Positions 1 through 64,000 of a stretch of 64,000 nt of DNA are shown here, piece after piece (positions within the stretch are counted from its first letter, which is position 1; every line of letters starts with the position of its first letter). Origin of the DNA: Rhodococcus jostii RHA1 (GTDB taxonomy: Bacteria; Actinomycetota; Actinomycetes; Mycobacteriales; Mycobacteriaceae); contig NC_008270.1 in NCBI RefSeq assembly GCF_000014565.1, positions 62,001-126,000 of the forward strand, in the 5' to 3' direction. The notes beneath the pieces were generated by a model that saw only the letters and a list, made by a program, of their open reading frames with translations, was not told the DNA's origin and ran no database searches. The position numbers and the translations under genes were made by a program.

Positions 1-880
1 CGCACCGCGTCAGCGTCGGTGCTAGTGGCTGTGAATTGCTCGTCGCAGAACATGTCGGCTGCCACGCTTAGGCTATCGGCCTGTAGGGCTGTGCCGGCTT
101 TGCTTTCCAGGTGGGCACCTTTGAAGTTCAGTTGGCCGCCGATGTTCGCCCCGAGTAGCGACACCGCATCCTTCTTGGTGCTGGTGGCTTTGAATCCTTC
201 GTTACAGAACATGCCGGCGGTGACCCTCAGGCCGTGGGCCTGTAGGGCTGTGCCGGCTTTGCTGTCCACGTGCGCACCTTTGAAGTTCAGTTCGCTGCCG
301 ACGGTAGCTCCAGGTAGCCGCACCGCATCCTTCTTGGTGCTAGTGGCTTTGAATCCCTCGTTACAGAACATGCCGGCGGTGACCCTCAGGCCGTCGCCAT
401 CAAGGGCTGTGCCGGCTTTGCTGTCCAAGTGGGCACCTTCGAAGTTCAGTTGGGCGCCGATACTCGCACCAGATAGCGACACCGCATCCTTCTCGGTGCT
501 GGTGGCTTTGAATCCCTCGTTACAAAGCATGTCGGCTGTTACGCTCAGGCCGTCGGCGTGGAGAGCCGTACCCATCTTGCTTTCCAGGTGCGCACCCCCA
601 AAGGTCATTGGGCCGCCGACGGTAGCCCCAGGCAGCCGCACCGCATCACCCCCGGTGCTGGTGGCCGTGAATCCCTCATCACAGAACACGCCGGCGGCGC
701 TCAGGCCGTCGGCCTGTAGGGCTGTACAGGTGTCGCTAACCAGGTGCGCTCCTCGGAAGTTCAGTTGTCCGCCAATGCTAGCCCCAACCAATTGCACCGC
801 GTCCGCGCCGGTGCTGGTGGCTTCGAACCCTTCGAAGCAAGCATCATGGGTGACCTGGAGTCCGTTGGCGTTGAGCGCGC
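1..880 (-). repeat. 159-bp tandem coding repeats
   Basis: The DNA repeats with a 159-bp period, for example the GGGCTGTGCCGGCTTTGCT segment on the + strand near 86, 245 and 404. Copies near 90-560 are more alike than those near 600-880, suggesting recent unit duplication. The period equals 53 codons, so changes in copy number preserve the reading frame of the repeat protein. Confidence 0.8.
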
Positions 881-1226
881 TGCCGTCGACTGTGGTCCAG
901 TGGCAATTCTTCAGGGTCAGCGAGGTCAGGTTCGCGTCCTCCGCTGATATCGAATCGGACGACGTGCAATCCTCCAGTGACAGAGGGATTTGTGTCACCA
1001 GATAGCAAAGGTCCAACTCGCCGCAGATCTCCGCACCTACCAGACGTAACCCGTGGGGATCTGGAATCAAGTCGGGATCGACGACCCCGCGGAGCACATC
1101 ACGGATAAACTGTCCGGACACCCGCCTCCGCGAACCGTCAGAAGCGCGGCAGTCTGTGGCGACCCCGGTAACAAGATCATCCAGTATCTGCTGCTCGGTC
1201 TTCGTCAGCGGGCGCGTTGTCGGCAT
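1..1226 (-). CDS. Tandem 53-residue-repeat protein (partial, runs off left edge)
   Basis: Reading the - strand from an ATG at 1226 gives an open frame to the left edge, at least 408 residues. After a roughly 75-residue N-terminal region come one degenerate and five good copies of a 53-residue unit, each carrying motifs such as FKGAHLESKAGTAL, GLRVTAGMFCNEGF and LPGATVGSELNF. The alternating small-hydrophobic/polar pattern resembles right-handed beta-helix repeat proteins, including actinobacterial ones often annotated as membrane-associated oxidoreductases; no redox motif is visible. A GGTGAAGA sequence lies about 10 bases before the ATG. The opposite strand is also open here, but its translation is not protein-like and the repeat logic is clear only on the - strand. 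Function unknown. Confidence 0.75.
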   Translation of the reverse strand, partial: MPTTRPLTKTEQQILDDLVTGVATDCRASDGSRRRVSGQFIRDVLRGVVDPDLIPDPHGLRLVGAEICGELDLCYLVTQIPLSLEDCTSSDSISAEDANLTSLTLKNCHWTTVDGSALNANGLQVTHDACFEGFEATSTGADAVQLVGASIGGQLNFRGAHLVSDTCTALQADGLSAAGVFCDEGFTATSTGGDAVRLPGATVGGPMTFGGAHLESKMGTALHADGLSVTADMLCNEGFKATSTEKDAVSLSGASIGAQLNFEGAHLDSKAGTALDGDGLRVTAGMFCNEGFKATSTKKDAVRLPGATVGSELNFKGAHVDSKAGTALQAHGLRVTAGMFCNEGFKATSTKKDAVSLLGANIGGQLNFKGAHLESKAGTALQADSLSVAADMFCDEQFTATSTDADAV

Positions 1227-1561
1227 GACGATATCTTCACCAACGCGCAACGCGGGGCGTGGCCGACACTCCCAGCTGGGTTTGGCCTTTCCGTCGCGGC
1301 AGCTTCATGCCGAAGCAGATCACGCCAAGAGACCGCGATTGTGAGTTCTCGATGGGTTAACCCAAGAGGTGCTGTTCAAGCAATGTCACACAACTCCGGT
1401 GGAGTGGATCTTCCTCCAAATGAGAGGGAGTGCCGATTGCTCCGGACGGGAGGCGTACGTGATGCAGCGAAGCTGGGGAACGCTCGTAGTTCAGGCGGGG
1501 CAGTCCAGGTCCGAACTTATGGTCCTCGCAATTGCTGTGTCAGGACTGAGGAGTGGTACCG
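1227..1561. other. Divergent intergenic region
   Basis: No convincing gene is seen. It separates the leftward repeat-protein gene from the rightward hydrolase unit and holds the shared promoter-like motif at 1384-1417. Confidence 0.5.
1384..1417 (+). promoter_or_regulatory. Shared TGTCAC-N16-GGATCTTCCTCC motif, copy 1
   Basis: TGTCAC at 1384 and GGATCTTCCTCC at 1406 are separated by 16 bases. Identical elements at the same spacing lie at 8516-8549 and 12176-12209, always on the + strand upstream of a + strand gene. The spacing suits a -35/-10 promoter pair, perhaps for an alternative sigma factor, but an operator is equally possible. The first downstream start is at 1562. Confidence 0.55.
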
Positions 1562-1633
1562 ATGAATGTCGAAGTTCGCCGCATCCACCCGATGGAAGCA
1601 AAGATGATCCGCCAGTTGGGGGGTCGACGATGA
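1562..1633 (+). CDS. Possible 23-residue leader peptide
   Basis: An ATG at 1562 has a strong Shine-Dalgarno sequence, GAGGAG at 1548-1553, with 8-base spacing. The frame encodes 23 residues (MNVEVRRIHPMEAK...) and its TGA overlaps the ATG of the following hydrolase as ATGA. The hydrolase start itself has a poorer ribosome site, so translational coupling through this short frame is plausible. It could also be the remnant of a larger gene. I recognise no family. Confidence 0.4.
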   Translation: MNVEVRRIHPMEAKMIRQLGGRR

Positions 1634-2589
1634 GTGTCCCCACCGGTCGCACGCATTTCATCCGCACCGCTGATGGCACCTCCTTGGCTGTGAGTGAGGT
1701 CGGATCCCGGACGGCGCCGGTCACTGTGATCTTTGCGCACGGATTCTGTCTCCACATGGACGCATGGGCACCGCAACGGGCCTACCTGGCCGAGGTCTGG
1801 TGGGGGCGTGCCCGGTTGGTCTTCTTCGATCACCGCGGCCATGGCAGATCTGGCGGGGCGGACGTCGGCAGTTACACGATTGTCCAGCTTGGACGGGATC
1901 TGGATGTGGTGATTCGCACGGTGGCGCCAAAGGGGCCGATTGTCCTCGTCGGGCATTCGATGGGCGGGATGGCCGTGATGTCCTACGTCGCCCATCACCA
2001 AGAGGCCGCGGCCGCGCAAATCATCGGGGTCGGGTTGATCTCGACCGCCGTCGACAATGTCGCCGGCGCCGGCATCGGGCGCGCTCTGAGAACGCCGGCG
2101 GTGACGTTGCTGCGGACGGCATCAGCTCACGCCCCAGGGCTCGTTGGCCGCAGCTGGGATCTCTCACGTCGCATCTTGTCGCCGGTGGTCGGCGCAACTT
2201 GCCCGCTTGCTCCGAGTGCAAGTGTCCGTGCCGCCGCCACGTCCTACGGGATGGTTCACGCGACGCCGATCGCCACTGTGGCCGCCTTCCTGCGTGATCC
2301 GCGGATATACGACGCTTCCCCGGCGCTCGACGTGCTCGCGCGGGTGCCGGCGTCGATCATCTGTGGAACCCGGGACAGGGTAACCCCGATCGGACACTCA
2401 CAGCGACTCGCAGCGGCTCTTCCACTCGCCGAACTCATCCCGGTGAGCGGAGCGCGACACATGGTCGGCCTCGAGCGCCCTGCCGTGGTGAGCGAGAGTC
2501 TCGATCGACTGCTCGGCCGCGCGGTGGGGCGCCGCGAACAGGCCACCACCCGCAGATCCAAATACACCCTCGTCGGGCGTGAGATCTGA
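1630..2589 (+). CDS. Alpha/beta-fold hydrolase
   Basis: A 319-residue cytosolic alpha/beta hydrolase. Visible landmarks are the oxyanion-hole HG (37-38), HRGHGRS (about 68-74), the nucleophile elbow GHSMGG with Ser110, a late Asp in CGTRDRVTP and the catalytic His in GARHMVG near the C terminus, so the triad is complete. The substrate cannot be told. The start at 1630 was chosen over longer in-frame starts because conserved sequence begins just after it and because it overlaps the upstream short frame by ATGA. Its stop shares one base with the next gene, indicating a coupled pair. Confidence 0.85.
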   Translation: MSVPTGRTHFIRTADGTSLAVSEVGSRTAPVTVIFAHGFCLHMDAWAPQRAYLAEVWWGRARLVFFDHRGHGRSGGADVGSYTIVQLGRDLDVVIRTVAPKGPIVLVGHSMGGMAVMSYVAHHQEAAAAQIIGVGLISTAVDNVAGAGIGRALRTPAVTLLRTASAHAPGLVGRSWDLSRRILSPVVGATCPLAPSASVRAAATSYGMVHATPIATVAAFLRDPRIYDASPALDVLARVPASIICGTRDRVTPIGHSQRLAAALPLAELIPVSGARHMVGLERPAVVSESLDRLLGRAVGRREQATTRRSKYTLVGREI

Positions 2590-3476
2590 TGGGACGCAGC
2601 CATGACCGGATCAGCCCAGACCGCGGCAACGGTGTTTTCGATCCCGACCGGGGCGACAGCGACGTCGCCACCCGCAAGGAAGGCGCCCTGATCTCGCAGC
2701 ACGCCTACGACACCCGCGCCGATCTCCGCAGCGGAGCACGAGAACTCGACACCGCCACCGAGAACCTACCCGGATTGACCCGGGCGCAGCGGGACCTCAA
2801 CCGTGCCTATCCACGGCCCACGCCGGCGGCAATCGGAAACTCTCGGCTACGCCCCCGGCTGCCACCAGCGATCGAACTCCGTCGCACACTCTCGGCACGG
2901 CAACGGAACACCCGATCCGCGGCGAAGCGCCGCGTCCTCGACGCTATGCCGAAAGCCCAGTACACGGCGCTGGCGGCGTTGACGTCGGACCCGAAGACCT
3001 GGCGGGAGACGAACAACGCCCTCTCCGCGGTGGCCGGCGACGCTGTCGAGCTCGACGATGCTCGCCGCAAGCAGGTCCAACGAGTGGACAGGGCAATCCA
3101 ACGATACGAACGCGAATCCGGACGAGGGCATTTGGTGTACACCTCGGTGAGCATCCCCAACGCGGTCGTGAACCCGTCAGATCTGCCCTCGACGCTATCG
3201 CCGGGGACGGTCCTGTCCTTCGACCGGTTCACTGCGGCAACCCATTCGCTGCACGAGCTGGACTTGACCGCCCGGCCCTCCGATGTCGTCTTTGAGATCC
3301 AGACCGACCGGGGCATGTACTACGGGCAATCTTCCCGCGTAGTCAACTCACACCATCTGCTGCCACGAGGAATGCAACTCCGGGTGGTGGGGGCTCATTT
3401 TGTGCCGTACGAGCGGCCCGGACAGCCGCCGGGGGAGCGCCTGGTCGTCCAACTTGTCGATCACGAGACGCCATGA
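2589..3476 (+). CDS. ADP-ribosyltransferase-like protein
   Basis: 295 residues. The first 130 are basic and probably helical. The C-terminal 130 look like an ADP-ribosyltransferase exoenzyme fold: a strand with LVYTSVSIP, then LSFDRFTAATHS in the place of the STS motif, VVFEIQTDRGMYYG, and HHLLPRGMQLRVVGAHF where the catalytic ExE loop normally lies. The expected glutamates are not seen (SHH instead), so it may be inactive, a variant, or wrongly assigned. The start is coupled (TGATG) to the hydrolase stop, and a small gene follows closely. Such a domain could act as a toxin or effector, but that is inference. Confidence 0.45.
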   Translation: MGRSHDRISPDRGNGVFDPDRGDSDVATRKEGALISQHAYDTRADLRSGARELDTATENLPGLTRAQRDLNRAYPRPTPAAIGNSRLRPRLPPAIELRRTLSARQRNTRSAAKRRVLDAMPKAQYTALAALTSDPKTWRETNNALSAVAGDAVELDDARRKQVQRVDRAIQRYERESGRGHLVYTSVSIPNAVVNPSDLPSTLSPGTVLSFDRFTAATHSLHELDLTARPSDVVFEIQTDRGMYYGQSSRVVNSHHLLPRGMQLRVVGAHFVPYERPGQPPGERLVVQLVDHETP

Positions 3477-3532
3477 CGAGTCGAGGCGGGGCGTTCGAGA
3501 CAGATTCAAATCACCGGAAGGATCACACAGTC

Positions 3533-3727
3533 ATGACTGCGGACAAGCTGCGCCACCGGCGCCCCGACCTGACCTTTCATCCCGATATCTTCGCTGCGCC
3601 CGCGCAATTCAGAGTGGTGAAAGCCGCGCCACACGACGATGCGGTTCCGGCCGCGGACACAACGCAAGGGAAGGAGGGCTCCGGCGCCGACGCTTATACC
3701 GGACGACGAGATGGCAAGGGGCTGTGA
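3533..3727 (+). CDS. Small hypothetical protein
   Basis: A 64-residue frame starting MTADKLRHRR. The ATG at 3533 is preceded by GGAAGG at about 10 bases. An earlier ATG at 3473 overlaps the previous stop and would add 20 residues. The product is hydrophilic with no recognisable domain. It ends the hydrolase/ART-like unit. Confidence 0.45.
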   Translation: MTADKLRHRRPDLTFHPDIFAAPAQFRVVKAAPHDDAVPAADTTQGKEGSGADAYTGRRDGKGL

Positions 3728-3999
3728 GCAGAAAGAAAAGTCGGAGGCCACCTACAAGATGGTGTGCCTCCGACTCACCCGGTGCATTCTCAGTACCCAC
3801 ACCCTATTTGATCTTCCGCATCCGGTCCAATTCTCCACGCCCTGTTGGTCGATGTGGATGCCCGACTGGGTTGCCCCGGTTGTGAGTTCGGTCGAGTTGT
3901 ACAGGTCTCTCTCTACTGTCGGTGATCGCACGACACCCTCGCGGTCATCGAGACAGTACTTCCGCCCTTGGCCGCCACACCAACGGCAAAGGAGAAATC
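3728..3999. other. Intergenic region upstream of the NlpC/P60 gene
   Basis: About 270 bases with no supported gene. Presumably it holds the promoter of the gene at 4000; no clear motif is recognised. Confidence 0.4.
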
Positions 4000-4947
4000 A
4001 TGGATTTCGCATCGATCATCGTCGGCGTCGCAGTGGCCGGCGCATCAGCTGCCCAGGGCGGCGGAGTGGACCCCGCGATCACCGACAGCGTCACGTCGGT
4101 CGCACAGGAACTACCGCCCGCTCTCGCCCAGTATGTCCCGGACCCGCAGCCCTATCTCGACGACGCGGCCCGGGCAGTGCAGCAGGCGCAGGAGCAGTTG
4201 CCCGCCGAGTGGCAAGCCGAGATCGAGGACGCCATTCCACCGGAAGTCCAGGATGCCGCTGCAGGCGCCAGGGAACAGCTCCCGCCCGAGGCGCAGGGCC
4301 TGATTCCCGAGGTGGTCCTGCCCGCCCCCAGTCCGGAACTCCGGCCCGCCGGCGGTGTCACCCACCCGGCAGGCCCCGCAGCTCAGGCACCGTCATCGGA
4401 TCCGCAGCAGGAGACGAAGCCGGTAGTTCTGCCTCCTGTCGTCAGCGGAGCACCCACCACTGCGGCCGGCATCCCCTCCCTGACAGGGATGCTCGCCCCG
4501 ACCGCAATCAGTGATCTGACCTTCGATCCCCGCTTTCCCCGCAACCTCGAGTTCGCGCGTGCGGTCATCGAAGCGGCGATGCGTGCGATCGGATTGCCCT
4601 ACCAATGGGGCGGCGGCCTTCTCGCCGGACCGTCGATGGGCGACGGCACCGGAGGAGCTACCGCCGGCTATGACTGCTCCGGGCTCACTCGCTTCGCCTA
4701 CTACATCGGTACCGGCGGCACGAAGGTCTTGCCGCGAACCTCACAGGAACAGTTCCGGGCAGGCCAGCAGATCAGCATGGACCAAGCCCAGCCCGGTGAC
4801 CTGCTGTTCGGGAACTGGCAGGCAGACGGGGCCAACCACGTCGCGATCTACCTCGGTGGCGGAAAAATGCTCGAGGCACCGCAGACCGGGCAGCTCGTCC
4901 AGATCAGCGCCGTCCGTCCGGACATGGTGCCCGCCCGCTTCCTGTGA
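4000..4947 (+). CDS. NlpC/P60 peptidoglycan endopeptidase
   Basis: 315 residues. The C-terminal 140 form an NlpC/P60 domain: GLPYQWGGG, the catalytic Cys in YDCSGLTRFAYY, LPRTSQEQF, PGDLLF, and the catalytic His in NHVAIYLGGG. This family cleaves stem-peptide bonds of peptidoglycan. The first 20 residues are hydrophobic (IIVGVAVAGASAA) and may be an export signal, though without a basic start. The linker is rich in Pro, Ala and Gln. The start at 4000 has a perfect AAAGGAG site. On plasmids such enzymes can open the wall for conjugation or act on competitors; neither is shown here. Confidence 0.85.
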   Translation: MDFASIIVGVAVAGASAAQGGGVDPAITDSVTSVAQELPPALAQYVPDPQPYLDDAARAVQQAQEQLPAEWQAEIEDAIPPEVQDAAAGAREQLPPEAQGLIPEVVLPAPSPELRPAGGVTHPAGPAAQAPSSDPQQETKPVVLPPVVSGAPTTAAGIPSLTGMLAPTAISDLTFDPRFPRNLEFARAVIEAAMRAIGLPYQWGGGLLAGPSMGDGTGGATAGYDCSGLTRFAYYIGTGGTKVLPRTSQEQFRAGQQISMDQAQPGDLLFGNWQADGANHVAIYLGGGKMLEAPQTGQLVQISAVRPDMVPARFL

Positions 4948-4955
4948 CCCCAGTC

Positions 4956-4976
4956 GGCACCATCAGGGATGGTGCC
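4956..4976 (+). terminator. Hairpin terminator after the NlpC/P60 gene
   Basis: GGCACCAT and ATGGTGCC form an 8-bp perfect stem with a 5-base loop, 9 bases after the stop codon. No U-tract follows, as is usual in actinobacteria. Confidence 0.6.
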
Positions 4977-5087
4977 CTGCGCTTGATCCCGAAGCGGAAC
5001 AATACGATCGCCACTATAGACCCAGACCGGCAACAGGTCGTGTCGCGACGTGCGGCACGACCGCAGAGAAGAAGGAGACAGTGACAC

Positions 5088-5504
5088 ATGACGATTACGC
5101 CAGCAGCCCACAAGAAGGCAATCGAGGCCGCACGAAAGAATGCGGAAGCACTGGCGCAGAAGGCAATCGAAACACGAGTCGCGCTTGTCGGAGCCATCGG
5201 GGAAGCGGTGGAAGAGCTTGCCGCGCTCGATTCCGCACGCGAGGCAGCTGTAGATGCAATCAGGACGGCCCACGAGAACGCGATCGAAGGCGGATGGACG
5301 GCCAAAGAGCTCGCAGCCATGGGTTACACCGCCCCGAAGAAGCGGAAGAGCACATCCGGTAAGGCCGTGCGTGGTGGCGCCGGCAAGGACGCGACTGAGA
5401 CGACCGACGTCGCAGATGCTGCTGCACCGCAGGGAGGCGATCAGCCGCCGAGCACCGACGGGCAGATCTCCAGCGAGCGTGAACCTGAGCATTCCTACAG
5501 CTAG
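5088..5504 (+). CDS. Hypothetical helical basic protein
   Basis: 138 residues behind a GAAGGAG site. Residues 1-65 are strongly helical and probably coiled-coil (AIEAARKNAEALAQKAIETR). The segment GWTAKELAAMGYTAPKKRK is basic, and the C-terminal 50 residues are low-complexity Gly/Ala/Asp. It may bind nucleic acid through the Lys-rich middle. No family recognised. Confidence 0.55.
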   Translation: MTITPAAHKKAIEAARKNAEALAQKAIETRVALVGAIGEAVEELAALDSAREAAVDAIRTAHENAIEGGWTAKELAAMGYTAPKKRKSTSGKAVRGGAGKDATETTDVADAAAPQGGDQPPSTDGQISSEREPEHSYS

Positions 5505-5623
5505 GAAGCGGCCGGTGGTGTGGCCCCGAGGGCTACCAGGAACTTCGCCGGGCTGGCATGGGGGCCGGAGTCAGAGCCACATGTCAGAGGGTGCCGTCAC
5601 GATGATCACGAGAAGGAGGTGGC

Positions 5624-6196
5624 ATGACCAGTACACAGACGTCTCCGCAGCAGTGGGCACGGGGCATGCTCGTCCCCGGCCGGGCAGTGGTTCTGGACGT
5701 TGAATCGACCAATTTGGACGGCAGCATCATCGAAATCTGCGTTTTGGACGCCGCGACCGGGGATCCACTGCTCGATACCCTGGTCGATCCGGGCGAGGTT
5801 CCGATCCACCCGGACGCGTATGCCGTGCATGGAATTGCCCCGGCCGATCTGATCGGCGCACCTGGCTGGTCTACTGTCCACCAGGCTCTGATTGCGGTGA
5901 CCACTGGGCGAGTGACGCTCAGCTACCACAGTGAGTTCGACAAGGGTCGCGTTCTCCATGATTGTGCTCGGCACGGTCTCGACCCTGCGCACCTCGCCGA
6001 CTCCGAGATGTGGGGATGCATCATGCGGATGCGATCGCAGGCCGAGGGCACCGAGAAGAGCATTCGGCTCGATGGCGGACACCGAGCCCGCAGCGACGCT
6101 GCGGCCGCCCGCACCGTCCTGCTCGGCATCGCGGAGGGCGCCTCGGCGGCATCCACCACCGTGGACCCCGCCACTACCTCCCACTTGCCGGCGTAG
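5624..6196 (+). CDS. DEDDh-type 3'-5' exonuclease
   Basis: 190 residues. Exo I is VVLDVESTNLDG (Asp and Glu metal ligands), followed by HPDAYAVHGI, Exo II is LSYHSEFDKGRV, and Exo III is GGHRARSDAAAA with the H-x4-D of the DEDDh class. It resembles DnaQ/epsilon-like proofreading domains and plasmid or phage TREX-like nucleases acting on DNA or RNA ends. AAGGAGG precedes the ATG. It stands alone between a helical protein and the toxin-antitoxin pair. Confidence 0.8.
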   Translation: MTSTQTSPQQWARGMLVPGRAVVLDVESTNLDGSIIEICVLDAATGDPLLDTLVDPGEVPIHPDAYAVHGIAPADLIGAPGWSTVHQALIAVTTGRVTLSYHSEFDKGRVLHDCARHGLDPAHLADSEMWGCIMRMRSQAEGTEKSIRLDGGHRARSDAAAARTVLLGIAEGASAASTTVDPATTSHLPA

Positions 6197-6318
6197 TCCA
6201 CCGTGCCGCACGTTCGAGGCGGGTCCGGTAGCAGTCTCCTTGTGGGTCTGCTCTCTCGGCTGGTGTCCTTGCTGGGATCCTGATTGTGATTTACCCTGGG
6301 ATCTGGAGGTGGTTCGTG

Positions 6319-6711
6319 ATGACCGCAGCACATCCCCGGCCGGATCTGGAGGCGTACAACCAGGCCGCCCGTATGTCCCAGCCCGAGCTGGTCACCGCGT
6401 TGCGGGAGCTGCTGGGCGCGAAGCTGGTCGCCTATCTGGGGCGGGTCAAGGAGACCCGTGCAGTGCGCCAGTGGGCAGAGGGCACACGGACGATCGGTAG
6501 CGACTCGGATGTGGAACGGCTGCGGATCGCGTACCGGGCGGCACGGCTGATCACCGCCCGCGACACCCCGGCGGTGGCGCAGGCCTGGTTTCAGGGTTTG
6601 AATCCGATCCTCGACGACCGCGCCCCCGCCTTGTTGCTGCGCGAGGGGGAACTCGCCGATGTCGGGCCGCAGGTCCTCGCCGCGGCCCGGCAGTTCGCCG
6701 CCGTCGGATGA
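6319..6711 (+). CDS. Xre/MbcA/ParS-type antitoxin of a RES module
   Basis: 130 residues. The C-terminal part (ERLRIAYRAARLI, AVAQAWFQGLNPILDDRAPALLLREG) matches the toxin-binding MbcA/ParS/Xre (DUF2384) domain, including the typical NP-L-D-P-like segment. The N-terminal part is a degenerate helix-turn-helix. The ATG at 6319 was chosen because GGAGGTGG lies just upstream. Its stop overlaps the toxin start by ATGA. Antitoxins of this family neutralise RES toxins and repress their own operon. Confidence 0.8.
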   Translation: MTAAHPRPDLEAYNQAARMSQPELVTALRELLGAKLVAYLGRVKETRAVRQWAEGTRTIGSDSDVERLRIAYRAARLITARDTPAVAQAWFQGLNPILDDRAPALLLREGELADVGPQVLAAARQFAAVG

Positions 6712-7460
6712 CCCAGGTCGACCATGCCCTCGTCGCCACGGCGCAAGGGTCGATGTGGTGCGCCCACCGATATGGGTGCGAGGTCTATCGGGTCGGGTTC
6801 GCGCCGTCGCCGTGGGAATGGACACCGTGGGTGTACGCCACCGACGGCCGGTTCACCGGCCGGTGGGACGACCCGGACGGTGTGTGGCGCACCCTCTATG
6901 TGGGTGCCAGCCGATTGGCCTGCTACCTGGAGGTCCTCGCCTACGCCCGGCCGAGCGCGCAGGTGATCGCGGATCTGGACGAGATCGTCGTCGACGACGA
7001 GGATGCCGCCGCATTCCCCACTGTCGAACCCGGCCGGGTGCCGCGGTCGTGGTGCGTGCCTCGCATGGCCGCCCACGGCGCGCTGACGGGGTGGTTTGCG
7101 GTCCCCGGGCATCCCGAGACGCTGGCCACGCTGCGTGTCGGGTTTCGGTCGGCCGCGATCCGGCACGGACTCGATGATCTCGACGGCGCCGCGATTCGGG
7201 ACGGCCGCCCGCGGGCGTTGACGCAGGCAATCTCTAAGTGGATCAATACCCTTGGCGGTCCGGACGGATATCCGATCACCGGTGTCGAGTTCGACTCGCG
7301 GCACGGTGACGGGCTGCGGTTGTGGGCAGTCTACGAGCGACCGGGTGACCCGGTGGTCAGCCCCCATGTCACCGCACTGGATCAGATGCCGGTGGCACCC
7401 GACGACGGTGACCTTGCCGGGGCGATGCGTCTGCTCGGACTCGAATGGGACGACACGTGA
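6708..7460 (+). CDS. RES-domain NAD+-degrading toxin
   Basis: 250 residues with RES-family landmarks: the conserved Arg in CEVYRVGF, TLYVGASRLACYLEVLA (the family-defining Glu in YLE), and GVEFDSRHGDGLRLWAVYE toward the C terminus. RES toxins such as MbcT deplete NAD+ and stop growth until the partner antitoxin is present. The ATGA overlap with the upstream antitoxin gene and antitoxin-first order are standard. Likely role: plasmid maintenance or abortive defence. Confidence 0.85.
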   Translation: MTQVDHALVATAQGSMWCAHRYGCEVYRVGFAPSPWEWTPWVYATDGRFTGRWDDPDGVWRTLYVGASRLACYLEVLAYARPSAQVIADLDEIVVDDEDAAAFPTVEPGRVPRSWCVPRMAAHGALTGWFAVPGHPETLATLRVGFRSAAIRHGLDDLDGAAIRDGRPRALTQAISKWINTLGGPDGYPITGVEFDSRHGDGLRLWAVYERPGDPVVSPHVTALDQMPVAPDDGDLAGAMRLLGLEWDDT

Positions 7461-7614
7461 GTCCGGCGGCTGGGGGATCACGAGATTCTCCGCAGCGTCG
7501 CGGTGGAAACCACAGTCGCGACACCGGTTGTGGCTGGGTCGGCGGAGGTCCACAGCGACGTGACACCGCGCTAACTTCTCTCTCTTGTCGCGGTCCCGTG
7601 ATACCCGCTCGCCA

Positions 7615-8469
7615 TCAGACGAATTCGCGGATCCGGGGGAGGACGTGGGCGAGTTCTTCGAAGAGGTTCGGCCATCCGCGGCGGAGGCGGGTGATACGGC
7701 CGTGTTCGAGGAAGGCGCCGTCGAGCATGTGGGAGACCCGTAGGTGTTTTTCGGGGGTGCCGAGTCGGCGGAGTGTGTCGTAGACGGGGTTCACCGGTAG
7801 CTGGTGGTGGGCGATGTAGGCCCAGATCTCATCGACGCTCCAGTCCCACATGGGCCCGAAGACATGTGTTCCGTCGGCTCGGTCGATGAGGCCGCCGTGG
7901 TGTCGGCGTTGCTCGGTGGTGTTGGTGCAGCAGCCGTCGCAGTCGCGTGTGACGTGGCTGCTGAGTGCGTTGTAGTACAGCGACCAGCGTCCGGTCCCTT
8001 TCGGTGATTCGTCGGCGCGTACGCCCCAGATTTCTCCCGGCCCGTGTGTCGCGTGCGCCGCGCGGGAGGGTGCACCGATGAGGATCTCGCGCAGCTTCTG
8101 GCTCGTGGCTCGCGTGGGCTGTTGGTGGTCCCATTCGCCGGACTGGGCGAGGACGGTCAGCAGTGGTGGGTCGGCGCGGTGGGGTTCGAGGTTGAGGTTC
8201 CAGGTGTCGGCGAGTGCGGTGATGTAGGTGTAGGTCTCGGGGTACTCGAGGCCGGAGTCGAAGAACACGACGGGGATGTTCGGTTCGACCTGCAAGGTGA
8301 GGTGCAGTGCGACGAGTGAGTCCTTGCCGCCGGAGAAGGCGAGGTATCCGTCGTGGTCATCGAGGTGCTGCTCGATGCGCCCGGTGAGGGCCCTGAGGTC
8401 GCGGCGGGGCCGGCGCAGTGCCCGGAGAGTGTTCAGGTCCAGGCCGTCGGGTTCGGGCTTGCCCGCCAC
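7615..8469 (-). CDS. cysH: CysH-like PP-loop ATPase of the type IV-B CRISPR locus
   Basis: 284 residues of the PAPS-reductase/N-type ATP pyrophosphatase family. The PP-loop is SGGKDS (46-51), followed by VVFFDSGLEYPET. A DCDGCC cluster lies in the middle, WDWSVDEIWAYI follows, and RRGWPNLFEEL lies near the end. It is transcribed divergently from csf1-cas11-csf2-csf3. A cysH-like gene next to csf genes is the hallmark accessory gene of subtype IV-B, so it is probably not a sulfate-assimilation enzyme. The start at GTG 8469 has AGGAGG just upstream; an ATG at 8484 lacks a ribosome site. Its biochemical role in IV-B is unsettled. Confidence 0.85.
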   Translation of the reverse strand: MAGKPEPDGLDLNTLRALRRPRRDLRALTGRIEQHLDDHDGYLAFSGGKDSLVALHLTLQVEPNIPVVFFDSGLEYPETYTYITALADTWNLNLEPHRADPPLLTVLAQSGEWDHQQPTRATSQKLREILIGAPSRAAHATHGPGEIWGVRADESPKGTGRWSLYYNALSSHVTRDCDGCCTNTTEQRRHHGGLIDRADGTHVFGPMWDWSVDEIWAYIAHHQLPVNPVYDTLRRLGTPEKHLRVSHMLDGAFLEHGRITRLRRGWPNLFEELAHVLPRIREFV

Positions 8470-8515
8470 ACGTCCTCCTCGCATTGTCCGGTCGGTATCG
8501 AGATCTCGCAGTTTC

Positions 8516-8549
8516 TGTCACACAGTGTCCGCCCGGTGGATCTTCCTCC
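8516..8549 (+). promoter_or_regulatory. Shared TGTCAC-N16-GGATCTTCCTCC motif, copy 2 (csf operon)
   Basis: TGTCAC at 8516 and GGATCTTCCTCC at 8538 with the same 16-base spacing as copies 1 and 3. It ends 46 bases before the csf1 start, a sensible promoter distance, and lies in the divergent cysH/csf1 intergenic region. Confidence 0.6.
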
Positions 8550-8595
8550 ATGCGTAGGGCGTTTGAAGTCGCCTGGGCATGTGAGGAGTGTTGGT

Positions 8596-9273
8596 GTGGG
8601 GAAACTGTGCGAGGTGGCCGGCCGGCAGGACGTCGTCGCCGCGGCATTCGCGTCGACGAAGACGCGTGAGGTAGTCGAGCTGGCGAGGGTGGGCCGGTGT
8701 GCGAGATGCGCGGCGTTCCCGGTTCCGGTGGAGGCGGTGACCAAGGTGGTCTCCCGAACGTTCACGGGTTTCGATTCGTGGAAAGCGCCCGCGGAGGGTG
8801 GGCTGTGCACGTCCTGCGCCTGGGCCTACCAGCACCCGGATCTGCGCAGAAGCATGCATGTGGTCACCACACGATCAGCAATGAGGGCAGTGACCGCGGC
8901 GGATCTCGAACGGATCTTGTCGCAGCCGCTCGAGCCGGACACCGCCGTGGTGGTGCCCTTGCGGCCCGGCCGAAAGCACATCCTGCCGCACGCACGGTGG
9001 GGCGGGATTGCGGTCGAGGACACGTGCCTGCCCTGGACTACGCGTGACGTCGCGGCGGTGACAGCGATGCGCCGACTGCGGGCGCTAGGGTTCGGTGCCC
9101 GCATGCTCGCCGAGCCTGCGGCCCCGTATCCGGTGCTCACCACGATCGCCCCCAGGCGGTGGCCGGCGGTCTTCGCGGACTGGGACCGTCTCGCCCCGTA
9201 CCGCCAGATCGGGCAGTGGTGGGAGCTCGCACTGCGAGCCACCGTGTCGGCGAGTGCGAAAGGAACGAAATGA
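8596..9273 (+). CDS. csf1: Csf1, large-subunit-like protein of type IV-B CRISPR-Cas
   Basis: 225 residues. Two CxxC pairs, CARC (35-38) and CTSC (71-74), flank KVVSRTFTGFDSWK and form the zinc-finger region typical of Csf1, the Cas8-like subunit. The rest lacks conspicuous motifs. The GTG at 8596 is preceded by GAGGAG at 7 bases; upstream in-frame sequence overlaps the divergent gene and is not protein-like. The stop overlaps cas11 by ATGA. Assignment rests on the zinc finger, the size and the csf2/csf3 neighbours. Confidence 0.8.
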   Translation: MGKLCEVAGRQDVVAAAFASTKTREVVELARVGRCARCAAFPVPVEAVTKVVSRTFTGFDSWKAPAEGGLCTSCAWAYQHPDLRRSMHVVTTRSAMRAVTAADLERILSQPLEPDTAVVVPLRPGRKHILPHARWGGIAVEDTCLPWTTRDVAAVTAMRRLRALGFGARMLAEPAAPYPVLTTIAPRRWPAVFADWDRLAPYRQIGQWWELALRATVSASAKGTK

Positions 9274-9686
9274 CCAGCCCGACCGATCGATGGCTCGCGG
9301 CCGCACCGGCGGGGCTGCCGCCGCTCAAGGGGCCGGCGGCAACAGCAGAACGCCTGCTGCTGTTGCTGCACTACGGGATCGACTGGGATTCGGGATGGGT
9401 CGGCCGGCGACGGGAAACGTACTGGACCCAGCACCTGCCGAACCGTGTTCGGGTCGCCACCTATATCGGTGGCGGCGATCTCGACCGGTGGTGGTCGGTG
9501 GTCTCACGGTCCCTCGAATCGGAACCGACGAACACCGACCAACGGCTGGAGCTGGCGACGTTGCTCCGTGAGGAGTCCGAGCCGGTGCTGACGTTGCTAC
9601 GTGAGCGTCCAACGTCGTACGTGCTGCGCACACGGATCGTCGCCGAAGCCGTGGCCGCCGCTCGCACTTCGGGAAGGAAGAAATGA
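9270..9686 (+). CDS. cas11: Cas11-like small subunit of type IV-B
   Basis: 138 residues, predicted nearly all-helical (ATAERLLLLLHYGIDWDSG, LELATLLREESEPVLTLL). It sits between csf1 and csf2 with 4-bp overlaps at both ends, exactly where IV-B loci carry the small alpha-helical Cas11 subunit. The sequence alone would not identify it; position and helicity do. Confidence 0.7.
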   Translation: MTSPTDRWLAAAPAGLPPLKGPAATAERLLLLLHYGIDWDSGWVGRRRETYWTQHLPNRVRVATYIGGGDLDRWWSVVSRSLESEPTNTDQRLELATLLREESEPVLTLLRERPTSYVLRTRIVAEAVAAARTSGRKK

Positions 9687-10552
9687 TGAGGTCGACGGTG
9701 CGCTGGGATGTCGAGCTGACCGCGCTGTCCTCGATCTCCCAGAAGGGGGAGGACTCCGGAACGACGACGACACTGCTGCGGCGCGAGCCGGTGATCCAGC
9801 CGGATGGCAAGCCGGTGCTGGTGCCGATCGTGTCCGGGAACTCCCTGCGCGGCGGGTTGCGCAGGATCGCCGAGGAGCTGTTCCGCGATGTCATCGGCTA
9901 CGAACAGCAGATCCCGCTCTCGGCGGCGCACGCGCTACGCAACGGCGGTTCTCTGACGAAGGTCACCGGCGACGGTCTGACCGGTCGTCGGCGGCAGCGA
10001 CTGCGGGAGCTGGTTCCCCCGATCGGGGTGTTCGGCGGCAACGGCGGAGGTCAGCCACCGATCGATGGCTGCCTGAAGGTGGGCAAGGTGGTCCCGCGGG
10101 TGCGTGAGACCGAGACGATCATGACCCGGGCGTATGACGGCCGGCTGATGAGTCAGTTCGAGTTGGTCTCCCTGGAGAGCTACAGCCGGTTCGACGACAC
10201 CGACACCCGGGCGTTCCCCGAATCCTCCGCGGGGGGCGGAGCCGGCAAGGATGTCGGCTCGTCGATGCTGATGCGATTCGAGGTCGAAACACTCCCTGCG
10301 GGAACCCGTTTCGAAACCTTCTTGCGGCTGGACCGGGCCACCGAACTCGAAATCTCGTTCTTCACCGATGTGTGGGGCAGATTCGCGCGTGACGGATTCC
10401 TTGGAGGGCGCAGCGCGATAGGTCACGGGCGGGTTCGCGCCGAATCGGATCGGGTGGTGTTGGCCGGTCCGGACCCGCGGTCAGTGGACTGGCGTGTCGA
10501 GCTGACGCCACTGCGCGATGAGGTCATCGAAGCATTGTGCTGGCTGACATGA
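9683..10552 (+). CDS. csf2: Csf2, Cas7-like backbone subunit
   Basis: 289 residues of the RAMP superfamily. Landmarks are SSISQKGEDSG near the start, the glycine-rich IVSGNSLRGGLRRIAEELF, VSLESYSRF, and the C-terminal glycine loop FLGGRSAIGHGRVRAE. Csf2 polymerises along RNA to form the filament of type IV complexes. It starts inside the cas11 stop (ATGA) and its own stop overlaps csf3. GGAAGGAAG precedes the start. Confidence 0.85.
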   Translation: MMRSTVRWDVELTALSSISQKGEDSGTTTTLLRREPVIQPDGKPVLVPIVSGNSLRGGLRRIAEELFRDVIGYEQQIPLSAAHALRNGGSLTKVTGDGLTGRRRQRLRELVPPIGVFGGNGGGQPPIDGCLKVGKVVPRVRETETIMTRAYDGRLMSQFELVSLESYSRFDDTDTRAFPESSAGGGAGKDVGSSMLMRFEVETLPAGTRFETFLRLDRATELEISFFTDVWGRFARDGFLGGRSAIGHGRVRAESDRVVLAGPDPRSVDWRVELTPLRDEVIEALCWLT

Positions 10553-11274
10553 CGGGCACCGAGGAGATGGCACCGTTCCTGGTGCGGGCGCACCTGTCGT
10601 CGGGACTGGCGCACGCGACGCCGTGGGGAATCAGTCTCGACGGGATCCTCGCCGCCGAACTGTGGGCCGATCACAAGGCCACGGCATGGGGCCGAGGCGA
10701 GTATGTGCCGGCGCTGACACCCGGGAGCGCCCCGCCGGATCTCAAGCTGCCACTGGCGCGATGCGAGCTCGCCGGCGAGGACTGGCATTGGTGTGCGACG
10801 TGCTCGTTCCCCGAGGACCCGGCCGGTGATCCCGTGGTGCGGCACTGGGCGTCGCGGGCCGATCACCGCGGGCTCGAGCAACTCAGTCACACGCTGCCGG
10901 CGGTGATCTCGGATCGGCAGGGCCGCTACCGGGCTCGTTACATGCCCCTGATGATCACCAGCACTCGCACGGTCACCTGGCGCGGAGTTGGAGATCTCGA
11001 CGCCGTCGCCACGATCCTGGGTGGCCTGGATGTCATCGGTAAGAAGCGGGCCCATGGTGAGGGCAGGGTCCTGCGGTGGGAGTTCGAACACTGCCCCGCC
11101 GCCGACCGGTGGGCGTCGGCGCACCTGCATAGCGACGGCACTCTCGGGCGCACCACACCACCGGCCTGTCTGCCCGATCTACTCGAACCGGAATCGGCCG
11201 GCTTCGGGTTGGCCGGTCTGCGGCCGCCGTACATGCACCCGACCCGAATGCGGCAACTCCACCTACCTCGATGA
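10549..11274 (+). CDS. csf3: Csf3, Cas5-like subunit
   Basis: 241 residues. RAMP features are HATPWGISLDGILAA early and the glycine-rich loop LDVIGKKRAHGEGRVLRWEFE late, as in Cas5/Csf3 proteins. In Csf3 the -GxGxV- loop packs against the 5' end of the bound RNA. The ATG overlaps the csf2 stop. It is the last gene of the operon and is followed by a terminator; no csf4/dinG, csf5/cas6, cas1, cas2 or array follows. Confidence 0.8.
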   Translation: MTGTEEMAPFLVRAHLSSGLAHATPWGISLDGILAAELWADHKATAWGRGEYVPALTPGSAPPDLKLPLARCELAGEDWHWCATCSFPEDPAGDPVVRHWASRADHRGLEQLSHTLPAVISDRQGRYRARYMPLMITSTRTVTWRGVGDLDAVATILGGLDVIGKKRAHGEGRVLRWEFEHCPAADRWASAHLHSDGTLGRTTPPACLPDLLEPESAGFGLAGLRPPYMHPTRMRQLHLPR

Positions 11275-11294
11275 GCCGCCGCGTGGTGCGGCTC
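11273..11294. terminator. Bidirectional hairpin between csf3 and the lipoprotein gene
   Basis: GAGCCGC and GCGGCTC form a 7-bp stem around an 8-base loop, overlapping the csf3 stop and lying just beyond the convergent lipoprotein gene's stop. Confidence 0.55.
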
Positions 11295-11299
11295 GCCGA

Positions 11300-11923
11300 C
11301 TATTCGGAACGCGGGAGGTCGGGCACAGCGACCGGTTCGGGCAACGTCCAGCGAGCAAGTGGGGTTTTCGATCCGTTCGGAGGATAGAGCGCGACCTCGG
11401 CGATCGACACGTCGTCGGTCAGCTTGTCCCCGATTCCGGGGAACAGGACGAGGCCTTCGGCATGGCCGTCGAGGGCGTTGTCCCCGATCGCGGTCGGAAT
11501 GTTGCCCCAGGAACTATCGCCGGTGATGGTCTGTCCGCTGAGTGTGCGGACCTTCCAGTTGGTCGATGTCGCGTTCAGGGTTCCGGAGTCGACGTCGAGC
11601 ACAATCGGGAACAACAGTATCCGCGGCTCCCCCATGGAGGTCTTTTCGATCAGCTGAGGTTCTTTCACCTCGATGCGGGCGGTGACGTCGGCGGCGGTAA
11701 TAGACTGAGCGGTTCCGCCGATGGTGTCCGAGTTATCCGACGAGATCGTGGTCCCGTTGGTTGCTGCGGTCGTGGTCGTAGATCCAGTGGTGGTCATCGC
11801 TGCCGACGTGGCGGCCTGACTAGTGGGAGTGGCCTGTTCGTCGCCATTGCCGCACCCGGACAGGGTCAGTCCCAGTGCGGTGCAGGCAGTCACGGCAGCA
11901 ATCGTGGTTCTGCGAATGATCAT
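11300..11923 (-). CDS. Secreted lipoprotein
   Basis: 207 residues. A basic start (MIIRR), a hydrophobic core and the lipobox LTLSGC mark a lipid-anchored exported protein. A Thr/Ser-rich linker follows, then a compact beta-rich domain (ARIEVKEPQLIEK, ILLFPIVLDVDSGTL, WGNIPTAIGDNALDGHAEGLVLFPG) resembling small mycobacterial lipoproteins of unknown function. It faces the csf operon but is unlikely to belong to it. Confidence 0.8.
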   Translation of the reverse strand: MIIRRTTIAAVTACTALGLTLSGCGNGDEQATPTSQAATSAAMTTTGSTTTTAATNGTTISSDNSDTIGGTAQSITAADVTARIEVKEPQLIEKTSMGEPRILLFPIVLDVDSGTLNATSTNWKVRTLSGQTITGDSSWGNIPTAIGDNALDGHAEGLVLFPGIGDKLTDDVSIAEVALYPPNGSKTPLARWTLPEPVAVPDLPRSE

Positions 11924-12394
11924 CGTTCATTTCCCCTTTTCTCCCCTGGCTGACTGGGCGCCCTGTGAACAGGGTCGTGGTCAGCCTCCATGCGCGTGCC
12001 GATTGTGGCGCGGACGACGCCATCGAGAGTAGCGGTGTGGGACCGGTGTCCTGGTCACGGGCGTCGCGGAATGGGTTGGTGTGGACTGTGACCGGCCGAG
12101 AACTAGGTCAGAGCGGCGTTTCCACCTGCCCCTGATGAGTAGTTGATGGTTCGTCGAACACGTTCCATTGCGCGATGTCACTCACCACGTACGCCGCGGA
12201 TCTTCCTCCCAGTGACAACAACTCGCACTTCGCCGGAGAGGCCACCACGGATATGACAGACAACCCAATCGGACTGGCCCCCGGATTCGTCGCTAGAACC
12301 TGGTGGGTGTCCCGGAGGTGCGAGTTCGTGTGGAGCTGTCCAGGTCAGGCGTTACCGTCCGCCTCACCGAGACACCATCTGCGGGAAAAGGGAG
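11924..12394. other. Divergent intergenic region with motif copy 3
   Basis: About 470 bases between the lipoprotein and whiB starts. The only structure supported is the repeated motif at 12176-12209. No gene-like frame is seen. Confidence 0.4.
12176..12209 (+). promoter_or_regulatory. Shared TGTCAC-N16-GGATCTTCCTCC motif, copy 3 (whiB)
   Basis: TGTCAC at 12176 and GGATCTTCCTCC at 12198, identical spacing to the other two copies. It ends 185 bases before the whiB start, leaving a long leader if it is a promoter. Confidence 0.55.
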
Positions 12395-12664
12395 ATGAGC
12401 GAGATGACCGATACCGACATACGGCCCAGGATGGAGTTGGACGCTCCGGAGTGGCGAGACTTCGCGCTCTGCCGAGTGACCGATCCGGAAGCGTTCTTCC
12501 CCGAAACGGGGGAGAACGGCCGCCCAGCGAAGCGGGTGTGCGCTGGGTGCGAGGTTCGTGAGGCCTGCCTCGCTGAGGCGCTCGCCCACGATGAGCGGTT
12601 CGGGATCTGGGGTGGGCTGACCGCAGCCGAGCGCCGCAAGCGATACCCGAAGCGTCGCCGGTGA
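12395..12664 (+). CDS. WhiB-family iron-sulfur regulator
   Basis: 89 residues with four cysteines (26, 49, 52, 58) in the C-x(n)-CxxCxxxxxC arrangement that binds a 4Fe-4S cluster, the GIWGG turn (70-74) and a basic tail (KRYPKRRR) for DNA contact. WhiB proteins act with sigma factors in actinobacteria; plasmid and phage versions are common. It could control units carrying the shared motif, including its own, but that is inference. Confidence 0.9.
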   Translation: MSEMTDTDIRPRMELDAPEWRDFALCRVTDPEAFFPETGENGRPAKRVCAGCEVREACLAEALAHDERFGIWGGLTAAERRKRYPKRRR

Positions 12665-12939
12665 CCGCCATGGCCGTGGACTTCGAACACACCAGCCAGG
12701 ACGAAGGGCGGCGAGGCACCAAAGCGATCCAACTCGCCCGATACCTCTGGGATCGGGTCGTGCCCCGGCCGACCTGCTGTCACTACGGGCGCAACAGTTT
12801 CGCCGACTTGCGCGGCGGGCGGGCATTCATCCGCCATGTTGGCAGGAGACCTGTTATGGCACAGCGGTTTTGCCGTAGCAGAAGACGCGGTGGGCGCGGG
12901 CGGATCCTGAGCATCCCGCTGCTGCTCGCGCGCGCATGA
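12661..12939 (+). CDS. Doubtful small ORF after whiB
   Basis: A 92-codon frame whose GTG overlaps the whiB stop (GTGA). The first 35 residues look plausible, but the C-terminal half is Arg-rich and non-protein-like. It may be a coupled gene with a frameshift or a chance frame. Confidence 0.25.
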   Translation: MTAMAVDFEHTSQDEGRRGTKAIQLARYLWDRVVPRPTCCHYGRNSFADLRGGRAFIRHVGRRPVMAQRFCRSRRRGGRGRILSIPLLLARA

Positions 12940-13156
12940 CGAGCGGGACTTGTGGATGTCGCCGACGCAGCCGGAGCCCGAGGCTGATGGGACCTGTTGT
13001 AATGGAGAACCGGCGATTGGGGGGAAGCGATGAGTGACGCGTTCATCCTCGGCGTGGCATTCGCTATGATTCAGCGGTGCCGCTGGCGGCGCCGCTGTTA
13101 CTGCACAACCCAATTCATCGGTGACACGGCCCTTCCGTCCGCGCTACGGTCATCGC

Positions 13157-13417
13157 ATGCGTGATCTCCTCGAACAGTCCGTCCGCTACCTCGAAGCCCT
13201 CTCCGACGCCGCCGTGGACGCGGCGCCCTCCACAGACGCCTCGTTCGTGGCTGAGTTCGCCGAAGCCCTCCGCGAGTGTGCAGAGGCGGTCAAGATAGCC
13301 CGCGAGGACATGATCGACGCCGGTCGCCCGATCAGCCCTGTCTACTCGCACCCCGGCGACGAGGACACACGGGAAGAACTCGCGTCGCGACTGACCGCGC
13401 ACCTCTTTACCGGGTAG
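13157..13417 (+). CDS. Small acidic hypothetical protein
   Basis: 86 residues from ATG 13157 (MRDLLEQSVRYLEAL...), helical and acidic, ending in a short basic/hydrophobic tail. No strong ribosome site is seen; an upstream frame from 13121 is also open. Codon use is typical of the region. No family recognised. Confidence 0.4.
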   Translation: MRDLLEQSVRYLEALSDAAVDAAPSTDASFVAEFAEALRECAEAVKIAREDMIDAGRPISPVYSHPGDEDTREELASRLTAHLFTG

Positions 13418-13453
13418 TCCGCTCCGCTTCTCGTTGAACCGCCCAATGACAAC

Positions 13454-13978
13454 CTATTCGGCGGGGCCGAGAACCCGGATAGGTGGACTCAGGAGTACCT
13501 CCCATGTCACGGGCACCTCGTGGTCCGGGCTTTGCTGGGACCAGTAGCAATAGGAGTGATACGACGTCATCAGAGCGGTGCCAGGGGCGCGGAGCAGCTC
13601 CATGTTGGCCCGGAATCCGTCGTGATCGGTCTCCACCTGCCAGATCTTCGCTGCTTCAGTCGGATCGAAGGCAGTGCGGAAGGCGCGGGCCTCGTCGAGT
13701 GTGTCCACTGCGAAGGCAGATTGAAAACGAGACGGTGCGGTCGGAAAGTGTGCCCGACGCACGTTCTCCGATATCAGCTCGATCAGATGATCTGTGACTT
13801 GAAACTGAGCGGCCGCGTTGACGAAGTTAATCTCACCGTGCGCGGCAACGCCATCGGGAAACAGCACGTCGAGGTGCTGTTGCAGCGCTGTCGGTTCGAC
13901 GTCGTCGAAGCGGGTGAGCCCGAGCGACAGTCCCTCGTGAAGGGTCCCTCTCCGGTTGACGGTGTAGAAGCGCGGCAT
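13454..13978 (-). CDS. Hypothetical protein, DUF2441-like
   Basis: 174 residues. RRGTLHEGLSLGL, FPDGVAAHGEINF, AKIWQVETDHDGFRANMELL and MTSYHSYCYWSQQ resemble the DUF2441 family, sometimes placed near ADP-ribosylation folds. Function unknown. An IS630 element lies 18 bases upstream of its start, so its native promoter has been displaced and expression may depend on the IS. Confidence 0.6.
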   Translation of the reverse strand: MPRFYTVNRRGTLHEGLSLGLTRFDDVEPTALQQHLDVLFPDGVAAHGEINFVNAAAQFQVTDHLIELISENVRRAHFPTAPSRFQSAFAVDTLDEARAFRTAFDPTEAAKIWQVETDHDGFRANMELLRAPGTALMTSYHSYCYWSQQSPDHEVPVTWEVLLSPPIRVLGPAE

Positions 13979-13995
13979 TTCTGAAAACCTCTCTA

Positions 13996-15142
13996 GTGGT
14001 GTGTCTCTGATTTAGCTGATCTTTTCGAGTGCGACGCGGCCGCGCGCGACCTTGGCGAGGATGGATTCGGCGGTCGCGGTCCATTCGTACGGTCGGGGGT
14101 TTTCGTTGTGGGCGTCGAGGTATTCCTCGATCGAGGCGATGAGGTGCGGTACGGAGTGAAAGACCCCGCGCCGCAGAGCTTTATCGGTCAGCTCGCGGAA
14201 CCAACGTTCGACGAGATTGAGCCACGAGGAGGAGGTGGGAGTGAAGTGCAGGTGGAACCGGGGATGCTTGTCGAGCCAGGCCCGGACCTTCTCGTGTTTG
14301 TGGGTGGCGTAGTTGTCCAGGATCAGGTGGATTTCCAAGTCCTTGGGCACCTCGTGGTCGATGGTGCGCAGAAATCGCAGGAACTCCTGGTGGCGGTGGC
14401 GGGGCAGGCACTGGCCGATCACGGTGCCGGTGAGGACGTCGAGTGCGGCGAACAAGGTGGTGGTGCCGTGGCGCTTGTAGTCGTGGGTCATCGTCTCGCC
14501 GCGGCCCTTGATCATCGGGAGCGAGGCCTGGGTCCGGTCGAGGGCCTGCACCGACGACTTCTCGTCCGCGCACAACACGATCGCCCGCTCGGGCGGGTTC
14601 AGATACAGACCGACGACGTCGACGAGCTTGTCCTCGAATCGCGGATCGTTCGACAGTTTGAACGTCTCGACCCGGTGTGGCTTGAGTCCGCGAGCGGACC
14701 ACACCCGCTGGACGGTGTCCTTGGAAACCCCGACCGCCTCGGCCATCGTCCGGCAACTCCAATGAGTCTCGCCTTTCGGGCGGTAGTTCTGCGTCAGGTC
14801 CACGATCTCCTCGATCTTCTCCTGCGGGATCGAGGGCTTGCGACCACGACCCTTGCGCACCTCACCCAACCGCGCCATGCCGTCCTCGGCGAACCGCGCC
14901 CGCCAGTTCGCCACCGACCCCGGCGATACCGACAATGCCTGGGCGATGGCCGTGTTGGCCATGCCCTCGGACGCCATCAGCAGCGCCTTGGCCCGTACCA
15001 CCTCCCGGTGTGCACCCGACTGCGACCGCGCCAACGACTCGAGCAAAACGCGCTGCCCATCGGAAATCTCCAAAGCGGGTACCGGATTCCTCATGTACGG
15101 ATTCTATCGAATCGATCGACAATTATTTGCGAGACACACCAC
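13996..15142 (-). mobile_element. IS630-family insertion sequence (complete)
   Basis: 1147 bp bounded by perfect 12-bp terminal inverted repeats, GTGGTGTGTCTC at 13996 and GAGACACACCAC ending at 15142. Both are flanked by TA (13994-13995 and 15143-15144), the target duplication of this family. One intact transposase gene fills it. Confidence 0.9.
14012..15094 (-). CDS. IS630-family transposase
   Basis: 360 residues in one uninterrupted frame. Two N-terminal helix-turn-helix regions (NTAIAQALSVSPGSVANWR; MAEAVGVSKDTVQRVW) precede a DDE catalytic domain with CADEKSSVQALDR, LILDNYATHKHEKV and TSSSWLNLVERWF. Length and motifs are those of full-length enzymes, so the element is probably active. 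Confidence 0.92.
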   Translation of the reverse strand: MRNPVPALEISDGQRVLLESLARSQSGAHREVVRAKALLMASEGMANTAIAQALSVSPGSVANWRARFAEDGMARLGEVRKGRGRKPSIPQEKIEEIVDLTQNYRPKGETHWSCRTMAEAVGVSKDTVQRVWSARGLKPHRVETFKLSNDPRFEDKLVDVVGLYLNPPERAIVLCADEKSSVQALDRTQASLPMIKGRGETMTHDYKRHGTTTLFAALDVLTGTVIGQCLPRHRHQEFLRFLRTIDHEVPKDLEIHLILDNYATHKHEKVRAWLDKHPRFHLHFTPTSSSWLNLVERWFRELTDKALRRGVFHSVPHLIASIEEYLDAHNENPRPYEWTATAESILAKVARGRVALEKIS

Positions 15143-15245
15143 TAGCTGTGGGTGATAGTCGACTCACCATCCGACCGCCCCCATCTCCTCATAGTCGAAA
15201 TGGTGTCCACCAGGAGGGACGTACGTGCGGGCGGCGCTCGGCTGG

Positions 15246-15746
15246 TCAAGCGGTGGTATCGATGGTGACCTCGGCTCGGCCGTCGAGGGCAGGGAGCAGG
15301 TAGTGCGGGCAGGTGACCACCTGACGGGGCACGGGAATTGTGCGCCGAGTGCTGTCGAGGTAGAGACGATATGCGAGCTGACTTTCCCGGTGGACGCCGG
15401 TCGCTGGGTCGACGGCGCCGAGAAAGTACCCGTGCGCGGCGTCAACGGTGGAGAAGATCGTCCGCGCCCACTCGGCGGGCTCGGCGGGCGGCAAATACCG
15501 GGGCTCGCCCGTCTGCGCATCGACGGTGTGCACGATGACGGTGACAGTGAACCCGGTAGCCGCGGGAAACCACGCCTCGGCCGCGGCGTCGAACGGTGCG
15601 ATGGACGTGTGGATCTGAAGCTCAATATTCGTTCCGGTGCGGGCCGCCGCCGTGATGATGTGCGAATCTGCCCAGACGTCATCGGTGGCCAGGTGTGGCA
15701 GCGCTTGGTCGGAGTCGGTGTGGACGCTGCCGGGATCAGCGGGCAT
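15246..15746 (-). CDS. Hypothetical protein, third gene of a membrane operon
   Basis: 166 residues starting MPADPGSV, with the start overlapping the previous gene by 11 bases. Beta-rich, with ELQIHTSIAPFDA, FTVTVIVHTVDAQTGEP and SQLAYRLYLDSTRR. No signal peptide or membrane segment is seen. Co-translated with two upstream genes, it may act with them at the membrane. Not recognised. Confidence 0.6.
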   Translation of the reverse strand: MPADPGSVHTDSDQALPHLATDDVWADSHIITAAARTGTNIELQIHTSIAPFDAAAEAWFPAATGFTVTVIVHTVDAQTGEPRYLPPAEPAEWARTIFSTVDAAHGYFLGAVDPATGVHRESQLAYRLYLDSTRRTIPVPRQVVTCPHYLLPALDGRAEVTIDTTA

Positions 15747-16065
15747 GGGCTTGTTTGTCCCGTTCTCGGATGATCTGGTCGGCCAGGCGGTACACCGCCA
15801 GTTCGTCGGGGATACCGACCTTGGTGGCGCGCTCTTGGGCTGCGATGAACGCAATGACCTGCTTGTTCCCCTGTCTGCGATCTCGGTACAGGAACTGGTG
15901 GCGTGCCTCCGCGAGGTCCTCGAGCACCAACCACTGGAAGCGGTCGAGACTGGTGGCGATCTCGGCGATACGCACCCGCTTCGACTGGACTGTGCGCCAC
16001 CGGTCAGCCAGGTCCGATCCCCCGAGCAGTACACCGAGGACCATAGCGCAGATCGCTGTGATCAT
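15736..16065 (-). CDS. Hypothetical protein with N-terminal membrane helix
   Basis: 109 residues. Residues 1-17 (MITAICAMVLGVLLGG) are hydrophobic, either a signal or an anchor; the rest is helical and charged (LVLEDLAEARHQFLYRDRR). The start overlaps the upstream stop by ATGA, and the stop overlaps the downstream gene. Not recognised. Confidence 0.6.
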   Translation of the reverse strand: MITAICAMVLGVLLGGSDLADRWRTVQSKRVRIAEIATSLDRFQWLVLEDLAEARHQFLYRDRRQGNKQVIAFIAAQERATKVGIPDELAVYRLADQIIRERDKQAHAR

Positions 16066-16328
16066 TCGGCGTCCCTTCTTGAGGCCACGGATTTCTTCGG
16101 ATCACTGGTGACCACGTGCAGGGCGATGGTCGCCGCGATCGCGACAAACACGGTGAGCAGCAGGGGCAGCGAGAACTCGGACGCGGTCACCGCCCCGACG
16201 GCAGCGGCCGCGAAGGCGAGCACGGCGAGCAGCCAGAGGGCTCGGGCTGCCAAGGCCCGATGTGTGATCTGGGCGGCTGAGCCCGCGACGACCAGCACGG
16301 CGCCGAGCCAGAGAGTCCAAATGGGCAT
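16062..16328 (-). CDS. Small three-helix membrane protein
   Basis: 88 residues from MPIWTLWLG, preceded by GGAAGGA. Three hydrophobic segments (about 4-20, 28-50, 54-74) and a charged tail (SDPKKSVASRRDAE) indicate an inner-membrane protein. First gene of a tightly overlapping three-gene unit. Not recognised. Confidence 0.6.
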   Translation of the reverse strand: MPIWTLWLGAVLVVAGSAAQITHRALAARALWLLAVLAFAAAAVGAVTASEFSLPLLLTVFVAIAATIALHVVTSDPKKSVASRRDAE

Positions 16329-16520
16329 GGTGTGTGGCGGGTCCTTCCGACGTCGGCGGGCTTGAAGTCTCGTGGGACAGGGTGTCATGCTGCCGGTGGC
16401 CGAGCAGGTCGGTGCGGTCGCAATCGAGCCACAGTCTCGGTTGGGAGAACCGGAAAAGGTCGTCGAAGCTGCGCAAATGGGCGCGCAATCAGTCCATGCG
16501 GCTGATCGGGCCGATGTTCT

Positions 16521-16790
16521 ATGACGGCACACTCCATCAGCACTGATTTCACGTTGCGGTGGTTGTCGAAGGCGGATCGCGTGGAGGAGCTACGCCGTCA
16601 GATGGCGGCGATCCCGGATCGGTCTGTTGAGCCAGCCACTCCGATGTCGTTTGGCGGTTCCTGAGTCGGAACCGGCGTCGGCGACGAGCGCGGAATCGAT
16701 TCTCCGACTGCTTCCTGTGGCTCCAGCCTTCGCGAAACTGTTGCCCAGAGGTGTCACGATGGCAACGGTGCGGTGGGGGTGTATTGAGCT
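16521..16790 (+). pseudogene. Remnant of a RecA-like/ImuA-type SOS protein (N terminus)
   Basis: An ATG at 16521 opens 47 codons (LRWLSKADRVEELRRQMAAI) ending at 16664. In another frame at 16702, LRLLPVAPAFAKLLPRGVT continues the pattern of actinobacterial ImuA-like proteins, whose start reads roughly LRRQMAAI...LPV...LA..LLPRGL. The Walker region that should follow is absent. I read it as a frameshifted, truncated remnant; resemblance is from memory of the family and not certain. Confidence 0.35.
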
Positions 16791-16791
16791 C

Positions 16792-17928
16792 CTAAGTTTC
16801 GATTAGCCTTAGCTCGGGCCGTCTAGGTTTCGATTTCTCCTGATTTCCAGTAATCGGAACCGGCGCCAAGCCGAAAATTAGATCGTTGATGTCATGGGAT
16901 TCCACCCCAAGATCTGCGCAAAGCTGGTTGAAGCCACCGCTGGTGGTCCAGACGTCGTTCATCACCTTGCTCAGTAATCGCGATGACTCTCGTTCGCTCA
17001 TCCCGTCAGGCTCCCCAGATCGGTATCCTTTGCGGGACAGGTTTACACACGTGGTGTGATATAGCCAGTCGCTTAGTAATCCGATGTCGTGGAGACGGTA
17101 AGCCAGCGCGATCGCTGCAACTTTCCACCTCTTCTTTTTGACGAGAATCTGGTGAAGTGGTGGATTCATCGAGACTTGGGCACGAAGGTCGCTTTCGGGC
17201 ATCAAGAATGAGGAAGCAAAAGCATCTGCTTCACGCTCAGCGTCAACGCCGGTCGATCGAGTCGGACCGCTGTGGAGAACAAGATGACCCAGTTCGTGTG
17301 CTGCGTCGAACCTGCCACGCTCGGCTGACTTATGCGGGCTGAGAAGTACATACGGGCGACCGCTGTCTCGGAAGGAGAAGGCATCAAGCGCGCCCTGTTT
17401 CGTCCTTGCCGAGAAAACCGCAACTCCGTGAAGCTCGAGCAGATGCACAACGTTGCCTAGTGGAGCCTCGCCCAAACCCCACTTTGCACGGACGATCTCG
17501 GCAGCCGCCCCCGCTGCGGCTGTCCCAACGTGCTTGTCGAGTGTCGGTACGTTGACCGGTGGTGTGTCGTAGTGGGAGTCGATCCATGTTCGCAGCTCGA
17601 CGGCATGGCTGCAGATTGCAATTGCCATATCTCTGTTACGGGCTGTCATCTTGGTTGGTGCTCGGAAGCTGACGGAATCGGTCGGCACCTCATCAAGAGC
17701 GGGACGTAGGAAATAGTTCGACCGAACTTTGAGCGCCTGCGCAAGTCGATCGAGAGTGTCTTGTGAGGGGTCCTTTTTTCCGTTCTCGAAGTCAGAGAGA
17801 CTTTTTGTGCTCAAACCACTTTCGCTGCTGAGGGCTGTGATGGTGACACCGCGGCGTTTCCGGGCGGCTGTGAGTCGTGAGGATACGAACACGCGATTCG
17901 CCTCACCCATGTCTGCCTCCTTGCTCAT
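16792..17928 (-). CDS. XRE regulator fused to ImmA/IrrE metallopeptidase
   Basis: 378 residues. An N-terminal Cro/CI helix-turn-helix (TAARKRRGVTITALSSESG, KSLSDFENGKKDPS) is followed by an ImmA/IrrE zinc protease domain with the HExxH motif in DAAHELGHLVLH and EREADAFASSFLMP. Such fusions cleave or sense a repressor or antitoxin and often control mobile or defence modules. The ATG at 17928 overlaps the upstream gene by ATGA; an alternative ATG at 17910 has AGGAGG five bases before it and gives a more usual N terminus. A probable operator lies upstream of the two-gene unit. Confidence 0.85.
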   Translation of the reverse strand: MSKEADMGEANRVFVSSRLTAARKRRGVTITALSSESGLSTKSLSDFENGKKDPSQDTLDRLAQALKVRSNYFLRPALDEVPTDSVSFRAPTKMTARNRDMAIAICSHAVELRTWIDSHYDTPPVNVPTLDKHVGTAAAGAAAEIVRAKWGLGEAPLGNVVHLLELHGVAVFSARTKQGALDAFSFRDSGRPYVLLSPHKSAERGRFDAAHELGHLVLHSGPTRSTGVDAEREADAFASSFLMPESDLRAQVSMNPPLHQILVKKKRWKVAAIALAYRLHDIGLLSDWLYHTTCVNLSRKGYRSGEPDGMSERESSRLLSKVMNDVWTTSGGFNQLCADLGVESHDINDLIFGLAPVPITGNQEKSKPRRPELRLIET

Positions 17929-18554
17929 ACCTTTCGCGTGACTGAGAAGTCGTAGTCAGCGCCGGTGTCGTCGTTACCTTGTTCTTCCGGGGACGCCGAA
18001 GGATCGATAGGTGAGATCAGCAGGCGGTAGGACCACTTGGAGATTTGGTCGCCCTCCATGTCGATCGGCTGGCTCACCTCGGCATAAAGCTGCCCGTCCG
18101 GGTGCGCGTTCGTCAGTAGCATCCAAGTTTCACGAAAGCTGGCGAAGGCTGGGTCGACCTCGTCGCGGGACATCAGAGCGAATTGCGCATTCTTCTCAAC
18201 CGCGTCGCGGACGGTGCGACCTTTGGGGTTCTTCGTGCTAGGGACTCCGTAGTCGGTGCCAGTGAACCCGTCGCCGCTTGTGACGATCAGGCACCGACTC
18301 CCACTGGGGTGTACGAGCGTCGGCTGGTTCCAGTAGTCGACCCGCGTCCAACCTTTCGGGATCAGCATTTCGCTTAGGCGCCGGACATGGCGTGACCAAC
18401 GAGCCATTTCGCCGGCACCGTTAGCGTCCAGGGCGGTATAGGTCATGCGCTCCGCGTCGCCGTACAGGAGCACCTCATGAATGGTCGAAACATCGATGTC
18501 CAACTCGGCAAGCTTGGCTTGGCCGGAAAGCGTGGAAGCGGAGTCCAAGATCAA
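17925..18554 (-). CDS. Partner protein of the ImmA/IrrE regulator
   Basis: 209 residues, not recognised. It shows a mixed alpha/beta pattern: LIPKGWTRVDYWNQPTLVHP, CLIVTSGDGFTGTDYG, KWSYRLLISPID. First gene of the pair, overlapping the XRE/ImmA gene by 4 bases, so the two products are probably made together as in toxin/antitoxin-like or defence pairs. It could be the substrate of the protease; that is inference only. Confidence 0.65.
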   Translation of the reverse strand: MILDSASTLSGQAKLAELDIDVSTIHEVLLYGDAERMTYTALDANGAGEMARWSRHVRRLSEMLIPKGWTRVDYWNQPTLVHPSGSRCLIVTSGDGFTGTDYGVPSTKNPKGRTVRDAVEKNAQFALMSRDEVDPAFASFRETWMLLTNAHPDGQLYAEVSQPIDMEGDQISKWSYRLLISPIDPSASPEEQGNDDTGADYDFSVTRKV

Positions 18555-18581
18555 GAACAGATCCCTTCTATAAGGTCGGTA

Positions 18582-18625
18582 GGTTCATGATACACGACCT
18601 AAATCTAGGTTGTAAAACATGAACC
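18582..18625. promoter_or_regulatory. Imperfect inverted repeat, probable operator
   Basis: The 19-bp arms GGTTCATGATACACGACCT (18582) and AGGTTGTAAAACATGAACC (18607) are inverted repeats matching at 15 of 19 positions with a 6-bp spacer. It lies 27 bases upstream of the partner-gene start, where a Cro/CI-type protein such as the neighbouring XRE product would autoregulate. Confidence 0.6.
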
Positions 18626-18843
18626 ACCGTTTCCTTCGGGACCATCTGCCCTTGAGCTCCACACAACAGTCCCCGATCGGCGATATTTCGTGGCCTATGC
18701 GTTGGTGAGGGCCCGTGCGCGCCGAACTTCATGCCTGGGTGAGGTGTTGACCGATGGCCAGTGGGTGGCTGTAGGGACCGGGTTGAAGCTGACCCTTAAC
18801 TCTCCCTTAACCGTGGCTGTGGTGTCGGCGCCTCATGGAGGTC

Positions 18844-20240
18844 TCATCGCCCATTGGTTCGGGCCTTTTTGCGCGGCCGAGCGGTATCCGGGTTGACTTG
18901 GCGCTTGATGGCAGTGTCCAAGATGAGCTGGTCAGGGGTGCCGGTGAATCCGCGGATGGAGTCCAACAACGCCCGATCTCGACGGCCGGTGAGCTTGGGT
19001 CCGACGAGGTCCAGCAACTCTTCCCATTTTGCACGGGCGAGCTCATGCTGAAGGCGGCTGGAGATTCTGGTGTCGGTGAATGAGCGCAGGGCCAGGGCGG
19101 CCTGGACTCCGTCGAACTTGCCGATCAAGGACACGTAGATAGGGTCGGCATTCCAGGCGACGCCCTTACCGTTCGTGAGGAAGACATAGACGATCTGGTT
19201 CACGTAACGTGGGCTAAGTTGTGCGGGAACTTGACCATATCGGCCAACGAGATCGAGCAAGCGTTGGGCAACTGAGGGTTCCTCGTAGAAGTTATTCCAT
19301 CCCTCGTGGGCGTTGTTCAGCTCGTCGAGGGATTGGGCGACTTCGGCAGCGCGGTCGGATTCGGGCAGGTAGGCGGCGCCGTCAACAAGGTCGAGTAGGT
19401 CGCGGGCACGTTGCGCACGGTCAAGGTCTGCGTTTGCGCGGAACCGTGAGAGTTTGATGCCGCACTCGTTGCGAGCGTTCTCACTGACATAGGGCCAGAG
19501 AGCTGGCCAGAGGTTGCGGACGTTGTCTTGGGTATCCGGGGTGGCGTCCGGCGGGTTGAAGATGCCGAACAAGCCGGCCGCGAGGTTGTCTGCTTGGTCC
19601 TGTGGAAGCTGATCGAAGAAGGTTGCGGCGTTATCTAGCTCAGCTTCGGGTAACCGTAGCGTCCGGACGTTGTGCAAGAGTCGTCCGATTTCGGCGACGA
19701 CGTTGTCGCGGGGGAGGGTGATGACCTCGCGAATGCAGGTTTCCAGCCATTCGGCCAGTTTCAGGCCGGTGAGAGCGTTCTGATTGGGGTGTGCAGCGCT
19801 GGCGTTGTTGCGCATGTAACGGATGTGGTCAAGCTGCTTGTAGCCGATATCGCTGATTAGTTTGATGCGGTTGGCCGCTTCCATCAGCTTCGCATCGTCG
19901 ATTCTGGCAAGGTCCTCCGGATTCTTGAGGCTGCTTCGGCGGGCGGGGTCCGGTTCTGCGAGGTCGAAGAAGTAGGCGACGTCGAATGAGGCGACTCGGG
20001 CCCGCAGCTCGTTTATCGTCTCGTTCCAGAGGTAGTTGAGGGCGGCATCGAACAGTCCAACTGAAGCGGCCAGAATCATCTTGGCGACGTAGGAAGCACG
20101 AGCTCGCTGGGTGTCGTCGAGCCCTTCAAGGGCATCGGGTGCGTTCTTGAGCAACTTCTCTCGCTCGCGCACGTTGACAATGATGTCCTCGGTCGGAAGC
20201 CCCCATCCAACACCGTCACAGCAGTCGCCAAATCAGCCAC
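18844..20240 (-). pseudogene. Large helical protein of unknown function, frameshifted near its start
   Basis: The main frame (442 codons from GTG 20172) encodes a helical protein, KMILAASVGLFDAALNYLW then many Asp/Leu-rich helices and a basic tail (RPRKKARTNGR). Coding sequence clearly extends upstream: GTG 20240 has GGAGG 7 bases before it and reads MADLATAVTVLD, then a G5 run (20200-20204, + strand C5) switches frame to LPTEDIIVNV, which runs into the main frame. One extra G would restore a single 465-residue protein. This is a true frameshift, a sequencing error or programmed slippage. The neighbourhood suggests defence; no domain recognised. Confidence 0.55.
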
Positions 20241-20340
20241 AGAAAATCCTCCAGAGTCGAGCGAGTTGGTCAGTCTCGCTACCGAATTAGACTCCTCGAT
20301 TATACGTTCCGACCTGCGCAAATAGGGGTTCCGTGCTCGT

Positions 20341-21044
20341 CCCGCGTCCCCGGCGGGTACGAACTGGAAGCGCCATTGGCGAATCGGTTCTGCCATGTGG
20401 AGTTCACTCCGTCTGTGGACGAGTGGTTGGACGGTATGGCGACGGGGTGGGCCACGCCGCCCGCCTCGCGTGCGGTGGCGACGGACGAACAGCGCGTGGC
20501 GCTGGTGCGTAGTTCGATCACCGGATATGTCCAGCGCAACCCGGAAGCGTTGGACGCGTTCCCGTCGTCGGCGGCGCAGACCGGGGGAGCGTGGCCGTCG
20601 CGACGCACGTGGGCGATGCTGGCGGCGGTGTTGCCGCATCTGCGTGACGACGACAACGCGGCGATCAATGCGGCGGTGTTCGGGTTGATCGGTGAGGGGA
20701 CTGGTGTCGAGTTCCTGGAATGGCGCAGGAATGCCGATCTGCCCGACCCGGTGGCGGTGATCGAGAATCCGGAAACGGCGTTCGACTGGCAGTCTCGTCC
20801 GGACCTGGTGTGGGCAGTTCTGTCGGGTGTGACGGCGTGGGCTGCGGGGCGGGGCACTGTCGAGGCGTGGCGCAGCGCGTGGGGGCCGCTGATCGCGGCT
20901 GCGGAAGCGGGTGCACCTGATGTGGCGGGCGCTGCGGCGCGGACGTTGGCGAAGGCGCGGCCCGCCAAGGCTGTGGTTCCGGCTGCGGCGAAACGGTTCT
21001 CCCCGATGTTGGTGGCTGCGGGTCTGGTCGGTGAGGCGGCGTGA
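20341..21044 (+). pseudogene. MoxR-type AAA ATPase, 5'-truncated
   Basis: The open frame reads PGGYELEAPLANRFCHVEF, the conserved lid region of MoxR-like ATPases, and continues for 220 residues of C-terminal sequence. Walker A and B, which should lie about 200 residues upstream, are absent; upstream DNA belongs to the leftward defence-like cassette. A TTG at 20376 could start a fragment. The stop overlaps the VWA-protein gene (GTGAGC). I infer that insertion of the cassette deleted the 5' part, with the junction near 20250-20340. Confidence 0.65.
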
Positions 21045-22300
21045 GCGCGGTGCGGGTACTCGACCCGGACGAGTTGCGCGCGTTTCGGTTGGCCCGGTTG
21101 GTCTCTGCCGAACAGATGCCGTACTTCATGCGGGCGTTGTTCGCGGCGCAACCGGTGGCTGCGCCGGGGCTGGGCACGTTCGCGGTGGATGCGCAGTGGC
21201 GGTTGTATCTCGATCCGGCGCTGCTGGTCGGTGCGAACGCGTGGCCGGTCCCGGTGGCGGGTGCGGTCCTGTTGCACGAGGTTGGGCACTTGCTGCGGGC
21301 ACATGCCGCGCGCGCGGAGTTCTTGCCGAAGCCGGTCGCGCACTTGGCGTGGAACTACGCCGCCGATGCGGAAATCAACGATGACCTTCTCGCGGCCGGT
21401 GTCGGACTGCCCGAAGGGGTGATCACCCCGGAGTCGTTCGGGTGCGCATCGGGAGGCATCGCGGAGGACTACTACACGAACCTGGTAGATCCGTCTGCCC
21501 CTCCATCTCCGAACGCACCCGCAGACGGCGACGGCGATCCGGGGTGCGGGTCCGGTGCGGGGTGCCCTGCCGTGCCCGGCGAGTTGGGTGCGGCCGGGAG
21601 TGAGGTCACCGAGGGTCTCGACGGCGCGGAGGCCGACCTGGTGCGGCGGTATGTCGCGAAGGCCGTTCGTGAGTCTTCGGGAAAGGGGCGGGGGAGCGCC
21701 CCGGCCGGGTTGGCGCGGTGGGCAGGTGAGGTACTGGCACCGCCGACCGTGGCATGGGATCGGTTGTTGCGTGCGGTGATCCGGCGTGCGCTGGCGGATC
21801 AGGCGGGGCGGACGAACTACACGTATTCGCGACCCTCGCGGCGCGGGATCTCGGGCATAGTCGCTCCGGCGATGCGCGGCCCGTCGATCACGGTCTCGAT
21901 TGTGGTCGACACGTCGGGATCGATGTCGGCAGACGATCTGGATGCGGCGATGAGTGAGGTTGCCGGGGTGCTGCGGGCTGGCGGTGTGGTACGGGATCGG
22001 GTGCGGATTCTGGCCTGTGATGCGTCGAGCACAACGGCGCAGCCGGTTCGGTCCATCGCGGACGTGAAACTGATCGGCGGCGGCGGCACCGACATGCGGG
22101 TGGGTATCGAGGCGGCCAACGCTGCGCGTCCGCAGCCGCATGTGGTGATCGTCCTGACGGACGGGGATACGCCGTGGCCGGATCGCCCGTCGCGGTCGCA
22201 TCTGGTGTGCGCGGTGATCGGCAGTGACACGGCTGCGGGGCGTACACCGTCGTGGGCGTCGACGGTGCGCGTGCCGGTCGGCGCGGGAGTTCGCGCGTGA
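21041..22300 (+). CDS. DUF2201-type VWA metallopeptidase-like protein
   Basis: 419 residues. The N-terminal half contains HEVGHLLRAH, a zinc HExxH motif, followed by WNYAADAEINDDL as in DUF2201 proteins. The C-terminal half is a von Willebrand A-like domain with the MIDAS motif DTSGSMS and LTDGDTPW. These proteins pair with MoxR AAA ATPases as chaperone-like systems; here the ATPase partner directly upstream is truncated. The GTG start overlaps that gene's stop. Confidence 0.85.
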   Translation: MSAVRVLDPDELRAFRLARLVSAEQMPYFMRALFAAQPVAAPGLGTFAVDAQWRLYLDPALLVGANAWPVPVAGAVLLHEVGHLLRAHAARAEFLPKPVAHLAWNYAADAEINDDLLAAGVGLPEGVITPESFGCASGGIAEDYYTNLVDPSAPPSPNAPADGDGDPGCGSGAGCPAVPGELGAAGSEVTEGLDGAEADLVRRYVAKAVRESSGKGRGSAPAGLARWAGEVLAPPTVAWDRLLRAVIRRALADQAGRTNYTYSRPSRRGISGIVAPAMRGPSITVSIVVDTSGSMSADDLDAAMSEVAGVLRAGGVVRDRVRILACDASSTTAQPVRSIADVKLIGGGGTDMRVGIEAANAARPQPHVVIVLTDGDTPWPDRPSRSHLVCAVIGSDTAAGRTPSWASTVRVPVGAGVRA

Positions 22301-22491
22301 GCGCGGCAGGAAGCGGCGACCTGGTCCGCTACGCCGACCGGGTGTTGGCCGGTACCGGGATCACCGCCGGCCAGGTCGCGGCGGTAGTGGCAGGTACGGC
22401 GACCGATGCGGCGGCGTCGGCTCTGCGCGCCGGTTGGCGCTGTGCCGCGAATCCGGTGCAGGGGAGCGATGAGGGGCGGGGAGCGGCATGA
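22297..22491 (+). CDS. Small hypothetical protein of the MoxR/VWA operon
   Basis: 64 residues starting at a GTG that overlaps the preceding stop and ending with ATGA overlap to the next gene. Ala-rich and helical (GQVAAVVAGTATDAAASAL). Not recognised; conserved overlaps support it as a real gene. Confidence 0.6.
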   Translation: MSAAGSGDLVRYADRVLAGTGITAGQVAAVVAGTATDAAASALRAGWRCAANPVQGSDEGRGAA

Positions 22492-23678
22492 GCGTGGAAT
22501 GGTTCGACCTCGCTCAGCGGCTCTATGCCGCCGAAACCCGGTCGCCGGTGGCTCGGCTCACGCACACCACGTTCGTGCCGTCCACGGCGGCGCTGGCGGT
22601 GCGTGCGGTCGCCCGTGGTGGCAGCGTCACGGTGGCAGTGGCCGGGTTCGAGGGCCGCGAGGAACGTGCCCGCGACGTGGATGCCCTGGGACTGCTGGCC
22701 GCACACGGTGGCACCATCGTGGGGCGCTGCGACCCGGCACCGTTGCTCACCGACGACACCGGCACCCTGCCTGCCCTGGTGACGTTGGCGCGGGCGCACG
22801 CACACCACCCGGACCCGCAGGTGGCCGGTGCTGCGGCGATGGTGGCGTGGTGGGCGGATCGGGCAGACCATCCCGGCACGTCGGCGGTGGTGAATCTGGT
22901 GGCCGCGTCGTCGGCGCGGTATGTCCTCGGCATCACCCCGGAGGCCGAACGGTCGGCGACCACGTGGCGGCAGTGGTTCGGCATCTCCGATGACAGCGTC
23001 AGCGGCTTGCATGAGTGGGCCGCGAAGATCAGTGGCGGACCGCTGCTGCCACTACTGGAGCCGATCCACGAGGATGACCGTTATTCGTGGGACCGCGCGC
23101 TATCGGCAGCGACAGCCGGGCATGACTGGTCGCGCCCGGACAACACCGCCAGCGCCGCCATGGGACTGCGCACCCGATGCGATGCCGCCGACTTGAAAGC
23201 TGCCGCCCTGCTCGATGATCCGCTCTGGCGGCAACGCGCAGTCCATACCGGGCATGTGGCGGTCGGGGTGGCATCGGTGACCCCGCCGCCGACAGGCACG
23301 CGTCGGCGGGGCGCATCGCTGTCGGTGACCTGTGAGCGGCGCGATGCACGGTTGCGTGTCGGATCCGAGGTCACCGGCTGGATGGGCACCCCAGCGGACA
23401 GACCCTTCGAGCGGTTCTGTGTCGAGGTCACCTCGGCGCAGGTCGTAGAGGGAAAGTTGGTCCTCGGTCTCGGCTCGGTCGGCGCACACGCCCCCGCACC
23501 GGGAGCAAGGGTGTGCTTGATGCCCGGGCCGCCGTCCCCGCAGACGATGCGCGCGGGTCGGGGCCGATACTGGCGGCTCTACCGTGCCCGCCGTTCCTGG
23601 CTCTCCACCGGCCAAACACCGGTCGCTGCGCGGCGTGAGGTTCCCCTCGACGTGCTGATCGCGGGCGCAGAGGACTAG
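22488..23678 (+). CDS. Hypothetical protein of the MoxR/VWA operon
   Basis: 396 residues, overlapping the previous gene by 4 bases. The N-terminal two-thirds are helical; the last third is beta-rich and may be a nucleic-acid-binding barrel (ASLSVTCERRDARLRVGSEV; GARVCLMPGPP). No motif assigns a role. It lies between the VWA protein and a SF1 helicase, suggesting a DNA- or RNA-related function. Confidence 0.65.
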   Translation: MSVEWFDLAQRLYAAETRSPVARLTHTTFVPSTAALAVRAVARGGSVTVAVAGFEGREERARDVDALGLLAAHGGTIVGRCDPAPLLTDDTGTLPALVTLARAHAHHPDPQVAGAAAMVAWWADRADHPGTSAVVNLVAASSARYVLGITPEAERSATTWRQWFGISDDSVSGLHEWAAKISGGPLLPLLEPIHEDDRYSWDRALSAATAGHDWSRPDNTASAAMGLRTRCDAADLKAAALLDDPLWRQRAVHTGHVAVGVASVTPPPTGTRRRGASLSVTCERRDARLRVGSEVTGWMGTPADRPFERFCVEVTSAQVVEGKLVLGLGSVGAHAPAPGARVCLMPGPPSPQTMRAGRGRYWRLYRARRSWLSTGQTPVAARREVPLDVLIAGAED

Positions 23679-23748
23679 CCCCGGCAGCCTGCACTGATAT
23701 CCGAAAACAGTTTGCTTCACACCACCTTTCGTGAAAGGTCGCACCGTC

Positions 23749-25050
23749 ATGCGCATCCTCGCCCCCCGCCCCGATATCCCCAACCCGGCACCCTCGAGCG
23801 CACCGGCACCCAGGCCGACCCCGCCGTCGCTCACGCAGTGGCCGGGATCGCAGATCATGTCCGATCCGATCACCGCACGTGTGCTGTTCTCGGTGTGGTC
23901 GGGTGATCCCGCCGTCGTCGTCCCGTCGCCACCCGGCGCGGGTAAAACTCGACTGGTCGCCCTTCTCGCGGCAGCACTGGCACACCGTGCGGATCTGCGT
24001 GTCGGCATCGCGGCCCAGACCCGCGAACAGGCAGTGGAGATTGCGCGGCGCCTCGGCACCCTCACCGATCGCGCCGCACTGATGTGGAAAGCGAAACCGT
24101 CGAAACCCGACAGCGGCGAGACGCCAGCGGTGTCGGGGCAGAAGGTGCGGTGGCCCGGTGAGGTGGGCGCGATCCTGATCGGCACGACCGCCCGATGGCT
24201 GTTCGCCGACCCTGAGAAAGTCAGTGCCGACGTGCTCGTGGTCGACGAATCGTGGCAATGCACCTACGCCGATCTGGGCGCACTTGGCGCCATGGCCAGG
24301 CAGGTGGTCTGTGTGGGCGATCTCGGTCAGATCGATCCGGTGGTGACCGGCGACGTGTCTCGATGGGACGGCAGCGATACCGCCCCGAACCTGCCGGGAC
24401 CGATCGCGCTGCAAGCCGCACACGGCGACGCGGTGGGCGTGGTTCGGCTGCGCCACACCTGGCGGCTCGGACCCGGCACCACCGCCCTGATTCAACCGTT
24501 GTTCTACCCCGACCTGCCGTTTACCTCCCGCCGACCACCGGAGCACCTGACCGACGCGGGCGGAGTCGTGCTGCCCGAGCTGGCGCACCGTTCGGTCACG
24601 GTCTCCGGTGGCTCGTCCGATCCGGCGCTGGTGACCGCGTGCGCACAGCGGGCGCGGGAGCTGGCGGGCGCGGAGCTGGTCACCGCCGAGGATCAGCGAC
24701 CTATGAGCGCCGCTGATATCGCGGTGGTGGTTCCCCACGTGACGCAGGCGGCGGCGATCCGTGCCCTCCTGTCTGATCACCCGGACGTGCTGGTCGGCAC
24801 CGCGAATTCACTGCAAGGGCTCGAGCGTGCCGCTGTGGTGGTGTTGCATCCGCTGGCCGGATACCGCACCGCCGAGCAATTCAGCCTGGATCTGGGCCGC
24901 GCCTGCGTGATGCTCTCCCGCCACCGCGCCCACATGAGCGTCGTCATCGATGACGCGAGCGCCGAGGTACTCGCCTACACCGAACCCTCGACCGCGCACG
25001 CCGCCAATACCGCCCTGTTGGCCGCGCTGCACCGCACTCCCGCTGTGTAG
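23749..25050 (+). CDS. Superfamily 1 DNA/RNA helicase
   Basis: 433 residues. Motif I is PPGAGKTRL (about 60-68), motif Ia QTREQAVE, motif II VLVVDES, motif III VCVGDLGQIDPV, motif V TANSLQGLERAAVVV and motif VI LGRACVMLSRHR, all in order, as in UvrD/RecD/Upf1-type enzymes. It is short for the class and lacks accessory domains. The ATG at 23749 follows GTGAAAGG; an in-frame ATG at 23731 is less likely. Last large gene of the rightward set. Confidence 0.85.
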   Translation: MRILAPRPDIPNPAPSSAPAPRPTPPSLTQWPGSQIMSDPITARVLFSVWSGDPAVVVPSPPGAGKTRLVALLAAALAHRADLRVGIAAQTREQAVEIARRLGTLTDRAALMWKAKPSKPDSGETPAVSGQKVRWPGEVGAILIGTTARWLFADPEKVSADVLVVDESWQCTYADLGALGAMARQVVCVGDLGQIDPVVTGDVSRWDGSDTAPNLPGPIALQAAHGDAVGVVRLRHTWRLGPGTTALIQPLFYPDLPFTSRRPPEHLTDAGGVVLPELAHRSVTVSGGSSDPALVTACAQRARELAGAELVTAEDQRPMSAADIAVVVPHVTQAAAIRALLSDHPDVLVGTANSLQGLERAAVVVLHPLAGYRTAEQFSLDLGRACVMLSRHRAHMSVVIDDASAEVLAYTEPSTAHAANTALLAALHRTPAV

Positions 25051-25078
25051 CAACCTCAAAATGAAAGGGATTTGGGCA

Positions 25079-25324
25079 ATGTCCGATGAAATCATGACCG
25101 AGTTCCGCGCAGAACGGCTGCCGGACGTCGACTCGCCAGCCCAGCTGGCAGCCGCATTCGCGGGGACGACCCGACCGAACTTCACCTACGAGTACGACGA
25201 GGGTTCTCAGGTCCACGACAACGGCGTCCGCGCGCTGCGGGCAGGGGATGGGCTGATCAGCTACGCGCATCTGCACTACCGATCAGGAGGAGGCCATGAC
25301 GGTCTTCGGGGACTTCCTCGGTGA
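25079..25324 (+). CDS. Small hypothetical protein
   Basis: 81 residues behind GAAAGGGATTTGGGCA. Reads MSDEIMTEFRAERLPDVDSP; acidic N-terminal half. Its 3' end overlaps the next small gene, as in plasmid operons. Not recognised. Confidence 0.5.
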   Translation: MSDEIMTEFRAERLPDVDSPAQLAAAFAGTTRPNFTYEYDEGSQVHDNGVRALRAGDGLISYAHLHYRSGGGHDGLRGLPR

Positions 25325-25421
25325 TCTGCACCATCTGGCCGACGTGATGGGCGTCGACTGGGACGAAGCGCAGCGAAGGGGAGCGGTCCACTACACCGCC
25401 GAGTTGTACGGCGCGGACTAA
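25296..25421 (+). CDS. Very small hypothetical protein (41 residues)
   Basis: ATG 25296 has AGGAGGAGG six bases upstream, an excellent site, and encodes 41 residues (MTVFGDFLGDLHHLADVMG...) of helical character with aromatic and acidic residues. It overlaps the previous gene by 29 bases in another frame. A chance frame with such a strong ribosome site is less likely than a real small gene. Confidence 0.5.
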   Translation: MTVFGDFLGDLHHLADVMGVDWDEAQRRGAVHYTAELYGAD

Positions 25422-25538
25422 AGGGAACTGACGGCCCGGCGGTCCCACGGACCCGTTCGGCCGGCAGTCCCCGGCACCGGATGCGCCGGGGCCGGTACTT
25501 CCCGATTCCCATGGGGCCATCACACGTATCGACCGCTC

Positions 25539-25646
25539 TGATTCACGCGTGTCACTCTGCGTGCCGACCTGCGTTTCATTCCGCGTGTCGACCTGCGTGT
25601 GAAAATGCGTGCAGACACGCGAGTAAAGATGCGTGTGATTCAGCGA
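25539..25646. repeat. Nine 12-bp iterons upstream of a RHH protein
   Basis: Nine contiguous 12-bp units end in GCGT or GCGA, for example GTCACTCTGCGT (25551), GTCGACCTGCGT (25587), GTGAAAATGCGT (25599) and GTAAAGATGCGT (25623). The consensus is roughly GTnnAnnTGCGT. One helical turn per unit is about right for side-by-side binding of a dimeric protein. The array ends about 95 bases before a ribbon-helix-helix gene, so it may be a centromere, an autoregulatory operator or replication iterons. Confidence 0.75.
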
Positions 25647-25740
25647 GTACTTCTCTAGCATGATGCCGAAGGTCCCGGAAATACGCGGCCGTAGGCGGGT
25701 TGGTCAGTGGCCGCCCCGGAGTGCAGCAGAGGAGCGAGGC

Positions 25741-26079
25741 ATGGTGCAGACCGGAAAGCGGAAGGGCGCTCGCCAGCGTCCGACTGGGGTGGGGAACGGA
25801 CGTGCAGTGCGATCGCCGGATGAAGTTCTCAGCGCAGGAGGAGATTCCGACGCGATGGCACCGACCGTGGGGGCGGCAGCGAAGCTGGAACCGCGGAGGG
25901 GGCCGACCAAAGTGCAACTCAATACCCGGGTTCTGGCCTCGACGGAGGCGCGGTTGAACTGGCTGGTGAAGAACCGCAACTTCTCGGTGACCAGCGTGGT
26001 TGACGTGGCACTGCAGGAGTTGTTCGACCGCCACCACGTACCGCCGGCGGACGTCGAGGGCCGGATCGTGGAGCAGTAA
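25741..26079 (+). CDS. Ribbon-helix-helix DNA-binding protein
   Basis: 112 residues. The first 55 are basic and disordered; residues 56-100 (PTKVQLNTRVL then STEARLNWLVKN, SVTSVVDVALQELFDRH) have the strand-helix-helix form of CopG/ParG/omega proteins, which bind tandem repeats. The ATG at 25741 follows GAGGAGCGAGG; an earlier ATG at 25660 lacks a site. It directly follows the iteron array, its likely target, and precedes the polymerase-like gene by 2 bases. Confidence 0.7.
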   Translation: MVQTGKRKGARQRPTGVGNGRAVRSPDEVLSAGGDSDAMAPTVGAAAKLEPRRGPTKVQLNTRVLASTEARLNWLVKNRNFSVTSVVDVALQELFDRHHVPPADVEGRIVEQ

Positions 26080-27765
26080 ACGTGACCCGTCCGTGGGAGC
26101 AGATTGCACTGTTCGGCCTGCACGAGCCAGCACCTCCCGCACCCGCCCCGGAGCCTGGCGACGATGCCACCGAAATCGCACCGGAGGAAACAGCTCCAGC
26201 GCAAATAGCTTCGGCGGAACCGCCGGCACCCGCCACTGACGCGGATCTGCTGAATGCATCGGCGACCGAGCCGGCGCCACCACCACACGCACCGGTATGG
26301 GAGACATTGCCCGCAGGAGAAGAAGCCGATGGCCATGCGTTGATCGTGACCGCCGACGGGACGTACACACCCTCCGGGCGGGAGCTGACCGGGCCGGTCG
26401 ACTCGGTCGAGAAGCTGGACAAACTGATCCGCTGGGCCTCGCTGACACCGTTGGGAGCCCCCGCGCAGATCTGGGTCGTCGGACAGGCCGCATGTGAACT
26501 GCTCGGGTGGATCATCGACCCGGGCAGTGAAGACGACGTCGACGACATGGAGGCCCTTCGCAACCGCGCCGCCCAGGAACTGACTGCCGTCCTCCACGCC
26601 GCCCTCACCCCGATGCTGACCGCGGGCTGGGAGTTGCGCGGCGACCCGGGGCACGTGGTGCATCTGTCCCGCTCGATCGGGAATTTCACCTCCATGGTCG
26701 ATGTGGTGATCGAGCCGTACGTGTGGACGTACTGGAACAAGGACTTCGGTTGGCACAACCGGGTCGGTGACATGGGCATCCTCGGCTCACCGACGGCCGG
26801 AACGTATCTCCCGGACGACGACCTCCCGGCGGCACGGGAGCTCGGTCGCCGGTTGGCCTGGTGCGCCAAGTACCTTGGGGTGCTCCCGGGGCCGACGCCC
26901 GCGCGGACCGGCGCCGCCCTCGTCGACAAGATAAAGCGTGAACGCACCCGCAGCGGCAAAGGCATCGTCGTCACCACACCCGGTTCGGTCCCACCGCTGG
27001 ACGGTCCGCCGCGGGGAGATCTCGAACCCGCCGTCGGTTGGACCCGCGTCCCCGACGCGCAGGATTTGGACGGGACGAGCCGGTTGGTTTCGATCGACCA
27101 ACGCGCCGCCTACCTCGCCTCCGCGGGCATGCTCGAATTCGGCTACGGGCAGCCGACACTCCTGACTGGTGACACTGCTGCGGCTGTGGCGGTGGGGGAG
27201 AAGGGTGCCCCGTTCGGGCTGTGGCGGATCACCCTGCCGCCCGGGCAGACACTGTCGCTTCCCGAGAAGCTACCTCTGCCGCACCCCCACATGCTGGCGG
27301 ACCAACCGGTCCAGACCTGGGTGACCACGGTGAGCCTCGACGGGTTGTGCTCACCGGTCGCTGATGGGGGGATCGGTGCCGATCTCGACGACCTCGACAT
27401 CGCCGAGGCCTGGGTCTACCCGCAGCAGGGCCGCGCCCTGGACAAGTGGGCGAAGATCCTGCGCGAGGCCCGCAAGGCCGCGGTGGACACCGACGACGCG
27501 GCGGCGAAACGGTTTCTCGGCACCTGCTACAAGGGCTACATCGGGCGAATGGTGAACCCGGACATGTGGACTGCGAAGCAGATGCAACATCACCACCAAC
27601 CGCTCTGGCGTGCGTCGATTATCGCGCACTGCCGGTGGCGCGGCCGCCGGGTGGCGATGCGGATTGCCCGCGAGCACGGCCGCTGGCCGGTCCGCACCGT
27701 CACCGACTCCTGGGTGTACCTCCTCTCAGGCGGTGAGGACATCGCCGACGCAAGCGAGGCACTAG

Positions 27766-28718
27766 GGCGTGTCTCCCAATGATTTGGGGTGTTGTGCTGC
27801 AGACTCTTCGCTGTGGCAGACGTTGTTAATCGGTTTGAGGTGTTGACGGACAAGCAGTGGGAGTTGCTTGCGCTGCTGTTGCCCAGTTCGGATGGGCTGC
27901 GGGGGCGGAAGTTCCAGAACAGCCGGCTCGTGGTGGAGGGGATGCTCTACCGGCTGCGTACCGGGCTCCCGTGGCGGGATCTACCTGCGCATTTCGGCCC
28001 CTGGAAGACGGTGTGGAAACGGCACCGACGCTACGCCGGGGATGGAACGTGGGATCGGGTACTCATAGCCCTGGCCGCGATGGCCGATGCCGGTGGCGAC
28101 CTGGATTGGGCGGTGTCGGTGGATTCCACCGTGGTGCGGGTGCACCAGCACGGCGCCAACGCCGCGCGTGACACAGGGGGATCTACCGAATTACACGAAT
28201 CTGCTTGACGAACCGGTCGATCACGGCATCGGCCGGTCCCGCGGCGGGCTGACCTGCAAAGTCCACCTGGCATGCGATGGCGACGGACGTCCCTTGTCGG
28301 TGCTGGTGGGTCCTGGCCAGGCAGGCGACAGCCCGATGTTCGGCCCGCTCCTGGAGGGCATCTGCGTGCCGCGCATCGGTGGCGGCGCACCCCGCACGCG
28401 CCCGGACGAGGTCCGTGCCGACAAGGCGTACACATCCAAGGCCAATCGAGAACTGCTACGCAGCAAGGGCATCAAGGCGGTCATTCCCGAGAAGTCCGAT
28501 CAGGTGGCCAACCGCAAGAACAAGGGCAGCGCGGGCGGTCGGCCACCGAACTTCGATGCCGAGTCGTACAAGGGCCGCAACGTAGTGGAAAGGGCCTTCA
28601 ACAAGGCAAAACAGTGGCGAGCGGTGGCAACCCGGTATGACAAGCTTGCGCTGACTTACCGGGCTGGATTCCTTCTCGCCGGCATCGTCGAATGGCTCAA
28701 ACTATTGGGAGACATGCC
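27766..28718 (+). mobile_element. IS5-family (IS427-like) insertion sequence, copy 1
   Basis: 953 bp between CTAG at 27762-27765 and CTAG at 28719-28722. Ends are GGCGTGTCTCCCAAT and ATTGGGAGACATGCC, inverted repeats with one mismatch. It holds two overlapping transposase frames and is identical in both encoded products to the copy at 41026-41978, which lies in the opposite orientation. Confidence 0.9.
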
Positions 28719-28722
28719 CTAG
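27789..28722 (+). CDS. IS5-family transposase, two frames joined by frameshift (copy 1)
   Basis: Frame A (27789-28208, 139 residues) carries the N-terminal DUF4096-like part ([35 protein letters not shown]) and the first Asp in [14 protein letters not shown]. Frame B continues with [32 protein letters not shown] and [21 protein letters not shown], the Y(2)R(3)E(6)K-type end. The overlap contains a G5 run at 28176-28180, where a +1 (or -2) shift would fuse the frames. The final codons read CCC TAG, so the stop is completed by the target CTAG. Confidence 0.88.
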
Positions 28723-28876
28723 GGAAGATGTCGGTCGAGAAGGACGTGGTCCTCACCGACACACTCCTGTCCGCCTTCACTTCGGCCCAGGACGTACACG
28801 AGGTGAACCTCGCGATCAAGGCGGCATTCGCCGACAACGAGGACGCCGACGACGACGAAGGGGAGGGGGTGCTCTG

Positions 28877-29674
28877 ATGGCCCTGCATCTTCCGAAGCCA
28901 CGCACCAAGAAGCCAGCACAGGAGGCGGTCGCCCTCGACGGCCTCAAGGTCTCCGTCGCCAACGCCGCGACCAGCGGCGTCGAAAAATCAAAACAGGTCA
29001 AGAGCGGGGGACTGGCCGGCCTGACCAGCAAGGTCTCGGTCAAGCAATTACGCAAAGAGCTCGGCAACGAGGGACTACGGCAGGCGGCAATCGATGCCGG
29101 CCGCACACCCCCATCGGCTCGCACGTTGCGCCGATGGGCGCAACAAGGCCGGATCCCACACGCCGACGTCCTCGAGCGAGCCCAACGCCGTGCCGCGATC
29201 GAACGTCTCGGCGGCGTCGATGCCGTGGCCGCGAAGATCGGCCGGTCCCGCTCCGCGGTCTCGCGGTATCGGTCCGGGGAAACGAACGAGTTGCGTGCGG
29301 ACGCGAGCAAGAAGCTCAAGAACGTCAAGGCGCAGGACATCATGAAACGCGCCGGAGTGTTGCGCCCAGACGGAACACCGAAGAAGGCCGTCATCCGGGT
29401 CAAGGGCGGCGTCATGGTCCGCAACGGCGCCGACGAGGGCTACGACTACCGGGTCCGCACACTGGATTTCGCGAACTCGGACACACCGTTCACCAGTGAG
29501 GAGTCCCGCGAACTGGCCGCCGCACTGGCCAACGACGACCACGCCCGCGTGGTCGCCCTGCTGGAACGGCACGCCACCCTCGACTACCCCGAGAACAAGG
29601 GCTTCGACAAGTACAGCGATCAATTCGGATTCCACTTCGACCACATCGACTCCGTCCACATCGACTGGATCTAA
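28877..29674 (+). CDS. Terminal-protein-like (Tpg-like) helix-turn-helix protein
   Basis: 265 residues, basic N-terminal half. Two helix-turn-helix-like segments are visible: PSARTLRRWAQQGRIP (about 76-91) and VAAKIGRSRSAVSRYRSGET (about 115-134). The latter order and spacing recall Streptomyces telomere terminal proteins Tpg, which are larger at the C terminus by different sequence; the C-terminal 80 residues here are acidic and aromatic (DYPENKGFDKYSDQFGFHFDH). Translational coupling to the polymerase-like gene supports a joint telomere or replication job. An alternative is a plasmid transcription regulator. Confidence 0.45.
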   Translation: MALHLPKPRTKKPAQEAVALDGLKVSVANAATSGVEKSKQVKSGGLAGLTSKVSVKQLRKELGNEGLRQAAIDAGRTPPSARTLRRWAQQGRIPHADVLERAQRRAAIERLGGVDAVAAKIGRSRSAVSRYRSGETNELRADASKKLKNVKAQDIMKRAGVLRPDGTPKKAVIRVKGGVMVRNGADEGYDYRVRTLDFANSDTPFTSEESRELAAALANDDHARVVALLERHATLDYPENKGFDKYSDQFGFHFDHIDSVHIDWI

Positions 29675-29874
29675 CAAGTTCTCCACTTACCTCGGCTGGG
29701 CGCCGGAGCAATCCACAGGGCTGCTAGATATTTTCGGACGCTGTGTCCCTCACCTCGATGTGGGCGTGGCCGGCCCGGACAGCGGTCTGCCCACCAAAGC
29801 GGGTCAACAACCACTGTCCGCCGGATAGAGGGGCGAGCGCCCATTGGCGTCCGTAGACAAAGGCGGTGGGATGT
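29675..29874. other. Convergent intergenic region
   Basis: 200 bases between the converging terminal-protein-like and helicase-associated-domain genes. No clear hairpin or gene seen. Confidence 0.3.
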
Positions 29875-30414
29875 CTATCCGACAGGCTGTGCTGATATTC
29901 GTGGCCCCCGTGGGCGTGGGCCGGGGGAGACCCCGAGGACAGCAAGTGGCCGCCGCTCGTCGTCGGGCAATGCGTTGGCTCGCCACTTCTTCACCGCCCG
30001 GTAGAGCCACTGGCCTACCTGCTCACCGTCGGCGGTGACATAGTTCGCGGGAACGAGTGCGTCGCCGTGCTCTTCGCGGTACGCGGCAATTTCGGTAAGC
30101 ATCCGTCGCCGCTTGCCGTCGGCCGGTGACACGGCAGGAAGTGGAAGATCGTCATCACTCCACACGAACCCGATCGCATCGAGTTGCGCAATGCGTTGGG
30201 GCGGAAGGGTGCCGAGCATACGGGCAACCCGCTGGCGGTCCTGCCAAAGTCCCAGTCGAAAACCGCATTCGGTGACATAATCGACGGGCACCACGATTCG
30301 GGGGTGATGGCGGCGAAACGCGGCGTAGAGTTGCAGAGGTGAGGCCGAGGACCGGTTTGCTCGCATCGAGATCACATCCTTGTGAAAGCCGTCAAGCGTT
30401 GCCTGAATAGTCAT
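29875..30414 (-). CDS. Helicase-associated (HA) domain protein
   Basis: 179 residues with two consecutive helicase-associated repeats: LYAAFRRHHPRIVVPVDYVTECGFRLGLWQDRQR...LDAIGFVW (about 28-88) and IAAYREEHGDALVPANYVTADGEQVGQWLYRAVKKW (about 108-145). These tandem HA domains usually trail large restriction-like helicases and bind DNA; here they stand alone. The C-terminal tail is Pro/Arg-rich. It could be a fragment, but the start (MTIQATLDGF) looks natural. Confidence 0.7.
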   Translation of the reverse strand: MTIQATLDGFHKDVISMRANRSSASPLQLYAAFRRHHPRIVVPVDYVTECGFRLGLWQDRQRVARMLGTLPPQRIAQLDAIGFVWSDDDLPLPAVSPADGKRRRMLTEIAAYREEHGDALVPANYVTADGEQVGQWLYRAVKKWRANALPDDERRPLAVLGVSPGPRPRGPRISAQPVG

Positions 30415-30709
30415 TAACTCAAGTATGTCAACCAGTTTGACGATCTGTCACGGAAGTCGACACGTGTTGGGTTGCAACTTGTGCACAGGTAGTGAGAGCC
30501 GGTGGAACTCACAAGCTGATCGCCAGCGCGAAGAATCTTTCCATGCTCGCGCACCGGCACGCCAAGGTCCTTGGCTTGGCGGTACATGGAAGCGCTCCCG
30601 TGTCCTGGCGTTGGCCTGATCACTCCAGCCTGTGCCCGCGGCGATGTCGGTACGTCGTCGAGGCGGGGACATGTCGTTCACGGGTCAAGCCTGAGACATA
30701 CGGATCGGT
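30415..30709. other. Region without a supported gene
   Basis: About 300 bases. Short frames exist on both strands (one - strand frame reads ASMYRQAKDLGVPVREHGKI) but none has a good start or a recognisable family. Confidence 0.3.
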
Positions 30710-31658
30710 TTACAGGTTCCAGAGTCGGAGCAGCGCGGCCCGCAGGCGAGCGGAGACGATGCGGTGGTCGGTGCGCAGTCGAGGATTGGGGTGCCCGACC
30801 TCGGCGAGCCATACTTCCGCGTCGGTCACCGCGAGCGGCTCCAGGTCGACTCGGGTACGCAGCTGGTACGCCACCGCTTTACGGGTGTGCGGGATCGCGA
30901 TCGGGTCGGAGTCCACGACCGCGGGCGGGTAGAGCCATTCGTTGTCGGCGGTGACCTGGAGCAGGACAAACCCGCTGTAGCCGCCTGCGGCCGGGGGTGT
31001 CGATGCGGAACCATTCGAGCTGGTACTTCGCCGCCGGCCCCGCAGACGTACGGCGGCGGCTGGTGTGGGCCGCGCGCTCGTGTTCTTCCGCGGCGCCGGG
31101 TTGGTAGTCGGTGATGTGCCACAGGAACATCCGGGTCACCGGGGTGGGCAGGAACTCGGGTTCGGCGCGCGCCCGGCCACCGATTCCTGGTAGGGGGACG
31201 CCCCGGCCGATCTGCCAGATGGCGGTGGCGTTGTCGAGGAACACCTGGTCGACCTCGGTGATCTCGTCGATCCCGTCGACGAACTCCCTGACGGCGGCGA
31301 CAACGTCGGGATCGTCGGTGATGACCACGGCCTCATCGGCGATGGTGGAGCTGTACGACGCGCTGGCGGAGCCGATGACCGCCCGCCTACTGGTGGCGAC
31401 TACACCTGTGTGCAGGTTCGGCGACGACAACACCCTCACACCGGCGGCCACGTAGTACGCGAGCGCGAACGGGGAGGTGGCGTGCGCGCGCACCGCGGCC
31501 CTCGAGGCGTTGACGACGAGGACGTCACCGGCACGCAGCGGCAGCAGGTCGGGGGCGTCCTCGCCGAGGTAAGCGATCGCGGCATGCCGAGGTCCCCGCG
31601 TTCTGATGGCGCGAGTGATGTGCGGCCACGGGCTCGGACCGTGGAAGGTGGTCCCCAT
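30710..31658 (-). pseudogene. Phospholipase-D-like protein with frameshift
   Basis: From ATG 31658 (MGTTFHGPSPWPHITRAI) the frame encodes ASYSS-type PLD-like sequence: DVLVVNASRAAVRAHATSP, SPNLHTGVVATSRRAVIGSASAS (a single HKD-like half with H and GSAS) and AVVITDDPDVVAAVREFV. Near 30993-30997 a C5 run (- strand) shifts the frame; removing one C continues as AAGGYSGFVLLQVTADNEWLY and onward to the stop at 30710. So the intact form would be about 315 residues. The frame break is a mutation or a sequencing error. Confidence 0.6.
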
Positions 31659-31885
31659 ACCCAAAGAGGTTAGCGGGGATGAGCGCTGCCGCCGGTGGAC
31701 CCGATTGACCCGCCGAACCAGCAAGGCGCCATCTCCCTAGTGAGGTGCGGGTGACTGCTGTAGAAGGACATTTCCGCAGCGTTATCCGGGGTCATTCCTC
31801 GGCCGACACACTTTGACTCTGCAGAGTCCTATAAGAGTGCTGGCAACGAGTGCGATATCCGACTCGGCGCGTGAGTACAGAAGTT

Positions 31886-32272
31886 TCAGGCGGTGGGCTG
31901 GCGACGAATGAAGTCGGCCATTCCCGGGACGGTGAACGCGATGCGACCGTGTTCGGGGGACCAGATGAGCCCCTTCTTGATGGCCGAATCACGAACATCA
32001 CTGACCGCGGTCGTCGCCACCCCCATGGCCGCGGCGACCTTCCCGGACCGGGGAGTGGGTTCCCCGGTTTCGGCGATGGCGCGCAGGTACCGGCGCTCCC
32101 GGTCGGTGGCTCGGGTCCACCGGGACGGAAAGAACCCGTCATCGAGTGCTCGACGGCCCTCCTCGACCGCGCTGTGGGCGTCCTCGGCATCGAAGGGGGA
32201 GGCGGGGGCGGTGTGCCAGATCGCCTTGCCGAACTCTTGCAGGAAGTACACGCATCCCCCGAGTTGCTCCCC
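31886..32272 (-). pseudogene. C-terminal remnant of an AAA ATPase
   Basis: The - strand frame reads VYFLQEFGKAIWHTAP, RWTRATDRERRYLRAIAE, SGKVAAAMGVATTAVSDVRD and KGLIWSPEHGRIAFTVPG, the conserved C-terminal winged-helix end of a common actinobacterial ATPase. The ATP-binding part is missing; the recombinase gene begins 45 bases beyond the break. I infer truncation by integration or deletion. Confidence 0.65.
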
Positions 32273-32316
32273 TCGCCGCACAGCGATTGAGCAGCCACCG
32301 GGAAGGAACACTGTCA

Positions 32317-33311
32317 TGACCGTACTCGCCCCGACCCTCCAAGCATTCTTCACCGATCGGCTTACCCACCAACTCGGCGCCAGTGAACACACCACTGCCG
32401 CGTACCGCGACACATGGCGACTGCTGCTCGCATTCACCGCCGAGCGGCTGGGTGCCGCGCCTACCGCGCTGGACATCGCCGACCTCGACGCCCCGCATAG
32501 CAGCGCATTCCTGTCCCACCTGGAACGCGAACGCGGCAACAGCATCCGTACTCGAAACATGCGGTTGGCGGCAATCCATTCGACGTTCACCTTCGCCGCG
32601 CTGCGTCAGCCAGAACACGTCGAGCTCATCGCGCGCGTGTTGGCGATACCGCCCAAACGCTACGAGCGCAGCCAACTCACCTTCCTCACCCCGCCCCAAG
32701 TGGCCGCGCTTCTCGCGGCACCTGACCGCACGAGCTGGACAGGCAGACGCGATCACGCCCTGATACAGCTCGCGCTCACCACCGGACTGAGAGCTTCGGA
32801 AATCACAGGCCTCACCCGAGGAGACCTGCACCTCGGCGCCGGGGCGCACCTACGGTGTCACGGCAAAGGCCGCAAAGACCGGACCACCCCGCTGACCACC
32901 GAAACCATCGACGTCCTGCACGCATAGATGAGCGACCGCGACTCCGGGACACCAACGACCACACCACTGTTTCCCAACCGCACCGGCACCCGCATGAGCC
33001 GCGACGCTCTCGCCGCACGCATCGCACTACACGCCGCCGCCGCCGCGAACGCCTGCACATCGCTCACCAGCAAGAAGGTCACACCCCACGTCCTCAGACA
33101 CACAGCGGCAATGCGCCTGCTCCACGCCGGAGTCGACCTTACAACCATCGCGCTTAGGCTCGGACACGAGCGCAGTGACACCACCCAGATCTACCTTCAC
33201 GCCGACCTTACGATCAAGGAAAGAGCGATCGCCCGCACGACCCCCACAGGCACCACCGCCGCCCGATACCACCCCAACGACCCACTGATGGCCTTCCCCC
33301 AAGCGCTGTGA
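32317..33311 (+). pseudogene. Tyrosine recombinase split by an amber codon
   Basis: Two directly consecutive in-frame pieces: 32317-32927 (SAM-like core-binding domain, then TTGLRASEITGL with the first catalytic Arg and HGKGRKDR with the Lys) and 32928-33311 (VTPHVLRHTAAMRLL with His and Arg, LRLGHERSDTTQIYLHAD with His and the nucleophilic Tyr). They are separated only by TAG followed immediately by ATG. Homologues have a Trp-like position there, so TGG to TAG is likely. Reinitiation at the ATG could give two polypeptides. The whole is about 331 codons, normal for XerC-like plasmid or transposon recombinases. Confidence 0.75.
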
Positions 33312-33401
33312 TTATGCCGAGCCTATCGGTCAATTCCCACTCTCGCACAAGCAGAAACGGCCCACCCGCGGCATAACCACGACCTCCGCATAATCGGCGT
33401 T

Positions 33402-34110
33402 TTACGGCCATCCCACCATCGGCGCCGCGATCAACGCCGGCGCGGACGTCTCGGTTACCGTGCGCCTGACGACAACCATCAAGAGAGCGATCGCCTCGAT
33501 CGACGAGACCGTGTGGACTCCGATCGAGTACACCGATGCCCTCTACGACGATGACACCGACACCTGGATTTCACACGCCGAGGTCGCCGAGATCCCGTTC
33601 ATCGCGTTCGCCTCCCAGAAGAAAGCCCACCATCTTGCAGGGCGACTGGTGGTGCGGCGCATCCCGGACCTGCGACCGAAGAAGGACCAAGCCCAGGGCG
33701 CGTTGTTCGACATCTGGCGATTCCACGCCTTCTTCACCACCACCGACCCCGGCGCCCTCGATACCGTCGCGGTGCCGACAAAACCCATCGTCACCACGTC
33801 ATCATCGAGCAGGTCCATGCGGATCTGAAGAACTCCGCACTCGCCCATCTGCCGTCGAACTCGTTTTCGGCGAACGCCGACTGGCTGGTCTGCGCGGTGA
33901 TGGCGTTCAATCTCACCCGTGCCGCCGCCACCCTCACCGGCGATCCGAAGCTGACGAAAGCGACCACCACCACCGACCCCGGCGCATCATCGTCTCGGTC
34001 CCCGCGCGCATCGCGTCGTCGGCCCGACGGTTGACGCTGCACCTGCCGACCAACTGGCCGTGGGAAACAGTGTGGAACACACTGTTCGACAGAACGTTCG
34101 GCTCCAATCG
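33402..34110 (+). pseudogene. IS1380-family transposase remnant
   Basis: Reads YGHPTIGAAINAGADVSVTVRL, then IDETVWTPIEYTDALYDDD, AEVAEIPFIAFASQKK, RRIPDLRPKKDQAQGALFDIWRFHAFFTTT in one frame, then HHVIIEQVHADLKNSALAHLPSN and NADWLVCAVMAFNLTRAA in another, and TLHLPTNWPWETVW in a third. This is the order of IS1380-family transposases with the N-terminal 250 residues missing and at least two frameshifts. A dead relic. Confidence 0.75.
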
Positions 34111-34296
34111 CCCTCGACGCGAAAGATCAACTGGAACAACCCGACACGAGAGGCCGGGTGCTCAACCATGCCCACATACCGACCATTGCTGCACACCGAA
34201 ACTCACCCCGACTGGATCAGCGAATCGGTGCATTCGGGTTAAATAACAAGCTGAGCGGAGCGCGGCCTCTCGGACTGCGTATCGGATCGTCGGACC

Positions 34297-34821
34297 TCAG
34301 TTTCCTACTTTCGGCAGGGGGAGCGCGATGCGCAGTTTCGAGTCGATCGTCTGGCTGAGGGCGAGGGACTGGTCGAGCAACGGGCCCAAGGCTTGAACCT
34401 TCGTATCGGCCGCGGACAGCGTGTTCACGATCTCCGCGGCCGGCGCGGCCGCCGCGTTCGCCTGATCGGTCGCGGACTGGCCGGCATCGATGATCCCGCC
34501 GAGCGGGGCGTCCGCGGACTTCAAGGCGTCCCCCAGAGACTGCAAGTGATCACCGAGCGAACCCAGAGTCTGGTCGGCTCTGGCGAGGGAGTCGAGTACC
34601 CCCACCACCTGGGGTAAACCCTCGTGGAGGGCCTGATCAGCGGGGGGCAACTGCTGCGCACCGTCCAGTGCCTGGTCGGTTGTACTGTCGACGATCTTCG
34701 CTTGTGCCACTCCGTCTTTGAAGATGTCGTTCGAGATACTCAGATCGCGCGTCACGATCAGGATGCCAGCGAGAACCGCAATGGTAAAGGACAGGGCGAT
34801 CGCCCAGGAGAGCCGAAACAT
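34297..34821 (-). CDS. Single-pass membrane protein with helical stalk (F)
   Basis: 174 residues: a TM helix at the extreme N terminus (LSWAIALSFTIAVLAGILIV) and a long amphipathic helical region with repeated LGSLGDHLQSLGDAL-type segments, ending in KLRIALPLPKVGN. One of five similarly built proteins on this strand. The LPLP ending recurs in the 36274 protein (MLPLPG). Start at ATG 34821 behind GAAAGG. Not recognised. Confidence 0.6.
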   Translation of the reverse strand: MFRLSWAIALSFTIAVLAGILIVTRDLSISNDIFKDGVAQAKIVDSTTDQALDGAQQLPPADQALHEGLPQVVGVLDSLARADQTLGSLGDHLQSLGDALKSADAPLGGIIDAGQSATDQANAAAAPAAEIVNTLSAADTKVQALGPLLDQSLALSQTIDSKLRIALPLPKVGN

Positions 34822-34873
34822 CAAGTTCTGCCTTTCACTCGCTCAGTGGTCGGCCACAAGCCGGTGCGGGCGG

Positions 34874-35521
34874 TCATGAGGGCGGTGCGGGTGCGACACC
34901 GAGGGCGGGGAGGTTCAGGTCATTGACCGGGGGGCCGATTACCGCGAGGAGGGGGCCGAACTCCTGCACGTGTGCGGCCTCTTCCCGAACGATTGCGAGG
35001 GTCGCAGAGATGGCGGAGGCTTTCGGGCCGAGCGCACCGAGGGATCCCTGGACGGTGGTCAGTCCGTGGTTGATCGCCTCCAGCTGGGTGGTCACCGATC
35101 CCACCGCAGTGGACAGTCCGGCCACCGTCGGGCTCGCGGTGTCGGCACGACCGGTCACCGTCACGATGAGGTCGGGCAGCGGCGCCGCGATCTCGCTGAC
35201 GGTACTGGTGGAGGCGTTCAGTGTCTTGGCTTGACCGGAGAGTTCGCTGGCCTTGTCGGTGAGTCCTTCGAGATCGTTCGCGAGCGGCGTCAGGGTCTGG
35301 ATGTCGGAGGCCAGACGCGCGTGTTTGGGGACGAGAATCCCGGTCAGGGTGTCGAATTGGCCTGCGGAATCGATCAGCTCGAGACTGAGTTTCGACGGCC
35401 GTCCCAGCGGATCGCTCACATCGCGCACGGCGGGAAAGAACCCGTTGAGGGCGCACAGAACCACCGCCGACCCCGCACCCAGCACGAGTACGATCGCGGT
35501 CCACAACTTTCTGGTGATCAT
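34874..35521 (-). CDS. Single-pass membrane protein with helical stalk (E)
   Basis: 215 residues. TM helix at about 7-24 (LWTAIVLVLGAGSAVVLCAL), then FPAVRDVSDPLGRPSKLSLELIDSAGQFDTLTGILVPKH, then Thr/Leu-rich coiled segments (IQTLTPLANDLEGLTDKASEL). The start overlaps the upstream gene by ATGA. Sequence after the TM resembles the same place in the neighbouring proteins, suggesting a paralogous set. Function unknown. Confidence 0.6.
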   Translation of the reverse strand: MITRKLWTAIVLVLGAGSAVVLCALNGFFPAVRDVSDPLGRPSKLSLELIDSAGQFDTLTGILVPKHARLASDIQTLTPLANDLEGLTDKASELSGQAKTLNASTSTVSEIAAPLPDLIVTVTGRADTASPTVAGLSTAVGSVTTQLEAINHGLTTVQGSLGALGPKASAISATLAIVREEAAHVQEFGPLLAVIGPPVNDLNLPALGVAPAPPS

Positions 35522-36225
35522 CGGTTCCCTCCGGGGGCAGGAATGAAGGCGTCGGTGGCGGGAACGAGCGCGAGCTTGTTGGTCGTGCGGGTGAGTTCCG
35601 CGTTGAGCTGGTTCACCAGGTCGAGTGCCTGGGTGAGTTCGTTGTCGACGCCGGTCACGGTCGTGTTCGCGCCTGCCGATATCTGGTGCAGGGATGCCGC
35701 CGAGCCCTGCAATGTGGTGGCGACCCCCTCGAGCTGGCCGGCGATCTGTGTGTCACCTTGGCCGGCGGCGAGCAACGTGCGCGCGTTCGGCAGGAGGGCG
35801 TCGAGGTGGTCGACGTCGGTCGCGGTCGCAATGTTGAGCTGGGTCAAGACTCCTGTCAGTTCGTCGAGTTGTTTGCGGGCGGTGGCGGGCGCGGTCAGGT
35901 CCGCGCGTTGGGCGAAGAAGTCGTTGGTGAGGCGGAAGTTGTCCACGACGGTGCGCGCGCTGTGTTGCACCTGCAGCCCCTTGTGGATGGAGGCCACCAC
36001 CAGTGCGAACAGGACGACGGCGATGACCGCGGCGAGGCGGCCCAGCCACTCGGTTGCCACCGAGAACCCGGTCGCGTCGGGGATTGCTGGCACCAGCACA
36101 TCCGGCCGATGCGGCTTGGTGCCTTTCCGGTAGGGCAGCGCCGCCGCGGGCACATCGAATCGCTGATATTTGGTCACACCTCGGGGTGGGAACGCGTCGG
36201 GAGGTAAATCTTTGCGCTGCTGCAT
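35518..36225 (-). CDS. Single-pass membrane protein with helical stalk (D)
   Basis: 235 residues. A cytosolic N-terminal 55 residues rich in Pro and basic residues, one TM helix (LAAVIAVVLFALVVASIHKGL, about 62-80), then a long helical extracytoplasmic stalk with TTLQGSAASLHQISAG-like repeats. Co-translated with E. Function unknown. Confidence 0.6.
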   Translation of the reverse strand: MQQRKDLPPDAFPPRGVTKYQRFDVPAAALPYRKGTKPHRPDVLVPAIPDATGFSVATEWLGRLAAVIAVVLFALVVASIHKGLQVQHSARTVVDNFRLTNDFFAQRADLTAPATARKQLDELTGVLTQLNIATATDVDHLDALLPNARTLLAAGQGDTQIAGQLEGVATTLQGSAASLHQISAGANTTVTGVDNELTQALDLVNQLNAELTRTTNKLALVPATDAFIPAPGGNR

Positions 36226-36273
36226 ATCACGTCCAGTGGAAGTAGTGTCGGATCGTCGACGGTGAAAGGGTGC

Positions 36274-36807
36274 TCAGCCGGGAAGTGGAAGCATCTGGTT
36301 GATCGTTTTCGCCGCCTCGACCGAGACCCTCAGGTCACTCACCAGCCCCTGCACGATCACCAGCAGCTGGTTGCCTTGCTCCCCGAACGCTTCCGCGGAG
36401 GACACCAACGGGAGCACGGTGTTCTGGACCTCGCCGAGGATGGACTGGATGTTGGTGAGCTGATCGTTGGTCATCTGTGCACCCGAGGTGCTGCTGGCCA
36501 GCATCGCCGCCGCCGGGGCGATCGCCTCATCCAACTTCGTCAGCAGTGGACCGAGCGCGGAGGTGGCATCGAGCGCGGTCTGTGCCGTGTGGGTGAGCTC
36601 GGTCAGTTGCCGGAGTTGGCCGGTCACTTTGTCGTTGACGTCGACGATGTCCTGGGAAGCGGCGATGCTCGTCACGTTGGCGCGCTGCTGGTTGTCGAGG
36701 CGGGTGTTCAGGTTGAACACCACGAACGTGAGCAGCCCGAGTACACCGACCGCCACGATCGCCAGAACCATCCGGGCGGGACCGCCGCGGCGTCCGAAGA
36801 AAATCAC
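36274..36807 (-). CDS. Single-pass membrane protein with helical stalk (C)
   Basis: 177 residues from GTG 36807, chosen because AGGAG lies 7 bases upstream (an earlier ATG overlaps the previous gene). Starts VIFFGRRGG, TM helix LAIVAVGVLGLLTFVVF (about 14-30), then helical segments with DDs and Gln/Asn (TNDQLTNIQSILGEVQNTVL) and the ending MLPLPG. Function unknown. Confidence 0.6.
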   Translation of the reverse strand: MIFFGRRGGPARMVLAIVAVGVLGLLTFVVFNLNTRLDNQQRANVTSIAASQDIVDVNDKVTGQLRQLTELTHTAQTALDATSALGPLLTKLDEAIAPAAAMLASSTSGAQMTNDQLTNIQSILGEVQNTVLPLVSSAEAFGEQGNQLLVIVQGLVSDLRVSVEAAKTINQMLPLPG

Positions 36808-36817
36808 AGAACTTCTC

Positions 36818-37471
36818 CTATTTTCCTGACAGGTCGTTCGCGGATTCCTCCGCGGAGACCCGGGCATCGTGCACCTTCGCCGCTGTCGAACGGGCGTCGT
36901 CGAGGATGACCCCCAACGTGGCGCTGTCGGCCGCGAGGGCCGCGGTGGCGCCGTCGACGGGAGGCTGCAACGAGTTGATGTGCGTTGTCAGTGTGTCGAG
37001 GGAGGCGACGAGGTCGGTCACGTTCGCGCCGGCCTGATCGAGCGTCGCCTGCACATCGCCGCTGATCTGACCGGTCAAGGTATGGAGCTCGGTGGTGACG
37101 GTCGCATCGGTGACGAGAACACTTGCGAGCGCGGTCTTCATCTTCTCCAGCGACGCGAACGCGGACAGAGTCACCTTCTCGTGCTCGACGATCTTGTCCA
37201 GCGCAGGGTTGTAGTTGCCGGCGGATACCACCGCCTGGTCCAGGCGGTAGGGGGTGGCGGTCAGGTTGTAGATCCGCGGGCCCAGGTAGAACACCGAGAC
37301 CGGGATCAGGGCGAGCAGGAGCAACCCTCTGACGATGTTCGTGGCCTTCGACGCCCGAGGCGGTTCCCCGCCCTGCACGACGTCGTCGTCCGCATAGGGC
37401 AATTCGAACTGCATCGCCGGGTCCTCGGAGGCGTGACTGACCGGGCGGCTGCGGCCCGAGAGCGAGGTCAT
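36818..37471 (-). CDS. Single-pass membrane protein with helical stalk (B)
   Basis: 217 residues. Cytosolic N terminus of about 45 residues, TM helix (IVRGLLLLALIPVSVFYLG), then YNLTATPYRLDQAVVSAGNYNPALDKIVEHE and coiled segments. ATG at 37471 overlaps the SCP2-like gene stop by 4 bases. Same architecture as C, D, E and F. Function unknown. Confidence 0.6.
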   Translation of the reverse strand: MTSLSGRSRPVSHASEDPAMQFELPYADDDVVQGGEPPRASKATNIVRGLLLLALIPVSVFYLGPRIYNLTATPYRLDQAVVSAGNYNPALDKIVEHEKVTLSAFASLEKMKTALASVLVTDATVTTELHTLTGQISGDVQATLDQAGANVTDLVASLDTLTTHINSLQPPVDGATAALAADSATLGVILDDARSTAAKVHDARVSAEESANDLSGK

Positions 37472-37923
37472 GGTTCGATCACCGAGACCAACGCAATGGT
37501 GCGCAGCGCGGTCACGGTGTGGGTGAGCAGACCCTTCACGACCAGCTTGCGTGTGAGGATCGCACCGAGCACCGTCATGCCCCGGCCGGTGAAGAAGCCC
37601 ACCGGGATGAGCCCGCCGGCCTTCATCGGCAACTGTGACACATCCAGGATCTGATCGACGGTGGCGATGACGGTCACGGCTGGCTTCCCGACGACGTCGT
37701 TGTAGACGACCGCCTCGTCGGTACCGAACACGATCGTGCACGCGGAATCGGTATCCGTGCTGATGATGGAAACCGGCCGAGTGATCTTTCGTGCGACGGT
37801 GATTCGTGCCGGGAAGTTCTCGAGGTTTTGCCCGAGCAGCATTCCGACAATGTTGGCGACGCCATTCGCCTCCTGCCCGTCGTACTCGGATACAGGGTAC
37901 GTGCCGGATTCAACAGTGGTCAT
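37468..37923 (-). CDS. SCP2-like small protein (A), first gene of the membrane cluster
   Basis: 151 residues, no signal peptide. The second half (CTIVFGTDEAVVYNDVVGKPAVTVIATVDQIL then LVVKGLLTHTVTALR) has the beta-sheet and terminal-helix pattern of sterol-carrier-protein-2 domains, which bind acyl chains or sterols. The match is from pattern recognition and is moderate. It heads an operon of five membrane proteins through an ATGA overlap, hinting at hydrophobic-substrate handling near the membrane. Confidence 0.5.
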   Translation of the reverse strand: MTTVESGTYPVSEYDGQEANGVANIVGMLLGQNLENFPARITVARKITRPVSIISTDTDSACTIVFGTDEAVVYNDVVGKPAVTVIATVDQILDVSQLPMKAGGLIPVGFFTGRGMTVLGAILTRKLVVKGLLTHTVTALRTIALVSVIEP

Positions 37924-38031
37924 GGGGGGTGGGCCTTTCAGAGCAGGGGTGACGGCGTTTCGTGCGGTCTCGCACGGAGGACTCGCCCGGATGAGGGGTC
38001 GGGCGCGTCCCCGTGCGAGAGTTTCGTGGGA

Positions 38032-38163
38032 TCAGACGTCCCAGTCGGTGGGGACCTGACCCCAGGTGAGCAGGAAGTTGTTGAGTGCTCCCGCGTTCTC
38101 GATCGCCGCGGACATCGGCCCCTTGACGAACTTGATCTGCCCCGCTGACTCTGGATCCCATGG
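38032..38163 (-). pseudogene. C-terminal gene remnant upstream of the membrane cluster
   Basis: After an in-frame TAA at 38164-38166 the - strand is open and protein-like without a start: KFVKGPMSAAIENAGALNNF, LLTWGQVPTDWDV, stop at 38032. It looks like the 3' end of a lost gene that preceded the SCP2-like gene by about 110 bases. Family not recognised. Confidence 0.45.
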
Positions 38164-38418
38164 TTAGGGTGCGCTGGGGTCACGTCGGTTGCTGCTGGGG
38201 TGCTGGATCGCATCGATGGATCGGACCGGTAATCGAACGACGCGATGTATGCGTTCGCCGCAAGTCTGCATTCGTACTCGAATCTACTGTGCGTGCGTGC
38301 GTGCGACAGCGTTCAGTCGATCTCAACGCGCCGGTGCGCGAGACGCATTCTCCGGCCATTCAGGTTCTTTCCAACTCGACGACGACAAGAGAAACTGTCT
38401 AGTTTGGCTCGAACACCT
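38164..38418. other. Region without a supported gene
   Basis: About 255 bases between the gene remnant and the terminator. Composition is less GC-biased than its neighbours; nothing recognisable. Confidence 0.3.
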
Positions 38419-38458
38419 GGAGGGCGTGAGCGGGAAACGTTGCGCACTCACGCCCTCC
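38419..38458. terminator. Strong hairpin terminator
   Basis: GGAGGGCGTGAG (38419) pairs perfectly with CTCACGCCCTCC (38447), a 12-bp stem with a 16-base loop. It lies 14 bases beyond the stop of the leftward duplicated-domain gene and separates that gene from the cluster to its left. Confidence 0.8.
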
Positions 38459-38471
38459 GGTACCCGCCCAC

Positions 38472-39518
38472 TCAGGAAGTGACGAGAGTCCCCTCGCGTG
38501 GCCTCACCTGCGGTGCGCTCGGTTGGCGCACGGCGAGTCCGATTGCGCCAGCGAAAATCACGAATGACCCCGGAACGAAGAACCACCAGGACAGCGTGGC
38601 CGCCGCTTCATGGGCCGTGGGGATGCTCGCCGCCAGTTGGAAGCTTCCAACGTTCTGCTCGATGCCGCTAACTAAGCCTTGGAAGCGTGGGAGGATCGTG
38701 TTTAGCTGATCCACTCCGGTGGAGACGGAAGGGAAGTTCTGCGCCATGAAGTTGTGGAACTGCGTCGGGTCCATCTTCAGCGCGGCGGCCAGGGCCGGGA
38801 GCATCTGCCCCTGCAACTGATCGGACAGTTCCTGAATGACGTTCATGTCCACCCTAACGGCGGCCGCACCATCGTCGGTAAAAACCGTTGCAAACGAGGT
38901 AGTTAGGTCGTCAACTGCTTGGGTCTTCTGCGGAACAGACAACACCAGGGGGGCAATAATGAAAACCGCACCCACCATCGCGCTTATGAGCAGGGTGGCC
39001 CGCACCAGTCCGGCACGATTGTTGCCTCCTCCCACTATCAGTGCTCCGCCTGCGAGCATGAATAGGGTTGCTCCCGGGATCAAGAACAGGAACGGTACCG
39101 TAGTGCTGGGCACGAAACCTGTAGGAATCTGGTCTGCGCTATGGAAGTTCGGCGCCTGAGTCTCCAAGCCGGTCACTAGAGCCTGGAACTTAGGCAGTAT
39201 CGTATCGAGTTGAGAGACACCATATGCCACCTCGGGAAAGTTCTCCCCCATGTAGCTCTGGAACTGGTCGGGCGTCATACCCAGCGCACCGGGGAGCGCG
39301 GGCAAGGTCTGTGCTTGGAGCTGGTTGGACATTGTCTGGACCGTGTCCATATCTTTGCGAGTCTGAGCCAATGACGCTGGCTCAAAACTTGCCCGCAGGC
39401 TCCCCGTAAGGTGCTCTACCCCTTGTGTCTTCTGAAGCATGCTCGTGACAAGGGGGAAGAGGAAGAGTGCAGCACCTAGCACGGCTATGACCGCTAGAGC
39501 TAGCTTCTTTGCCGGCAT
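38472..39518 (-). CDS. Membrane protein with two tandem copies of one domain
   Basis: 348 residues. An N-terminal TM (LALAVIAVLGAALFLFPLV), a helical extracytoplasmic domain, two central TMs (about 138-160 and 172-195), a second copy of the domain and a final TM (WWFFVPGSFVIFAGAIGLAV). The copies align well: PDQFQSYMGENFPEVAYGVSQ with PTQFHNFMAQNFPSVSTGVDQ, and LDTILPKFQALVTGLE with LNTILPRFQGLVSGIE. The second half also repeats QKTQAVDDLT for QKTQGVEHLT. It lies upstream of the single-pass protein cluster, same strand. Function unknown. Confidence 0.7.
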   Translation of the reverse strand: MPAKKLALAVIAVLGAALFLFPLVTSMLQKTQGVEHLTGSLRASFEPASLAQTRKDMDTVQTMSNQLQAQTLPALPGALGMTPDQFQSYMGENFPEVAYGVSQLDTILPKFQALVTGLETQAPNFHSADQIPTGFVPSTTVPFLFLIPGATLFMLAGGALIVGGGNNRAGLVRATLLISAMVGAVFIIAPLVLSVPQKTQAVDDLTTSFATVFTDDGAAAVRVDMNVIQELSDQLQGQMLPALAAALKMDPTQFHNFMAQNFPSVSTGVDQLNTILPRFQGLVSGIEQNVGSFQLAASIPTAHEAAATLSWWFFVPGSFVIFAGAIGLAVRQPSAPQVRPREGTLVTS

Positions 39519-39838
39519 TCTGGTCTCCTAGTTTCCGAGTTCTTGATCCCCGCAATCTGATTTACCGAGTCGGTGTGAGATGCGGCTCAGACGGCAGCCG
39601 CCCGCTGGATGTGAGGTGCGACATCCGGGGGTTTCACGTATCAGTTGTCTGCATGGGAGTTGAGCATTTCTGACTGATTTCACGCGAGCATTGTGCTGGC
39701 GACATCAGCGAGTTGTAGTTGCCGCACTTGAAACGTCGAGTGCGAATTCGGGTCATCAGGTGTCAGCCCCAATGAATCCGCGGCCCGGCCATACCGTCGG
39801 TGGGCTTGAGATACTTTCACCGCCGACGAACCAAAACC
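39519..39838. other. Junction between the membrane cluster and the catabolic genes
   Basis: 320 bases, no gene-like frame. It presumably contains the promoter of the leftward 348-residue protein gene; no motif recognised. Confidence 0.3.
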
Positions 39839-40849
39839 TCAGGCGTGACTGCTGAGCAAGTCCAAGGCAACGTCGACGATCATGTCTTCCTGCCCGCCGA
39901 CCAGTTCACGTTTACCGACCTCGAGGAGAATTCTGCGGGTGTCGAGTCCGTATTCGATCGCGGCACGTTCGGCGTGACGCAGGAAGCTTGAGTACACCCC
40001 TGCATATCCGAGCGTGAGGGTTTCGCGGTCCACCTGAACGGGGCGGTCCTGCAATGGACGTACCAGATCGTCGGCGGAATCTTGTAGGGCAAAAAGGTCA
40101 CATCCGTGCTCCCAACCTTGGAGGGTCGCCACTGCGATGAAGGCCTCGATCGGACAGTTCCCCGCACCCGCACCTTGCCCCGCGAGCGACGCATCTACGC
40201 GGGTCACGCCTTCTTCGACGGCAACTACGGAATTGGCCACCGAGAGTGACAGATTCTCGTGGGCATGAATACCGATCTGAGTAGCCTCATCAAGGACATC
40301 CCGGTACGCGCGTACCCGGTCTCGCACATCACTCATCGTCAGCCGACCGCCCGAGTCGGTGACGTAGACGCAGTGTGCACCAGCTTGTTCCATGAGCTTG
40401 GCCTGCCGGGCCAACTCGGCTGGAGCGGCCATGTGTGACATCATGAGGAATCCGGAGACATCCATACCCAGCTCGCGAGCACGTGAAATATGCTGGACCG
40501 CAATGTCTGCCTCGGTTGCATGTGTGGCCACGCGCACGGAACGTACACCCAGGGTGTGTGCGTGTTCGAGTTCGGCGATCGTGCCGATACCGGGCAACAG
40601 CAGTGTCGTCAGCTTGGCGTTGGTCACCACGTCTGCTGCGGCAGTAATCCATTCCCAGTCGGTGTTGCTGCCCGGACCGTAGGTGAGACTGCTGCCGGCA
40701 AGGCCGTCGCCATGCGATACCTCGATTGCGTCGACACCGGCGGCATCAAGCGCGGCCGCGATGGTGCGCAGTTGTGCGGGTGCGAGGCGGTGGCGGATCG
40801 CGTGCATTCCGTCGCGGAGGGTGACGTCCTGAATGTAGAGCCGGGTCAT
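39839..40849 (-). CDS. bphF: 4-hydroxy-2-oxovalerate aldolase
   Basis: 336 residues of the DmpG/BphF/HsaF DRE-TIM family: [15 protein letters not shown] (metal-binding Asp and catalytic Arg), [31 protein letters not shown] (His-x-His metal ligands) and [12 protein letters not shown]. It cleaves 4-hydroxy-2-oxovalerate to pyruvate and acetaldehyde (or higher homologues) and channels the aldehyde to the paired dehydrogenase. The start overlaps that gene's stop by ATGA. The aldolase looks intact although its partner is interrupted upstream, which may also reduce its transcription. Confidence 0.92.
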
Positions 40850-41021
40850 TGTGCTACCGCCGTTCTGGTTTCGAGCCGTTCGGCCAATCGTTCACCGGTG
40901 CGCAGAGCGGCCGAGGTCATGATGTCGAGATTGCCTGCATACGAGGGGAGATAGTGTGCGGCCCCCTCCACCTCGAGGTAGATCGATACCTTCCACCGCG
41001 GGCGTTCCGTGCCGCGTTCGA

Positions 41022-41955
41022 CTAGGGCATGTCTCCCAATAGTTTGAGCCATTCGACGATGCCGGCGAGAAGGAATCCAGCCCGGTAAGTCAGCGCAAGC
41101 TTGTCATACCGGGTTGCCACCGCTCGCCACTGTTTTGCCTTGTTGAAGGCCCTTTCCACTACGTTGCGGCCCTTGTACGACTCGGCATCGAAGTTCGGTG
41201 GCCGACCGCCCGCGCTGCCCTTGTTCTTGCGGTTGGCCACCTGATCGGACTTCTCGGGAATGACCGCCTTGATGCCCTTGCTGCGTAGCAGTTCTCGATT
41301 GGCCTTGGATGTGTACGCCTTGTCGGCACGGACCTCGTCCGGGCGCGTGCGGGGTGCGCCGCCACCGATGCGCGGCACGCAGATGCCCTCCAGGAGCGGG
41401 CCGAACATCGGGCTGTCGCCTGCCTGGCCAGGACCCACCAGCACCGACAAGGGACGTCCGTCGCCATCGCATGCCAGGTGGACTTTGCAGGTCAGCCCGC
41501 CGCGGGACCGGCCGATGCCGTGATCGACCGGTTCGTCAAGCAGATTCGTGTAATTCGGTAGATCCCCCTGTGTCACGCGCGGCGTTGGCGCCGTGCTGGT
41601 GCACCCGCACCACGGTGGAATCCACCGACACCGCCCAATCCAGGTCGCCACCGGCATCGGCCATCGCGGCCAGGGCTATGAGTACCCGATCCCACGTTCC
41701 ATCCCCGGCGTAGCGTCGGTGCCGTTTCCACACCGTCTTCCAGGGGCCGAAATGCGCAGGTAGATCCCGCCACGGGAGCCCGGTACGCAGCCGGTAGAGC
41801 ATCCCCTCCACCACGAGCCGGCTGTTCTGGAACTTCCGCCCCCGCAGCCCATCCGAACTGGGCAACAGCAGCGCAAGCAACTCCCACTGCTTGTCCGTCA
41901 ACACCTCAAACCGATTAACAACGTCTGCCACAGCGAAGAGTCTGCAGCACAACAC
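41022..41955 (-). CDS. IS5-family transposase, two frames joined by frameshift (copy 2)
   Basis: Frame A runs 41955-41536 (139 residues) and frame B continues to 41022; both are identical in sequence to copy 1, including the G5 slip site in the overlap and the final TAG completed by the target CTAG. Conservation of the frame arrangement in both copies supports programmed frameshifting over decay. Confidence 0.88.
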
Positions 41956-41978
41956 CCCAAATCATTGGGAGACACGCC
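41026..41978 (-). mobile_element. IS5-family (IS427-like) insertion sequence, copy 2
   Basis: 953 bp between CTAG at 41022-41025 and 41979-41982, in opposite orientation to copy 1 and encoding identical products. Ends again differ by one base (GGCATGTCTCCC versus GGCGTGTCTCCC). Identity implies recent transposition. It splits the acetaldehyde dehydrogenase gene. Confidence 0.9.
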
Positions 41979-42746
41979 CTAGCGTGCTGAGTGGCACGTC
42001 GTCCGTCACCGTTGTGATCTGCACGTCTTGCTTTAGCCGATAGCCGGGAACGTATTCAGACACTTCGGCGACGCGCCGGTGCACGCTGTCCCGGATGGCG
42101 TCGTGGTCGGCGTCCCCGATCAGGCAAAGGATGGTATCTCGCATGATCAGAGGAGGATCCGCTGGATTGAGCACGATGATCGCCTTGCCGCGATGGGCGC
42201 CACCGACCACTTCGATTGCCTTCGAGGTGGTCTCGGTGAATTCGTCAATGTTGGCGCGTGTGCCCGGCCCCGCTGATCGGGAGGCGATTGACGCGACGAT
42301 TTCGGCGTAGGCCACGGGGGCCACGTGTGACACTGCCGCCACCATCGGGATGGTGGCCTGACCACCGCACGTCACCATGTTCACGTTCCGTGCCGCGAGG
42401 TTCTCCTCGAGGTTCACCGCAGGTACCACGTAGGGGCCGATCGCGGCCGGAGTCAAGTCCACGAGCTGCTTGCCGAACGGTTCGAGGGCCGCCGCGTTCG
42501 CCACGTGCGCCCTTGCTGATGTCGCATCGAACACAATCGAGATCTGGTCGAAGCCGGGGATGTCCAGCAGACCGGCCACGCCGTCCGCGGTGATCGGTAT
42601 GCCGAGGCGTCCAGCACGCTGGAGGCCGTCCGACTCGGGGTCGATACCGACCAGGGCGGCGACCTCGAGGGTTTGGGACAGGCGCTGAATCTTGAACATC
42701 AGATCGGTGCCGATGTTGCCCGACCCGATGATTGCGACCTTGGTTG

Positions 42747-43595
42747 TCACTGCATCTCGCCCTTCTCGAATGTTGCTTTCACGGACCCGAGGCCGCTGAT
42801 CGTTGCCGTGTACGACCGGCCCGATTCGACTGGGACCACGGGACCGAGGGCTCCGGAGAGCACGAGATCACCGGCACGAAGAGGTGATCCGTATTCGTAG
42901 ACCGTGCGCGCGAGCCATTGCACTGCATGCATAGGGTCGCCGAGACAGTCGGCGCCGGTGCCCGATGACACCTGCGCGCCATCCGCAGCCATCGTCATCG
43001 TCATCTGTGTCAGGTCGAGGTCGCCGACGGTCACCACATCATCCCCGATGACGTATTGGGCTGAAGAGGCGTTGTCGGCGACTGTGTCGACGATAGTGAT
43101 GTCCCAGTCACGGATGCGGCTATCGACGATCTCGAGTGCTGCCACCGCAGTGCCTGCGGCACTGCGGATCCGAGCCAGGTCGAAGTTGCCGTCAGCCAGG
43201 TCTTCGGACAGCATGAACGCGATCTCGGCCTCGACCTTTGGTTGCAGTAGTCGGTCGATTGCGATCGGTATGTGCTGTTTCCGGGCCATATCAGCGAAGA
43301 GCACACCGAAGTCGGGTTGGTCGACGCCGAGTTGCTGTTGAACAGCACGCGAGGTCAGACCGATCTTCCGCCCGACGATCCGCCGGCCCGAGGCGAGCGC
43401 CTTCTCCGTCAGGATCTGTTGGACTGCGTACGCGGCGGAGATGTCACCGGGGGAGAGTAAGTCCCGCACGGGCAGGCATGGCCGGCACTCGTGTGCAGCC
43501 TCCGCCAGTCGGTCAGCGGCGCGTTGCACCGGTGTGTCGTTGACGGCCGGGTTCAGGCTCGTTCGCGTGGGTACGTTGGTCGTTGTTGCCTTCAT
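42747..43595 (-). CDS. bphE: 2-hydroxypenta-2,4-dienoate hydratase
   Basis: 282 residues of the BphE/DmpE/MhpD family: [47 protein letters not shown] (metal-ligand Glu pair), ALEIVDSRI and GDLVLSGAL. It hydrates 2-hydroxypentadienoate to 4-hydroxy-2-oxovalerate, the aldolase substrate. The start MKATTTN at 43595 was chosen because upstream sequence overlaps the hydrolase remnant and is not conserved. Overlaps bphG by ATGA, giving the standard bphE-G-F order. Appears intact. Confidence 0.9.
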
Positions 43596-43602
43596 CGCGT
43601 GA

Positions 43603-43968
43603 TCACGCCGTCCGGGGAGAGTAGGTCGGGAGGAATTGGTCGACAGATGCGACGAACTCGGCGGCACGCTCGATCTCGGTCCAGCGTCTACAGTGGCATA
43701 TGACATGGAGATCGACGTTGGGGAGACGCCTGAGCATGTTGACCCGACGTCGAGCGGAATCACTCGATCCTGGCGGTCTGGTGCCAGAGCGTGATGATTC
43801 TCGGCGAGCGGCGCGATCGTATGCTGCCAAGTTCGCTGAGGCCGACACGCCGGGTCCGGATCCGTGCAACAGCAACGCGGGTTCGTCGGGTCCGGCCTTG
43901 TGATAGCGCGTCGTGATGCCGTCTACGTCGATCGTGTGGCTGGAACTCTCTATCGTCGTGACAGTCAT
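43603..43968 (-). pseudogene. meta-Cleavage product hydrolase with internal deletion
   Basis: The N terminus (IDVDGITTRYHKAGPDEPAL, LLLHGSGPGVSASANLA) is that of BphD/EtbD-type C-C bond hydrolases, and the last 45 residues (RLPNVDLHVICHCRRWTEIERAAEFV) match the family's C-terminal end, where GHCGHW should carry the catalytic His (here CHCRRW). The roughly 160 residues between, including the nucleophilic Ser and Asp, are gone. Total 121 codons versus about 285. It cannot hydrolyse the ring-fission product. Confidence 0.85.
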
Positions 43969-44019
43969 ACGCGGCGCCTTCCGTAGAAGATTGCAGTCAT
44001 TTTGTGGGGTCGTAAGGGG

Positions 44020-44664
44020 TCAGGAGTCGACGGTCATGCCCTGGGCAAGGCGTTCGGCGGTACCTCGCAGCGACGCCAGCGGGACCACTTCGTGAACCAG
44101 GCCCGCATGGTGCGCTTGTAATGCCGTCACAGGGTTGTGCACGGTCGGGTTTGTGGCGCAGATCGTGCGAAGTCCTGCCGGCAATCCACCCTCCCTGTTG
44201 CTCACATCATCTGCAGGGGTGAAACGAGGCGGCTCGAAGAAGGAGGCGTTGCTGGACGCGACGACGACATCGGCATCACGCAAGAATCGGAATGATTCTC
44301 GACAGGCGATGCCGTTCACGGTCACGATCAGGTGTTTGTCGACGCCGCATTCCTTCGGGCTGATTCGTGGAAACGCTCCCGATCCCACGTCATCGCCACC
44401 ACTGGGAACGGGCTCCGGCGGATCGCGCACGTCGAATCCCATGCAGAATGCTTCGACACCGGCGGCGGACACGATGATCGAGTGGATGCTCGCGTCGTCC
44501 CGAACCAGCGACCACAGCTGCTGTAGCCGCTTGGCCATGGTCGCATTGATGGCATTGAGCGCAGTGGTCCGATTCAACGTCACGCGCAACACTCCGTCGT
44601 GCTGATCGCACAGCACGCGGCTATAGGTGTCCTCTTCTGCCGCAACGAGGTTTGGCAGCACCAT
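44020..44664 (-). pseudogene. Enoyl-CoA hydratase/isomerase homologue, degenerate
   Basis: 214 codons from MVLPNLVAAEE against about 260 in the family. Early parts are good (VLRVTLNRTTALNAINATM; FCMGFDVRDP), and IVTVNGIACRESFRFLRDADVVVASSNASFFEPP aligns, but the oxyanion-hole Gly-Gly is replaced by Arg-Glu. The segment after it (FTPADDVSNREGGLPAGLRT) looks frame-scrambled before recovering as HAGLVHEVVP. The C terminus is short. Probably inactive; transcribed divergently from the acyl-CoA synthetase. Confidence 0.65.
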
Positions 44665-44877
44665 CACAACCTCCGGTTCCTGTCGAACCGCTGTTCGACA
44701 CGGCTTCGTGTGCGTGCTCAACAGTTCTGCGACAGATCGTGTTCCACCATTCAACGATCCACGGCTGCCCACGAACATCCGGGAAAACTACGGAAGTTGA
44801 CTCGGCTGCCGCTCGATACCGTGTGGTGTGGCCACGCGGTGTGGCAGTGACGTTGACGTTGTCGTGGAGGTGGACCG

Positions 44878-46416
44878 ATGCACATCCCATTTACGGTTAC
44901 AGACTTTCTGGAGCGGGGAGCGGCCGGTTTCCCTGACAGCGTGGCCGTGATCGACGAGCCGGAACAGCCGGGCGAGTCGGTCGGGCAGGTGACTTTTCGG
45001 GAACTCGCCCACCGCGTGTGTGCCTGGCAAGCAGGATTCGATCGTCTGGGCATCAGGGTCGGCGAACGGGTCGCCGTCGTCAGCCACAATTCGGCCCGAC
45101 TGCTCGAGCTCTTGTACGCGGTGCCGGCGAGCGGCCGGATTTGTGTTCCGATCAATTTCCGTCTGTCTCCGGCGGAGGTCGACTACATCGTCGGAGATTG
45201 CGGCGCGTCAGTGCTTCTTGTCGATCCCGAGCTGGAAGAGGCGTTGTCGGGTATCAAGGTTCGGCACCGGTTCGTACTGGGCAAGCACACCGACGCGGAT
45301 CTGATGCGCTTCGATACGGAGCCGGCCCCCTGGGCGTCGCCCACGGAGGAGTCGACGGCAACAATCAACTACACCTCCGGCACCACCGCGCGCCCGAAGG
45401 GTGTCGAGATGACTCATCGTAATCTTTGGGTCAATGCCGTCACACTCGCGATGCACACCCGTGCGTGGGAACGCGATGTATACATGCACACGTTGCCGAT
45501 GTTCCACTGCAACGGTTGGGGGATGCCGTTCGGGATGGCAGGACTGGGCGCGAAGCAGATCGTGTTGCGCAAGGTCGACGGTGGCGAAATCCTCCGGCGG
45601 GTGGAGGAACACGGTGTGACGTTGATGTGCGGGGCTCCGGCGGTGTGGAACGCGGTGCTCGAGGCTGCCCGGTCCTGGCAGGGAGAGATTCCTGGTCGCG
45701 ATCGGGTGCGGGTGGTGTGCGCCGGCGCTCCTCCGCCCAGCCGTACCATCGCGCGCCTGAGCAGCGAGTTGGGGTGGGAACTGCAGCAGATCTACGGGCT
45801 CACGGAAACATCGCCGCTGCTGACTTTCAACCGGTCGCTGCCTGCGGATGACGGTCTTGATCTTGAGGAACGAGCGCACAGACTGACCCGCGCCGGACTT
45901 CCCGCCCTCGGTGCACGGCTTCATATCTCCAACTCGGGTGAAGTTCTGGCGCGTTCGAACGTCGTGATGAACGGATACTGGAACAACCCCGAGGCGACGG
46001 ACGAGGCGCTGCGTGATGGTTGGTTCCACACGGGAGACGGCGGGATGATCGACGGCGAGGGCCAACTGACGATTTCCGACCGAAAGAAGGATGTGATCGT
46101 CACCGGTGGCGAGAATGTGTCGTCGATTGAGGTGGAGGAATGCATCTTCAGCCATCCCGGTGTGACCCAGGTCGCGGTGATCGGCGTACCGGACGAGAAA
46201 TGGGGCGAGACCGTCAAGGCGCTGGTGGTCACCACGGGTCCCTCCACAGTCTCCGAGGCCGAGATCATCGCACACTGCAAGCAGCACCTGGCGGGCTACA
46301 AGGCGCCGACTTCGGTGGAGTTTCGTGACTCGATTCCACATACCGCGACGGGCAAGATCCAGAAGTTCAAGCTCCGAGCGCCGTATTGGGAAGGGTCGAC
46401 GCGCGGCGTGAATTGA
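44878..46416 (+). CDS. Acyl-CoA synthetase (AMP-forming)
   Basis: 512 residues of the ANL superfamily. P-loop A3 motif YTSGTTARPKGVEMTHRN near 165, A5 YGLTETSP, A7 TGDGGMID, A8 DRKKDVIVTGGENVSSIEVEE and the catalytic Lys in TATGKIQKFKL (A10). It activates a carboxylic acid, probably a medium-chain or aromatic-derived acid, as CoA thioester. GGAGGTGG lies before ATG 44878. Neighbouring enoyl-CoA hydratase and acyl-CoA dehydrogenase relics suggest an old beta-oxidation-like side pathway. Substrate not determinable. Confidence 0.9.
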   Translation: MHIPFTVTDFLERGAAGFPDSVAVIDEPEQPGESVGQVTFRELAHRVCAWQAGFDRLGIRVGERVAVVSHNSARLLELLYAVPASGRICVPINFRLSPAEVDYIVGDCGASVLLVDPELEEALSGIKVRHRFVLGKHTDADLMRFDTEPAPWASPTEESTATINYTSGTTARPKGVEMTHRNLWVNAVTLAMHTRAWERDVYMHTLPMFHCNGWGMPFGMAGLGAKQIVLRKVDGGEILRRVEEHGVTLMCGAPAVWNAVLEAARSWQGEIPGRDRVRVVCAGAPPPSRTIARLSSELGWELQQIYGLTETSPLLTFNRSLPADDGLDLEERAHRLTRAGLPALGARLHISNSGEVLARSNVVMNGYWNNPEATDEALRDGWFHTGDGGMIDGEGQLTISDRKKDVIVTGGENVSSIEVEECIFSHPGVTQVAVIGVPDEKWGETVKALVVTTGPSTVSEAEIIAHCKQHLAGYKAPTSVEFRDSIPHTATGKIQKFKLRAPYWEGSTRGVN

Positions 46417-46443
46417 CGCAGGCAGTCCGGCAGAGTCTAGTTT

Positions 46444-47073
46444 CTAGTCCAAAAGGCCTGCGTCCCGGGCTACTCGGGCCAGTTCGGCGCGGGTGCGGAT
46501 CAGCAGCTTGCGTTGAATGCTGGCTCGGTGGCTCTCGACGGTGCGCGGAGAGACCGTCAGTTCCTCCGCGATCTCGGTGTTGGTGAGGCCGGAGGCGATC
46601 ATCTTCAGGACGTCGAGCTCCCTTGAAGACAGAGAGTCGATATTGGCCTCGAGCAGGCTTTCGGGGCCGCCGGGTTCGGTGGTGTCGGCGCGGAACGAGA
46701 CAAATCCTTCATCCTTCATCACGGCGTAGAGGACAGACACGAGCTCCTCGTCGAGGCATTCCTTCGTGATGTACCCTCGCGCACCCCGCGTCTTCGCCTT
46801 CTCGACGTACCCCTTGGCGCCGTACATGCTGAGCATCACGACACGGGTCTCGGGCGAGATGGCTGAAATCTGCTCCAACAGGTCGAGGCCATTGCAGTCG
46901 GTCAGCCGGATGTCGAGCACCACCAGTTCCGGCGCGAAGTCTCGCACTGCTTGCAGGAGAAGTTCTCCGGTCGGTGCGGACGCCACCAGGTGAAAGTCCG
47001 TCGTGGTCTCGAGGATCCTCCGGATCCCGGAGCGGATAATGCCATGGTCGTCACACACTACAACGCTGATCAT
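46444..47073 (-). CDS. bphT: NarL/LuxR-family response regulator, BphT-type
   Basis: 209 residues. Receiver domain with Asp8-Asp9, phospho-acceptor Asp54 in VVLDIRLTDCNG and Lys in YITKEC; LuxR helix-turn-helix LSSRELDVLKMIASGLTNTEIAEELTVSPRTVESHRASI (about 147-190). Starts inside the sensor stop codon (CGATGATC). Paired with the giant sensor upstream it matches the BphS-BphT systems that activate aromatic dioxygenase promoters in rhodococci. Confidence 0.88.
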   Translation of the reverse strand: MISVVVCDDHGIIRSGIRRILETTTDFHLVASAPTGELLLQAVRDFAPELVVLDIRLTDCNGLDLLEQISAISPETRVVMLSMYGAKGYVEKAKTRGARGYITKECLDEELVSVLYAVMKDEGFVSFRADTTEPGGPESLLEANIDSLSSRELDVLKMIASGLTNTEIAEELTVSPRTVESHRASIQRKLLIRTRAELARVARDAGLLD

Positions 47074-50000
47074 CGTCTGATCGGCACCTCCACCATTATC
47101 GTCGTACCTTGTCCTGGTCGGGACTCGACGGACATCCGTCCGCCTACCAGCCGGGCCCGTTCCCGCATTCCGATCAATCCCAGTGACCTGCGCTGCCCGA
47201 CCAGGTCGAGGTCGAATCCGATCCCGTTGTCCTCGATGACGGCCCGCACGGTGTCTGCCGAGGACACGATCATGACACTCGCCTCCGCGGCGCGACTGTG
47301 GCGGCCGATATTGGTCAGTGCTTCCTGCACGATACGAAAGACTGCGGTCGCAACCGCCGGCGGAACGGATTCCGGCTGTCCCGTTGCGGTGAGTTCGATG
47401 CGGATCGGGTAGATCTGCCGACAATCTTCCACGTACTGTTCGATGCAGCCGGTGAGCCCCAGATCGTCGAGCCCCGAGGGCCGCAATGACCACGCGACAG
47501 TCCGGGCAATCTGTATCCCTTTGCGGACGATCGTTCGGACATCAGTCGCAGTCTGCCGTGTGGCCGCGTCTTTGGAGCTCTGCAGAGAACCGAGCCCGTC
47601 CATCACGCCCGCAAAGAGGTGACCGAACTCGTCGTGCAGATCACGTGCGATTCTCCCGCGCTCGGCCTCCTGCACTTCCACTATCCGTTCCATGGACTCT
47701 CGCCGAAGGCCCTCCCGCTCGATGACGGCGCCTGCCAGCGCGGCCAGTACTTCCATTGTCGGTCCATGGTGCTCGCTCTCACCGAGGGGGAACGCGGCGA
47801 CGATCGAGATCTCGGTGACGTCGTCCCAGACGACCGGCTTGGCGACGCGCTCCGTCAACTTCATTTCCCGGGCCTCACCTGCCGGCCCCGAATCCCCGGA
47901 CATCGACGCCGGAGATGCGTTCGGAACGTCGATAGTATCGACACTCACCGGTAAATCGCGCGAGATCTCGACTCGGCGCGCGGTGGTCGTCGCGAATGTT
48001 GCGTCTCGGAGCTTGTCGAGAACCTCGTCGATGTCTTCGGAGGCGACGATGCTGCTCACAGCGTCGAGCAGGGCCTGGTGCCGGGCTGAGCCCCTGCCGA
48101 CGAGGGCGTCTCGCGAGTGCGCCGACTCGACGATCCCGCGATCCACCCGGATACCCAGTGGTCGGCACAGTTTGGTCACCGGCGGCAGCAAACGGAGCGG
48201 CCCCCGTCTGGGTTTGAGCCCCACCAGTGTGGCGACCAGAGCGCATGCGGCGAGTTCGCCTTGCGCCGAGTATCGGGATGCGCTGCGAGATGCTGCGGCC
48301 AAGATCATGCGGCCGCGCCACTTGTGTCCCCGCGAAAACGACATCAACGCCCATTCCCGCAGAACCGCGGGCCGCTCGCCCCAGAAGACGATGGCCGACC
48401 ACCGAGCACGGGTGAGCAGCCGACGGGCGGTCTTGGCCTGGAGCCGGCGCTCGGTGGTCCAGGCAGGTCCCGCCTCGTGCCAGAGCCGGCACACCTGCAG
48501 ATGCGAGGTCAGGATCGGGGCGAGGAAATGATTCCTGATGCCTGACCCGCGAAGCAGCTCGTCTGCCTGCCGAAACGCGTCCAGAGCCTGTAGGTTCTGC
48601 TCCGCGTGGAAAAGTCGCCACGCCCGCGCCCAATGCAACATCGCCGTCGTGTGGTCGTCCGAATTCGTCTGCCGCAGTTCACGAGAGATCGTCTCCATGC
48701 TCACGTCACCCGGAAGGCACCGGACCCAGATCGCGAGGGCGGTACCCGCGCCGATCCGATCGCCTCTGCGCTTGCCCTCCCAGTAGGTGTCACGCGCGAG
48801 CACTCCCGCATCGTGAAGTTTTCCCTGTCGAGCCAGACACAGCGCCTTTTGCCACATCGCGGCTACCTGTTCCCAACGATCACCGAAAATGTCGAAGGCG
48901 GCGATTGCGGTGTCGAACGCCGCGATCGCCTCGTCGTACCGGTTGGCAGCGTAGAGAACGAATCCCCGGAAATGGTGCGACTGGGCGATGCCCCAGCCTT
49001 CGTCCGCCGTCTGGCGCAGTCGCAGCGAGCGGTCGGCGAGGCGTAGCGCCAGCGGCGCAAGGACGGGTGCTACTCCGGAGATCACGGCGGCGGTGGAGTA
49101 TGCCTGTGCCCGCTCACGCGTGCTTCGTGCGGCATTCGCGAAACGCACGCCACGGAGGATGGCCAATACTAACCAGATGGGTGACCTTACGAACCACCAT
49201 TCGTATACCAGCCGGTTGTGGATTCGTGCGGCCAGGCGGTCACGCTCTGTTCCGGCGATTGCTCGGCCCGGCCGGATTCGGCGGGAGAGCCAACCAAGGG
49301 TAAGGAGACCCACCTCGCCGACCGCGAATACGGCCGCGAGCATGGAACTCTGGGGCACGCGAAGCCCGAGGTCGTGCATGCTCTGTCGCATCCACTTCGC
49401 GGCATCATCGAATCGTCCTGTCTTGAAGGCGAGTTCGCCGAGCAGAGTGGCAACCCGTGAAGAGTCGAGTCCCGATCGCGCACCGGTCAGCTCGTATGCC
49501 CACACCAGTTCCTTCGCGGCCAGATCGTAGTTCCCGAGGAGCATGTGGACTGTGCCGAGTCCTTCGTGAACACGGAATCTCGCGATGTCGTCGGCCGACT
49601 CGCATTGGGCCAGCCCGGCTTCAGCGATCTTGAAGTTGCCCTCCGCGACGTCGAGCGCATTGTGCCTCAGCCCCGCCTCGCCCGCACGCAGGGCGTACGG
49701 CACCGCAGATGCAGCTCTGCCGGAGCGGTCGAAGTGATACGCGATGTCGTAGTCGGCCCGAACCGCAGCGATACCTTCGAGTGCCCCTGCGGCCCGGAAA
49801 TGCAGCTCGCGCCGGGCGCCGTCGGTCAAGGTTCTCAGCACGGCTTCGCGGAGCCGATCGTGCGTGAATTCGAACTCGGCGTGGTCGCCATCCGCGATGC
49901 CGCGCACAATTCCGTGCTGGGTTGCCTCCAGCAGGAGCTGATCGACGTCCTTCGGGCTCGCCTCCAGTGCCTCGCACAGAAGCCTGGACGAGAACCGGCG

Positions 50001-51866
50001 TCCCAGGACCGCGCTCTGACGTATCGCCTGCTGCGTGTCCGTCGACAATGGGCTCAGCCGCGCCGAGACGAACACATCCATCTGGGCACTGTCCCGACCA
50101 GCCGCGGCGTCGGAATCCCGGGATTGTGGCTGCAGCGGGAGTGATGCCATCTCGCTCTCGTCCACCACCCATCGATCCGACTCGAGGGTCAACGCCGACG
50201 AGTCGATGAGCGCACGGAAAACTAATAAGGTTTCGAGCGGATTGCCTTTGGAGTACTTGGTGACATAGGGAATGACCTCGTCGGGGATACGGTCACCGAT
50301 CGACCGGATCAATTCCTCCGTATCGGCCGCGGACAACGGCTGAAGATCCAGAAACTCGATATCACTGAGTCCCCAGGCCCTCACTTGTGCAACAGCTTCC
50401 GTTCGGCACGAAAATATCAACGAGACGTTCGACTGGGATCGCGTTTCTTCCATCGATATCGTCGAAGCCAGTTTGGCGAGCACCTGCCAGCTGAGGTCGT
50501 CGGCCCACTGACAGTCGTCGACGACGATCAGCCCAGGCTGTTCGTGGGTGAAGACGGAGCGAAGAAGTCGAGCGACGGCAGTCGGGGCGGCGGTCACCGC
50601 GCGATCGCCGAATCCGCCATCGGAGTTCGTCGCCGCGGGCGGATCCCCGAATGCTGCGGTCAGCTCCGGTACTTGTTCGAGTGCTACCGGAAGTAGTTCA
50701 CCCATTTCTGCGCGCACCCGCTCGGCCTCGATCGGGTGCGCGGTCAGGTAGGCACCCACGTCGCAGAACGGGCCGGCGAACAGGCCGAGGGGACGGGCCG
50801 GCGCATGGTCGAACGCGCCGGCCCGCATCACTGTCACCCCGGCCGTCGAGGCGTGCGTGGCGACGGCGTCGAGCAGGCGGCTCTTGCCGACTCCTGACTC
50901 ACCGCTCAGGCACGTGACCGCGCCGGACGACCGAGTCGCGCCGTCGGCACACGCGGTGAGGGTGGCGAGCTCGTTATGCCTGCCTACCAGCGGCGGCTCT
51001 GCGTAGGCGAGCGGTCCGCAGTGCCGGGGCGGCGCGGCAGCAGACGTGTGAGCGTTCTCCCCGCCGCCGGTCGCGAGGACCGCCTCAAGCGCCGCCAGCA
51101 CGTCCTCGGCGCTTTCGTAGCGTATCCCTGCAAGTGGGCTCAGCAGCTTCAGGAATATCGGGCGCAGCGGAGCCGGGGCGCCGACGATGTCGATCAGGTG
51201 TGACAGCTCTGCGTGAGTACCGGGGCGAGGATCTGCCCTGCGCAATACGCTGGCCGTCCGATTGCCCGCTGCCGTTGCCTCAAGGAGCACCCACCCCGCT
51301 GCGAAGATGTCGGCGGTGAAGCCTGCCGTCGGGTATGCGAGCCCAGGCCTTTCCGAAAGCAGATATCGATCTTCCGGTACCTCGACGGGATGGGTCACGG
51401 CAGCCAATTGAGTCCGCGTCACGCTGGCGTCGAGGAGAACGAGCTGATTATTGCCCTCCGTAAGCATGATGTTCGCTGGCTTCAATCCGCCGTGAGCGAT
51501 CCCCATTCGGTGTAGGCGAGCCAGTGCGTAGAACAGATTGCACATCAGCTTGAGCTGGACGTCGATCGATTGGCGTGGCTCTTGCGCAGACCATTCTCGA
51601 ATGTCGCGACCGGCTATGAACGGACGGGTGAGATCGGCGTGGTCGGGTCCTCTGCGCGCGATCAGGGTGGGGACGATGTGCGGGAGCCGAGCCCTACGCA
51701 TGGCCTCCAACTCATCTTCGAGCCAGTGCCAACTCCATGGGCCCGTCATCGACAGATCCAGCCGCCGTACAACCACACGATCACGTGTGTCGCCCGACAG
51801 AGCCAGCGTCGTCGTGATGCCGGGGCTCTCCCGAAGCGACCTCACGGTGTCGATTTCCATTTTCAT
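47070..51866 (-). CDS. bphS: Giant hybrid sensor histidine kinase, BphS-type
   Basis: 1598 residues. In order: a Ser/Thr-kinase-like domain (about 10-270) whose catalytic loop reads HGGLKPANI instead of HRDxKPxN, so probably a pseudokinase; an AAA/STAND ATPase (Walker A GESGVGKSRLL, Walker B LIVVDDCQWADD); a long TPR-like helical region (about 650-1150); a degenerate GAF-like region (about 1240-1370); HisKA_3 with phospho-His1411 in RIARDLHDEFGH; and a HATPase_c domain (TNIGRHSRAAEA, EDNGIGFD, GLIGMRERA). No TM segments are clear, so it probably senses aromatics in the cytosol. ATG 51866 chosen; an upstream in-frame ATG is 66 bases earlier. Confidence 0.88.
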   Translation of the reverse strand: MKMEIDTVRSLRESPGITTTLALSGDTRDRVVVRRLDLSMTGPWSWHWLEDELEAMRRARLPHIVPTLIARRGPDHADLTRPFIAGRDIREWSAQEPRQSIDVQLKLMCNLFYALARLHRMGIAHGGLKPANIMLTEGNNQLVLLDASVTRTQLAAVTHPVEVPEDRYLLSERPGLAYPTAGFTADIFAAGWVLLEATAAGNRTASVLRRADPRPGTHAELSHLIDIVGAPAPLRPIFLKLLSPLAGIRYESAEDVLAALEAVLATGGGENAHTSAAAPPRHCGPLAYAEPPLVGRHNELATLTACADGATRSSGAVTCLSGESGVGKSRLLDAVATHASTAGVTVMRAGAFDHAPARPLGLFAGPFCDVGAYLTAHPIEAERVRAEMGELLPVALEQVPELTAAFGDPPAATNSDGGFGDRAVTAAPTAVARLLRSVFTHEQPGLIVVDDCQWADDLSWQVLAKLASTISMEETRSQSNVSLIFSCRTEAVAQVRAWGLSDIEFLDLQPLSAADTEELIRSIGDRIPDEVIPYVTKYSKGNPLETLLVFRALIDSSALTLESDRWVVDESEMASLPLQPQSRDSDAAAGRDSAQMDVFVSARLSPLSTDTQQAIRQSAVLGRRFSSRLLCEALEASPKDVDQLLLEATQHGIVRGIADGDHAEFEFTHDRLREAVLRTLTDGARRELHFRAAGALEGIAAVRADYDIAYHFDRSGRAASAVPYALRAGEAGLRHNALDVAEGNFKIAEAGLAQCESADDIARFRVHEGLGTVHMLLGNYDLAAKELVWAYELTGARSGLDSSRVATLLGELAFKTGRFDDAAKWMRQSMHDLGLRVPQSSMLAAVFAVGEVGLLTLGWLSRRIRPGRAIAGTERDRLAARIHNRLVYEWWFVRSPIWLVLAILRGVRFANAARSTRERAQAYSTAAVISGVAPVLAPLALRLADRSLRLRQTADEGWGIAQSHHFRGFVLYAANRYDEAIAAFDTAIAAFDIFGDRWEQVAAMWQKALCLARQGKLHDAGVLARDTYWEGKRRGDRIGAGTALAIWVRCLPGDVSMETISRELRQTNSDDHTTAMLHWARAWRLFHAEQNLQALDAFRQADELLRGSGIRNHFLAPILTSHLQVCRLWHEAGPAWTTERRLQAKTARRLLTRARWSAIVFWGERPAVLREWALMSFSRGHKWRGRMILAAASRSASRYSAQGELAACALVATLVGLKPRRGPLRLLPPVTKLCRPLGIRVDRGIVESAHSRDALVGRGSARHQALLDAVSSIVASEDIDEVLDKLRDATFATTTARRVEISRDLPVSVDTIDVPNASPASMSGDSGPAGEAREMKLTERVAKPVVWDDVTEISIVAAFPLGESEHHGPTMEVLAALAGAVIEREGLRRESMERIVEVQEAERGRIARDLHDEFGHLFAGVMDGLGSLQSSKDAATRQTATDVRTIVRKGIQIARTVAWSLRPSGLDDLGLTGCIEQYVEDCRQIYPIRIELTATGQPESVPPAVATAVFRIVQEALTNIGRHSRAAEASVMIVSSADTVRAVIEDNGIGFDLDLVGQRRSLGLIGMRERARLVGGRMSVESRPGQGTTIMVEVPIRR

Positions 51867-53721
51867 GTCATTCCCTACATCATCGGCCTCACTGCCTGTC
51901 CAGTCTGCCCAACCACCCCGGACTCGCGCCACGCGGCTCCGAACGCCTCAATGCGCGGGCGGGATTCCGACACCGTGGCCACCGACTGCTGCCTCCCGGA
52001 GGCTCGGTCAGGACCTATCCAAGACTTCGGGAGGTAGCGGACGTCAAGCGGGCTTTGATCCAATGCGCAGGGGCTAAAGCTCGATTACTTGGTGATGATG
52101 TTTGAACTGTGGGCTGTTCTTCAGCAGGGGTCCCATCTTCCTCTTTACCGAGCTCTGCCTCCTGACCAGCGGTGTTGACGGCCAGCGTGCCCGTGATCCG
52201 CTGCGCGGCCAGTTCTCGCTGTCACCGATGAGCACGAACTCGCTCGGCGGGGGTCAGTGTTGAGTGTTTGGGCGAGCGCGTCGTAGAACTCTCGTGTACC
52301 GAAAATAGGCCTGGTGTCGGTTCACTGTCGGTGTTTCATTCCAGGGGAGGTGTCGGGCGCACAGGTCGTTCCCCGCCGGCCGTCTCGGCCAACCCGCGCA
52401 CCCCCATACCGCACCATTACCAGGTCCGCGGCTACCCGGCCTGGTATCGACACATCGCCCTTGTCGATGGCCACGGCCGCCCTTCTGATGATCGTGCGCC
52501 GAGGCGCTCAAGAAGGGGTATCTCCTACCGCTCGGATGCCCTAATCCCGCTGACAATCAACGAAATTCGACGACTAATCCACCGCGTCTCCTGCCCCGTG
52601 CGACACGCCCTCGTCCATGTCTGGCACTGGTCGAACTGGCGGCGCGCGGCCAAGCCGGAGCCCGCGCCAGCCATTGCAAACACCGACATCACAAACTGTC
52701 GTTGCAATACTAACGCGATCTGGACAACTGATATGGACACGACGTTCTACCTGGTTTACGCCCATCTGCTGCTGTATCGCTGCCGAGGACATGCCGACCT
52801 AGTGGCCACGGATCGTGGCGCCCTGGGTTTGCCCGTGCCGCACCTGTAGCTGCTGAGTCAGGTACGAATCGTGGATGGTCAGTTTGAGATGCTGCTCGAC
52901 CAGCCGGGCGATCGGCGCCCTGTTTTCGTAGGCCGCCAACAGTTTGTCAGCCACAGTTCCGTGGCGCTCGCTTCTCTGAAATCGGCTACGTCTCGCGATT
53001 TTGTTCTCGGCCACCGGCGTTCGTCCTTATCTGGTAATGCTCACACTAGCGTATTGATCAGCGGAACACTCCTTCATTCAGCGCCCGGGATCGGCTCTGC
53101 TCGAGGGTTCTGTTCCAGATCGGTACAGTTCGCTGCCCAGCTACCGGCCTGGTCGACGGTGTCGTCGGCGCCCGGCAGATCTTCGCGAGGGATTGGCAAC
53201 ACCGTGCAACTCGCGACATTCGGGTGCACCGATGTGGTGCATGCATGCACACCACACGGGTTGCTCCTCGCGGTGCGAACTACCTTGCCCGCACGTTGCC
53301 GCTGTAGTTCCGCGCGGGTCCACTGTGGGCGAGTTGGAGTACTCGGTGGACTGACTTTGATGCGTGGGTCTTCCCGTATTTTTTACGGATGTCCGGGATT
53401 GGGACCAAGCCCACACTGGTCAAACCAGCGCCACGGCAAGGGCGGAAGACGGATAGGAGATCCTCAACGCACGGCTCGAAGGAGGGCCAAAGTGGGAGCC
53501 GATATCCGTGATTTGATAGACGTTGCAAAATTAGGGATTGGACTGGAAGGCAGTGGATTATCCACGGCACATTTCCTATTTCGACCTCCGAACAGGAACG
53601 CCGTCCCGCTGCCCCGTTGCGAAGCCCGAGCGTCCCTGCGCCGTTGAAGTGCAGGACAGCGCCGAGATCGTGCTTGTAGGAGTTGCGTCGGACGGGCCGA
53701 CGCCAGAACCAGGAGTGTGTG
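51867..53721. other. 1.85-kb region with no intact gene
   Basis: Frames are short and overlapping on both strands. Around 52080-52260 the - strand reads LAAQRITGTLAVNTAGQEAE as if it were once coding, broken by a stop. A palindrome GTGGATTATCCAC lies near 53552. Composition is uneven and lower in GC than the flanks, consistent with decayed DNA plus the bphS and reductase promoters. Confidence 0.4.
52799..53014 (-). pseudogene. Possible remnant of a small HTH protein
   Basis: 71 codons. GTVADKLLAAYENRAPIARLVEQH resembles the short actinobacterial helix-turn-helix proteins reading LAxxYxxGxSIRxLA, but the expected GRSYGxVHxxL that follows is altered (KLTIHDSYLTQQLQV). Weak evidence. Confidence 0.25.
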
Positions 53722-54993
53722 GTGACGGGATCATTCGATTCAGTAGCTGTCGTCGGCGGAGGCATGGCAGGGGCAACCGCGGTAACCGCTCTTCGTGACC
53801 AGGGATTCTCCGGTCGCGTCTGCCTGATCGGCGCCGAGGAACATCTGCCGTACGAGCGCCCCCCGCTCTCCAAGGAGTTCTTGGGCGGGGAAATGCCAGA
53901 GGATCGGCTGCTGGTGCATTCTCGGGAGACATACGAGGAGCAGGACATCGAGTTGCTCCTTGGGCGGCGGGCAATCCGGCTGTGTCCTGCCGATGGTGCA
54001 GTTGAGCTGGAAGGCGGCGAGCGTGTCGGCGCGGACCGCGTTCTGCTGTGCATGGGAGTGCGTCCGCGACCGGTGGGCGTGCCCGGCGGGACCTTACCCG
54101 GGGTCCACTACCTCCACGATCTGGAGGACGCTTGGGCCCTGCAGACAGTCATCGAGCGCGGCGTACCGGTGGTGGTTGTTGGCGAGGGGTTCATCGGTTC
54201 GGAGGTCGCATCGACCCTCGCTGAGCAGGGCGCCGACGTCACGCTGCTCATGGCCGGGGATCTACCAATGCCGGTACTCGGTGCGGAAGCATCCGGATGG
54301 ATACTCGACCAGCACCGCTCCAACGGTGTTGACGTCCGGGCACGGTCGCCGCTTCAGGCTATTCGTGGACGGGATCGTGTGGAGTCGGTGGAGCTCAGCG
54401 ACGGAACTGTCCTGCCCGCAGGCGCAGTTGTGGTCGGGATCGGATCTGAACCGGTGGTTGACTTGGCAACCGACGTCGGGATCACCGTAGATAACGGCAT
54501 TCTCGTTGATGGGTTGAGCCGTACATCGGTTCCCGGAATCTATGCGGCCGGGGACCTGGCGCGTTTTCCGAGCCCGACGTTCGGCCGCAGTATCCGAGTC
54601 GAACACTGGCAGAACGCGCAGCTCCAGGCCGCGAAGGCTGTTGAAGGGATGCTTGGTCACGGTGACCGCGACATTGAACCCTATGACGACATTCCGTGGG
54701 CCTGGACCAAGCAATACGGAAATCAGTGGGAAATCGCCGGCCGACCCGGACCAGATATGCAGGTCATCCGTCGAGGAGTCCCAGGTAGTACCGACGGTGC
54801 GCTGTGGATCTTCTCGGCGCATGGACGCGTGCAGGGTGCGGTAGTGGTGAACCGGCGACGTGAGTTGAGAGCTGTGCGTCGAGCGCTCGAGCAGGGGCCC
54901 ATATTCACAAACGACACAATTCGGGATGAGTCGGTCGACTTACGTGCCGCCCTCAGCGATACCGACGCGGCAAGGCATGAGAAGACCGCATGA
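53722..54993 (+). CDS. Ring-hydroxylating dioxygenase ferredoxin reductase
   Basis: 423 residues of the BphA4/EtbAd class. FAD-binding VAVVGGGMAGATAVTAL at the start, LPYERPPLSKEFL, NAD-binding VVVVGEGFIGSEVASTLAEQGADVTLL, and the second flavin motif GIYAAGDLARFPS; RVEHWQNAQLQAAKA is typical. It passes electrons from NADH to the dioxygenase ferredoxin. GTG 53722 follows AGGAG by 6 bases. No ferredoxin gene is adjacent. Followed 32 bases later by bphB, likely one unit. Confidence 0.9.
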   Translation: MTGSFDSVAVVGGGMAGATAVTALRDQGFSGRVCLIGAEEHLPYERPPLSKEFLGGEMPEDRLLVHSRETYEEQDIELLLGRRAIRLCPADGAVELEGGERVGADRVLLCMGVRPRPVGVPGGTLPGVHYLHDLEDAWALQTVIERGVPVVVVGEGFIGSEVASTLAEQGADVTLLMAGDLPMPVLGAEASGWILDQHRSNGVDVRARSPLQAIRGRDRVESVELSDGTVLPAGAVVVGIGSEPVVDLATDVGITVDNGILVDGLSRTSVPGIYAAGDLARFPSPTFGRSIRVEHWQNAQLQAAKAVEGMLGHGDRDIEPYDDIPWAWTKQYGNQWEIAGRPGPDMQVIRRGVPGSTDGALWIFSAHGRVQGAVVVNRRRELRAVRRALEQGPIFTNDTIRDESVDLRAALSDTDAARHEKTA

Positions 54994-55025
54994 CGGTCAC
55001 AAACGAGTGAGATGAGAGGTACGAG

Positions 55026-55838
55026 ATGGGTTGGCTAGAAGGCAACGTTGCGGTTATCACCGGTGGCGGATCGGGCCTGGGTAGGGCGCTGGTTGAGCGA
55101 TTCATCGAGGAGGGCGCAAAAGTAGGAGTCCTGGAGAGGTCGGCGGAGAAGGTCAAGAAGCTTGCGGCTGATTTCGGCGAGAATGTCGTCACTGTCGAGG
55201 GCGACGTGAGCAAGTACGAGGACAACGCTTCGGTCGTGCGAGAAACGGTGCGACAGTTCGGCCGCCTCGACACCTTCGTGGGTAACGCGGCGATCTGGGA
55301 CTTTTCGACAAAGCTGGTCGACATCCCGGAGGACAGACTGGACCCGCTCTTCGACGAGATGTTCCACATCAACGTCAAGGGCTATCTGAACGGGGCGAAA
55401 GCGGCAGTCAAGGAGCTTGCACTCACAGGTGGTTCGATCGTCTTCACGGTGTCCAACGCCGGTTTCTACCCAGGTGGCGGCGGGCCGCTGTACACGGCCT
55501 CGAAGCACGCGGTCGTGGGTCTGGTCAAGGAACTGGCCTTCGAATTCGCCCCCAAAATCCGAGTAAACGGAGTGGCCCCTGGTGCCATGGCCACGGATCT
55601 GCGCGGGCCAGGATCGATCGGACTCGGCGAAACGAACGTCTCGTCCCTCCCGCTCGCAGATCTGATCAAGCAGTGCACGGTACTGCAGGAACTCTGTGAG
55701 CCCGCGGATTACACTGGGCACTACGTCCTGCTCGCCTCGAAGGATAATTCACGAACCGCGACTGGTGCGATCATCAACTGTGACGGCGGAATGGGCGTAC
55801 GCGGCCTCGCCGAAACCGCAGGCGGAAATGACCTTTAG
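55026..55838 (+). CDS. bphB: cis-2,3-Dihydrodiol dehydrogenase (BphB-type SDR)
   Basis: 270 residues. NAD-binding VITGGGSGLGRALVERF, VEGDVSKYEDN, NAAIWDFSTKLVDIPED (conserved in BphB/TodD-type enzymes), Ser in FTVSNAGFYPGGGGPLYTASKHA with catalytic Tyr-x3-Lys, and RVNGVAPGAMATDLRGP. It oxidises the dioxygenase cis-dihydrodiol to the catechol. GAGAGG lies before the ATG. Upstream of it is the ferredoxin reductase; a hairpin follows. Confidence 0.92.
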   Translation: MGWLEGNVAVITGGGSGLGRALVERFIEEGAKVGVLERSAEKVKKLAADFGENVVTVEGDVSKYEDNASVVRETVRQFGRLDTFVGNAAIWDFSTKLVDIPEDRLDPLFDEMFHINVKGYLNGAKAAVKELALTGGSIVFTVSNAGFYPGGGGPLYTASKHAVVGLVKELAFEFAPKIRVNGVAPGAMATDLRGPGSIGLGETNVSSLPLADLIKQCTVLQELCEPADYTGHYVLLASKDNSRTATGAIINCDGGMGVRGLAETAGGNDL

Positions 55839-55860
55839 TGCCTGACAACTAGTCAGGTAC
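55838..55860 (+). terminator. Hairpin after bphB
   Basis: GTGCCTGAC and GTCAGGTAC pair over 9 positions (one G-T) around a 5-base loop starting at the bphB stop. It may partly terminate or stabilise the reductase-bphB message before the aldehyde dehydrogenase gene. Confidence 0.4.
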
Positions 55861-55945
55861 GCGCGAGCGATGTTCGCAGTCTTCCCGGATTCACACCCTA
55901 TTGCGTAGGTACCGGCACATCACGACGCAATGAATCGAGGGTCAT

Positions 55946-57319
55946 ATGAGTTACTACGCCACGACCAGCCCCCTGACCGGGCAGCGTGTCCAGGAGTTTC
56001 CGCGGGCGACTGATCACGAGATTTCGGATGCGCTGACGAGTTCGGATGCCGCCTACCGGCAGTGGCGGACGTCCTCTCTGGAGGAGCGCGCCGATGTGTT
56101 GCGAGCTCTGGCGAAGCTGTGGCACGAACGTGCCGACGAACTCGCTCCGATCCTGACTCTGGAAATGGGTAAGCCCATCCCTCAGGCCAGGGGGGAGGTG
56201 GCGTTGTGTGCCAACATCTTCGAGTACTACGCCGAACACGGTCCGACGTTCATGGAGGACGAGGTGTTGGAGATCGCCGGGGGAGGCGAGGCGATCGTGA
56301 GGACGGAACCGATCGGTCCTCTCGTGGGGATCATGCCCTGGAACTTCCCCTACTACCAGGTGGTCCGCTTCGCTGCGCCGAACATCATGCTCGGCAACAC
56401 GCTCCTTCTCAAGCACTCCCGGAATTGTCCTCAGTCGGCGTTGGCGATCGAAACGCTGTTCGTCGAGGCGGGGCTTCCCGAGGGGGTCTACGTCAACGTG
56501 TTCGCCGACAACGCGCAGGTCGCCCGGATGGTCGCGGACCCCCGGGTGCGGGGCGTGTCCTTGACCGGGTCCGAGCGTGCGGGATCGGCGGTCGGTGAGA
56601 TCGCCGGGCGTCACATGAAGAAGTTCGTCCTCGAGCTGGGCGGTTCCGATCCGTTTATTGTGCTCGACGACACCGACCTGGACACCACCGTCGCCGCGGC
56701 GGTGAACAACCGGATGGCCAACGCGGGACAAGCGTGCACGGCGTCGAAACGCCTCATCGTGCTCGATGACGTCTACGACCGGTTCCTCGACAAGTTCACC
56801 GAGGCGATGCGGAACATCGTGCCCGGCGACCCGACCGATCCGGCCACCACTTTCGGCCCGCTGTCCTCCCGCAGCTGCGTGGACGAGATCGCGGAGCAGG
56901 TCGACGACGCGCTGGCCAAGGGAGCAAAGTTGCTGACCGGTGGATGCAGGGGCGAGGGGCCGGGCGCGTTCTACGAGGCGACGGTCCTGGCCGGAGTGAC
57001 CCCACAGATGCGCGTATACAGCGAAGAACTCTTCGGCCCCGTCGCCGTCGTCTACAAAGTAGCGACGGAAGCAGAGGCCATTGCACTGGCGAACGAGTCC
57101 CCGTTCGGGCTGGCCGCCGCGATCTTCACCTCCGACCGGAACCAGGCCCGCCGGGTAGCCGAGGGCCTCGAGGTGGGCATGGCCTGGATCAACGGCACCA
57201 GCAAGAGTGCTCCCGATCTGCCGTTCGGGGGGGTCAAGCGATCCGGTGTGGGGCGCGAGCTCGGTCGCTACGGATTCAACGAGTTCGCCAACAAGAAGTT
57301 GGTCAGAACTGTGCGCTGA
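55946..57319 (+). CDS. NAD(P)-dependent aldehyde dehydrogenase
   Basis: 457 residues, the size of succinate-semialdehyde-type enzymes. PWNFPYYQVVRFAAPNIM, SLTGSERAGSAV, catalytic Glu in LELGGSDPFIVL, catalytic Cys in NAGQACTASKR, EELFGPVAVVY and FGGVKRSGVGRELGRYG. It oxidises an aldehyde to an acid; it might compensate for the broken acylating dehydrogenase by making acetate, which is speculation. GAGGGT lies before the ATG. Intact. Confidence 0.9.
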   Translation: MSYYATTSPLTGQRVQEFPRATDHEISDALTSSDAAYRQWRTSSLEERADVLRALAKLWHERADELAPILTLEMGKPIPQARGEVALCANIFEYYAEHGPTFMEDEVLEIAGGGEAIVRTEPIGPLVGIMPWNFPYYQVVRFAAPNIMLGNTLLLKHSRNCPQSALAIETLFVEAGLPEGVYVNVFADNAQVARMVADPRVRGVSLTGSERAGSAVGEIAGRHMKKFVLELGGSDPFIVLDDTDLDTTVAAAVNNRMANAGQACTASKRLIVLDDVYDRFLDKFTEAMRNIVPGDPTDPATTFGPLSSRSCVDEIAEQVDDALAKGAKLLTGGCRGEGPGAFYEATVLAGVTPQMRVYSEELFGPVAVVYKVATEAEAIALANESPFGLAAAIFTSDRNQARRVAEGLEVGMAWINGTSKSAPDLPFGGVKRSGVGRELGRYGFNEFANKKLVRTVR

Positions 57320-57415
57320 GGGTTCGACGACGTCGCGCCACCCGCGGTGGGTCGGGACCCGAGGACACAGGACGAACAGGGACCGACCAGTTCGGACCAT
57401 TCACAGGAGACCGAA

Positions 57416-58041
57416 GTGAGCATCACCGTCAGCATTGATTCAAGCACGCAGGTCGAGGACGAGGACTTCGCCGATATTTCGCGGACGTGCACTTCACCGA
57501 TGTGCGAGTCCCGAACTCGGCGCTCGTCGGCGGCAGCGAGGCCGTCGGCTACCGGGCCGCGATGACCTCGTTCGCGCGCGGTCGCGTGCATATCGCGGCC
57601 CTGTCGGTTGGGCAGGCCCAGCGCGCACTCGACGAATCCGTCGCGCATGCGGCCACCGCGATGCAGGGCGGCACCGCGATCGGGGACTTCCACCTCGTGC
57701 AGGCGATGATCCCCGACATCGCGACCGGGGTCGACGCCGATCGCGCTCTCACCCGGGACGCGGCGCGCGCCTGGGTCGACGGGACAGACCGACGCATCGC
57801 GACATCGGTCACGAAGCTGTTCTGCACCGAGATGGTCGGTAAGGCAGCCGATCTCGCGGTGCAGATCCGCGGCGGTACCGGCTACATGCGGGGGCTGCCG
57901 GTCGAGCGCATCTACCTGGACGTGCGGCTGCTGCGGCTGTACGAGGGCACCAGCGAGATTCAGCGCCTGATCATCGGCGGGGGCCTGGTCAAGCAGGCCA
58001 AGGAGGCATCCAGGGCGCACGCCTGTGCCAGAAGTAAGTAA
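57416..58041 (+). pseudogene. Acyl-CoA dehydrogenase fragment
   Basis: GTG 57416 begins a plausible N terminus of about 20 codons, but from 57471, in another frame, the sequence is the middle and C-terminal part of an acyl-CoA dehydrogenase: VHFTDVRVPNSALVGG, FARGRVHIAALSVGQAQRAL, QIRGGTGYMRGLPVERIYLD and RLYEGTSEIQRLII. The first 200 or so residues, including the flavin-binding sheet, are deleted. Same strand as the next two relics. Confidence 0.75.
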
Positions 58042-58058
58042 TCAAGGACCACGCTGAC

Positions 58059-59353
58059 ATGACTGGCACCACAGAGAAGAACCACAGCGCCACCGACTCG
58101 GCAGTGCTGCCCCTGACTGGGGTCACCGTCGTCAGCCTCGAACAGGCGGTGGCGGCCCCGCTGGCCAGCCGGCACCTCGCGGATCTCGGGGCCCGGGTGA
58201 TCAAGTCGAGCGGATCGGGGAGTGGGATTTTGCCCGTAACTACGATGCCGCCGTGCACGGGCTGGCCTCGCACTTCGTGTGGCTCAACCGGGGCAAGGAG
58301 TCGATCTGTGTCGACCTCAAGGCTCCCGAGGGTTTCGCGGCGATCCGGTCGCTCATCGCCGGCGTGGATGTGTTCGTCCAGAACGTCGCGCCCGGAGCGA
58401 CCGAGCGACCGAGCGGCTCGGGCTCGGCGCGGAGGAGCTCCGCCGCGATCACCCGGAGTTGATTGTGGTCAACATGACCGGATACGGCACCGGCGGGCCG
58501 CTGAAGGGACGCAAGGCTTACGACATGCTCGTCCAGGCCAGACCGGCCTGGCTCGATCACCGGCACCCCGGACACGCGACGAGCGAGGCGACGGCGGCGT
58601 CCCGGCGTTCTCGACGGACCCCGGCTACGCCGTCCTCGGCCACGGCTGACCAAGACCGGTGTTCCGGCCGCGGACATCGCGGCCGGGCTCTACGCGCTGA
58701 CCGCGATCCAGGCCGCGCTGTTCCGGCGCGAGCGCACCGGGGCCGGGGCCACCATCGATGTCGCGATGTTCGATGCCACCGTCGAATGGTTGGGTCACTC
58801 GATGTATCTGCAGATGTACCAGGAAATCCAGATCAAACGCATGGGACTGTCCCATGTCGCGATCTGTCCATACGACGCCTACCCGACCGTCGACGGACAG
58901 ATCCTCATCGGCGTGCAGAACGTCCGCGGCTGGCACACCCTGGTCATCGAGGTGTTCGACCGTCCGGATCTGGCCGGGCACCCGAAATGCGCGACGAACA
59001 TCCTGCGGGTGCAGCACCGGGCGGAGGTCGACGTCGTCGTCGGCGGGGAAACGCGGTTCGACACCGTCGAACTCGATCACCGGCTCGCCAAGGCCGGCAT
59101 TCCGGTCGCGCAACTGGGCGACATGACCGACCTGATCGCCCATCCGCAGCTCGCCGCCCGCGGCCGGTGGCGCGAGGTGGACACCGAGGCCGGTCCGATC
59201 CGCGCCGTACTTCCCCCGATGACATTCCGGGACGTGGCGATGCGGACGGATCCGGTCGCGGCGCTTGGCCAGCAGACTGACGCGGTGCTCGCCGAACTCG
59301 GTCTCACCGACGAGCAGATCACCGGCCTTCACACCGCGGGCATCGTCCAGTAG
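58059..59353 (+). pseudogene. CaiB/BaiF-type CoA transferase, multiply frameshifted
   Basis: Begins LPLTGVTVVSLEQAVAAPLASRHLADLGARVIK; a base is missing near 58214, after which ERIGEWDFARNYDAAVHGLA and NRGKESICVDLKAPEG continue. At about 58396 an 8-bp tandem duplication (ACCGAGCG) shifts the frame again, and further breaks lie near 58535-58650. The last 230 codons (AGLYALTAIQAALFRRERTG, DVAMFDATVEWLGHSMYLQ) are clean. This is a family III CoA transferase that has decayed. Confidence 0.8.
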
Positions 59354-59355
59354 AC

Positions 59356-59830
59356 GAATCGTCGAGGGTACGAAGGTCGTCGTCGGCGACATTAAATTTA
59401 ACGACCAGGCGGGCGCGAAGGCGGTGGCCGAACTCGGTGGCGCGGTTCGTGCGCTGCGACGTGCGCGACGGTGCAGCGGTCGAGGCGATGATCGACGTCG
59501 CCGAGGGCGCGTTCGGTCGGCTCGGTGTGTTCGTTAACAATGCGGGTATGACGCGCGATGCGACGATGCGCACCATGACCGAGCCGGATTTCGACGACAT
59601 CGTCGCCGTGCATCTGAAGGGCGCGTGCAACGGTACGCGGTCTGCGGCAAACCGGATGCGCGAGTACGGATCCGGAGCGATCGTCAACATCTCCTCGTGG
59701 TCGGGGAAGGTCGGTTTCGTCGGTCAGATGAACGACTCGGCCGCCAAGGCCCGGCATAGTCGGGCCGACGAAGGCCGCGGCGAAGGAAGTGACGTTCACT
59801 CACGGTGTTTCTCGTTCGTGGGCTGCTCCG
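59356..59830 (+). pseudogene. SDR-family dehydrogenase relic
   Basis: Pieces of a FabG/3-hydroxyacyl-CoA dehydrogenase-like SDR: KVVVGDIKFNDQAGAKAVAE, then in another frame VRCDVRDGAAVEAMIDVAEG, FGRLGVFVNNAGMTRDATMR, GSGAIVNISSWSGKVGFVGQ and, in a third frame, PGIVGPTKAAAKEV. The N-terminal NAD-binding TGxxxGIG and the C terminus are missing. Confidence 0.75.
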
Positions 59831-60970
59831 AGGGTGAGTGCGGGTCCGCAAAGAACACCGCTAGGCCCGTGGCCATGGTCAATGCCGGCCACTTCCGTGC
59901 CTGCTAGGCACGCCGTGGACGCTCTCGATGAGCGCGTTTGCCGACCTTGCCGATGATTCGCCTACCGGTGCGCTCCCTGAGCAGCTTCCATTGCTTGCGG
60001 CCCTACGTATCGAGCGACCTGGTCCATCGTCTCCACGGTCGGGCTGCGAGGGGGAGGCGAGATCGGAGCAGATCCGCCCACACCCGGTGCAGCACGTGGT
60101 CGTCGTCGATTTTGAACGACTGCGGACGCCGTCGCCGCTTCTCGGCCTCGCAGTCCGCGCGCACCGAGCGATATTCCTGGTCACTGGATGCGGGAGCGGA
60201 TTGCGGCTGCCGACGTGCAGTACGCGGACCAACACCGGCCAACAGATCCGGAGGCCCTGCCGGGGGATGCGCCCGGCGAGGGAAGGGACCCGTCCCAGGC
60301 CAGGCGTCGGCGTCTGCCCAGCCACCGCGATGACCATTGTGAGCGCTGCCGTGGTCTCGGTAGGTGTCCTCGCCCTGCTCGGTCGGCGGGGCGCATAACT
60401 CGGGTTGGGTATCGATCCACTCTCGGAGCAACGCGAGTGACGGTCCCGAGCGATGCGCAGTGGTGTCCGAACCTGTTGCGCCGCTGAGGTGTAGGTCTGG
60501 CCGCTCGTGCGTGTCACGGCAGTCGCCAGAATTTACGCGGGTCTCTGAGCCGCTGTTTTCAGTAGTTTCTCCGGATGTAGCAAGTGTGGACCAACTGTTT
60601 ACTAGGGGAACAGCAGCGCGCATAAGGTGGGCGAGACAACAGAATTCGCCGTGCGGCCGCTGGCTAGAGCGAAACGAGTGCCCCGTGTATTGGTTCCAAC
60701 GGAGCAACCACCGGTCCGCCATCACTCGTGCGATTCGTTCGATAGCGCATTGGCCATGACATTCGCACGTGGAAGAAACGAGGGTGATGACTCTCTTCAT
60801 GCACCGTATCTCTGAGCTACTGGGCAGCAAGCTCGCGACTCCACCGGCGACCGTTGCGAGCGAGCCCAACCTTTGCAAGATAAGCAGTCCAACTGCGGGG
60901 TTAGGTGCTTATTCACGTTCACAAATAGTCGCAATTACGAGATCCTCACAAACGAAGGATGGAGTGGAGC
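59831..60970. other. Region upstream of the dioxygenase genes, no intact gene
   Basis: 1.14 kb. Between 59900 and 60520 there are broken - strand frames (for example FKIDDDHVLHRVWADLLRSR) that look like decayed coding DNA, family unknown. From about 60600 the sequence is AT-richer and should contain the dioxygenase promoter; TCACAAA occurs twice, near 60919 and 60948, as possible regulator half-sites. Confidence 0.4.
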
Positions 60971-62341
60971 ATGTTGAGGTCTGAGCGTTTCAGTCCTGGG
61001 GAAGATTTTGGTCAGTTTGTCAATCTGCGGGATGGGTGGATTGATCGGAATATCTTCAGCGATCCGGATATTTATCAGGAAGAGCTTCACCGGATCTTTG
61101 CTCGGTCGTGGAACTTTGTTGCGCATGAGAGCCAGTTGCCGAACGCCGGAGACTTCCTGACGACGTATATGGGTGAAGACGCGGTTATCGTTTCGCGTCA
61201 CAGGGATAATTCCATTCGGGTGTTCGCGAATTCTTGTCCGCATCGCGGTAACAAGGTTTGTTTCGCGGATGCGGGTAATACCCGTCGATTCGTGTGCAAC
61301 TATCACGGGTGGTCGTTCGACAATGCGGGTGAGCTCTCGGGAATGTGGGCAGAGCAGGCCTATGACGAGGGTGACATCGACAAGTCGCAGACGAAGATGA
61401 TGCCGGTTGCGCAGGTGGCCAGCTACAAGGGCTTGGTGTTCGCGACGTTTGACCCGGACGCGCCGAGCCTGGAGAACTGGTTGGGTGACTTCCGCTGGTA
61501 TCTCGATATGATTTTGGACAACGAGGAGGGCGGAACCGAGTTTGTCGGTGGCTGCATCAAGTCGGAATTCAGTGCCAATTGGAAGTTCGGCGTGGAGAAC
61601 TTCATCGGCGACGCCTATCACGCCGGCTGGACCCATGATTCCGGTACCCGAGCCACCACCGGTGGGGCTCCCTTCCCCGAAATCGATATGGAAACCTCCT
61701 ACCACGCCAGCATCAACGGTCACGGCTGGGAATTTGGGACGGAGGGTGTGGGCGATATCGGCTTGCTCGGGTCGCCGGAAGTGATGGACTACTACAACAA
61801 GATTCGACCGAAGATGGCCGAACGTCTCGGCGAGATGCGCTCGAAGATCTTCGGGTCGGTCGCTTCGTGCTCGCTCTTTCCCAACATTTCTTTTCTGCCT
61901 GGCATCTCAACATTTAGGGTTTGGCTTCCCAAGGGGCCGGAGGCGTTCGAACTGCGCACCTGGGTCCTCGTCAATAAGGCGATGCCGGACGAACTGAAGC
62001 AGGAGATCACCAAGAGGGTCATGTTGACGTTCGGTCCGGGTGGTCTCTTCGAAATGGACGACGGCGAGAACTGGTCGAACTGCACCACGGTCAACCGTGG
62101 AGTCGCGACGAGGCGGCAGCTGCTGCACTACGGTTCGGGGATCAACCGTCGGATCGACAACCATCCGATCCTGCCCGGCACCGTGTACCGGGGCCAGTAC
62201 AACGACTCAAACCAGCGCCTTTTTTACCAGCGTTGGGTGGATCTGATGGAGACGAAGAGTCTGAAGGATTTGCCGCAACGCCCGGAGCCTCGCATGGCGT
62301 CGCGTGAGACGCGCGAACTCACTGGCGTTTCCGCTATCTGA
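60971..62341 (+). CDS. etbAa: Aromatic ring-hydroxylating dioxygenase, alpha subunit
   Basis: 456 residues. Rieske ligands CPHRG (Cys89, His91) and CNYHGW (Cys109, His112); mononuclear iron ligands in ENFIGDAYHAGWTH (Asp bridge, His217, His222) and an Asp in the NDSNQR segment near the C terminus. It incorporates both atoms of O2 into arenes such as ethylbenzene or biphenyl to form cis-dihydrodiols, with the beta subunit, a ferredoxin and the reductase. ATG 60971 is preferred; an in-frame ATG 12 bases earlier abuts its ribosome site too closely. The etb rather than bph name is a judgement from recall of rhodococcal sequences. Confidence 0.92.
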   Translation: MLRSERFSPGEDFGQFVNLRDGWIDRNIFSDPDIYQEELHRIFARSWNFVAHESQLPNAGDFLTTYMGEDAVIVSRHRDNSIRVFANSCPHRGNKVCFADAGNTRRFVCNYHGWSFDNAGELSGMWAEQAYDEGDIDKSQTKMMPVAQVASYKGLVFATFDPDAPSLENWLGDFRWYLDMILDNEEGGTEFVGGCIKSEFSANWKFGVENFIGDAYHAGWTHDSGTRATTGGAPFPEIDMETSYHASINGHGWEFGTEGVGDIGLLGSPEVMDYYNKIRPKMAERLGEMRSKIFGSVASCSLFPNISFLPGISTFRVWLPKGPEAFELRTWVLVNKAMPDELKQEITKRVMLTFGPGGLFEMDDGENWSNCTTVNRGVATRRQLLHYGSGINRRIDNHPILPGTVYRGQYNDSNQRLFYQRWVDLMETKSLKDLPQRPEPRMASRETRELTGVSAI

Positions 62342-62363
62342 CACAGGGAAGGAAGGGCGAGTT

Positions 62364-62912
62364 ATGACATCGACCGCGGCGATCAACGACGTGGCGACAC
62401 GTCCGTCGTTGGCACTCATCAGTGAACTTGAGCAGACGCTCTATCGCGAGGCCCGATTGCTTGATCAAGAACGCCACGACGAGTGGATGGCGATGCTGGC
62501 CGAGGATCTGTTCTATTACATGCCGGGAGTCCAGACGCGATATCGTAACGACACCACGGATACGGTCAACGATTTGTCGCGTATGGCCTACTACAACGAT
62601 GACCTCGACATGATCTTCACTCGCGTGGAACGGCTGAAGACCGGCACCGCATGGTCGGAAGATCCACCCACGCGTTACCAGCACCTCATCACCAACATCG
62701 AGGTTGAACTCACCGATCGTCCCAACGAATACAGGGTCTATTCCAACTTTTTCGCGTTCCGTAGCCGCAACGAGAGGGATGAAGACAGGCCGCTGGTGGG
62801 CAGTCGGGAAGACACCTGGCGTCACAAGGACGGCGACTATCTCCTCGTGAAGCGGATCATCACACCCAAATGGAACACGCTGCTCAGCAAGAACCTCAAC
62901 ATCTTCCTCTGA
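62364..62912 (+). CDS. etbAb: Aromatic ring-hydroxylating dioxygenase, beta subunit
   Basis: 182 residues of the cystatin-like small-subunit family: EQTLYREARLLDQERHDEWMAMLAEDLFYYMPG, RVERLKTGTAWSEDPPTR, HLITNIEVELTD, NFFAFRSRNERDED and KRIITPKWNTLLSKNLNIFL. Structural subunit of the alpha3beta3 oxygenase. ATG 62364 has GGAAGGAAGGG upstream; it follows alpha by 22 bases. A strong hairpin follows before etbC. Confidence 0.92.
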   Translation: MTSTAAINDVATRPSLALISELEQTLYREARLLDQERHDEWMAMLAEDLFYYMPGVQTRYRNDTTDTVNDLSRMAYYNDDLDMIFTRVERLKTGTAWSEDPPTRYQHLITNIEVELTDRPNEYRVYSNFFAFRSRNERDEDRPLVGSREDTWRHKDGDYLLVKRIITPKWNTLLSKNLNIFL

Positions 62913-62917
62913 GCATT

Positions 62918-62950
62918 CGGGCATACCGGCTGGCCAAGCCGGTATGCCCG
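62918..62950 (+). terminator. 14-bp perfect hairpin between beta subunit and extradiol dioxygenase
   Basis: CGGGCATACCGGCT (62918) and AGCCGGTATGCCCG (62937) pair without mismatch around a 5-base loop, 5 bases after the beta-subunit stop and 21 before the next start. It may attenuate transcription or set the relative mRNA level of the ring-cleavage gene. Confidence 0.7.
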
Positions 62951-62971
62951 GATGCGGGAAAGGAGTAACCA

Positions 62972-63889
62972 ATGGCAAAAGTGACCGAACTCGGCTATCT
63001 TGGACTATCCGTATCCAATCTCGACGCCTGGCGAGACTATGCCGCCGGAATCATGGGCATGCAGGTCGTCGACGACGGCGAGGACGACCGCATCTATCTC
63101 CGGATGGACAGGTGGCACCACCGAATCGTGCTGCACGCGGACGGCAGCGACGATCTCGCCTACATCGGCTGGCGCGTGGCGGGCCCAGTGGAACTCGACG
63201 AACTCGCCGAGCAACTGAAGAACGCCGGTATCCCCTTCGAGGTCGCCTCCGACGCCGACGCGGCCGAGCGACGCGTGCTTGGCCTGGTCAAATTGCATGA
63301 TCCAGGCGGCAACCCGACGGAGATCTTCTATGGTCCCCAAGTGGACACCTCCTCCCCGTTTCACCCCGGACGGCCGATGTTCGGCAAGTTCGTCACCGAA
63401 GGCCAGGGACTCGGCCACATAATCATTCGCGAGGACGACGTGGAAGAGGCGACTCGCTTCTACCGACTGCTCGGACTGGAGGGTGCGGTCGAGTACAAAT
63501 TCGCGCTACCCAACGGCGCGGTTGGGACCCCGGTCTTCATGCACTGCAACGATCGGCACCACTCCCTTGCCTTCGGGGTCGGTCCGATGGACAAGCGCAT
63601 CAACCACCTGATGATCGAATACACCCACCTCGATGACCTCGGCTACGCACACGATCTAGTACGGCAGCAAAAGATCGACGTGACCCTGCAAATCGGCAAA
63701 CACTCCAACGACGAAGCACTCACGTTCTACTGCGCCAACCCATCCGGCTGGCTGTGGGAACCAGGCTGGGGCTCCCGCCCCGCACCAGCCCAGCAGGAAC
63801 ACTACCTACGCGACATCTTCGGTCACGACAACGAGGTTGAAGGCTATGGCCTGGACATCCCCCTCAAAGGCCTCGACATCCCCGCATAA
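62972..63889 (+). CDS. etbC: Extradiol catechol dioxygenase (2,3-dihydroxybiphenyl type)
   Basis: 305 residues, two-domain type I extradiol enzyme. Fe(II) ligands His149 (GLGHIII), His212 (NHLMIEYTH) and Glu263 (GWLWEPGW), and catalytic His197 (RHHSLAF), His244 and Tyr253 are all present. It opens the catechol ring to the meta-cleavage product. GGAAAGGAG precedes the ATG. The hydrolase for its product is deleted at 43603-43968. BphC is the alternative name; etbC is chosen with moderate certainty. Confidence 0.92.
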   Translation: MAKVTELGYLGLSVSNLDAWRDYAAGIMGMQVVDDGEDDRIYLRMDRWHHRIVLHADGSDDLAYIGWRVAGPVELDELAEQLKNAGIPFEVASDADAAERRVLGLVKLHDPGGNPTEIFYGPQVDTSSPFHPGRPMFGKFVTEGQGLGHIIIREDDVEEATRFYRLLGLEGAVEYKFALPNGAVGTPVFMHCNDRHHSLAFGVGPMDKRINHLMIEYTHLDDLGYAHDLVRQQKIDVTLQIGKHSNDEALTFYCANPSGWLWEPGWGSRPAPAQQEHYLRDIFGHDNEVEGYGLDIPLKGLDIPA

Positions 63890-64000
63890 AGAAGCAGGTG
63901 GGCGGTGGGGAGGGTGACCGCAAGAGGTGGGGCCCCTTCGATTGGATCGCCCGCCACGCTTCGGGCGTAACGGTAAGAAATGTCGTATCGAATCTTGTAG
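63890..64000. other. Right-edge intergenic sequence
   Basis: 110 bases, no gene. A ferredoxin or other dioxygenase gene may follow outside the window. Confidence 0.3.

What the first reader, a model, noticed from the sequence alone, without database searches (positions are those of the whole stretch)
7615..11274. Complete type IV-B CRISPR-Cas locus with divergent cysH-like gene and no array
Seen: divergent PP-loop gene (SGGKDS), then csf1 (two CxxC pairs), a helical small protein, csf2 and csf3 (RAMP glycine loops) with 4-bp overlaps. Established: this order defines subtype IV-B, found on actinobacterial plasmids, lacking arrays, cas6 and dinG, and thought to bind non-CRISPR RNAs. Its biological job and that of cysH are unresolved, so another complete plasmid locus with flanking regulators is valuable.
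Basis: partly seen in the sequence, partly recalled or inferred. Interest (0 to 1): 0.88.

Follow-up and report, generated by a model that had tools for sequence, protein, structure and literature searches.

The report
Known IV-B CRISPR locus, unnoticed partner
This is the textbook example of a puzzling CRISPR-like gene set carried by bacterial plasmids, and a neighbouring gene for a protein shaped like an ADP-ribosylating enzyme appears to belong to it, which gives a new handle on what the set does.

Summary
In detail: 7615-11274 holds a divergent cysH-like gene and csf1-cas11-csf2-csf3 with 4-bp overlaps, all with strong profile hits. It is not "another" locus: the three plasmid sizes match Rhodococcus jostii RHA1 exactly, and RHA1 ro10069-ro10072 is the published IV-B reference. 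No array was found on pRHL2 or pRHL3, and no Cas1 or Cas6 in the genome. As given, the finding is already known.

CysH keeps an invariant PP-loop but no conserved cysteine, against sulfur chemistry. My mechanism (RNA filament plus two nucleotide-using proteins serving the plasmid) is inference.

The parts
2589..3476 (+). ART-fold gene ('fam5'), 295 aa: proposed further partner of the IV-B module
3533..3727 (+). small ORF, 64 aa, after the ART-fold gene; short motif (R-P-[DE]..[VF]HP[DEQ]I) also seen after fam5 elsewhere
   Evidence: ORFs picked by place and aligned, 13 rows; annotated in the near-identical plasmid; short, weakly alignable
7615..8469 (-). cysH-like PP-loop gene, 284 aa (longest ORF 7615-8484)
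   Evidence: PF01507 E 1.8e-21; start by annotation of NZ_CP118329; SGGKDS in 22 of 22 loci
8596..9273 (+). csf1 (large-subunit-like, two CxxC pairs), 225 aa
   Evidence: PADLOC typeIV_Cas8 E 1.1e-88; start by homologue annotation
9270..9686 (+). cas11 (small subunit), 138 aa
   Evidence: PADLOC typeIV_Cas11 E 3.8e-62
9683..10552 (+). csf2 (Cas7-like backbone), 289 aa
   Evidence: PADLOC E 4.7e-104; profile of 15 Csf2 matches PDB 7jhy Csf2 at 2.6e-106
10549..11274 (+). csf3 (Cas5-like), 241 aa
   Evidence: PADLOC E 8.2e-99

Best explanation
[quoted passage not shown] jostii RHA1, plasmid pRHL2). Shown here: an intact csf1-cas11-csf2-csf3 operon, a divergent CysH-like PP-loop gene, no array or Cas6 found, and, 4 kb beyond cysH, a gene for an ART-fold protein that travels with the csf genes across actinobacterial plasmids. 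Published for a relative: Csf2 and Cas11 form a filament on RNA of uniform length but mixed sequence. Inferred: the working unit is the Csf RNA-protein filament plus two nucleotide-using proteins. CysH activates a substrate with ATP by adenylylation, not by sulfur transfer, and the ART-fold protein uses or binds an NAD- or ADP-ribosyl-type ligand. Together they would put or read a nucleotide mark on RNA, DNA or a protein held by the filament, to the plasmid's benefit. Confidence by part: identity 0.98; ART-fold gene a true functional partner 0.75; the chemistry described 0.25.
For: Identity. Linkage: 55 of 57 plasmid records with fam5 are csf2 records; genus sample, 9 of 9 csf2 genomes have fam5, one of the nine (G016) by a 39-residue csf2 piece only; order sample 5 of 5. 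On one replicon in 17 of 18 csf2 groups at 80% identity. Among ORFs of three reference plasmids compared with 13 others, wholly or partly held, the families that reach 12 or 13 of them are csf1, csf2, csf3, cysH and fam5. Distance matrices of fam5 and csf1, csf2, csf3, cysH correlate 0.92-0.95, csf2 with csf3 0.93. Order fam5-X-cysH with 4-bp overlaps in Mycolicibacterium sp. TY66. Fold; CysH fold. CysH: PP-loop invariant, cysteines not.
Against: Two distant IV-B loci (G580, G590) have csf1-csf2-csf3-cysH and no detectable fam5. Five of 60 csf2 records compared lack it, NZ_CP092100 with an intact csf2 among them. fam5 stays open and cysH is matched over its length in a decayed locus of RHA1 with only a csf2 scrap, and fam5 stays open beside a cas11 scrap on pRHL3, so fam5 may work without the filament. 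The canonical ART catalytic glutamate position is variable, so enzyme activity is uncertain. Gene 5088-5504 shows 29 of 29 co-occurrence within Rhodococcus, so co-occurrence inside one genus can be mere plasmid kinship. No expression or biochemical data.
Confidence: 0.6

Rival explanations
1. RNA sponge: the Csf filament soaks up small guide RNAs so that plasmids escape RNA-guided defence; CysH and the ART-fold protein are side players.
For: Published hypothesis; the JS623 complex made in E. coli binds mixed RNA about 55-60 nt long (PMC7937560, results and discussion read).
Against: Does not explain two conserved partners, CysH with an invariant PP-loop and fam5 with an invariant residue set. 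This host has no Cas1; other RNA-guided defences were not searched for.
Confidence: 0.2
2. fam5 is only a backbone gene of an actinobacterial plasmid family that also happens to carry IV-B.
For: fam5 is sometimes far from csf2 (64.7 kb in R. fascians, 115 kb in NZ_CP113952). Gene 5088-5504 is seen only on Rhodococcus IV-B plasmids. fam5 survives in decayed loci.
Against: In the parts held, distant plasmids share no replication or transfer gene that reaches more than 5 of 13 others, but do share fam5 and the csf genes (several plasmids were held for about 17 kb only, so their backbones are largely unseen). Closeness is kept in different arrangements: median 7.1 kb, 31 of 38 records within 15 kb, 38 of the 55 shared records measured.
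Confidence: 0.2
3. CysH does sulfur chemistry (phosphorothioation of DNA or thiolation of RNA, as DndC or TtuA-like enzymes do).
For: Closest folds are PAPS/APS reductases and an ATP sulfurylase subunit; the window protein has a C-D-G-C-C motif whose cysteines are nearly invariant in 68 close relatives.
Against: The motif is missing elsewhere: 6 of 22 loci had no cysteine in the matched CysH stretch. Four of the six lack the whole segment; one (L042) was matched from profile position 32 on only.
Confidence: 0.08

Closest known systems
Subtype IV-B CRISPR-Cas, R. jostii RHA1 ro10069-ro10072 (reference locus)
   Same: Same replicon, by exact plasmid size, and published naming. The ro numbers of the window genes were inferred from position, not read from a record.
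   Different: Published unit has csf1, cas11, csf2, csf3 and cysH; I add the linked ART-fold gene.
Mycobacterium sp. JS623 IV-B complex (PDB 7jhy)
   Same: Csf2 matched over the whole length, E 2.6e-106; same operon genes.
   Different: I did not look at the JS623 plasmids for fam5. A putative catalytic Asp is published for its Csf2; the PDG aspartate that may correspond is Asp in 11 of 15 rows here, but the match of numbering is uncertain.
C3-like and VIP2/iota-type ADP-ribosyltransferases (for fam5)
   Different: Canonical R, S-T-S and E-x-E motifs (recalled) are not kept; the family has its own invariant R179, H181, D212, E236, R241 and near-invariant H256. Has an extra N-terminal region, about residues 1-85.
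PAPS reductase / CysD / FAD synthase PP-loop enzymes (for CysH)
   Different: No conserved cysteine across IV-B.

Membership tests
Subtype IV-B | csf1, csf2, csf3 of the type IV families | tested here: met
Subtype IV-B | cas11-like small subunit gene | tested here: met
   PDLC01482 E 3.8e-62
Subtype IV-B | cysH-like gene beside the operon | tested here: met
   PF01507 E 1.8e-21, divergent, 7615-8469
Subtype IV-B | no CRISPR array with the locus | tested here: met
   Own repeat scan in pieces over all of pRHL2 and pRHL3, with TRF on two runs. Chromosome and pRHL1 not scanned.
Subtype IV-B | no cas6/csf5 and no csf4 dinG | tested here: met
   PF10040: 0 in the genome, control found in 2 of 14 genomes; no csf5-specific model was run. 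TIGR03117: only sub-cut-off chromosomal hits.
Subtype IV-B | carried on a plasmid | tested here: met
   442,536-base contig = size of pRHL2
Subtype IV-B | forms an RNA filament | not testable with these tools
   Published for JS623
ART superfamily (fam5) | ART fold | tested here: met
ART superfamily (fam5) | canonical catalytic R / S-T-S / E-x-E residues (recalled) | tested here: not met
   Position taken as the catalytic Glu (255) is A, Q, S, T or G in 74 of 85; the placing rests on the LLPRG match
ART superfamily (fam5) | NAD+ use | not testable with these tools
   -
PAPS reductase / DndC sulfur chemistry (CysH) | conserved catalytic cysteine | tested here: not met
   6 of 22 loci without any cysteine in the matched stretch
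PP-loop ATP pyrophosphatases (CysH) | SGGxDS loop and fold | tested here: met
   22 of 22; fold

The most novel reading that the evidence does not exclude
Type IV-B is not a crippled CRISPR system but an RNA-templated nucleotide-marking machine of plasmids: the Csf filament holds an RNA, a CysH without conserved cysteines adenylylates, and an ART-fold protein adds, swaps or reads an ADP-ribosyl-type mark. The ART-fold gene would then be a defining component of the main actinobacterial IV-B lineage that has gone unnoticed.
Probability: 0.25. Interest if true: 0.9.

Novelty: new variant of a known kind. Interest (0 to 1): 0.6.

Why it matters
What IV-B does is an open question in the reviews I saw (passages). 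CysH has been called the key but gave no answer, and one review calls it inactivated (PMC11656645, passage); an invariant PP-loop in 22 of 22 loci argues that ATP use is kept. A second conserved partner with a nucleotide-enzyme fold narrows the search to nucleotide chemistry and gives a simple set of gene deletions in a well-studied soil strain. The five-gene locus alone is already known and would deserve little.

Tried and rejected
Considered and dropped: (1) the RES/Xre pair (6286-7460) or the DEDDh nuclease (5624-6196) as IV-B partners: RES was found in 44 plasmid records, of which I count 8 in the csf2 list, and neither recurs across distant loci. (2) A MinD/ParA-like gene between cysH and csf1: 4 loci only. 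(3) A guide RNA in the cysH-csf1 gap: other genes lie in that gap in the loci; the window has no Rfam match at gathering thresholds and no tRNA. (4) Phage origin: no csf2 or fam5 relative confirmed in IMG/VR contigs (pattern-based scans, so divergent copies could be missed). A published archaeal virus does carry an atypical IV-B locus with cysH and a two-repeat mini-array (PMC10848311, passages); I did not look for fam5 there. (5) Gene 5088-5504 as a partner: 29 of 29 records are in the csf2 list by my reading; left open, because it was found in Rhodococcus only. (6) fam5 in the two distant IV-B loci: none found; 10 neighbouring ORFs, chosen from 80 listed, had no Pfam hit. (7) Csf2 as a nuclease: the aspartate column is not invariant.

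Limits. The plasmid lists contain close relatives, so 55 of 57 is not 55 independent cases; hence the group counts. The chance value 2.6e-10 assumes independent genomes. Of the 66 csf2 records, 65 were named over two listings (60, 5 more); the 55 were counted against the 60, and none of the 5 extra has fam5. Five csf2 records lack fam5; for four of them a neighbouring accession of the same species has it, so it may be on a sister plasmid (same strain inferred, not checked). The cysH count used E 1e-30, the others 1e-5. In the order and class samples only the 6 best candidates per genome were scored, so weak copies could be missed. The class sample (394 genomes) gave 9 csf2 matches: 2 have fam5, 2 are the distant IV-B loci without it, 5 are weak partial matches that I did not look into. 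One search printed ORFs of three reference plasmids (two of 14 plasmids were held whole); cas11 does not show there, probably lost to its overlap filter. In one search one contig length was missed when typing (119 of 120). The groups were set by hand. The genome scan of genome contigs with csf2 gave one locus only, because one sequence was used as query.

Not read: Pinilla-Redondo 2020 and Shmakov 2018 are not held, so a mention of this ART gene there cannot be excluded; the searches that found no link were made, with passages seen.
Full report
WHAT IS THERE. The stated coordinates are exact. On the minus strand lies a cysH-like gene (7615-8469 by homologue annotation; PF01507 E 1.8e-21). On the plus strand lie csf1 (8596-9273), cas11 (9270-9686), csf2 (9683-10552) and csf3 (10549-11274), each with a strong PADLOC profile hit, joined by ATGA overlaps. 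The csf1 start follows the annotation of the near-identical plasmid pDK2.

WHERE IT IS FROM. The window is G000:C3:62001-126000. The three smaller contigs are 1,123,075, 442,536 and 332,361 bases long. A passage of PMC2667194 gives exactly these sizes for pRHL1, pRHL2 and pRHL3 of Rhodococcus jostii RHA1; its chromosome size (7,802,028) differs a little from the contig here (7,804,765). Passages of PMC7434947 and PMC8036902 name RHA1_ro10069-ro10072 as the IV-B locus of the classification. That these gene numbers are the genes in the window is inferred from position (about gene 70 at about 70 kb), not read from a record. RHA1 also has a second, different IV-B locus on pRHL3 (csf2 47% identical) and decayed pieces (below).

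NO ARRAY, NO MACHINERY FOR ONE. Cas1: none in the genome, control positive in 9 of 14 genomes. Cas6: none, control in 2 of 14. csf4: only sub-cut-off chromosomal DinG-like hits. A scan in pieces over all of pRHL2 found no CRISPR-like repeat; two runs on pRHL3 are tandem repeats. pRHL1 and the chromosome were not scanned for arrays.

AN UNNOTICED PARTNER. I clustered ORFs around 25 IV-B loci (20 groups set by hand) and found one more widespread family besides the known genes, in 16 of 20 groups: the window gene 2589-3476, 'fam5'. Four lines support a real link.

(a) Plasmid records: of 72,556, csf2 is in 66, cysH of this kind in 59 at E 1e-30, fam5 in 57. Of the 57, 55 are csf2 records; of 60 csf2 records compared, 55 have fam5.

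(b) Genomes: 9 of 9 csf2 genomes among 28 of the genus have fam5, one of them (G016) with a csf2 piece of 39 residues only; two more genomes have fam5 fragments without csf2. Among 397 of the order, 5 of 5 have it; of the two other fam5 genomes, one has it on a 7.3-kb contig and one has broken pieces. In the class sample of 394 genomes, 2 have fam5 and both have csf2.

(c) Place: fam5 is within the fetched stretch in 23 of 29 loci and on the same replicon in 17 of 18 csf2 groups at 80% identity. The arrangement differs between clades: fam5-X-cysH on one strand with 4-bp overlaps in Mycolicibacterium sp. TY66, fam5-small ORF-cysH in Gordonia, convergent to cysH in Rhodococcus, upstream of csf1 in Xylanimonas and Cellulosimicrobium. 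So closeness was kept through rearrangement.

(d) Exclusivity: ORFs of three reference plasmids were compared with the 13 other plasmids, wholly or partly held; the families reaching 12 or 13 of them are csf1, csf2, csf3, cysH and fam5, and the next best reach 5. Several plasmids were held only around csf2, so shared backbone genes could be unseen there. Sequence distances of fam5 correlate with those of csf2 (0.945), csf1 (0.932), csf3 (0.927) and cysH (0.915), 0 of 2000 permutations reaching them; csf2 against csf3 gives 0.933 (19 loci). Protein databases agree: 10 exact contig lengths are shared by the fam5 and cysH hit lists, 0.8 expected, at most 6 in 5000 jittered trials.

WHAT CYSH SAYS. 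Its model has the PAPS reductase/PP-loop fold. SGGKDS is in 22 of 22 loci, but cysteines are not kept: 6 of 22 have none in the matched stretch. The pRHL3-like loci lack the segment that carries C-x-x-C-C in the window protein. This extends the argument of Taylor et al. (PMC8175902, passages) that CysH activates with ATP and does not transfer sulfur.

AGAINST. Two distant IV-B loci (G580, G590) have csf1, csf2, csf3 and cysH side by side and no fam5 in the genome at this sensitivity. So fam5 marks the main actinobacterial plasmid lineage, not all IV-B. One csf2 group of one record (L026, NZ_CP092100) lacks it. RHA1 keeps open fam5 and a full-length cysH match at the end of pRHL2 with only a scrap of csf2, and open fam5 on pRHL3 with a scrap of cas11, so fam5 may act alone. 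Gene 5088-5504 shows that exclusive co-occurrence within Rhodococcus can come from plasmid kinship; fam5 differs in spanning genera whose plasmids share little else in the parts held.

HOW IT MAY WORK. Shown: genes, predicted folds, linkage, invariant PP-loop. Published: the RNA filament of JS623 (PMC7937560, results and discussion read). Inferred: CysH adenylylates and the ART-fold protein handles an NAD- or ADP-ribose-type ligand on something the filament holds, for the plasmid's benefit. Rivals are the RNA sponge, a mere backbone gene, and sulfur chemistry; see the Rival explanations section.

NOVELTY. The five-gene locus is already known; it is the reference. The ART-fold link was not found in print in the held library, but two key papers are not held. 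The novelty grade is for the unit with the ART-fold gene; for the five genes alone it would be 'already known'.

Noticed in passing
window 5088-5504: 138-aa gene found in 29 plasmid records, all of them Rhodococcus records of the csf2 list by my reading.
   Followed up: partly
L084 (G000:C3:425000-442536) and L053 (G000:C4:56001-76000): Decayed IV-B loci in the same genome: fam5 and cysH with a csf2 scrap, and open fam5 with a cas11 scrap.
   Followed up: partly
L020 (NZ_CP046575), 2208-7582: csf1 is split by an insertion with tyrosine recombinases and a DUF6262 gene.
   Followed up: no
L023, L024, L025, L033: A gene annotated as MinD/ParA-like or AAA ATPase lies between cysH and csf1.
   Followed up: no
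L036 (NZ_CP069243), 6053-7327: A HEPN-domain gene lies between csf1 and cas11.
   Followed up: no
L123 (G580) and L124 (G590): Two distant actinobacterial IV-B loci without fam5; csf1 lies in a longer open frame there.
   Followed up: partly
window 3-833: Direct repeats of about 159 bp, 73-79% alike, inside ORF 19-1005.
   Followed up: no
window 6286-7460: RES-domain gene (PF08808) with a small upstream partner, probably a toxin-antitoxin pair; beside cysH in close plasmids only.
   Followed up: partly
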